From Bacillota bacterium (GTDB taxonomy: Bacteria; Bacillota; UBA4882; UBA10575): 35,141 bases of DNA. The position numbers and the translations under genes were made by a program. The stretch lies in assembly GCA_012727895.1 (NCBI GenBank), contig JAAYGG010000015.1, forward strand, positions 1 through 35,141, written 5' to 3'. Positions 1 through 35,141 of this stretch are shown here, one piece after another. Position 1 is the stretch's first letter, and each line of letters starts with the position of its first letter. The notes beneath the pieces were generated by a model. That model did not search any database. It was given only the letters and a program-made list of their open reading frames with translations, and had not been told where the DNA came from.

Positions 1-25
1 CCGGTTTTGTACTTGCTCATCTTTT

Positions 26-34
26 GGGGGGGGG
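26..34 (+). repeat. G9 homopolymer at the ribosome-binding position of cheY
   Basis: Nine consecutive G residues lie six bases before the ATG of the CheY gene, where a Shine-Dalgarno sequence is expected. The run can pair with the CCUCC of 16S rRNA and no other ribosome site is visible. Homopolymers of this length are prone to slippage, so its length may vary between cells or between sequencing reads. Confidence 0.6.
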
Positions 35-40
35 TTAAAT

Positions 41-412
41 ATGAAAGCACGAGTTATGCTGGTTGACGACGCCAAGGTTATGCGGTTGATGCTGGCCCGT
101 ATTTTTGAGCAAGCCGGGTATGAAATTGTCGGTGAAGCCTCCAACGGCCTGGAGGCGGTGGAGAAATACAAGGAAATCAAGCCGGACCTGGTCATGATGG
201 ATATAACCATGCCGGAGATGTCCGGGATTGACGCGGTCAAGGAGATCAGAAATATCGACCCGGATGCGCGGATCATCATGTGTACAGCCATGGGGCAAAG
301 ACCCCTTGTGGTCGAAGCGATTACCGCCGGGGCCATGAACTACATCGTCAAACCCTTCACCCCTTCCAAAGTATTAGAAGCAGCAAAAGAAGCTCTGCGC
401 GGCAAAGAATAA
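41..412 (+). CDS. cheY: Stand-alone CheY-type response regulator
   Basis: A 123-residue single receiver domain with no output domain. It would receive a phosphoryl group from a histidine kinase such as CheA and signal by protein contact, classically at the flagellar switch. All receiver landmarks are present: acidic pair D9-D10, phospho-acceptor D54 in a MMDITMP context, T82, aromatic Y101 and K104 followed by Pro-Phe. Length is normal for CheY. The ATG follows the G9 tract. No chemotaxis or flagellar gene is visible beside it, although what lies upstream is outside the window, so the partner kinase is unknown. The family is certain; a chemotaxis role, rather than another single-domain signalling role, is likely but inferred from similarity to clostridial CheY. 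Confidence 0.85.
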   Translation: MKARVMLVDDAKVMRLMLARIFEQAGYEIVGEASNGLEAVEKYKEIKPDLVMMDITMPEMSGIDAVKEIRNIDPDARIIMCTAMGQRPLVVEAITAGAMNYIVKPFTPSKVLEAAKEALRGKE

Positions 413-414
413 GC

Positions 415-879
415 CTATCTTTTGAGCAAGAGGTATGAACCGGCCGCCAGCAAGAGGATTCCCATCAACTTAACCCAGTTAAAAGGGAGATGCTCCCGGC
501 CGAAAAGGCCAAAATGGTCGATGGCATATGCTGCCAGCAATTGCAGGGTAATAATCCCCGTGGTCGCCACCCCCACGCCAAGCCGGGGGATGCTTACGGC
601 CACGCCATAAATAATCGCCACCCCGATTGGCCCTCCGAGCCAGGCATATAAAGGCACGGAGGGTATTTTTTGCATAATTTCGTCGAGACCGGCGACGCCG
701 GGGTTAATGAAGAAGAGCAGGAGGCCGGCGGCGACCGAACCCAGGAGGTTAACAATGAAGGTGGCAGGGATCAGGCCAACGATCTTCCCGGCCTGGGCGT
801 TAAAGGTACCCTGCACCGCCATTAAAGCTCCGGCCAGCCCGGCGATGAGCAGGAAAAGGATTTTTCCCCCGGAAAACAA
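415..879 (-). CDS. YdcZ/DUF606-type small drug/metabolite-transporter-like membrane protein
   Basis: About 154 residues and almost entirely hydrophobic, with roughly five membrane segments: KILFLLIAGLAGALM near the start, then PATFIVNLLGSVAAGLLLFF, a Gly-rich LGGPIGVAIIYGVA segment, TTGIITLQLLAAYAI, and LMGILLLAAGSYLLL at the end. This matches the DUF606/YdcZ half-size family related to DMT exporters, which often act as pairs; the substrate is unknown. I chose the TTG at 879 because AAAGGGGG sits seven bases upstream of it. The GTG at 900 in the same frame would place that ribosome site inside the gene. It converges on cheY, with the two stop codons only a few bases apart. No paired YdcZ gene is seen in the window. 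Confidence 0.75.
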   Translation of the reverse strand: MFSGGKILFLLIAGLAGALMAVQGTFNAQAGKIVGLIPATFIVNLLGSVAAGLLLFFINPGVAGLDEIMQKIPSVPLYAWLGGPIGVAIIYGVAVSIPRLGVGVATTGIITLQLLAAYAIDHFGLFGREHLPFNWVKLMGILLLAAGSYLLLKR

Positions 880-1051
880 GTGGTTTCCCCCTTTCAGCAC
901 TTTAAACGGAGAATTCTATCTTTTGTCTCCTCCTTTTAGTCTCCCCTGCCCGCGCTTCTCAATACACCCAGCCACGGGCGCCGGATTGATCCGGGGTGCA
1001 TGAACTCCGGGCCCCGCAGGGATACTAAAGAAAAAAAGGAGGTATCCATAA

Positions 1052-1303
1052 ATGGCCTCTGGCTATCCGGAAGTAAAATGCTATGTGGACAGTTGTCACT
1101 ATTGGCAGAAGAATAATTATTGCAGGGCTGATGCGATTGAAGTGGATAACCGGTGGATAATGGGGGGAAACGACATGGAGATCGGCGTGCTCAGTGAGGG
1201 CAGCAGCGAGGCGGCGGCCTCCGAAGGAACCTGTTGCCGGACATTTAAACCCCGCAAAAAACAGGGAGAAAAGGAAGGTGATGAGGAAGAGCCCGGGCGG
1301 TAA
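1052..1303 (+). CDS. DUF1540 domain small Cys-rich protein
   Basis: An 83-residue protein. The N-terminal half carries the DUF1540 pattern: C10, C15, Trp18, C24 and an Ala-Asp-Ala-Ile segment, then a GTCCRTF motif near residue 66. The spacing suggests a small metal-binding (probably zinc) fold, though the biochemical function is unknown. Such proteins are common in spore-forming and anaerobic Firmicutes. The C-terminus is very charged (Lys, Glu, Arg). A strong AAAAAAGGAGG site at 1033-1043 supports the ATG at 1052. The gene stands alone, and its TAA stop lies in the loop of its own terminator hairpin. Confidence 0.75.
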
Positions 1304-1320
1304 GCCCGGGTTTTCTTTTT
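1292..1320 (+). terminator. Rho-independent terminator overlapping the DUF1540 stop codon
   Basis: Perfect 7-bp stem CCCGGGC (1292-1298) and GCCCGGG (1304-1310), loop GGTAA, then TTTTCTTTTT. The loop contains the TAA stop (1301-1303), so the hairpin overlaps the last codons of the gene. Confidence 0.85.
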
Positions 1321-1410
1321 GGTAAAGAATGTGTGATTTTCTCCGGAGAAAAAGGGTTTTACAAAGGGGGTCACGAATACTCAAAAACCAATAAAGCAAG
1401 GGAGGAAGGG

Positions 1411-3081
1411 ATGAAAATGCGTAGCGACCAGGTGAAAAAAGGAATAAGCCGCGCACCGCACAGGGCGCTTTTCAAAGCAATGGGGTATACCGACGAGGAG
1501 CTGGCCGGGCCCATAATCGGGGTGGCCAACTCCTTTAACGAGATTATCCCCGGTCATATTCACCTGCGGACAATTACCGAAGCGGTCAAGAGTGGGATCC
1601 GGGCGGCCGGGGGCACGCCGGTGGAGTTCGGGATCCCCGGGGTCTGCGACGGGATTGCCATGGGGCATACGGGCATGCATTATTCCCTGCCCAGCAGGGA
1701 ACTGATTGCTGATGCAGTGGAGATCATGGCCCAGGCCCATATGTTTGACGGGTTGGTCCTCATCCCCAACTGTGACAAGATTATCCCCGGCATGTTGATG
1801 GCTGCCGGCCGGCTTAATATCCCCACCATCGTTGTGAGCGGCGGGCCGATGCTCGCCGGGGAGCTAAATGGGGAAAAGCTCGACCTGAACACGGTCTTTG
1901 AAGGGGTGGGCGCCCAGGCGGCCGGAAAGATCAGCGAGGAAGAGTTGAAAGTCATTGAGGACCGGGCCTGCCCGGGTTGCGGATCCTGCGCCGGCATGTT
2001 CACCGCCAACACCATGAACTGCCTCACCGAAGTCCTGGGGATGGGGCTGCCGGGGAATGGCGTTATCCCGGCGGTCGACGCCCGCCGGATCCGGTTGGCG
2101 AAAGCCGCCGGCCGCCAGGTGATGGAGTTGGTCAAAGCGGATCTGCGGCCGCGGGATATCATGACGAAAGCCGCGTTTACCAACGCCTTTACCGTGGATA
2201 TGGCCATCGGCGGCTCCACCAACACCATCCTGCACTTGCCGGCCATCGCCCGGGAAGTCGGGATTGAGCTTGACTTGAACTGGATTAATGAGATCAGCCG
2301 CCGTACACCCCACCTTTGCCACCTGCGCCCGGGTGGCCCCCACCATATCCAGGATCTGGACGCCGCCGGCGGGATCCCGGCCGTCATGGCCACGCTGGCG
2401 GAGAAGGGCTTAATCGACGCTTCCTGCCGGACGGTAACCGGGCGGACCGTGGGGGAAAACCTCCAAGGGGTCCGGGTCCTGCGGCCCGACGTTATCCGGC
2501 CGCTGGATAACCCCTACCACCAGGAAGGCGGGCTGGCGATCCTCTTTGGCTCGCTGGCGCCTGACGGGGCAGTGGTAAAGCAGTCGGCGGTGGATCCGGC
2601 GATGATGCGCCATGAGGGACCGGCGCGGGTCTTTGACAGCGAGGAAGCGGCGATCGAGGCGATCCTCGGCGGGCGGATTAACCCCGGCGATGTGGTGGTC
2701 ATCAGGTACGAAGGGCCGAAGGGCGGCCCGGGAATGCGCGAGATGCTCTCCCCCACCTCGGCCATTGCCGGGATGGGGCTGGACCGGGAAGTGGCCCTCC
2801 TGACCGACGGCCGGTTCTCCGGGGCCAGCCGCGGCGCGTCCATCGGCCATATTTCACCGGAGGCGGCTGAAGGCGGGCCAATCGCCCTGGTGAAAGAGGG
2901 CGACCGGATTAAGATTGATATTCCCGGGTACCGCCTGGACTTGCTGGTCCCCGAGGAGGAGCTGGCCAGGAGACGGCAGGAATGGCAGCCGCCGCAGCCC
3001 AAGATTACCACGGGCTATCTTGCCCGCTACAGCAGACAGGTGAAATCTGCCAATACAGGAGCGATTACTGATGCCGGATAA
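1411..3081 (+). CDS. ilvD: Dihydroxy-acid dehydratase
   Basis: A 556-residue IlvD that dehydrates 2,3-dihydroxy-isovalerate and the methylvalerate analogue, the penultimate step of valine and isoleucine synthesis. Cluster ligands are visible: C121 in NCDKIIPGM and C193 in [14 protein letters not shown]. The early loop reads [14 protein letters not shown], without the Pro-Cys-Asn of [2Fe-2S] members, so it resembles the oxygen-sensitive [4Fe-4S] E. coli-type enzyme. The KGGPGMREM and TDGRFSG motifs near the C-terminus are intact. The ATG at 1411 has GGAGG five bases upstream; a second ATG at 1417 is a close alternative. An in-frame extension to 1333 is not supported. No T-box or leader peptide is seen before it. 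Its end overlaps the next gene by 11 bases. Other ilv genes are absent from the window. Confidence 0.95.
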
Positions 3082-3292
3082 CCGGAAAGCAGAGGAACTG
3101 GTGACCTTAATCGAGGTTGACTCCCTGGCCCGGGCCGATTTGCTCCGCAGCGTTCTCCAGGGCTCCGGGATCCCCTCTTATATCCCGGACGAGGGGTTTG
3201 GCCGGGCTTACGGCGGTGTTTTCGGCTTTAAGATTCAGGTGCGCCGGGGAGACCTGGCGAAGGCCAGGGAAGTTTTAGAGGATATCTCATAA
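3071..3292 (+). CDS. DUF2007 domain small protein
   Basis: A 73-residue protein. The core [26 protein letters not shown] followed by a hydrophobic [19 protein letters not shown] segment matches the DUF2007 family (putative signal-transducing protein, a small alpha/beta fold related to ACT-like and PII-like folds). No catalytic residue is evident. It overlaps the end of ilvD by 11 bases and is preceded by an AGGAG at 3057-3061, so it is translationally coupled to ilvD and shares its transcript. A role in sensing or tuning branched-chain amino-acid synthesis is possible but rests only on position. Confidence 0.75.
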
Positions 3293-3318
3293 ATATTCAT
3301 AAAAATTGTATTAATATA
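3288..3318 (+). promoter_or_regulatory. Candidate arginine-repressor (ARG box) region
   Basis: An AT-rich stretch directly upstream of the argC -35 contains ATAAATATTCAT and ATTCATAAAAATTGTAT, each resembling one part of the Gram-positive ARG box CATGAATAAAAATTCAAG. The position fits a repressor operator, but neither match is complete, and AT-rich DNA gives such matches by chance. Confidence 0.3.
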
Positions 3319-3347
3319 TTGCCAACGGGTCCGGTTTGGTATATAAT
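3319..3347 (+). promoter_or_regulatory. Sigma-A promoter of the arg operon
   Basis: TTGCCA (3319-3324), a 17-base spacer and a perfect TATAAT (3342-3347). The expected start point near 3354 leaves a leader of about 30 bases before argC. The bases after the -10 closely match those after the leuC -10. Confidence 0.8.
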
Positions 3348-3384
3348 ATTAGGCATACTACGTTCTGGTTGAGGAGGCAATAAA

Positions 3385-4428
3385 GTGGTCAAGGCAGGAA
3401 TAATCGGAGTCAACGGGTATACCGGCGGGGAACTCGTGCGGTTGCTTGCAGGGCACCCGCGGGTGGAGATTGTGGCCGCCTCCTCCCGTTCCCAGGCCGG
3501 GCGGCGGTTGGCGGAGATCTTCCCGTCTTTGCGCGGGGTTGCCGCCGGCGATTTGCCGGTTGTTCCCCCGGAGGACCCGGCTTTTTCCGGTTGTGAACTG
3601 CTCTTCCTTTGCACTCCGCATGGAGTTGCAGCCCGGCTGGCTCCGGAGTTTCTGCGCCGGGGCGGGAAGGTCATTGACCTGGGGGCGGATTTCCGCTTCC
3701 GTTCGGCGGAGCTTTATGAACAGTGGTACAAAGTGACCCATGCCGCCCCTTCCTTGCTGGCGGAGGCTGTTTACGGCCTGCCGGAGCTGCACAGGGAAGA
3801 GATAAAAAAAGCCCGGCTGGTGGGGAACCCCGGCTGTTACCCCACAGCGACCCTCCTGGGCATGGCCCCGCTCTTAAAGGCCGGCCTGGTCAAGGAAGGC
3901 CCGGTGATTATTGACGCCAAGTCCGGGGTTTCCGGGGCCGGGCGCACGCCCAGGGATGACCTGCACTATGCGGAGATGTACGGGGACTTCCGCGCTTACG
4001 GGTTGACCGGGCACAGGCATACCCCGGAGATCGAAGAAGAGGCGGGCCGTGTGGCCGGGCGGGAGGTCCGGGTGATCTTCACCCCGCATCTCCTCCCGGT
4101 GAGCAGAGGGCTCTTTGCCACCATTTACCTGCCGGCGGCCCGGTCCCTTTCCAATGCGGAATTATTCGAGATTTATCAGGATTTTTATACCGGGGAGCCG
4201 TTTGTTCTACCCTTGCCTGAACCGTTCCTCCCGCAGACGAAAGGGGTGCTCTTTACCAACCGGTGTCAAGTGGCGGCACGGTTTGACCCCCGGACCGGGC
4301 AGATCATTGTCCTTTCCGCCCTGGACAATATGGTGAAAGGCGCTGCCGGGCAGGCGGTCCAGAATATGAACCTTCTTTACGGTTTCGATGAGACCCTGGG
4401 ACTGGAGACCCCCGGGATCTGGCCGTGA
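3385..4428 (+). CDS. argC: N-acetyl-gamma-glutamyl-phosphate reductase
   Basis: 347 residues. NADPH-dependent reduction of N-acetylglutamyl phosphate to the semialdehyde, third step of the acetylated arginine pathway. The N-terminal GVNGYTGGELVRLL is the dinucleotide-binding glycine motif, and the catalytic cysteine is C151 in GNPGCYPT. GHRHTPEIEEE and the C-terminal DNMVKGAAGQAVQNMN are typical of the family. Start is GTG 3385, seven bases after GAGGAGG. It is the first gene of argCJBD and is followed 76 bases later by argJ. Length is normal. Confidence 0.96.
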   Translation: MVKAGIIGVNGYTGGELVRLLAGHPRVEIVAASSRSQAGRRLAEIFPSLRGVAAGDLPVVPPEDPAFSGCELLFLCTPHGVAARLAPEFLRRGGKVIDLGADFRFRSAELYEQWYKVTHAAPSLLAEAVYGLPELHREEIKKARLVGNPGCYPTATLLGMAPLLKAGLVKEGPVIIDAKSGVSGAGRTPRDDLHYAEMYGDFRAYGLTGHRHTPEIEEEAGRVAGREVRVIFTPHLLPVSRGLFATIYLPAARSLSNAELFEIYQDFYTGEPFVLPLPEPFLPQTKGVLFTNRCQVAARFDPRTGQIIVLSALDNMVKGAAGQAVQNMNLLYGFDETLGLETPGIWP

Positions 4429-4504
4429 GTAGTTGGTACTCCGGCGAGAAGCTGTAATTTTGTAGAGTTTAATGAGTAATTTAAAGAGAAAAGGATGGGG
4501 AGAA

Positions 4505-5704
4505 ATGACCTATATCACCGGCGGGGTGACCGGGCCGCGGGGATTCTCCGCGGCCGGGATCTCCTGCGGCTTAAAAAAAGACGGCGCGCCCGATTTGGCG
4601 CTGGTTTTCTCCGAAAGCCCGGCTGTTGCGGCCGGGGTTTTTACCACCAACAAGGTTCAGGCCGCCCCGGTAATCGTCAGCCGGGAGCACCTGGCGGCGG
4701 AATACGCCCGGGCAGTGGTGATTAATAGCGGCAACGCCAATGCCTGCCTGGGAGAGCAGGGTTTGGCGGATGCCCGGGCAGTGGCGGAAAAAACCGCCGG
4801 CCTCCTGCAGGTCTCCCCCAGGGAGATCCTGCTGGGGTCCACCGGGGTCATTGGCGTGCCTTTACCGGTTGGGAAGATCCTGTCTGCCCTGCCCGCCCTG
4901 GTTGACAGTCTTTCCTCCACCGGCGGGGCGGCGGCGGCCAGGGCGATTATGACCACGGATACCCGGCCGAAAGAATGGGGCCGCCGTTTGGAACTGGGCG
5001 GCGGAGAGGTGCGGATCGGCGGGATGGCCAAGGGGTCGGGCATGATCAACCCCAGGATGGCCACGCTGCTGGCGGTGATTACCACCGATGCCCGGGTGGA
5101 GAGGGAACTCCTCCGGGAAGCGTTGCGGGAGGTTAACAACCTGACCTTTAACCGGATCACAGTTGACGGCGATACCAGCACCAACGATACGGTTTTTCTC
5201 CTGGCCAACGGGATGGCCGACGCTCCGCCGGTGACCCGCGGGCGGAGCCTGGATGAGTTTACGGCCGCTTTATATGACGTGGCCGCGGAATTGGCCAAAA
5301 TGCTCGTTAAAGACGGGGAGGGCGCCACCAAGTTCATTACGGTCCGGGTGACCGGCGCCGCCACTGTGGAAGAGGCGGAGACAGCCGCCCGGGCGGTGGC
5401 CAATTCCAACCTGGTGAAGACGGCTTTCTTTGGGGAGGACGCCAATTGGGGCCGGATCCTGGCGGCCGTTGGCTATTCGGGGATTGATTTTTCCCCGGAG
5501 GCGGCTGAGATCAGCCTGGGCGGTCTAGCCGTTTTCAAAGACGGCAGGGGCCTTGCGTTCTCCGAGGAGGAGGCGGCACGGATCCTGAAAGCCCCCGAGG
5601 TGGAGGTGGTGATCGATCTCCACCGGGGCGCGGCGGAGGCCAGTATCTGGACATGTGATTTCTCGTATGATTACGTAAGAATAAACGCCAGTTACCGTTC
5701 GTGA
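4505..5704 (+). CDS. argJ: Glutamate N-acetyltransferase / amino-acid acetyltransferase
   Basis: 399 residues. ArgJ moves the acetyl group from N-acetylornithine back to glutamate, giving the economical cyclic pathway; some members also use acetyl-CoA. The self-cleavage site lies in KGSGMINPRMATLLA, where Thr187 becomes the nucleophile at the start of the beta chain. VINSGNANAC and TNDTVFLLANG are family motifs, and the chain ends in YVRINASYRS as expected. I chose ATG 4505, which has a GGGGA site four bases upstream; the frame runs back to 4472 but that ATG has no ribosome site. Whether it is mono- or bifunctional cannot be read from sequence. No separate argA is in the window. The stop overlaps a small GTG reading frame. 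Confidence 0.95.
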   Translation: MTYITGGVTGPRGFSAAGISCGLKKDGAPDLALVFSESPAVAAGVFTTNKVQAAPVIVSREHLAAEYARAVVINSGNANACLGEQGLADARAVAEKTAGLLQVSPREILLGSTGVIGVPLPVGKILSALPALVDSLSSTGGAAAARAIMTTDTRPKEWGRRLELGGGEVRIGGMAKGSGMINPRMATLLAVITTDARVERELLREALREVNNLTFNRITVDGDTSTNDTVFLLANGMADAPPVTRGRSLDEFTAALYDVAAELAKMLVKDGEGATKFITVRVTGAATVEEAETAARAVANSNLVKTAFFGEDANWGRILAAVGYSGIDFSPEAAEISLGGLAVFKDGRGLAFSEEEAARILKAPEVEVVIDLHRGAAEASIWTCDFSYDYVRINASYRS

Positions 5705-5862
5705 AACGTATTATGTATCCGTTGAGCTTCAGAGGTTTTCATCCGTACCGCACGTGTTTGTCTGTTCCGTACCGGAGATATATGACAGGACGACGTTTTA
5801 TGTGCCGTGCGCGTCTCTATGGATGCAACGGCCCGTCTGCGCATGTACGCTGCGCGTTGTAG
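5701..5862 (+). other. Anomalous argJ-argB spacer with a 53-codon basic reading frame
   Basis: A GTG codon overlaps the argJ stop as GTGA and opens a frame of 53 codons that fills most of the 187-base gap before argB. The product would be rich in Arg, Tyr and Cys (VKRIMYPLSFRGF at the start, VRCAL at the end) and resembles nothing I know. Arg codons here are often CGT, CGC or CGA, unlike the CGG-rich neighbours. TCCGTACCG is repeated exactly at 5742 and 5766, and GCGCA/TGCGC near 5840-5856 can form a hairpin. It may be an inserted element, an RNA structure or a small gene. Evidence for translation is only the overlap. Confidence 0.3.
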
Positions 5863-5891
5863 AATGATCCTTTGCTGGAGGGAGAAAACAG

Positions 5892-6764
5892 GTGCAAAAG
5901 ATGGAAGAGATCATGAACCGGGCACAGGTCCTAATCGAAGCGATCCCTTATATCCGGGCGTTTCATGGCAAGACTTTTGTGATTAAATACGGCGGCCACG
6001 CCATGTGCGACCTTGAACTTAAGCAATCGGTTATGTTGGATATCACCCTCCTCAAGTATTTGGGGTTAAACCCCGTCCTGGTGCACGGCGGCGGGCCGGA
6101 GATCACCGAGATGCTGGAGAAGATCGGGAAGAAAAGTGTACGCCTGCACGGGCAGAGGGTGACCGACCGGGAGACGATGGAAGTAGTCAATATGGTCCTG
6201 GCCGGCAAGATCAATAAAGAGCTGGTCACCATGTTGAACCATTTCGGGGTGAAGGCGGCCGGCCTCTCCGGGCAGGACGGGGGCCTGCTGATCGCCACCA
6301 AGAAAAAACTCCCCGGCGGGGAAGACCTGGGGTTTGTCGGGGAAGTGGAACGGGTCAACCCGGAACTGCTCCACAACTTGCTGGCCAAAGGCTATATACC
6401 GGTGGTGGCCACCGTCGGGGTGGACGTTGAAGGCGAGATCTACAATATTAACGCCGATACCGTGGCCGGGGAATTGGCCGCAGCGTTGCAGGCGGAGAAG
6501 TTGATTATCCTCACGGATGTGGAGGGGATTTATGAAGACCCGGCGGACAGTTCCACCTTGATTTCGAAACTGAAGATCGGGACGGCGCTGGAGATGATAG
6601 AGGACGGGCGGATTGACAGCGGGATGATCCCCAAAGTGCAAGCATGTATCTATGCACTGCGGCACGGGGTGAGCCGGACCCATATCATCGACGGGCGGCG
6701 CCCCCACTCCTTGCTACTTGAGGTTTTGACGGATAAAGGTATCGGCTCGATGGTGGTGGAATAA
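5892..6764 (+). CDS. argB: Acetylglutamate kinase, probably arginine-inhibited type
   Basis: 290 residues. Phosphorylates N-acetylglutamate with ATP. VIKYGGHAM near residue 30, LVHGGGPEI, and the C-terminal LTDVEGIY and GGMIPK-like SGMIPKVQAC are family motifs. The N-terminal helix before the first strand (MNRAQVLIEAIPYIRAF) and the overall length are features of hexameric, arginine-inhibited kinases, while the short E. coli form lacks this helix. Feedback at this step is also expected when ArgJ recycles acetyl groups. The GTG at 5892 lies seven bases after GGAGGGAG; ATG 5901 is an alternative. It is separated from argJ by an odd 187-base spacer, so it could have its own control. Confidence 0.95.
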   Translation: MQKMEEIMNRAQVLIEAIPYIRAFHGKTFVIKYGGHAMCDLELKQSVMLDITLLKYLGLNPVLVHGGGPEITEMLEKIGKKSVRLHGQRVTDRETMEVVNMVLAGKINKELVTMLNHFGVKAAGLSGQDGGLLIATKKKLPGGEDLGFVGEVERVNPELLHNLLAKGYIPVVATVGVDVEGEIYNINADTVAGELAAALQAEKLIILTDVEGIYEDPADSSTLISKLKIGTALEMIEDGRIDSGMIPKVQACIYALRHGVSRTHIIDGRRPHSLLLEVLTDKGIGSMVVE

Positions 6765-6802
6765 CCCGGTGACGGTGGAATAAGATCTGGGAGGGTAATG
6801 CA

Positions 6803-7990
6803 ATGAAAACTCAGGAATTGCTGGCCAGGGGAGAAAAGGCGATGATGAGGAATGTTTCCCGGTTGCCGGCGGTTTTTACCCGTGGCGAAGGCGCCTGCCT
6901 TTACGATGCTGACGGCAAAAAATATATCGACTTTTTGAGCGGGATCGCCGTTTTAGCCTTGGGCCATTCCCATCCCCGGTTGGTCTCGGTCATGCAGCGG
7001 CAGGCGGCAAAGATCCTCCATGTCTCCAACTACTTTTTCCTGGAGGAGCAGGTGGAACTCGCCGAAAAGCTGAAGGGCCTCTCCGGCTTGGACCGGGTCT
7101 TCTTCTGTAACAGCGGGGCGGAGGCCAACGAGGCCGCCATCAAGCTGGCGCGGAAATACGGCCGGAAACTGGGGGGCAAATACGAAATCATCACGGCGCT
7201 CGACTCGTTCCACGGCCGGACCATGGGCGCGCTGGCCGCAACCGGGCAACCCAAGTACCAGGAGGCCTTTTCACCGCTGCCGGAAGGGTTTCGCTATGCA
7301 CCCCTTAACGACCTGGCCGCCTGGGAAGCGGCGATCAATGACCGGACCTGTGCCGTATTGATCGAGCCGGTCCAGGGTGAGGGCGGGGTCCGGCCGGCGA
7401 CAAAAGAATTCATCCAGGGCTTGGCGGAACTCTGCCGGAAACACCGGCTGCTCCTGATGATGGATGAGGTCCAGACCGGTCTCGGCCGGACCGGGCGGTT
7501 TTTCGCCTGGGAGCATGCGGGTGTCAAACCCGATGTCCTGACCCTGGCCAAAGCTTTGGGCCACGGGATTCCCCTCGGCGCCGTCCTGGTCCGGGAGGAG
7601 GCAGCCGTTTTCGAACCGGGAGATCACAGTACCACCGTGGGCGGTGGGGGTATGGCCTTTGCCGTTGCCCTGGAGGTCCTGCGGATCATGGAAGAAGAGG
7701 ATCTGCCGGGGAGGGCTGACCGTCTGGGCCGGGAATTGACGGCACTTTTCGGCCAGTGGCAGGAAAAACTCCCTGTGGTCAAGGGAGCAAGAGGGCTGGG
7801 CCTGATGCTGGCTTTGGAACTTGACTGTCCGGCCAAGCCGGTGGTTGATACCTGCCTTGAACGAGGGCTGCTGCTCAATGCCGTTACCCCCACGGCCCTC
7901 CGGCTCTTGCCTCCCTTGAATATCAGCAGGGAGGATCTGGAGAAGGGATTGGAGATTCTTTACGGAGTCCTGGAAGAAAGGGGCGGTTAA
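6803..7990 (+). CDS. argD: Acetylornithine aminotransferase
   Basis: 395 residues. PLP-dependent class III aminotransferase that makes N-acetylornithine from the semialdehyde using glutamate. Visible motifs are FCNSGAEANEAAIKLAR (phosphate binding), the Asp in LLMMDEVQTGLGRTG that contacts the pyridine nitrogen, and Schiff-base Lys250 in TLAKALGHGIPLGA. ATG 6803 follows GGGAGG at an ordinary distance. This is the last gene of the cluster; argF, argG and argH are not nearby. Related enzymes act on other omega-amino acids, but the operon makes the arginine role nearly certain. Its stop codon lies inside the terminator loop. Confidence 0.95.
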   Translation: MKTQELLARGEKAMMRNVSRLPAVFTRGEGACLYDADGKKYIDFLSGIAVLALGHSHPRLVSVMQRQAAKILHVSNYFFLEEQVELAEKLKGLSGLDRVFFCNSGAEANEAAIKLARKYGRKLGGKYEIITALDSFHGRTMGALAATGQPKYQEAFSPLPEGFRYAPLNDLAAWEAAINDRTCAVLIEPVQGEGGVRPATKEFIQGLAELCRKHRLLLMMDEVQTGLGRTGRFFAWEHAGVKPDVLTLAKALGHGIPLGAVLVREEAAVFEPGDHSTTVGGGGMAFAVALEVLRIMEEEDLPGRADRLGRELTALFGQWQEKLPVVKGARGLGLMLALELDCPAKPVVDTCLERGLLLNAVTPTALRLLPPLNISREDLEKGLEILYGVLEERGG

Positions 7991-8003
7991 ACTAGCCGCC
8001 CCT
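7979..8003. terminator. Two-way terminator between argD and the convergent candidate barrel gene
   Basis: Stem GGGGCGG (7980-7986) and CCGCCCC (7996-8002), extended by an A-T pair, with a nine-base loop holding the argD TAA. Read on the minus strand the hairpin is followed by TTTCTTCC; on the plus strand by TAAAATTTT. It overlaps the ends of both genes. Confidence 0.75.
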
Positions 8004-8916
8004 AAAATTTTACGTTCAGTCCCAGTGTCAGGTGCCAGTTATCCCGGGTGTTGCAGATTTCTCCCTGGATAGCCACATGGGGCGTTATACCGGTTTTGTA
8101 CCCGACAACCAGCAAATCATCGGTTAGAGATTCGGCCCCGTAAAAACCGCCGTATAAAAGGGATTTCTTTGTGAGTTCATAAGCGGCTTCCGCGTAAAAC
8201 CCGAATTCTGTCTCTGTACCATTCTGCCGCCGGCTGTTGATGCCCACCACTTCACAAAGGAGATGAAGCGGTCCGGTACGGTAACCGGCGTCAATCAACA
8301 ACCCGAAGTCGCTGGTATTTACTGCCCGGGCCCGGTTTATGGAAGCCACCCCCACCCCGATTTTCAAATCCGGATTCAGGTGAAAAATTCCCCGTCCGGC
8401 CAGATCGGTCCCGTCTCCGGGGTGATGATTTGAAACCGATGTTACCAGGGTAAAACGTTCAAAATCAGTTTTATACTTTACACCGATTCCTTTATGGAAC
8501 CCGGAGTCGGCCGGTGCGGTCGCCCCTCCCCTCCTTTGCAGGTTCTGGGCCAGGCTGCCGTTGATGGTTACGGAGGCACCGGAAGCCCAGTCAATGTAGA
8601 ACCGGCCGATATTGACCTCGTCCTTACGGAAGACGTCGTTGATATAGTAGTAGGCGATGGTTTCTACGCCATACCCCCCATATGAGAATTCTCCCTTTAT
8701 CCCGTCCTTTGCACCTAAACCGGCGTGGAGATTGAGGGTGAGACCTTCAAAAGAGAAACCAGAATTATCGGCGTCGATATCAAAGCGCACCTTGAGGTCG
8801 CCCCCATCCACCAATGCCGCGTGGGACGAAGCGGCCGCCAACATAACCGCCATAAGAGAGAGAATTGTGATGCCGAGTCTTTTTAAAATAACTCCTGTTG
8901 CAATTTGTTTTGACAT
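8002..8916 (-). CDS. Exported protein, probable outer-membrane beta-barrel
   Basis: 304 residues. The N-terminus has Lys and Arg, then ILSLMAVMLAAASSHA, a clear Sec signal peptide cut before ALVDG. The mature part has no hydrophobic helix and consists of alternating beta-strand-like stretches rich in Gly and aromatics, e.g. GFYAEAAYEL, SLLYGGFYGAES, HVAIQGEICN and the closing strand HLTLGLNVKF. A terminal strand ending in Phe is the signal recognised by the BAM machinery of diderm bacteria. No porin family or SLH domain is recognised, so the cargo is unknown. ATG 8916 has AAGGAGG upstream; the longer frame to 8979 is unsupported. The gene is monocistronic. A secreted beta-rich protein of another kind remains possible. 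Confidence 0.65.
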   Translation of the reverse strand: MSKQIATGVILKRLGITILSLMAVMLAAASSHAALVDGGDLKVRFDIDADNSGFSFEGLTLNLHAGLGAKDGIKGEFSYGGYGVETIAYYYINDVFRKDEVNIGRFYIDWASGASVTINGSLAQNLQRRGGATAPADSGFHKGIGVKYKTDFERFTLVTSVSNHHPGDGTDLAGRGIFHLNPDLKIGVGVASINRARAVNTSDFGLLIDAGYRTGPLHLLCEVVGINSRRQNGTETEFGFYAEAAYELTKKSLLYGGFYGAESLTDDLLVVGYKTGITPHVAIQGEICNTRDNWHLTLGLNVKF

Positions 8917-8979
8917 GACTATACCTCCTTCTGGCAATTTTTTCTTGCATGGTGGGTGCTTTGCCGTCCCGGTTTTCAA

Positions 8980-9158
8980 AAGATATGGAAAATCTTTAAA
9001 TATATTTCAGTATATTTCAGCACCGGAGAAAAATCTCCTTTTGGCAAAGGTAACCGTTGGCGCAAAATTGCTGTCTGGTTTTTGCACAAAACAGCCGATA
9101 GAAAGAATAAGAGCAGCAATAGCGGCGTCTTTCGGGCCGCAGGCAAAAGCGAAAGGAG
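8980..9158. other. Intergenic region with a tandem repeat and several foldable segments
   Basis: No gene is supported between the barrel gene and the GH12 gene. TATATTTCAG occurs twice in tandem at 9001-9020. Possible stems on the plus strand are GGAGA/TCTCC with an AAAA loop and a TTTT tail (9025-9040), ATTGCTG/CAGCAAT (9067-9073 with 9114-9120), and GCGGC/GCCGC (9122-9126 with 9136-9140). GAAAGGAG at 9151-9158 is a ribosome site. This may be a leader RNA of the GH12 gene. No clear -35/-10 pair was found for either gene. Confidence 0.35.
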
Positions 9159-9159
9159 T

Positions 9160-9197
9160 TCATCACGAATGCTTCCATCACGAATTACCCATCACGA
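9160..9197 (+). repeat. Three near-tandem CATCACGAA repeats at the GH12 gene start
   Basis: CATCACGAA begins at 9161, 9176 and 9190. The periods are 15 and 14 bases. The repeats lie right after the GAAAGGAG ribosome site and include the ATG at 9169. Confidence 0.8.
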
Positions 9198-9221
9198 AAG
9201 AGCAGAACATCATTTCTCTGC

Positions 9222-10109
9222 TTGCTCCTGGCGGTATTTTTTCTTGTTCCGGCCGGCTGCCGGCTCGTACCCATATTGGATCCCACTGATCCTGATCCAA
9301 ATCCCAACCCTGAAATCGTAGAAGAAAAGACTGGCAACTGGGAGAGAATTGAGGTTGCCCCCGGATTTCTCTTGACCAATAATATGTGGGGGATAGAAAA
9401 AGAGACCGACCAGGTAAAACAGGTTATTTTCTTATATTCCGATAACTCCTACGGGTGGGAGTGGGAGAGGGGGAAAACCGGGCAAAAAGGCAATTACCCG
9501 GAAGTCGTCTTCGGTGTGAAGCCGTGGGGCCAACGCGAAGAGTATTTCCTCGAAGGGAGCGGGTTGCCACTGCAGTTGGACGAGGTTGATTCCCTGACCA
9601 TGGAGGTGGACCTGGATTATAAGATATCGCACGATACGGGGGAAAATGCCTGGTGGAACCTGGCCTTTGAGGTCTGGTTAACGGAAGAAAAACCCGGTGG
9701 TAATGTGGCGGATAGCATTACCGATGAGATCATGATCTGGTTTGATTGGAAAGATGTGCCGTGGGACCCAAAAGAAGAAGAATGGGAGGATGCCGAAGCT
9801 GTGCAAGACGGCCCGTATGAGTATGCGTATTGCTTGTCAAAGGACGAGTGGGGTGAAGGGGAATGGCAATGGCATTACCATCAATTCCGGATAAAAGAGA
9901 AAGGGAGGATTCCGGAGGAAGTAAATATAAAGTCTTTTATTGATTATATCAGGGAGAGACACCAGAGAAACGGCAAGCTCTGGTTGGGTTCCCTGGAGTT
10001 CGGGATGGAGTACGGGGATTATACCGCCGGCCGGGTGCAGATTAAAAAACTGGAATATGTGATCAACGGCAAGCGGGTCGCATCCGGCAGAACCGGTAAA
10101 GGTAAATAA
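9222..10109 (+). CDS. GH12 family beta-glucanase lipoprotein (start disturbed)
   Basis: Mature part about 280 residues, resembling Thermotoga Cel12A: NNMWG, YPEVVFGVKPWG, LAFEVWLTEEK, nucleophile in DEIMIWF (E169, counted from TTG 9222) and acid/base in GMEYG (E263). GH12 enzymes cut beta-1,4-glucan, mixed-linkage glucan or xyloglucan. The chain begins with a lipoprotein signal, FFLVPAGC, then a Pro/Asp/Asn linker; Pro at -3 of the lipobox is unusual. TTG 9222 is only the first formal start. The frame stays open upstream to 9123 and encodes a fuller signal peptide (SRKSRTSFLCLLLAV) but has no ATG, GTG or TTG there. The ATG at 9169, with ribosome site GAAAGGAG, is off by one base, which suggests an indel in the repeats. 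It would act at the cell surface. Confidence 0.8.
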   Translation: MLLAVFFLVPAGCRLVPILDPTDPDPNPNPEIVEEKTGNWERIEVAPGFLLTNNMWGIEKETDQVKQVIFLYSDNSYGWEWERGKTGQKGNYPEVVFGVKPWGQREEYFLEGSGLPLQLDEVDSLTMEVDLDYKISHDTGENAWWNLAFEVWLTEEKPGGNVADSITDEIMIWFDWKDVPWDPKEEEWEDAEAVQDGPYEYAYCLSKDEWGEGEWQWHYHQFRIKEKGRIPEEVNIKSFIDYIRERHQRNGKLWLGSLEFGMEYGDYTAGRVQIKKLEYVINGKRVASGRTGKGK

Positions 10110-10140
10110 CGAAGTTTTTATTTCCTGGCCTTAACAATTA

Positions 10141-10149
10141 TGCTATAAT
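10141..10149 (+). promoter_or_regulatory. Extended -10 promoter for the exported hypothetical gene
   Basis: TGCTATAAT matches an extended -10 (TGnTATAAT). No good -35 is found 17 bases upstream, as is usual for this promoter class. It leaves a leader of about 60 bases before the ATG at 10216. Confidence 0.55.
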
Positions 10150-10215
10150 ATACTATACTCTTAATAAGATCTGAATATTTACCGGCGGCGTCCGGTGGGA
10201 AGGAAAAGAGAAAAA

Positions 10216-10971
10216 ATGAGAAAAACAGGAATAATAGTTTTTTTGGCCTTTCTGTTGGTTTCTATAGGTTCGCCGGTACAGGCCAAAGAATCGCGCATTA
10301 CATTGGAGAGGAATTTTCTACCGGGATACGCCGCAGGCGCAGACGCGCCGCTCTTTGCCCACGTGGAGCTGGCGCAGCCGGTCCGTAGAGGGTCTTCGGC
10401 CGAGAGCTTCGTCGCGACCTTGGCGCAGGATGAGAGATCCCAAAGGATAGTCAGTGGCGGAACCCTGACCGGGTTGGGCTTTCTCTTTATCGGGCTTGGG
10501 GTTGCCGCCAGTGAGGGCAACTCGGAAGTGGGGACGTTTTTCTTCGTGTCCGGGGTGATAACAGCCGGGGGAGGCCTGTACTGTCTTTTTGTACCGGGTT
10601 ATGTGGAAACCCAGTATAAACGGATAAGGAAGATTGAAGACCCCCATGAACGGGAAGCGGAAGCCTATGCCGTGTTGGTGCACTCTGCGACTAAGGCAAA
10701 GGTGGAAAGGCTTTCTTCAGCCACCTTCAGCGGGGCTTTGTGTTTGTATCATCTTATCGCTCAACCGGATTATTGGCATGTTGGAGACACGAATTTCAAT
10801 ACATACAACGCCATAATCTTTGGCGCGTCCAGCCTCTATTATTTCCTGGTCAAGTCTCCCCCCGAGCGGATGTTGGATGAGTATGAAGAGGCGCAGAAAG
10901 CCAGGGGCCAGTTGACGATCCTCCCACGGCCGGACGGGTCGATTGCCGCCGTCTATACCCTGGCCTTTTAA
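10216..10971 (+). CDS. Exported protein of unknown function
   Basis: About 251 residues and not recognised. It starts with a signal peptide (MRKTGIIVFLAFLLVS, cut probable after PVQA). Two hydrophobic stretches follow around residues 85-130 (TLTGLGFLFIGLGVAA and GTFFFVSGVITAGGGLYCLFVPG), rich in Gly and possibly a membrane hairpin. A further hydrophobic patch, YNAIIFGASSLYYFLV, lies near residue 200. Charged segments (EDPHEREAEAY, ERMLDEYEEAQKARG) separate them, and the chain ends VYTLAF. ATG 10216 has a GGAAAAGAG purine run upstream; the frame extends to 10195 without support. It lies between the GH12 lipoprotein and a NUDIX gene in the same direction and has its own promoter, so any link with either is uncertain. 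Confidence 0.6.
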   Translation: MRKTGIIVFLAFLLVSIGSPVQAKESRITLERNFLPGYAAGADAPLFAHVELAQPVRRGSSAESFVATLAQDERSQRIVSGGTLTGLGFLFIGLGVAASEGNSEVGTFFFVSGVITAGGGLYCLFVPGYVETQYKRIRKIEDPHEREAEAYAVLVHSATKAKVERLSSATFSGALCLYHLIAQPDYWHVGDTNFNTYNAIIFGASSLYYFLVKSPPERMLDEYEEAQKARGQLTILPRPDGSIAAVYTLAF

Positions 10972-10982
10972 CGGGGAGACCG

Positions 10983-11432
10983 GTGAGCGCCATGAAATAT
11001 CCTGCGCCGACTGTCGGGGCTGTTATCTTTAACCCGGAGAAGAAAATACTTCTCTGCAAGTCCTGTAAATGGCATGGGGAATATATGATCCCTGGCGGCC
11101 ACATCGAGCTGGGAGAAAAGATGGAAGAAGCGTTAAAAAGAGAGATATTGGAGGAAACCGGGTTAAAGATCTACGATATCCGGCTGCTGGCTTTAAAAGA
11201 GTTCATATCCAGCGATACTTCTCAAGAAAAGAAGCATTTTATTTTTATCGATTATGTATGTAAAACTGACTCCTCCAATGTTGTCTTAAATGAAGAGGCA
11301 GAGGATTATATCTGGATTGGCCTGGACGAGATCGAAAAATATAATATAAACAGTTTCACAAAGGCCCTCCTTGCCGAGCTCCGGGATAAAGAGAAGTCGG
11401 TAAAAAAAGTAGAGATATTTTATGATTATTAA
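10983..11432 (+). CDS. NUDIX hydrolase
   Basis: 149 residues with a complete NUDIX box, from GGHIELGEKM to REILEETGL, that binds Mg and cleaves nucleoside-diphosphate-linked substrates. The N-terminal strand PTVGAVIFNPEKKILL is typical of MutT/ADP-ribose-pyrophosphatase-like members. The exact substrate cannot be told. GTG 10983 is four bases from GGGGAG; ATG 10992 would also work with longer spacing. It starts 11 bases after the previous stop, so co-transcription is likely. Base composition is more AT-rich than the neighbouring metabolic genes, particularly in the second half, which may indicate later acquisition. Confidence 0.85.
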   Translation: MSAMKYPAPTVGAVIFNPEKKILLCKSCKWHGEYMIPGGHIELGEKMEEALKREILEETGLKIYDIRLLALKEFISSDTSQEKKHFIFIDYVCKTDSSNVVLNEEAEDYIWIGLDEIEKYNINSFTKALLAELRDKEKSVKKVEIFYDY

Positions 11433-11516
11433 GAAACCCCGGGAATACAGTCACGAAACGAAAGCATCCGGAAGAGAGTATAAAGGGGAAAATGGAGAGG
11501 ATAAAGAGGGAAAAGA

Positions 11517-11551
11517 AAAGAATCCCTACCCATTTTGGGTAGGGATTCTTT
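11517..11551. terminator. Strong two-way terminator
   Basis: Perfect 15-bp stem AAAGAATCCCTACCC and GGGTAGGGATTCTTT with a five-base loop. On the minus strand it is followed by TCTTTTC and lies just past the stop of the GTPase gene; on the plus strand it can end the NUDIX transcript. Confidence 0.88.
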
Positions 11552-11561
11552 GTGGGATTTC

Positions 11562-12875
11562 TTATCCCAGCTTTTCCTTGATAATCTCTTCCAGGGTCGG
11601 TTCGCCAATCTCTTGGAGTTCGTAACGGACCCGGGCCGCCGGCTTATCAATCTTGATCAGGCGCCGGAGGTCAATGGGTGTACCGATGACCACCGCATCG
11701 GCCTCCGCCCGTTTGATTGTCTCCTCCAGTTCCGCAATTTGTTTCTTGCCGTACCCCATAGCCGGGAGGACATTGGAGAGATGGCCGTATTTGGCGAAGG
11801 TATCAACGATACTCCCAACCGCGTAGGGCCGGGGGTCGACCAGTTCGGCAGCGCCGTATTTGCGGGCGGCGATGGCTCCGGCGCCGTATTCCATATTGCC
11901 GTGGGTGAGGGTGGGGCCGTCCTCCACCACCAAAACCCGTTTACCCGCCAAAAGGCCGGGCTGGTCAATGAAGATGGGCGAAGCGGCCTCGATGACGGTG
12001 GCTTTCGGGTTGACCCGCCGGATATTCTCGCGGACCTTCTCCACGTTCTCGGGGTAGCTGGTTTCTATCTTATTGATGAGCAGGACGTCGGCCATGCGGA
12101 AGTTGGTTTCCCCGGGATGGTAACGCAGTTCATGCCCGGGCCGGTGCGGGTCGACGAGGACTATATGCAACAAGGGACGGTAGAAGGGCAGGTCATTGTT
12201 GCCACCGTCCCAAAGGATCACGTCGGCCTCCTTCTCCGCCTCAGCCAGGATTTTCTGGTAGTCAACACCGGCATAAACCACAAAACCCTTTTCAATATGG
12301 GGTTCATACTCTTCCCGCTCTTCAATGGTGCAGTCGTGTTTATCCAGATCCTCATAGGAAGCAAACCGCTGGCAGGCCTGTTTTTCCAGGTCGCCGTAGG
12401 GCATGGGGTGACGGATGACCACCAGCTTTTTCCCCATCTCCTGGATGATCTTCGCCACTTTCCTGGTGGTTTGGCTCTTGCCGACGCCGGTACGGACGGC
12501 GCAAACAGAGATCACCGGGACACGGGCGTCAAGCATGGTGGTTTTTGGCCCCATCAGGCGGAAATCCGCGCCGGCGGCCATGGCCAGGGAGGCCCGGTTC
12601 ATCACATATTCGTGGGAGGCGTCGCTGTAGGCAAAGATCACCTCGTCCACGTTGTTCTCCTTAATCAGGGCCGCCAAATCCGCCTCGTCGTAAATGGGGA
12701 TCCCTTCCGGGTAAAGGGGACCGCTTAAGGCCGGCGGGTATTTTCTCCCGTGGATGTCGGGGATCTGTGTTGCGGTAAAGGCCAGAACTTCATAATTCTC
12801 ATTATCCCGGAAATAGGTGTTAAAATTATGGAAGTCCCTTCCTGCCGCACCCATGATAATAACTTTCTTCTTCAA
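11562..12875 (-). CDS. Cyclic 2,3-diphosphoglycerate synthetase-family GTPase/ATPase
   Basis: 437 residues. It has an N-terminal Rossmann-like segment (KKKVIIMGAAGRDFHNF), a P-loop RTGVGKSQTT with Lys133, LWDGGNNDLPF, LVDPHRPGHE and VLLINKIET. This layout matches the COG2403 family that includes methanogen cyclic 2,3-diphosphoglycerate synthetase, which makes a thermoprotectant and phosphate store. Many bacterial members carry this name without biochemical proof, and a role in other metabolism is possible. TTG 12875 is nine bases from AGGAGG; TTG 12884 abuts the ribosome site and is unlikely. The gene follows a TPR lipoprotein gene on the same strand after a 178-base gap that contains a long inverted repeat. 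Confidence 0.8.
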   Translation of the reverse strand: MKKKVIIMGAAGRDFHNFNTYFRDNENYEVLAFTATQIPDIHGRKYPPALSGPLYPEGIPIYDEADLAALIKENNVDEVIFAYSDASHEYVMNRASLAMAAGADFRLMGPKTTMLDARVPVISVCAVRTGVGKSQTTRKVAKIIQEMGKKLVVIRHPMPYGDLEKQACQRFASYEDLDKHDCTIEEREEYEPHIEKGFVVYAGVDYQKILAEAEKEADVILWDGGNNDLPFYRPLLHIVLVDPHRPGHELRYHPGETNFRMADVLLINKIETSYPENVEKVRENIRRVNPKATVIEAASPIFIDQPGLLAGKRVLVVEDGPTLTHGNMEYGAGAIAARKYGAAELVDPRPYAVGSIVDTFAKYGHLSNVLPAMGYGKKQIAELEETIKRAEADAVVIGTPIDLRRLIKIDKPAARVRYELQEIGEPTLEEIIKEKLG

Positions 12876-12913
12876 ACTGACCAACCTCCTGTGGTATAAA
12901 TATGATGCCGCAC

Positions 12914-12976
12914 CCGGAAGTATGTTTTGTGCTTGGAGACGCCGTATACCTGTTTATCCAAGCAGAAACATGCCGG
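12914..12976 (-). other. Nested inverted repeat in the leader of the GTPase gene
   Basis: Three arms pair in order: CCGG (12914-12917 with 12973-12976), ATGTTT/AAACAT (12922-12927 with 12966-12971) and GCTTGGA/TCCAAGC (12931-12937 with 12957-12963), separated by small internal loops and closed by a 19-base loop. It ends about 40 bases before the TTG start. There is no T-run on either side, so it is not a standard terminator. Confidence 0.5.
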
Positions 12977-13053
12977 AGGTACAACTCTTTTTTATTCTGT
13001 GAAAAACCGCCATCTCCTGCAATATTATGCGTATCCTTTGTAAAATTTTTAGA

Positions 13054-13827
13054 TCAATTTTTATACTTGGCCAACTCGGCCCGGGCAGATTCCTTGGCCT
13101 CGCGGTCCATCTTCGGGTCTTCGGGATCCTCGGGAAGGGAGAGGCATTTGGTAAAGGCCTCTATGGCCAGATCGGGTTTTTTTGCCTCCAGGGCGATACA
13201 GCCGTATATGTACCAGTCGTAAGGGGAGTCCGGAGACAAGGCCACCAGTTTTTCCGCCAGTTGAAAAGCGGTTTTGATATTACCGATACTCAGCGGCCGT
13301 CCCGGGGCTTTCCAATAGAGTTGCGCCAGGGGGTTATAGGCCAGGGGCCGTTCCGGGTCGATCTCCAGGCACCGCTCCAACGCCTCCCGCATTGGTTTGA
13401 CCATAAAAAGGCTGTTCATTACCCCCCGTTCCTGTCCGATGCTGCCGAGTAATACTCCCAGGTAAAAAAAGCCTTCATAACCCTCGCTGTTAACCATTGT
13501 GGCCTGCTCCGCGTATTCCTTTCCCTTTTCATAGAGGCGGATCTTTTCTTTGCTCTCCTCCGCGTGGTCACCCAGGAAGAGATACCCGCGGGCCGCCCGC
13601 CAGAGCAGTTCATAATCGGCGGGATTTTCCCCGTGCGCATTTAAGTTTTCTTCTATTATTTCCATCATCCACCGGGAAGTTTCCGGGGATTCACAACGCC
13701 GGGCATAGAGGTTGTCCACCATATTCAAGAGGCTGTTTTCTTCGGTTTCTCCGCAAGCCACAGGAGCTAAAAACAGATAAAGACCGGTGATCACCCAGAT
13801 GAATCTTTTTATGCACCTCTTCGACAC
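13054..13827 (-). CDS. TPR-type lipoprotein (TatT-like)
   Basis: 257 residues. Basic N-terminus, hydrophobic segment VITGLYLFLAPVA and Cys25, giving a probable lipoprotein signal (Pro at -3 is unusual). The rest is helical and repeat-like: DYELLWRAARGYLFLGDHA, EQATMVNSEGYEGFFYLGVLLG, LEIDPERPLAYNPLAQLYWK, SPDSPYDWYIYGCIALEAKKPDLAIEAFTKCL. These are tetratricopeptide units resembling the TRAP-associated TatT family. It probably works as an oligomeric scaffold outside the inner membrane; the partner is unknown, and no TRAP transporter is present here. GTG 13827 has GGAGG about seven bases upstream. It is followed by the GTPase gene and preceded, 98 bases away, by the kinase-like gene on the same strand. 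Confidence 0.75.
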   Translation of the reverse strand: MSKRCIKRFIWVITGLYLFLAPVACGETEENSLLNMVDNLYARRCESPETSRWMMEIIEENLNAHGENPADYELLWRAARGYLFLGDHAEESKEKIRLYEKGKEYAEQATMVNSEGYEGFFYLGVLLGSIGQERGVMNSLFMVKPMREALERCLEIDPERPLAYNPLAQLYWKAPGRPLSIGNIKTAFQLAEKLVALSPDSPYDWYIYGCIALEAKKPDLAIEAFTKCLSLPEDPEDPKMDREAKESARAELAKYKN

Positions 13828-13925
13828 AGCAACCGCCTCCGTGAGATAAAATTGGATTAGTTGATTATTTGCACTTCGCGAAGGATATTCCTCCTTTTTC
13901 CTGTTTTTTTCTTTACCTTGTTTCG

Positions 13926-14660
13926 TTATCCACTAAAGGCATAGGTAAGTTTGCCGGTCTTTGCGGAGAGGAAGGAATAGATCTCCGGGTAGTTCTCTTT
14001 GTAACAGGGATCAGTTTCCGCGGCGATCTTGGCAAAGGCGAAGGCGTCATCCCACAGGAATTCCCGGGGTTTGTAGCCGGTCCCCAGTTTCCTGAGGATG
14101 GCGGTATTTGCTGCGACAAACGGCAGTTCACCCAGGGGCGGCTTAAGGCGGAGGGCATAGGCGAAATCAATCAAGACAACTCTGAGGAAAGAGGGGTCTT
14201 TTTTCGTGCGCACAATTAAGTTGGGCGGGCGGACATCACGGTGAATCACCCCGGCCCCGTGTAAAACCTCCAAGATGGAGCAGAATTGTTCCAGCAGCGG
14301 CCGGTGGATTTTCGGGTCGCGCCGGTTTTGGCCGAGGAATTTCTCAAGGGTCTGCCCTTCGATAAACTCCGTGGCAATAAAAGCGAAGGGCGTTTTCGTC
14401 CGGCAGGCGAGGACTTTCGGGAAAAACCCGGCTTTGCCGGATTTCCGCAGGAGGCGGATGAAGAAGGCCTCGCGGGCGGAGGCCCGTTCCACCCTTCCCT
14501 CCAACTTGATGAAGACCTTCTTTTTTTCCGGCGTTTCCCCGGTGAAGTAATGAAAACCCAATTTGTTGGGCGGGGCAAAGGGTTTTACCCCGACAATCCC
14601 GTATTCCCGCTCCAAATACCGGAGAAAGCCGGGCACGGGTGGGGAAGCGGTTGGCCGCAT
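13926..14660 (-). CDS. Protein-kinase-fold protein
   Basis: 244 residues with a compact kinase fold. Visible are the candidate ATP-binding lysine in KKVFIKLEG, the catalytic loop HRDVRPPN (Asp142, Asn147) and a metal-binding LIDFAYA (Asp165), where the usual DFG glycine is alanine. Active residues are retained, so it is probably active. The length and N-lobe resemble small bacterial kinases of the RIO, Bud32 or LPS-kinase (InaA/WaaP) types rather than full Hanks-type kinases. The substrate is unknown. No membrane segment is seen. ATG 14660 is preceded by GGAGGG. It heads a minus-strand set with the TPR lipoprotein and the GTPase and is divergent from the arabinofuranosidase gene. Confidence 0.72.
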   Translation of the reverse strand: MRPTASPPVPGFLRYLEREYGIVGVKPFAPPNKLGFHYFTGETPEKKKVFIKLEGRVERASAREAFFIRLLRKSGKAGFFPKVLACRTKTPFAFIATEFIEGQTLEKFLGQNRRDPKIHRPLLEQFCSILEVLHGAGVIHRDVRPPNLIVRTKKDPSFLRVVLIDFAYALRLKPPLGELPFVAANTAILRKLGTGYKPREFLWDDAFAFAKIAAETDPCYKENYPEIYSFLSAKTGKLTYAFSG

Positions 14661-14853
14661 GGGAGCCCTCCTTATTGGAGCGGTAATTTATTATATGGAA
14701 CTCACGGTATTAATGCGTTCGCTTTCCAGTGCCGGTTTCTTTATGATGGTCCGGTGCAAGTGCCGCGCGGGCAGAAAAAGGGAAAACCCATCCGTACATG
14801 AGGAATCCACAAGCTAACCCTTGCTCATCGCTGTTTTCTGTTATTATTTTAAT
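14661..14853. other. Divergent intergenic region, no gene supported
   Basis: This is the kinase-side part of the 327-base gap between the kinase-like gene and the GH51 gene. A plus-strand reading frame (14563-14817) runs through it but has no ribosome site and mostly overlaps the kinase gene. TCCGTACAT at 14791-14799 repeats the core of the AraR-like site at 14907-14922. Confidence 0.4.
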
Positions 14854-14882
14854 TTGGTATTGAAGCCTTAATATATTATGAT
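14854..14882 (+). promoter_or_regulatory. Probable promoter of the arabinoside cluster
   Basis: TTGGTA (14854-14859), a 17-base spacer and TATGAT (14877-14882). It leaves a leader of about 100 bases before the GH51 ATG, within which the AraR-like site falls near +18. Confidence 0.5.
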
Positions 14883-14906
14883 TAAAGTGGTCCGGATCTC
14901 TGCGTT

Positions 14907-14922
14907 ACTTGTCCGTACATCT
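14907..14922 (+). promoter_or_regulatory. AraR-like operator
   Basis: ACTTGTCCGTACATCT matches 12 of 16 bases of the Bacillus AraR-type operator ATTTGTACGTACAAAT, including the core TTGTnCGTACA. It sits just after the proposed promoter of an arabinofuranosidase gene, where a repressor would block transcription. No araR gene is in the window. Confidence 0.45.
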
Positions 14923-14960
14923 GCTGTAAACACGAGTTGCCAATGGCGTACCGGGAATAA

Positions 14961-16508
<1,548 letters not shown>

Positions 16509-16550
16509 GCAAGGCGTCATAATTAGACTGGACTGTGCAGGTCAGGGTTT

Positions 16551-16600
16551 GCCGGTTGTGGGGCGGCAAAAATACAATACTGCAGCCCCACAACTGGCAC
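16551..16600 (+). other. 15-bp intercistronic hairpin between GH51 and GH43 genes
   Basis: TGCCGGTTGTGGGGC (16551-16565) pairs with GCCCCACAACTGGCA (16586-16600), 15 bp with a single G-U, around a 20-base loop. The ribosome site GAGGAG of the GH43 gene begins a few bases later. No T-run follows, so it is not a simple terminator. Confidence 0.75.
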
Positions 16601-16620
16601 TGCTGCGAGGAGACGAGAAA

Positions 16621-18180
16621 ATGAAAAGCCGCCATCATACACGCCTGGCCCCGCTGATCTGGGCCGATGTTCCCGACCCCTCTGTGATCAGGGTGGACGG
16701 CGCGGACGGGCGCCCTGTCTATTATATGAGCAGTACCACCATGCACCTGTCCCCCGGTGTGCCGATCATGAGATCCCATGATTTGCTGCACTGGGAGATT
16801 GTCAATTATGTCTATGACCAACTGGCTGACAGCGACCAACTGTCCCTCAGGAACGGCGAGAACGCTTACGGGCAGGGGTCATGGGCCAGCAGTTTGCGGT
16901 ATAACAACGGCCTCTATTACCTGGTTACTTTCTCTTACACAACCGGGAAAACCCACATTTTCAAGACCGCCAATCCGGAGAAGGGTCCCTGGGCGGAGGT
17001 GACCCTGGACAGAGTCTATCATGATCCCTCCCTGCTCTTTGATAACGACGGCAGGGTTTATTTGGTCTATGGCAGTGGCGATATTGGCGTTGTTGAGTTG
17101 ACCGCGGAAGTGGACGCGGTGAAAGAAGGCGGGCTTAACCAGGTAATTATCCCCGGGGCCGGCCGCATCGCCGGTACCAGTTTTTACGTGCCGGCCGAAG
17201 GCGCCCATATCCATAAGGTTAACGGGAGATATTACATATTCTTGATCACCTGGCCGCGGGAGGGTTGCGGTCCGTACGCCATGCGCACCCAGTTGGTCTA
17301 CAGGGCGGACCGGATCACCGGCCCCTACGAAGGCCGGGTCATCCTCAGGGAAGCAGGGATCGCCCAGGGAGGACTGGTGGACACTCCTGACGGCCAGTGG
17401 TATGCCATGCTCTTCCAGGACCATGGGGCGGTCGGGCGCATCCCCTACCTCCTCCCGGTGGTCTGGGAAGACGGGTGGCCGGTGTTGTTGACCACGTCAT
17501 CGCCTCCGTTGGCAACTATGGCGTCAACCCCGCTGTCAACCACGGTTGCCTCTGATGAGTTCGACCGGGACGAGCTCAAGCTTGTATGGCAGTGGAACCA
17601 CAACCCCGATAACAAATACTGGTCCCTGCGCGATCGCCCCGGGTATCTGCGGCTGGTCAACGGGAGGGTCGCCACGGGCCTGCTCGATGCGGTAAACACC
17701 CTTACGCAGAGGACCTTTGGGCCGGAATGTTCAGCCAGGATCGCCATGGAGACTGGCGGGATGAAAGCGGGGGACGTGGCCGGCCTTGGCGTTCTGCAAA
17801 AGAAGTACGGTTTTACCGGGGTCGTGTGTACACGTACGCAAGGCGCCGGGGAGAACAAATATCTTGTCATGGTGGACGGCAGTTGCGACCCGCCAAAGGA
17901 GAGGGCGCGGATCCCCGTCACCCAGGAACGGGTCTATTTAAGAATTGACATCGACTATAAGAACCGGGCGGATAAGGCGTATTTCTTTGCCAGCCTTGAC
18001 GGGGAAGAATGGCAAGCGGTGGGGGAGCCTCTGCAAATGGCCTATACCATCCCCCATTTCATGGGCTACCGGTTTGCCCTCTTCAACTATGCGACAGAAG
18101 AACCCGGCGGCTTTGTGGATTTTGATTATTTCCGGATCGGGGCGCCGGCGGAGGGTAAGGGGTTTGGTTTTAAGGGTTGA
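16621..18180 (+). CDS. GH43 beta-xylosidase/arabinofuranosidase (intracellular)
   Basis: 519 residues with no signal peptide. It has a five-bladed propeller with the three GH43 acids: base D19 in ADVPDPSVI, pKa-tuning D135 in YHDPSLLFDNDG and acid E193 in VPAEGAHIHKV. From about residue 315 a concanavalin-like C-terminal domain follows (ASDEFDRDELKLVWQWNHNP to the end), as in beta-xylosidase-type GH43 members; this domain often shapes the active site. It should trim xylo- or arabino-oligosaccharides in the cytoplasm together with the GH51 enzyme; which sugar it prefers cannot be told. ATG 16621 follows GAGGAG; the frame extends to 16549 only through the hairpin. The next gene begins 55 bases later. 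Confidence 0.92.
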   Translation: MKSRHHTRLAPLIWADVPDPSVIRVDGADGRPVYYMSSTTMHLSPGVPIMRSHDLLHWEIVNYVYDQLADSDQLSLRNGENAYGQGSWASSLRYNNGLYYLVTFSYTTGKTHIFKTANPEKGPWAEVTLDRVYHDPSLLFDNDGRVYLVYGSGDIGVVELTAEVDAVKEGGLNQVIIPGAGRIAGTSFYVPAEGAHIHKVNGRYYIFLITWPREGCGPYAMRTQLVYRADRITGPYEGRVILREAGIAQGGLVDTPDGQWYAMLFQDHGAVGRIPYLLPVVWEDGWPVLLTTSSPPLATMASTPLSTTVASDEFDRDELKLVWQWNHNPDNKYWSLRDRPGYLRLVNGRVATGLLDAVNTLTQRTFGPECSARIAMETGGMKAGDVAGLGVLQKKYGFTGVVCTRTQGAGENKYLVMVDGSCDPPKERARIPVTQERVYLRIDIDYKNRADKAYFFASLDGEEWQAVGEPLQMAYTIPHFMGYRFALFNYATEEPGGFVDFDYFRIGAPAEGKGFGFKG

Positions 18181-18235
18181 TTTATGAGAAGGAGAATTTA
18201 GGAGAAATAAGAAAAGAGAGACAGGAGGGATAAGC

Positions 18236-19780
18236 ATGAACAGGCGGCAAGTCCGGTGGCTATTCTTAGTCGTGGCGGTTCTGTTTTTGGCGGGTGGCAT
18301 TACGGATCCGGCGGGCAGCCGTGTGCACGCGGATGACACTGCAGGACCGGAAGCCTATAAAGACCTGGCCGACCATAACCCCATCATGACCCAGAGGTTC
18401 GGCGCGGATCCGTATGCCATGGTCTATGACGGGCGGGTCTACGTCTATATGACCCATGACGTGATCCAAAGGAACCACGAGGGAGAAATTGTTGAAAACA
18501 CCTACGGCGAGATTAACTCCATTAACTGCCTTTCCTCCGATGACATGGTCAACTGGACGGACCACGGGTGGATCCAGGCCGGATGGGAGATTGCTGAGGA
18601 CGGGTGGACCGGCATAACCGATTGGGCGCGGAATTCCTGGGCGCCGACGGTAACCTATAAAAAAATCGACGGGAAAGACCGGTTCTTCCTTTACTTCGCC
18701 AATTCGGGGAATGGCATCGGGGTCTTGACCGCCGACCACCCGGTGGGGCCGTATACGGACCCCCTGGGCGAGGCGCTGGTGACAAGGGCCACCCCGAACT
18801 GTGCCGATGTGGTCTGGCTCTTTGACCCCGCCGTCCTGGTGGATGACGACGGCAAGGCCTACCTCTATTTCGGCGGCGGGGTCCCGGAAGGGAAGGAGGA
18901 GATGCCCAATACCGGCCGGGTGGTACAATTAGGCGATGATATGATCAGCCTTGCCGGTACCCCGCAAGTGGTGGAGGCGCCCTGGTTTTTTGAGGCCGCT
19001 TTTGTCAACAAGATCGGCGATACTTATTACTACTCCTACTGCACCAACTGGGCGGAGCGGCCCGCCGGGAAAGACGCGCCGGAAAAGGCGGTTATCGCCT
19101 ACATGACCAGTGACAACCCGCTGGGGCCATGGGAATACCAGGGCGTCATCTTCAGAAACCCGGGGGTGTACTTCGGGAGTTACGGCAATAACCACCACAG
19201 TTTTGTGGAGTTCAACGGCAAATGGTATTTCTTCTACCATACCCGGCTCCTGGAGAACATTATGGGGATCTCCGCCGGGTACCGCAGTACCCACGTGGAG
19301 GAGATGACGATTACTGCCGACGGGGTCATCCAACCGGTCAAAGGCTCTTTCGCCGGTGTCAAACAGGTAAAACCCTTTAACCCCTACCGGGAGAACGAGG
19401 CGGAGACCATGGCCTGGAATGCCGGGATCACTACGGAACCGACGAAGGAAAGGAGTGCAATTTTTGGCGAGGTTAACATGGTGGTCACCGGTATGACCAC
19501 CGGCAGTTTCATCGGCCTGGCCGGGGTGGACTTTGGGGAAACGGGCCCCAAGAGCTTTACGGCGAAAGTCGCCAGCGTTTCTGCGGGGAATACCATCACC
19601 ATCCGGATCGGCGACCCGGAGGGCGAGGCCATTGGAAAAGTGGAGGTCCCCCAGACAGGAAGTATGGAGGAGTTTGTCGAAGTAACTGTTGCTGTGGAGA
19701 AGGTCCAAGGCCGGCATGACCTGTTCTTTGTCTTTACCGGCGAGGCCTTTGCCTTTGATGCCTGGAGTTTTGCACAATAG
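18236..19780 (+). CDS. Exported GH43 arabinoxylan arabinofuranohydrolase with CBM6
   Basis: 514 residues. Basic N-terminus, WLFLVVAVLFLAGG and a likely cut after SRVHA give an exported enzyme. The catalytic propeller opens with NPIMTQRFGADPYAMVYDGRVYVYMTHD-type sequence as in Bacillus XynD. The acids are D58 (GADPYA), D197 (LFDPAV) and probably E253 (FFEAAF). After about residue 385, EAETMAWNAGITTE to the closing FDAWSFAQ forms a CBM6 module that binds xylan. It would remove arabinose side chains from arabinoxylan outside the cytoplasm. ATG 18236 has AGGAGGGA upstream. It completes a three-gene set with GH51 and GH43. The 3' end lies 70 bases from the methylase gene, with no terminator seen between them. 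Confidence 0.93.
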   Translation: MNRRQVRWLFLVVAVLFLAGGITDPAGSRVHADDTAGPEAYKDLADHNPIMTQRFGADPYAMVYDGRVYVYMTHDVIQRNHEGEIVENTYGEINSINCLSSDDMVNWTDHGWIQAGWEIAEDGWTGITDWARNSWAPTVTYKKIDGKDRFFLYFANSGNGIGVLTADHPVGPYTDPLGEALVTRATPNCADVVWLFDPAVLVDDDGKAYLYFGGGVPEGKEEMPNTGRVVQLGDDMISLAGTPQVVEAPWFFEAAFVNKIGDTYYYSYCTNWAERPAGKDAPEKAVIAYMTSDNPLGPWEYQGVIFRNPGVYFGSYGNNHHSFVEFNGKWYFFYHTRLLENIMGISAGYRSTHVEEMTITADGVIQPVKGSFAGVKQVKPFNPYRENEAETMAWNAGITTEPTKERSAIFGEVNMVVTGMTTGSFIGLAGVDFGETGPKSFTAKVASVSAGNTITIRIGDPEGEAIGKVEVPQTGSMEEFVEVTVAVEKVQGRHDLFFVFTGEAFAFDAWSFAQ

Positions 19781-19850
19781 CTCTCGTATTCAGGCATTAT
19801 TATACCGGCGGATGCCGGCTGACTGCGAATATCCAGGGAAATGGAGAAAA

Positions 19851-20753
19851 ATGATACCAGAGACCAATGGTTATTCTCTACAACCGAGCAACCCCGCAGT
19901 CCGCAACGGGGGAAGTACTGTTCCCAAGCCCTTTTTGAAGTGGGCCGGGGGCAAGCAGCAGCTTTTGGCGGATTATGAGGAGTATTTCCCCACCGGTTTC
20001 CGCCGTTATTTCGAGCCTTTTCTTGGCGGCGGCGCCGTTTTTTTTCACCTGTGGAATACAGGGAGACTCTCCGGCGCCGCCTATCTCTTTGATAACAACG
20101 AGGAACTGATCAACACCTATCTGGTGGTCAGGGATGACCCGGACGAGCTGATAAAGATCCTTGCCGTCCATAAAGAGAGACATTCCCGGGATTATTACTA
20201 CCGGATCCGCAACCTTGACCGGCTACCGGGCGGTTTGGCTGCTTTGAGCGGTCCGGAAAGGGCGGCGCGCACCATTTACTTGAACCGGACCTGTTACAAC
20301 GGTCTTTACCGGGTAAATAAAAAAGGCCACTTTAACGTGCCGATCGGCCGCTACAAAAAACCGAAGATCCTCGATGCGGAACTGCTGACAGCGGCCAGTT
20401 GTGCGTTGCAGGGCGCCACTATTGAAGTGCGGGATTTTCGTTCATTGGTTGAACTTGCCGCGCCGGGAGATTTTTTTTATTTTGACCCGCCTTACCACCC
20501 GTTGAGTAGAACCGCCAATTTTACCGGCTACACGGCGGGAAGTTTTTCCGAAGACGACCAGTTGGACCTGGCCGCGGTCTTTACGGAACTGGCCGCAAAG
20601 GGCTGTTTCTGTATGCTCAGCAACTCGTATACCCCCTTTATCCTTGAATTGTACAAGGGATTCCGGATTGAAACAGTCCGGGCAAACCGGGCAATTAATG
20701 CCAAGAGTAATGGCAGGGGCGCCGTTGCGGAAGTGGTTGTTTTAAATTACTAA
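19851..20753 (+). CDS. dam: Dam-type DNA adenine N6-methyltransferase (orphan)
   Basis: 300 residues, class alpha (D12) adenine methylase. PFLKWAGGKQQLL opens the domain, AdoMet is bound by FEPFLGGGAVFF (residues 54-65), and the catalytic DPPY is at D212. The following PLSRTANFTGYTAGSF closely matches E. coli Dam and DpnII-type enzymes, so GATC is the probable target. No restriction nuclease flanks it, so it is probably an orphan used for regulation, repair or replication timing. ATG 19851 has a GGAG a few bases upstream; the frame extends back to 19689 inside the GH43 gene but has no ribosome site there. It lies just downstream of the hemicellulose genes without apparent functional relation. 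Confidence 0.9.
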   Translation: MIPETNGYSLQPSNPAVRNGGSTVPKPFLKWAGGKQQLLADYEEYFPTGFRRYFEPFLGGGAVFFHLWNTGRLSGAAYLFDNNEELINTYLVVRDDPDELIKILAVHKERHSRDYYYRIRNLDRLPGGLAALSGPERAARTIYLNRTCYNGLYRVNKKGHFNVPIGRYKKPKILDAELLTAASCALQGATIEVRDFRSLVELAAPGDFFYFDPPYHPLSRTANFTGYTAGSFSEDDQLDLAAVFTELAAKGCFCMLSNSYTPFILELYKGFRIETVRANRAINAKSNGRGAVAEVVVLNY

Positions 20754-20795
20754 TTTGGGCCCTGCAGTTATAAGTAAAATTGTTGTAGCTGTTTA

Positions 20796-20824
20796 TTGAC
20801 AACAGTAACAGTTAATGGTACTAT
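20796..20824 (+). promoter_or_regulatory. Sigma-A promoter of the DUF4476 gene
   Basis: Consensus TTGACA (20796-20801), a 17-base spacer and TACTAT (20819-20824). The start would fall near 20831, giving a short leader with GAGGGGGG before the ATG at 20854. Confidence 0.82.
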
Positions 20825-20853
20825 GAGACCACAACCTTCTGAGGGGGGTATCT

Positions 20854-21384
20854 ATGAAAAGATTAATTTCCCTTGGTATCCTCCTGGTTTGTGTGGGAAT
20901 CGCCTATTCGCACACCTCCCCTTTTAGGGCTGATCCGGAGAGCAGAATCATACATAACCTGAATTACATAGAAAACATGTATTTCAAGTACCTGAGCCCT
21001 CATGAAAGAAGAGAAGCCGTTAAGATAATGAATGAAACAAGAGAGCTGATCGTCGGGGTCATTGGCGGTCCGTCCCATTATCATAACATCATGGGTGACG
21101 AGGCCTTTTTTATTCTCTATAACAATGTTAAAAAAGAGATAACGGATTCGGCCAAGACAAAACTAATCCAGAAATCCCTGGCCAATGGGAAAATAACCTG
21201 TTCGCAACTGGAAAAATTGGTTGCCTTATATACCTTTGACAACCGGCGGGAAGAGCTAATAAAGGGCATAGCTGATAAAATCATCGACCCTGTCAATATC
21301 GAGGTTGTCCTGCAACATTTTGATTCCTCTGTAAAACGTGATCAACTGAGGGATTTTTTCAGCAAGATTAAACCGGGCAACTGA
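20854..21384 (+). CDS. Exported DUF4476-like protein
   Basis: 176 residues. A signal peptide (MKRLISLGILLVCVGIAYS) is followed by a helical region with ENMYFKYLSPHERREAVKIMNETREL, then a C-terminal segment ITCSQLEKLVALYTFDNRREELIK...DPVNIEVVLQHFDSSVKRDQLRDFF, which fits the DUF4476 repeat-like helical domain. The function of the family is unknown. ATG 20854 follows GAGGGGGG and has its own strong promoter. An FKBP isomerase gene starts 33 bases downstream, so both are probably transcribed together. Its base composition is lower in GC than that of the enzymes around it. Confidence 0.65.
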   Translation: MKRLISLGILLVCVGIAYSHTSPFRADPESRIIHNLNYIENMYFKYLSPHERREAVKIMNETRELIVGVIGGPSHYHNIMGDEAFFILYNNVKKEITDSAKTKLIQKSLANGKITCSQLEKLVALYTFDNRREELIKGIADKIIDPVNIEVVLQHFDSSVKRDQLRDFFSKIKPGN

Positions 21385-21416
21385 GGGTATGATTACTAGA
21401 AGAAAGGAGTGGCGGC

Positions 21417-21845
21417 ATGAGCCAGGCTAAGCAGGGTGATACTGTAAAGGTGAATTACACGGGAAGATTGGAGAACGGGCAAATCTTTGACAGCACGGAG
21501 AATCGTGAAGCATTGGAGTTCACGATTGGAGAAGGCCGAATAATCCCCGGGTTCGAAAAAGCGGTGATCGGGATGACCCCGGGGGAGACCAAGACAATCA
21601 ATCTCACGCCGGATGAGGGGTACGGTCCGCATTATGAAGAGTTGGTGCTGGAAGTTGGGAGGGAACAAATCCCTCCTGGATTGGAACCCGAGGTAGGCCA
21701 GCATTTAGAGGTTAACCAGGAGGGAAGGGAAGGCTTTTTGGTCAGAGTGGTTGAGGTAACAGAGACAAGTATCAAGTTGGATGCGAATCATCCCTTAGCC
21801 GGACAGAATCTGATTTTCGATATTGAGTTGGTTGCGATCGTATAA
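21417..21845 (+). CDS. FKBP-type peptidyl-prolyl isomerase (SlyD-like)
   Basis: 142 residues. The FKBP core is VKVNYTGRLENGQIFDST...IGEGRIIPGFEKAVIGMTPGETKTINLTPDEGYGP, interrupted by the chaperone 'insert in flap' region (residues about 72-120), then HPLAGQNLIFDIELV. This is the SlyD layout: proline isomerisation plus holding of unfolded chains. The His-rich metal-binding tail of E. coli SlyD is absent. There is no signal peptide, so it is cytoplasmic. ATG 21417 has AAGGAG upstream. It follows the DUF4476 gene closely. Confidence 0.92.
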   Translation: MSQAKQGDTVKVNYTGRLENGQIFDSTENREALEFTIGEGRIIPGFEKAVIGMTPGETKTINLTPDEGYGPHYEELVLEVGREQIPPGLEPEVGQHLEVNQEGREGFLVRVVEVTETSIKLDANHPLAGQNLIFDIELVAIV

Positions 21846-21864
21846 TCAGACTGGTTGATCCATC

Positions 21865-22772
21865 CTACTTTATCCTTTTCGCACACTCATAAGCCGCGCT
21901 GATCGCACCCGGGATCCCTCCGATCTGCATTGCCCAGCAGGAACCGATATAAAGGTTCTTTACTGGTGTTTCCACATGACTTTTCATCAAGCTCTTGTGG
22001 AATTTATTCTGCGGATTCCAACTCCAGGCGGAGGTGGCGCCGCCGGTATTGTGGGTATACCGTTCATAGGTCAAAGGTGTCGCCAAATCGGCAAATTCCA
22101 CATGATCGTGGAGATCGGCGATGATCTCCCGGGCTTTGTCGATCAGGGCGGTCAGAACTTCTTTTTTTAGTTTTTGATAAAGTTCCTTGTTCCCGCCGCC
22201 CCAGTTATTCATCCATCCGGTGGGAGCAAAAGACTGGATCATTAACGAAGACTTGCCTTCCGGCGCCAGCTTCCTATTAAGCAGAGAAGGAGAATAAAGC
22301 GAGGCGCCGGTTTTTTTGAAATAATCCCGGTCCGCCGGGTCGCGGAGCTCAGCACCGGCATTATCCTCAAGATAATAGACATGGGGAGGTTTTAAATATG
22401 CCTGTAACCTTTCATTGGGAAGGGACAAACCAAGATAAGCGGTGACAATCCCTTCAGAGACCGGGGTCTTTTCCACTTTGGCCAAAAACTCCGCCGGAAC
22501 AACCGATGGGTCGTCAAGCAGCTTCAAAAAGGTCTTTTTATAATCACAGGCGGCGATGACATAATCCGCCGGGTAGATCTGTTGCTTGCAGGAAACGCCT
22601 CAAAGGATAATGTACCGCTCTCAAAATAGAACCCGTTCCGCCAGAAGCCGGCAGTATAACCACCGGGGGTTGTATGGGACTCAAAGATAGTTACCTGATG
22701 TCCTTTCCTGGCCAGTAAGTTTCCGGCCATTAACCCCCCGATTCCCGCACCAATAATCACCACTTTGCCCAT
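21865..22772 (-). pseudogene. Phytoene-desaturase/CrtI-like FAD oxidoreductase, internally deleted
   Basis: The 5' end encodes a normal FAD-binding start: KVVIIGAGIGGLMAGNLLARKGHQV, then TPGGYTAGFWRNGFYFESGTLSFE. Right after this (near 22600) the sequence jumps to a segment from the second half of the family, read in another frame: QIYPADYVIAACDYKKTFLKLL, and continues to SCWAMQIGGIPGAISAAYECAKRIK at the end. About 200 codons of the normal ~490-residue protein are missing and the frame is broken, so no full enzyme can be made. Both remaining ends are well preserved, so the loss may be recent, or an assembly collapse. Relatives desaturate or isomerise carotenoids and related lipids. Coordinates span both parts (22524-22772 and 21865-22600). 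Confidence 0.85.
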
Positions 22773-22911
22773 GGAAAGCCCCCTTTTCCATGATTTGTAT
22801 ACATTTAATTATATCACAAAAAAAGAGGGTTTTTGAAAATAAATAACAGGATTTACGCAAATGGGAAATTGCATTCTTGTGAAATTTGTCCTGTGGATTT
22901 ATGGTATAATA

Positions 22912-22920
22912 AAATACAAT
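22912..22920 (+). promoter_or_regulatory. Extended -10 promoter of degV
   Basis: TGGTATAAT (TGnTATAAT) is followed by a leader of about 70 bases that contains a small GGGAA/TTCCC stem (around 22934-22949). There is no good -35. The rest of the 22773-22911 gap is AT-rich and probably holds the promoter of the decayed minus-strand gene (TATAAT on that strand near 22810). Confidence 0.55.
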
Positions 22921-22996
22921 AAGTAAGTCTGGCGGGAACAGTTTTCCCATGGTATTACTCCAGCATTTGCAGTATATAAGTGGGAGGAGAATCATT

Positions 22997-23830
22997 TTGA
23001 AACGTGTGAAATTGATTACCGACAGCGCCGGTGATGTCAATAAGGACCTTCGTGGCAAGTTTACGCGGGTACCTTTGACGATCTCCGTTGGCGACCGGGA
23101 ATTTGTGGATGATGACAACCTTGATCTGAAAGAGCTGCTGCGGGCGATGAAGGAGTCACCGGAGGCGCCGAAGACCGCCAGCCCCTCGCCATGGGATTAT
23201 CTCCGGGAATTTACCGGCGAAGATTCTGTCTTTGTAGTGACCGTCTCCTCCAAACTTAGCGGTTCGTACGCCAATGCCGTGCTCGCCGCGGAGATGGCCA
23301 GGAAAGAGAAGGACGCCAGTTTTATTCATGTCTTTAACTCCAAAAATGCCACCGTCGGCCAGACCTTGGTCACCCTGAAGGTTCTTGAGTTGATCGAGGA
23401 AGAAAAGGAAGAAGCGGAGATTGTAGAAGAGGTCAACGATTATATTGAAAACCTGCACACCTACGGTTTTCTTGAGTCCATAGACAACCTGGTCAAATCG
23501 GGCCGGGTCAGCAAGATGATGGCCCGGTTGGGCTCGGCCCTTAACATCCGGTTGGTCTTTGGCCGGAGCCCGGAAGGGACCATTGCCCTGGTGGATAAGG
23601 TCAGGGGCACAAAACGGGCAATGCAGAGACTTATCGATTTAATCGCCGAAACCGGTAGCAATCTTGAGAAAAGAATCTGCGGGATTGCCCATATCAACTG
23701 TTTTGAGAAGGCACAGCAGCTTTATGAGAAGATCCGGGAACGCTTCAATTTCAAAGATGTGATTATTTTTGAAGCCTCCGGGATCACCACGGTCTATGGG
23801 AATGAGGGCGGGTTGGTCATCGCCTTTTGA
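22997..23830 (+). CDS. DegV family fatty-acid-binding protein
   Basis: 277 residues. KLITDSAGDVNKDL at the N-terminus, PKTASPSPWDY, TVSSKLSGSYANA and ESIDNLVKSGRVSKMMARLG are the standard DegV landmarks. These proteins bind a fatty acid and, as FakB, present it to the FakA kinase so that it can enter phospholipid synthesis. No fakA lies nearby, so the role here is inferred. I chose TTG 22997, seven bases after GGGAGGAG; the earlier ATG at 22949 lacks a ribosome site. It has its own extended -10 promoter and ends shortly before the leuC promoter. Confidence 0.92.
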   Translation: MKRVKLITDSAGDVNKDLRGKFTRVPLTISVGDREFVDDDNLDLKELLRAMKESPEAPKTASPSPWDYLREFTGEDSVFVVTVSSKLSGSYANAVLAAEMARKEKDASFIHVFNSKNATVGQTLVTLKVLELIEEEKEEAEIVEEVNDYIENLHTYGFLESIDNLVKSGRVSKMMARLGSALNIRLVFGRSPEGTIALVDKVRGTKRAMQRLIDLIAETGSNLEKRICGIAHINCFEKAQQLYEKIRERFNFKDVIIFEASGITTVYGNEGGLVIAF

Positions 23831-23847
23831 GGATAGGGCATATATTA

Positions 23848-23876
23848 TTGAAACTGTATAAAACCGGTGTTATAAT
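23848..23876 (+). promoter_or_regulatory. Sigma-A promoter of leuCD
   Basis: TTGAAA (23848-23853), a 17-base spacer and a perfect TATAAT (23871-23876). After the -10 comes ATTAGGAATAC, then GTCCGGTTG, closely like the sequence after the argC -10. AACCGG and CCGGTT flank this region as an inverted repeat. Confidence 0.8.
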
Positions 23877-23917
23877 ATTAGGAATACGTCCGGTTGCAAA
23901 ACATGGAGGAACGGTAG

Positions 23918-25201
23918 GTGAGAATGATGGCAATGACGATGACAGAGAAGATCCTGGCGGCGCACGCCGGCAAGGAAGAGGTAAAACCGGGAGAGTTGAT
24001 CAACGCCCGGGTTGACCTGGTCTTGGGTAATGATATTACCGCGCCGGTGGCGATTAAGGAGTTTGCCCGGATCGGGGTGGATAAGGTCTTTGATCCGGAG
24101 GCGATTGCCCTGGTTCCTGACCATTTTACCCCGAACAAGGATATTAAATCCGCGGAGCAAGCCAAGATGGTGCGGGAGTTCGCCCAAAAATACGGGATCG
24201 TCAATTATTTTGAGGTCGGCAGAATGGGAATTGAGCATTGCCTCCTCCCGGAGCAGGGGTTGGTCGGGCCGGGGGATCTGGTGATCGGCGCCGACTCCCA
24301 TACCTGTACTTACGGGGCATTGGGCGCTTTTTCCACCGGAGTGGGCAGCACGGATATGGCGGCCGCCATGGCCCTTGGCGAGGTCTGGCTGAAAGTCCCG
24401 CCGTCAATCCGCTTTCATTACTATGGGACGCTCCCGCCCTGGGTCGGCGGGAAGGATTTGATCCTTTACACCATCGGCCGCATCGGGGTGGACGGCGCTT
24501 TATATTCAGCCATGGAGTTTACCGGGGAAGCGGTGGCTGCTTTGACAATGGATGACCGGTTTACCATGGCCAATATGGCGATTGAAGCGGGGGCGAAAAA
24601 CGGGATCTTCCCGGTGGATGAGAAGACCCTCACCTATATTGAGGGGCGCCTTAAGCGCTCCTACAAGGTCTACGCCAGCGATCCGGAGGCGGAATATGCC
24701 AAGGAGTACGAGTTTGACGTCTCCCAGTTGGAACCGCAGGTGGCCCTGCCGCACCTGCCGGAGAACGCCCGGCCGGTCAGCCAGGTCACGGATGTCCGGA
24801 TTGACCAGGTGGTGATCGGCTCATGCACCAACGGGCGCATGAAAGACCTGCGGGAAGCAGCCCAGTTGCTCAAAGGGAAGCAGGTACACCCGGAGGTCCG
24901 CCTGATTGTGATCCCGGGAACCCAGGAGATCTATTTGCAGGCCCTGAAAGAAGGGTTGATTTCCATTTTTATCGAGGCCGGGGGGGTTGTTTCCACCCCG
25001 ACCTGCGGGCCGTGTCTCGGGGGACACATGGGGATCCTGGCCCGTGGTGAAAAGGCGGTGGCTACCACCAACCGGAATTTTGTCGGGCGCATGGGGCACC
25101 CCGAGAGCGAAGTCTATTTGGCCGGGCCGGCGGTGGCGGCGGCCTCGGCGGTAAAAGGCAGGATTGCCCATCCCGAGGAGGTGGCTGGTGATGGTAATTA
25201 A
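23918..25201 (+). CDS. leuC: 3-isopropylmalate dehydratase large subunit
   Basis: 427 residues. With LeuD it isomerises 2- to 3-isopropylmalate in leucine synthesis. The [4Fe-4S] ligands are visible as one Cys in [10 protein letters not shown] and two in [35 protein letters not shown] is typical. Length and sequence resemble the shorter archaeal/clostridial LeuC2-HacA class, whose members can also act as homoaconitase; pairing with LeuD and the amino-acid context favour leucine. GTG 23918 is seven bases after GGAGGA; several internal ATGs follow within 24 bases. It overlaps leuD by 11 bases. leuA and leuB are not in the window. Confidence 0.93.
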
Positions 25202-25688
25202 GGGGAAAGTCTGGCGGTTTGGGGATGATATCGACACGGATGTCATTATTCCCGCCCGTTATCTCAATACTTCGGACCCGAAGGAACTGGCGGCCCATTG
25301 CATGGAGGATGCTGACCCGGAATTTGCCCGGCGGGTCCAACCCGGTGAGATCATTGTCGCCGGGAATAACTTTGGTTGCGGCAGTTCACGGGAGCATGCC
25401 CCGTTGGCCATCAAGGCGGCCGGCGTCTCCTGTGTGGTGGCTGCCACCTTTGCGCGGATCTTTTTCCGGAATGCCTTCAATATCGGCCTGCCGATCCTGG
25501 AGTGCGCGGAAGCGGCCAGGGAGGTAAAAGCCGGAGAAGAACTGGAGATCAACCTGGAGGAGGGGAAGATTACCAACCTCACCACCGGCCGGGTTTATCA
25601 AGCTACGCCCTTCCCCAAGTTCATGCAGGAACTGATCGCCGCCGGCGGCCTCATCCCTTATGTCCGGTCCCGGCTGAATCGCGGTTAA
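25191..25688 (+). CDS. leuD: 3-isopropylmalate dehydratase small subunit
   Basis: 165 residues. The swivelling small subunit that completes the active site with LeuC. It shows [41 protein letters not shown] and [18 protein letters not shown], all conserved. Length fits the LeuD2 class matching the LeuC type upstream. ATG 25191 lies inside the end of leuC, with GAGGAG (25175-25180) ahead of it, so translation is coupled. A terminator follows, so leuCD is a two-gene unit. Confidence 0.95.
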
Positions 25689-25704
25689 ATCGTTCTTTAT
25701 TACC

Positions 25705-25748
25705 CCGCCCGGAAGGGTGATACCCCCCCTGAAGGGCGGTTTTTTTTT
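25705..25748 (+). terminator. Rho-independent terminator of leuCD
   Basis: CCGCCC (25705-25710) and GGGCGG (25734-25739) enclose a region with an inner AGGGT/ACCC stem, followed by nine T residues. It lies 17 bases after the leuD stop. Confidence 0.85.
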
Positions 25749-25874
25749 GCCAACGCCCGTGCTGCCGGCGGGCGGTAAAAAGCGGACAGCAGGAGATCAC
25801 CGGGTGATGTCGAAAAAAGTCAGCAGGAACATTTGTGCATGCCTGTTTGCACATGGGGAGAGAGGTGAGGGCTG

Positions 25875-26561
25875 TTGATTCAAGCCAGGCGGCTGACGAA
25901 AAAATATGACAACGGCGTGCTCGCCTTGGAGAATCTCTCGCTCCATATAAAAAAAGGAGAATTTGTCTTCCTGGTGGGCCCCAGCGGCGCCGGGAAAAGC
26001 ACCTTTCTGAACCTGGTCATCCGCAGGGAGACCCCGACGGACGGTTTTCTCTCGGTGGCCGGGAGAAACGTGGCGCTCCTGAAAAAACAGGAGATCCCCT
26101 TTTTCCGCCGGCGGATAGGCTATATTTTTCAGGATTATAAGTTGTTTCCCAATAAAACTGTGCGGGAAAATGTCTCCTTTGCCCTGGAAGTTATAGAGGT
26201 TGACCCGGGGGAGATCCGGAAACGGGTCAATTTTGTTCTGGACCTGGTGGGACTCATCCATAAAGCCGAGGTCTTCCCCTCCGAACTCTCCGGGGGGGAA
26301 CAGCAACGGGTTTCCCTGGCCCGGGCCATCGTTAACCGGCCGCTGCTGCTCTTGGCGGATGAGCCCACCGGGAACCTTGATCCGGATACTTCCTGGGAGA
26401 TTATGGAGCTTCTCCGGGAGATTAACCGGCGGGGCACAACCATTGTCATGGCCACCCATAACCGGGAGATTGTCAACCGCATGCAAAAAAGGGTGATTGC
26501 CCTGGAAAAGGGCCGGCTGGTCCGGGATGAGAGCAAAGGAGGCTATGCGGTTGAAGCTTAG
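25875..26561 (+). CDS. ftsE: Cell-division ABC ATPase FtsE
   Basis: 228 residues. ATPase of the FtsEX complex, which gates cell-wall hydrolases during division or sporulation. Walker A GPSGAGKST (Lys41), Q-loop FQDYKLFP, signature LSGGEQQRVSLARA, Walker B LLLADEPTGNLD and switch ATHN are complete. It is distinguished from other ABC ATPases by its pairing with FtsX. Start is TTG 25875 after GAGGTGAGG. It overlaps ftsX by 17 bases. The 126-base gap upstream after the leuD terminator must hold its promoter, but I see no good match. Confidence 0.93.
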   Translation: MIQARRLTKKYDNGVLALENLSLHIKKGEFVFLVGPSGAGKSTFLNLVIRRETPTDGFLSVAGRNVALLKKQEIPFFRRRIGYIFQDYKLFPNKTVRENVSFALEVIEVDPGEIRKRVNFVLDLVGLIHKAEVFPSELSGGEQQRVSLARAIVNRPLLLLADEPTGNLDPDTSWEIMELLREINRRGTTIVMATHNREIVNRMQKRVIALEKGRLVRDESKGGYAVEA

Positions 26562-27423
26562 GACTTTCAGGTATTTCTTCCGCGAAGCCTGGCGCGGGCT
26601 TGTCCGGAACCGGTTGATGTCATTGACGGCCATGGGAACTATTGCCATCGCCCTGGTTTTGCTTGGCGTCTTCTCCTTGATCACCACCAATCTCCAGTAT
26701 TTCGGTAATCTTGCCCTGGGCAGGATAGAAATACGGGCTTTTTTAAGTGAGAGCGCCCGCAATCATGAGTTACTGAAAGCAGAAATTCAAGCAATCCCCG
26801 GGGTGCAGAGGGTGGAATTCGTCTCGAAAGAGGAAGGCGCCCGTTGGCTCGAGAAGGCCCTGGGCAATAAGGGGTTGTTTCTTGACGGCGAGAACCCGCT
26901 GCCAAACAGTTTCAATATCCACCCGGCCCGGGGCGCGGATGTAGAGAAAATCGCCGGGCAGGTCCGGAGGGTGGCCGGGGTTGACGAAGTCGTTTATGGC
27001 CGGGATTTTGTCCGGCTTTTGCATCTTGCCGTCCGCCTCATCTGGGTACTGGGCTTTGGCCTCCTGTTCCTGGTTATGCTGGCCGTCCTTTATATTGTCG
27101 TCAATACCATCCAGATGACGGTATACGCCCGGCGGAAAGAGATTGAAATCATGAAACTGGTGGGGGCCACCGACTGGTTTATCCGCTGGCCTTTTATGCT
27201 GGAAGGCATTATCCTGGGGATTGGCGGCGCGCTGATTGCAGTGGTCATTGTTCTTGAGGCCTATGCCTTTCTCAGTAACCGGCTGGGACAGGTATCAACG
27301 GTTCTTTCCCTGTTGACCAGGGCGGAGATCACCCCTTATGTTATCGGCGGGTTCTTCGGGGTCGGGGTCCTCTTCGGGGCGCTGGGGAGCCTCCTTTCCG
27401 TCAAGAGGTATCTTGGGATTTGA
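26545..27423 (+). CDS. ftsX: Cell-division permease FtsX
   Basis: 292 residues. One N-terminal membrane helix (SLTAMGTIAIALVLLGVFSL), a large outside domain from about 50 to 150 (EIRAFLSESARNHELL...GVQRVEFVSKEE...), and three C-terminal helices, with the cytoplasmic coupling segment YARRKEIEIMKLVGATDWFIRWPFMLEG typical of FtsX. The outside domain binds the hydrolase or its adaptor. ATG 26545 has AAAGGAGG upstream; the frame extends to 26497 inside ftsE without a ribosome site. No M23 hydrolase gene follows; instead an S41 protease gene starts 117 bases downstream. Confidence 0.93.
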   Translation: MRLKLRTFRYFFREAWRGLVRNRLMSLTAMGTIAIALVLLGVFSLITTNLQYFGNLALGRIEIRAFLSESARNHELLKAEIQAIPGVQRVEFVSKEEGARWLEKALGNKGLFLDGENPLPNSFNIHPARGADVEKIAGQVRRVAGVDEVVYGRDFVRLLHLAVRLIWVLGFGLLFLVMLAVLYIVVNTIQMTVYARRKEIEIMKLVGATDWFIRWPFMLEGIILGIGGALIAVVIVLEAYAFLSNRLGQVSTVLSLLTRAEITPYVIGGFFGVGVLFGALGSLLSVKRYLGI

Positions 27424-27540
27424 TGCGGGGAGGCAGCAAGGCCTCACCGGTCTTTGCCCGGAGATGGATGGCATATACCGGGCGACTGCCACATATCTAA
27501 GTATAAAAGTAAATGGGGTTAAGCTTGGAGGCGTGCCTGT

Positions 27541-28845
27541 ATGGATCAGATAGAGGGAACCGGTAACCGGGTCAAGTTAATCAGAAGGATTGGTATTTTC
27601 CTTATTTTTCTGGTCTTTTTGGGGCTGGGCAGGGCAATCGCGCGGGGGAAATACCACGACCTCGGCCTGGCCCTTTATGTGATCCCGGTGGTCCGGTATT
27701 ATTATATTGAGCCGGTTCCTTTCCCCCGGTTGCTCGGCAGCTATATCCGGAGCGGCAGTATCCGGGGGATGCTGGCGAGTTTGGGCGATCCCTATACCCG
27801 TTACCTCAATAAAGACGAGTATAATGAGTTAAAGACGCAAACGGAAGGGACTTACGGGGGGGTCGGTTTTTACACCTACTTCAAGGATGACCAAATAACG
27901 ATCATGAGGCCGATTAAAAACACCCCGGCCGAAAGAGCGGGGTTGCGGGCCGGGGACCGGATCCTGGCCATTAACGGGGAATCCACCGCGGGGATGGCCT
28001 TGGAGGTGGCGGTGGCAAAGATCAAGGGGCCGCCCGGGACAAAGGTCACTCTCACCATAGAGCGGGGCGAAAGCGAAAGGCGCCGGAAGGAGACGGTCGA
28101 ATTGACCCGGGCTTTGATTCTCATTCCCTCCGTGGAGTGGCAGGTGGAAGAGGACCCGGTGGCCGGCAGGATCGGCCGGGTGAATATCCTCCAGTTCAAC
28201 GAGAAAACCCCGGAGGATCTCCGGAAAGCCCTGGATTCGTTAGCCGGGGAAGAGGTTTCCGGGCTGCTCTTGGACCTGCGTTATAACCCCGGCGGGCTTC
28301 TCACCGCGGCGGTGGAGACCGCCGGCTGCTTTACCGGGGAAAAACCGGTGGTCCATGTCACCCAGCGCGGGAAAAAGGTGAAGACCTATTCCGGCCCCTC
28401 CGGGAAAAGGTGGGAACTGCCGCTGGTCGTCATGGTCAACGAGTGGAGTGCCAGCGGCGCTGAGATTTTAGCCGGGGCCCTTAAAGATTATGAGATCGGG
28501 ACCCTGGTGGGCAGGAGAACCTTTGGTAAAGGCGTTGTTCAGGATGTCATTCCCCTGGCCAACGGGGGAGCGGTGACTCTGACCGTGGCCGGTTATTTAA
28601 CAGCCGGGGGCCATTCCATTCACGGGACAGGGATTGAGCCCAATGTTATCCCGGAGATTGATGAAAATTTGCAAAAGGCGGTTGAAGGAGGAGACATTGA
28701 GGCCCTGGAAAAAGCGGACGCGAGAACAGAAGAAAAGGCCAGAGAGGTCTTGAGGGAGAAGATCCTCCAGGCCCGGCGGGCGAAAAGGGCAGCATGGCGG
28801 GGGGAAGAAACAGCAGGATGGTGCCGGGAAAAGGCAGCGGCATAG
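27541..28845 (+). CDS. ctpA: S41 carboxy-terminal processing protease
   Basis: 434 residues. N-terminal anchor (IGIFLIFLVFLGLG, residues 18-31), a PDZ domain (GGVGFYTYFKDDQITIMRP...AGLRAGDRILAINGES) and the protease domain. Catalytic Ser305 in NEWSASGAEI, Lys330 in RTFGKGVVQ and Gln334 are spaced exactly as in Prc and CtpB. The motif has Gly-Ala where Ala-Ser is usual after the serine, a mild change. It acts outside the cytoplasmic membrane on substrate C-termini, such as envelope proteins or sporulation factors. The C-terminus is highly charged (EEKAREVLREKILQARRAKR). ATG 27541 has GGAGG nine bases upstream. It overlaps the next gene by 52 bases. Confidence 0.93.
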   Translation: MDQIEGTGNRVKLIRRIGIFLIFLVFLGLGRAIARGKYHDLGLALYVIPVVRYYYIEPVPFPRLLGSYIRSGSIRGMLASLGDPYTRYLNKDEYNELKTQTEGTYGGVGFYTYFKDDQITIMRPIKNTPAERAGLRAGDRILAINGESTAGMALEVAVAKIKGPPGTKVTLTIERGESERRRKETVELTRALILIPSVEWQVEEDPVAGRIGRVNILQFNEKTPEDLRKALDSLAGEEVSGLLLDLRYNPGGLLTAAVETAGCFTGEKPVVHVTQRGKKVKTYSGPSGKRWELPLVVMVNEWSASGAEILAGALKDYEIGTLVGRRTFGKGVVQDVIPLANGGAVTLTVAGYLTAGGHSIHGTGIEPNVIPEIDENLQKAVEGGDIEALEKADARTEEKAREVLREKILQARRAKRAAWRGEETAGWCREKAAA

Positions 28846-29822
28846 ATTATATCCTGGGCTATCTCCGGGGGACCGGGTTAAAGCCGGGAAACCGGGCACA
28901 CGCGGCCGGAAGGCGGGAGAGAGTCCGGGATTTTTTGCTCTTTCTCAACCTCGCCCTGCTACTCATCGTTGGTTTTGCCCCCGTAAGCCCGCTTCCGGCG
29001 AACCCCGGTGCGGGCCAGGAAACCGCTTTTCCCGGGTATGCGGCTTTTGCCGCCTCGTGCCTCCTCCCAGGTGAGAAGGCGGGTTCCGGGCTTCTCTCTC
29101 TCACCCGCCTGTTGCCGGGAGACCGTCCTTTCTCCCGGCAGGAACTCCCCCCTTCCCTGCCGGTCAAACCCCGGGTGGCTTTGATCTTGGATGATGTCGG
29201 TTTTGTCCGGGATCCCGTGGAGGCGTTTTTTTCGATCGGGGCCCCCTTGACCTTTGCGGTATTGCCCTGGGGTGAATATTCCCAATACCATGCGGAAAAA
29301 GCAAAGAACCATGGTTTTGAGGTAATGCTGCACCTGCCTTTGGAGCCCCTGGATCCGGCGCACGCGCCTGGCCCGGGGACCCTCTTTGTGGATGCTTCCG
29401 CGGAAGAGAACCGGCAACGGCTGAGGGCTAATATCCGGAATATCCCCGGGGTTACCGGGGTCAATAACCATATGGGCTCCAAGGGGACCCAAGACCCGGC
29501 CTTGATGCGCCTGGTCATGGAGGAACTTAAGGCGCAAGGGCTTTTTTTTGTCGACAGTTTTACCATTGAAGGGTCGGTGGCGTTAGCGGCTGCCCGGGAA
29601 CTGGGTGTACCGGCGGCGCGGCGGGATTTTTTTCTGGACCATTACGGGACGGAAGATATCCCCCGGCAGTTGGAGAAGTTGTTAGAGGCCGCGCTGGAAG
29701 AGGGGAGCGCCATCGGGATTCTCCATCCCCGCCCGGGGGCGGCGGAAGCCCTTGCCGGCTTTCTCCCCCGTCTTCAGGCGGCCGGCGTAAGGATTGTCCC
29801 CGTTTCGGAACTGGTGAAGTAA
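28794..29822 (+). CDS. Divergent polysaccharide deacetylase family protein
   Basis: Up to 342 residues. A membrane anchor (FLLFLNLALLLIVGFAPV, residues 47-64) is followed by a low-complexity linker, then from about residue 125 the deacetylase-like domain: RVALILDDVG, FAVLPWGEYSQYHAEKA, EVMLHLPLEP, GVTGVNNHMGS and GLFFVDSFT. These are the motifs of the 'divergent polysaccharide deacetylase' family (PF04748), often found next to S41 proteases and ftsEX or M23 hydrolases; the substrate is unknown, presumably a cell-wall polysaccharide. The start is uncertain: ATG 28794 overlaps the protease gene by 52 bases; ATG 28818, after GGGGGGAAG, is as plausible. The gene ends in a strong terminator. Confidence 0.85.
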   Translation: MAGGRNSRMVPGKGSGIDYILGYLRGTGLKPGNRAHAAGRRERVRDFLLFLNLALLLIVGFAPVSPLPANPGAGQETAFPGYAAFAASCLLPGEKAGSGLLSLTRLLPGDRPFSRQELPPSLPVKPRVALILDDVGFVRDPVEAFFSIGAPLTFAVLPWGEYSQYHAEKAKNHGFEVMLHLPLEPLDPAHAPGPGTLFVDASAEENRQRLRANIRNIPGVTGVNNHMGSKGTQDPALMRLVMEELKAQGLFFVDSFTIEGSVALAAARELGVPAARRDFFLDHYGTEDIPRQLEKLLEAALEEGSAIGILHPRPGAAEALAGFLPRLQAAGVRIVPVSELVK

Positions 29823-29855
29823 AAAAACCGCCCGCGCAGGCCGGGCGGTTTTTTT
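29821..29855. terminator. Two-way terminator after the deacetylase gene
   Basis: CCGCCCG (29828-29834) and CGGGCGG (29842-29848) with a seven-base loop, flanked by seven A and seven T residues that extend the stem to 14 bp. The first A's overlap the gene's stop codon. Confidence 0.92.
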
Positions 29856-29905
29856 AAATCTCGGTTACCGGGAGAGGAATCAGGGGAGTTTTAGCGAATA
29901 TTAAT

Positions 29906-29919
29906 CGAATACATGTTCG
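29906..29919. promoter_or_regulatory. LexA (SOS) box upstream of uvrB
   Basis: CGAATACATGTTCG differs in one base from the Gram-positive LexA/DinR site CGAACnnnnGTTCG, and the palindrome extends to AATCGAA/TTCGATT. TTGAAA two bases later may be the -35 of a promoter with TATTAT or TATAAT near 29943-29951. This agrees with uvrBA being under SOS control in Bacillus. Confidence 0.8.
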
Positions 29920-29937
29920 ATTGAAAAATCCAAAATT

Positions 29938-30052
29938 ATTGGTATTATAATCATCGCACACGCGCGACGAAGAATACTGATAGTAGATTAACCTATGGTT
30001 CAGGATTGATATTATAACCATCGCGCGGTACATGCGACGAATACTGGGTAAC
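29938..30052 (+). repeat. Two diverged direct repeats with promoter-like cores
   Basis: ATTGGTATTATAATCATCGC (29938) and ATTGATATTATAACCATCGC (30005) match at 18 of 20 bases; each is followed by a GC-rich TCGC...GCGA inverted repeat, then GACGAA and AATACTG. The copies are 67 bases apart and fill the gap before the uvrB ribosome site. Each carries a TATAAT-like element. Confidence 0.8.
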
Positions 30053-30066
30053 AGGAGAGTAAGAAA

Positions 30067-32049
30067 ATGGCGGGATTTGAACTGATCGCCCCTTATGAGC
30101 CCAAAGGCGACCAGCCGGAAGCCATCGCCAATTTGGCCGCCGGGGTGGAGAAGGGCTTACGCCACCAGGTTTTACTGGGGGTGACCGGGTCGGGAAAGAC
30201 CTTTACCATGGCCGGGGTTATTGCCCGGGTGCAAAGGCCCACCCTGGTTATTGCCCACAACAAAACCCTGGCTGCGCAGTTATACAGCGAGTTTAAGGAG
30301 TTTTTCCCGAAAAACGCCGTCGAATATTTTGTCAGCTATTACGATTACTACCAGCCGGAGGCCTATATCCCCCAGACCGATACTTATATCGAAAAAGACG
30401 CCAGTATCAACGAGGAGATTGACCGGCTCCGGCACGCCGCCACCTCCGCCCTTTTCGAGCGGAGGGATGTGCTCATCGTGGCCAGCGTTTCTTGTATTTA
30501 CGGCCTGGGTTCGCCTGAGGATTATAAGGGGTTGACGATTGCCCTGCGTCGCGGGGAGTGGCAGGAAAGGGATAAATTCCTCCGGCGCCTGGTGGGGATC
30601 CAGTACTCCAGGAACGATCTGGGCTTCAGCCGCGGGACCTTCCGGGTGCGCGGGGATGTGGTGGAGATTATCCCGGCCTACGAAGAGAATGTGATCCGGG
30701 TCCAGTTTTTTGGGGACGAGGTTGAGCGGATCCTGGAGATTGACCCCCTCACCGGCGAACTGCTGGGAGAGAAAGAAGCGGTGACCATCTATCCGGCCAC
30801 CCACTATATCACCACCGAAGAGAAGATGAAACGGGCGATTGTCGCGATTGAAGAGGAGTTGGAGGAGCAACTGGCCCGGTTGCGGGCGGAAGACAAGCTC
30901 CTCGAAGCCCAGCGGCTGGAGCAGCGGACCCGTTTTGACCTGGAGATGCTCCGGGAGGTCGGGTACTGCCAGGGGATTGAAAACTACTCCCGGCATCTGA
31001 CCGGCCGCGGCCCGGGGGAGGCCCCGGCTACCCTCCTGGATTACTTCCCCGATGATTTTCTGGTCTTCATCGACGAATCTCATGTAACTATCCCGCAGTT
31101 ACGGGCGATGTACGCCGGGGACCGTTCCCGCAAGGAGACCCTGGTGCGTTACGGTTTCCGGCTCCCGTCGGCCCTGGACAACCGTCCCCTGCGTTTTGAC
31201 GAGTTTGAGAGGGCTGTCAACCAGGTAATATACGTTTCGGCCACCCCCGGACCTTATGAAATGGAACGCAAAGAGCAATTGGTGGAGCAGTTGATCCGCC
31301 CGACCGGGCTGGTTGACCCGGAGATTGAGGTCCGGCCGGTGGAGGGCCAGATCGATGACCTGATGGAGGAGATCCGGGTCCGGGTGGAGAGGAACGAACG
31401 GGTCCTGGTGACCACGTTGACCAAGAGGATGGCGGAAGACCTCACCGAGTACCTGGAAGAGGCCGGGTTTAGAGTCCGGTACCTCCATTCGGAGATCCAT
31501 ACCCTGGACCGGGTGGAGATCCTGCGCGATCTCCGGTTGGGGAAATTCGATGTCCTGGTTGGGATCAACCTGCTCCGGGAAGGGCTGGATCTGCCGGAAG
31601 TCACCCTGGTGGCGATTTTGGACGCGGATAAAGAAGGATTCCTCCGTTCCGAGACCACCCTCATCCAGATCACCGGCCGGGCCGCCCGGAATGTGGCGGG
31701 GAAAGTGATTATGTACGCCGACGAGATCACCGACTCAATGGCGCGGGCGATTAAAGAGACCAACCGGCGGCGGGAGAAGCAACTGGCCTATAATAAGGAA
31801 CACGGGATCACCCCGGCCACAGTGAAAAAGGCCGTCCGCGATCTAGTCAGGGCCGGTGCGGTTGCTGAAGAAAAGGTCCGCTACGAAGTGGAACGGGCGC
31901 GGGAAAAAGGCCTCACTCAAGAGGATATTGCCGCGACCGTCGCCCGCTTGGAGGAAGAGATGTTGCAAGCCGCCGCGAAACTGGAATTTGAAACCGCGGC
32001 CAAAATCCGGGATGAATTGCGGGAATGGCAGAAGCTACTGGAGGAATGA
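30067..32049 (+). CDS. uvrB: Excinuclease ABC subunit B
   Basis: 660 residues. Damage-verifying helicase-like subunit of nucleotide excision repair. Walker A is [10 protein letters not shown] (Lys44), the DNA-clamping hairpin is [21 protein letters not shown], motif II is FIDESH, and helicase motifs V-VI are [14 protein letters not shown] and [11 protein letters not shown]-terminal UVR segment ([23 protein letters not shown]) contacts UvrC. ATG 30067 follows CAGGAGAG. It lies two bases upstream of uvrA, forming the usual repair operon under the LexA box. uvrC is not in the window. Confidence 0.97.
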
Positions 32050-32051
32050 GC

Positions 32052-34880
32052 ATGAGCAAAGAAAAGATTGTGGTCCGGGGCGCCCGGGTGCACAACTTGA
32101 AAAATATCACTGTGGAGATCCCCCGTGACCGCCTGGTGGTCTTTACCGGGCTATCCGGTTCCGGCAAATCTTCGCTGGCTTTTGATACTATTTACGCCGA
32201 GGGGCAGCGGCGGTACGTGGAATCCCTCTCCGCCTACGCCCGGCAGTTCCTGGGCCAGATGGACAAGCCGGATGTGGACAGTATCGAAGGGCTTTCCCCG
32301 GCCATCTCCATCGACCAGAAGACCACCTCGAACAACCCCCGCTCCACTGTGGGGACGGTAACGGAGATCTACGATTACCTGCGGCTGCTTTATGCCCGGG
32401 TCGGCCACCCCCACTGTCCCGATTGCGGCCTGGAGATTAAGCGCCAGACCGTAGAGCAGATTGTCGACCAGATCAACCAACTGCCGGAAGGAACAAGATT
32501 TTATATCCTGGCCCCGGTGGTCCGGGGGAGAAAGGGCGAATACGCCAAGGTCTTTTCCGATCTGAAGAAGGAAGGGTTTGTCCGGGTCCGGGTGGACGGG
32601 GAGATCCGGGAGCTTGAAGAGGAGATCCGGCTGGAAAAGTATAAGCAGCACTGGATCGAGGCGGTGGTCGACCGGCTGGTTGCCCGCCCGGGGAACGAAT
32701 CCCGCTTGGCGGATTCGGTCGAGACCGCGCTGAGGCTGGCCAAGGGCCTGGTGATCGTCGCCCCGCTTTCCGGGGAAGAGCAGTTGTACAGTGAGAATTA
32801 CGCCTGCCCCAACTGCGGGTTCAGTGTGGAAGAAATGACCCCGCGGATGTTCTCGTTCAACTCCCCCTACGGCGCCTGCCCGGAATGTGACGGCCTGGGG
32901 ACAAAGATGGAGATTGATCCGGAAAAGGTCCTGGATTTCAGTAAATCCCTTCAGGACGGCGCGGTCCTTGCCTGGAGCGCCTACCGGGATTCCTGGTCCC
33001 TCCAGTATTTAACGAGCGTAGGCAAGCATTACGGGCTTGACCCGGCGACGCCTTTGCGGGAGGCAACCCCCGAACAGATCGACGTGATCCTCTACGGGAC
33101 GCGGGGGGAGAAGGTTCCCGTTGTTTACCGGGGAAAGGACGGAAGGGAATGGCGGCATGAGGTCCGCTTTGAGGGGATTGTCAATAATCTGACCCGCCGC
33201 TACCGGGAGACCCATTCGGAGGGTATGCGCCAGGAGATCCAGGAGAAATACATGACGTTCCGGCCTTGCCACACCTGCCGGGGGTCCCGTCTTCGCCGGG
33301 AGAGCCTGGCAGTGACGGTAAACGGGAAAAACATCAGCGAGTTGACGGCCCTTTCCGTCTCCGCGCTCCGCAAGTTCCTGCGGGAATTGGACCTCAGCCA
33401 GAAGGAACAGTTGATTGCCGAGCGGTTGTTGAAGGAGATCGACCTCCGCCTGGGTTTCCTGGAGAATGTGGGTTTGGAGTACCTGACTTTGGACCGGGTC
33501 TCCGGGACGCTTTCCGGGGGCGAGGCCCAGCGGATTCGCCTGGCCACCCAGGTGGGCTCCGGCCTGGTCGGGGTCTTGTATATTTTGGACGAGCCCAGTA
33601 TCGGCCTGCACCAGCGGGATAACCGCCGCCTGATCGATACCTTGAAAGGCCTGCGCGACCTGGGGAATACCCTGATTGTGGTGGAACATGACGAGGAGAT
33701 GATCCGGGAAGCCGATTATATCATCGATATCGGGCCGGGCGCCGGGAGCCACGGCGGCGAGATCGTGGCCGCCGGGGACCTGAAAACGATTATGGAGAGT
33801 CCGGCTTCCTTGACCGGCCAGTACCTCTCCGGGAAACGCCGGATTCCCGTGCCCGCCGGGCGGCGGAAGGGGAACGGCGCCTGGCTGGAGGTAAAAGGGG
33901 CCCGGGAGCATAACCTGAAAGGGATTGATGTCCGGTTTCCCCTGGGCTGCTTTATCTGCGTCACCGGGGTCTCCGGCTCCGGCAAGAGCACACTGGTGAA
34001 TGAGATCCTCTACCCGGCGCTGGCCGCGAAGTTAAACCGGGCGACCACCCTTACCCCCGGCGCCCATACCGGGGTGGAAGGCCTGGAACACCTCGACAAA
34101 GTAATTTGTATCGACCAATCGCCGATCGGGCGGACGCCCCGTTCCAATCCAGCCACCTATACCGGGGTTTTCGATGATATCCGGGCGGTTTTTGCCGAGA
34201 CCACCGAGGCCAAAATGCGGGGGTACAAGCCGGGGCGGTTTTCCTTTAATGTTAAAGGCGGGCGTTGTGAAGCCTGTCAGGGTGACGGGATTATTAAGAT
34301 TGAAATGCACTTTCTCCCGGATATTTATGTCCCCTGTGAGGTATGTAACGGCAAACGGTATAACCGGGAGACCTTGGAGGTTAAGTACAGGGGGAAGACC
34401 ATCGCCGATATCTTGGAGATGCGGGCGGAAGAGGCCCTGGAATTTTTCCAGAACCACCCCAGGATCAAGCGGCGTCTCGAGACCATCTGTGATGTGGGCC
34501 TTGACTATATCAGGCTTGGGCAACCCGCCCCCACCCTCTCCGGCGGCGAAGCCCAACGGGTCAAATTAGCCACGGAACTCTCGAAACGCAGTACCGGCCG
34601 GACCTTTTATATCCTGGACGAACCCACGACCGGCCTGCATTTTGCCGATGTCCAGAAGCTCCTGGAAGTCCTGGAACGGCTGGTGGAGGCGGGCAACACC
34701 GTCCTGGTGATCGAGCACAACCTGGATGTGATTAAAACCGCCGACTACATTATCGACCTGGGGCCGGAAGGCGGCGATGCCGGCGGCCGGGTGGTTGCCA
34801 CCGGGACCCCGGAGGAGGTGGCCGCCCACCCCACTTCGTACACAGGGGCGTTCCTGCGCAAGATTTTGCCTGCGCATTAA
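32052..34880 (+). CDS. uvrA: Excinuclease ABC subunit A
   Basis: 942 residues, full length. Two ABC modules: Walker [14 protein letters not shown] near the start and [13 protein letters not shown] in the second half, with signatures [13 protein letters not shown] and [13 protein letters not shown]. Zinc-binding cysteine pairs are present at CPDCG, CPNCG...CPECDG, CHTCRG and CEACQGDG...CEVCNG. It scans DNA for lesions as a dimer and loads UvrB. ATG 32052 lies seven bases after GGAGG; ATG 32046 would overlap the uvrB stop and sits too close to the ribosome site. A terminator follows about 95 bases later. Confidence 0.97.
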
Positions 34881-34974
34881 CTGAGAGTTGCCTGCCTTCA
34901 ATTAACTTGCCCTGGATTAAACCGGTTATTTATTCAACGGATGAACGAAATTTCAAATACCGGGCCCGGTAATT

Positions 34975-35013
34975 AAGAGGGGCGGTTACGTACGCACGTA
35001 ACCGCCCCTCTTT
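34975..35013. terminator. Strong hairpin terminator of uvrBA
   Basis: Perfect 15-bp stem (34977-34991 with 34996-35010), loop ACGC, extended by A-T pairs, followed by TTTACCTTT. It reads CTTAAT on the minus strand, so it favours the plus strand. A 12-bp palindrome ACCGGGCCCGGT (34959-34970) precedes it. No gene is supported from 34881 to here. Confidence 0.85.
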
Positions 35014-35097
35014 ACCTTTCCCAGCTTGCCGTTTGTTGAGTATTTGTTTAGAGTTGTTTTTTTATAATAGTCGGTAATAAACTTAAGGAGGTATCAA

Positions 35098-35141
35098 TTG
35101 AAATGGTGCGGCGAAAGCTCTTTTTTACCCGGGCAAGCAGG
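35098..35141 (+). CDS. Start of a gene cut by the window end
   Basis: AAGGAGG at 35085-35091 is followed by TTG 35098 (reading MKWCGESSFLPG...) at good spacing and by ATG 35103 (reading MVRRKLFFTRAS...) at longer spacing in another frame. TATAAT at 35063-35068 may be its -10. Fewer than 15 codons are visible and the product cannot be named. Confidence 0.5.
   Translation, partial: MKWCGESSFLPGQA

Follow-up and report, generated by a model that had tools for sequence, protein, structure and literature searches.

Promoters under LexA control are combined with promoters controlled otherwise upstream of several SOS genes, among them uvrB and ssb of Escherichia coli and mycobacterial recA. Three promoters (uvrBp1-p3) precede E. 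coli uvrB; one has a strong LexA box, and p3 is controlled largely by other means (PMC6015884). At E. coli ssb, a lone LexA box at about -170 acts on the most distal promoter only, the nearer promoters being constitutive (PMC9505508), while mycobacterial recA has two promoters (P1/P2), one LexA-dependent and the other, nearer the start codon, LexA-independent (PMC5656591). In Clostridium difficile, uvrBA is a LexA-controlled operon with a box of the GAAC-N4-GTTC type at -30 (PMC4234289). In view of these precedents, the initial annotation of the locus considered here, which knew of no described element of its form, was mistaken on this point as regards the overall layout.

The locus lies in a stretch of 35,141 nucleotides (hereafter the window) from a Bacillota genome, G000, which was examined genome-wide by searching for patterns. 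Within it, uvrB (30067-32049, + strand; Pfam UvrB, UvrB_inter, Helicase_C) is overlapped at its end by uvrA (32043-34880, + strand; Pfam UvrA_inter, UvrA_DNA-bind), the start of which is a chosen codon, the longest open reading frame beginning at 32025. Upstream, a gap of 244 bases separates uvrB from a divergent polysaccharide deacetylase gene (Pfam PF04748) ending at 29822. At 29820-29856 (+ strand), a perfect 15-base inverted repeat (100% complementary, 7-base loop) runs out into a T-rich tail and is probably the intrinsic terminator of the deacetylase gene; the stem was not among the calls of a consensus terminator scan. At the other end of the gap, a probable ribosome-binding site, AGGAGA (30052-30057, + strand), precedes the uvrB ATG at 30067.

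The window holds a single LexA (SOS) box, CGAATACATGTTCG, at 29906-29919 (pattern and PWM, assigned to neither strand). It is a palindrome of the CGAAC-N4-GTTCG (Bacillus/Clostridium) type, and scores 19.8 against -5.4 for the next best site in the region. Matches without a mismatch occur at three places in the genome, of which this is one. As in an SOS operon, only one base separates it from a promoter -35, that of P1 below.

The initial annotation had reported two similar units between this palindrome and uvrB, and both are real. Copies 1 and 2 (29938-29979 and 30005-30046, + strand; repeat and pattern searches) each run from an extended -10 through an inverted repeat to AATACTG. Their first 20 bases, ATTGGTATTATAATCATCGC (29938-29957) and ATTGATATTATAACCATCGC (30005-30024), are identical at 18 of 20 positions with an offset of 67, and CGAAGAATACTG / CGACGAATACTG come after at the same offset, the inverted repeat in between differing slightly in length. 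Since the best 20-mer match in 300 dinucleotide shuffles of 29857-30066 never exceeded 16/20, the duplication, in direct orientation, is real. Each full unit comprises a -35-like hexamer, a 16-base spacer, the extended -10 (TGn-TATTAT), an inverted repeat with arms CATCGC/GCGACG, and AATACTG. The duplicated extent seems to span about 67 bases, between the -35 (ATTGA/ATTAA) and approximately AATACTGrTA, instead of the 45-50 first proposed. A dispersed repeat or mobile element (e.g. a MITE) was rejected, as the genome contains only the two uvrB copies; eight more matches to the shorter -10/start core, at up to two mismatches, lie mostly within coding regions; a match on contig C67 is in a coding region, as are most other matches in the family.

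A promoter consensus scan returned two sites, one per copy, against 0.6 +/- 0.8 expected. P1 (TTGAAA-16-TATTAT, 29921-29948, + strand) and P2 (TTAACC-16-TATTAT, 29988-30015, + strand) share an identical geometry, with hexamers 16 bases apart and a TG ahead of the -10. They agree with the sigma-A extended -10 promoter, which calls for a spacing of 16-18 and for A2 and T6 in the -10 hexamer, at 10/12 and 9/12 positions; their counterparts in the congener G002 are of the same kind. The -35 of P2 begins 68 bases past the LexA box; it is weak in G000, while that of G002 reads TTGACT. Both the sequence and its conservation in G002 give good support to the two start sites suggested by the initial annotation.

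On this basis, it seems fairly likely that the sigma-A promoter of uvrB-uvrA was copied long ago in a tandem duplication of some 67 bases, leaving a LexA-blocked P1 and a LexA-independent P2. What was copied would have been a vegetative sigma-A promoter with an extended -10, start region included. Repression by LexA is established, and because the P1 -35 lies one base from the box, a bound LexA dimer should block P1 until DNA damage occurs. P2, 68 bases beyond the box and with no other LexA-like site at hand, should for that reason be mostly LexA-independent, escaping direct repression and providing basal uvrBA expression. We infer here that both promoters fire, that P1 alone is repressed, and in which direction evolution proceeded. 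Against duplication, the copies do not agree in their spacers between -35 and -10, which leaves some chance that the outer parts converged.

Conservation was assessed in G002 as the sole congener, the other one, G001, being without an assembled uvrB; a contig search gave only uvrB relatives at most 68% identical, which were left out of the promoter comparison. The UvrB proteins of G000 and G002 share 95% identity, and the four-fold degenerate sites of uvrB 77%. The whole double arrangement is kept: the LexA box (CGAATATATGTTCG in G002), TTGAAA/TTGACT, the extended TATTAT, the inverted repeats (CATCGC...GCGACG or TATCGC...GTGACG) and ATACTG. From LexA box to ATG, 137/161 positions are identical, and from the P1 extended -10 to the end of its inverted repeat, 28/30, to be set against the 77% at four-fold degenerate sites. 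The LexA box also occurs upstream of uvrB in most close relatives. The duplicated unit is narrower in distribution: among 29 class genomes, TATTATAAynATCGC-N4-14-GyGACG was found at uvrB of G000 and G002 only, twice in each, being absent from the 27 others and from the rest of G000. The search for further copies proposed in the initial annotation therefore succeeded at uvrB of the sister species and at no other gene. The arrangement is real and lineage-specific, and it probably functions as tandem promoters.

The spacing of the box within the family points the same way. Among 11 other family genomes read upstream of a full-length uvrB, 10 carry a LexA box, G007 having no clear one. In eight of these ten the box stands 84-103 bases from the ATG (-94, -95, -95, -95, -95, -98, -103 and -84); the distance is 161 bases in G000 and 156 in G002. 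With one unit (67 or 65 bases) subtracted, 161 becomes 94 and 156 becomes 91, the usual family spacing, which would fit one extra promoter unit inserted by tandem duplication. The fit is suggestive, since two genomes of genus g3, with boxes at -185 and -187, have equally long leaders without duplication. As a separate observation, in the uvrB upstream regions of sister genera and of a same-order genome, many relatives carry TTTATGTAAAC or TATGTTAAC just behind the -10. This motif of the start region is conserved from one genus to the next, is not evident in the present one, and may be an operator or else a conserved sequence for initiation.

The -10 core itself is widespread. TGGTATyAT(AA) is common in this family and recurs in dnaA promoters of several genera. 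Those of sister genera have the form TTGTCA-17-TATTAT/TATCAT preceded by TGG, with ATCATCGC behind several of them; in G000, the dnaA region contains TTTTTGGTATCATAA. Given this sharing, the best reading of TATTAT with its TG is an ordinary extended -10, and that of the CATCGC behind it a start-region sequence. In the sister-genus dnaA promoters, TTGTCA-17-TATTAT was also seen with TTTGG ahead, often ATCATCGCGTC behind, and then a DnaA box; they agree with the uvrB unit in the -10 and the start region, with an exact 19-mer in G011.

The initial annotation had suggested, as an alternative to two start sites, that a second factor besides LexA binds here. The start-site inverted repeat would then be the operator of a repressor or activator, duplicated along with the promoter. 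The repeats, CATCGC-ACACGC-GCGACG in copy 1 (29952-29969, + strand) and CATCGC-GCGGTACAT-GCGACG in copy 2 (30019-30039, + strand), have six-base arms with one mismatch. Retention of the arms in both copies, and the identity of copy 1 between G000 and G002, speak for such an operator, which we nonetheless regard as unlikely: the arm spacers of the four copies (two in G000, two in G002) measure 6, 9, 6 and 7 bases, which would alter helical phasing, copy 2 is conserved at only 14/21 positions in G002, and no gene besides uvrB of G000 and G002 shares the unit in the 29 class genomes, nor do the other LexA-box genes of this genome (lexA and others). The arms alone are close to chance in the genome (CATCGCN4-10GCGACG has five matches, three of them outside uvrB, against two for a reversed control), and CATCGC right behind the -10, without a second arm, also occurs in sister-genus dnaA promoters, so that it is perhaps just a favoured initiation sequence. 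With a short repeat, a variable spacer and occurrence at uvrB only, the second factor is unsupported; the inverted repeat, which in copy 1 sits at the expected transcription start, is in all likelihood no more than a piece of the initiation region that was duplicated, or at best a weak hairpin at the 5' end of the mRNA. The seemingly novel parts of the initial annotation, inverted repeat and second factor, are the least supported.

A role in RNA is also improbable. The long P1 transcript would pair copy 1 with copy 2, which the short P2 transcript cannot do, and the two leaders would differ in stability or translation. Minimum-energy folds do pair the two copies in both species, and the G002 leader stands out (z -2.6; 2 of 200 shuffles as good), but that of G000 is unremarkable (z -0.9), any inverted repeat that is present twice is able to pair between its copies, and Rfam gave no family at gathering score, its sub-threshold matches being centred on the terminator stem. 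A strong leader hairpin was likewise rejected on its weak folding energies (-4.4 to -6.7 kcal/mol for the hairpins of the inverted repeats, z about -1 where tested; -4.4 kcal/mol and z -1.2 for copy 1). It is unlikely that the duplicated inverted repeat acts as a regulatory element, be it an operator or an RNA switch telling P1 from P2 leaders, and so places nucleotide excision repair in the genus under a second, LexA-independent control.

There is little probability, too, that only one promoter is active, its duplicate being silent or in decay. The weak P2 -35 in G000 and the divergence of the P2 start region between the species (14/21) would fit such decay; against it, both extended -10s and both -35-like hexamers are kept in both species, and P2 of G002 has TTGACT. 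A degenerate second LexA box at copy 2, an idea drawn from a shared GAATAC, was discarded, with a PWM score of about -8.6 against 19.8 and an unconvincing alignment to the LexA box (49 and 292 of 1000 shuffles equally good).

Read as a LexA-blocked P1 followed by a LexA-independent P2, the locus resembles each of the described systems in part. With E. coli uvrB it shares several promoters before the gene and a LexA box at one of them; its box is of a different type, its promoters are probably duplicates of each other, which those of E. coli are not described as being in the available text, and the DnaA boxes of p3 have no counterpart here (PMC6015884), TTATCCACA being absent from 29820-30066 at up to one mismatch. 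The geometry of E. coli ssb is that proposed here (box at -161), at another gene with three promoters and a box divergent from consensus, and experimentally tested (PMC9505508). Mycobacterial recA likewise pairs a LexA-dependent promoter with a LexA-independent one nearer the start codon; the latter is damage-inducible via PafBC (motif tTGTCRgtg-8 nt-TannnT), unlike P2, which looks like a plain sigma-A promoter (PMC5656591). The C. difficile locus is alike in its uvrBA operon and GAAC-N4-GTTC type box, which lies at -30 instead of -161, and the available account mentions no duplicated promoter (PMC4234289).

If the proposed duplication is correct, the operon receives one damage-controlled and one largely always-on start, and a short tandem duplication has partly uncoupled an SOS gene from LexA by means of a promoter beyond the reach of the operator, of which this would be a clear natural example. 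Such a tandem-promoter change is an ordinary kind of regulatory change, and its scope is modest: it concerns one gene in one genus, and other SOS genes are known to have this layout.

Other LexA-type sites were noted elsewhere in G000. Three clustered boxes lie between a lexA-like repressor gene and a divergent open reading frame (C22:27909-27983). On contig C158 (38-79), the LexA-like sites CGAACAAACGTTTG and GGAACATATGTTTG stand on either side of a promoter-like GTGCTATAAT, ahead of an open reading frame that resembles a radical-SAM protein and is possibly an unusual SOS gene. Finally, a perfect LexA box, CGAACATATGTTCG (C122:3578-3591), is found just behind a TATAAT-like hexamer and precedes an open reading frame containing MRKIKEVFILEQNQYFGGDWTAEKLERVKKYLQAYVRIMNKQNFRF.
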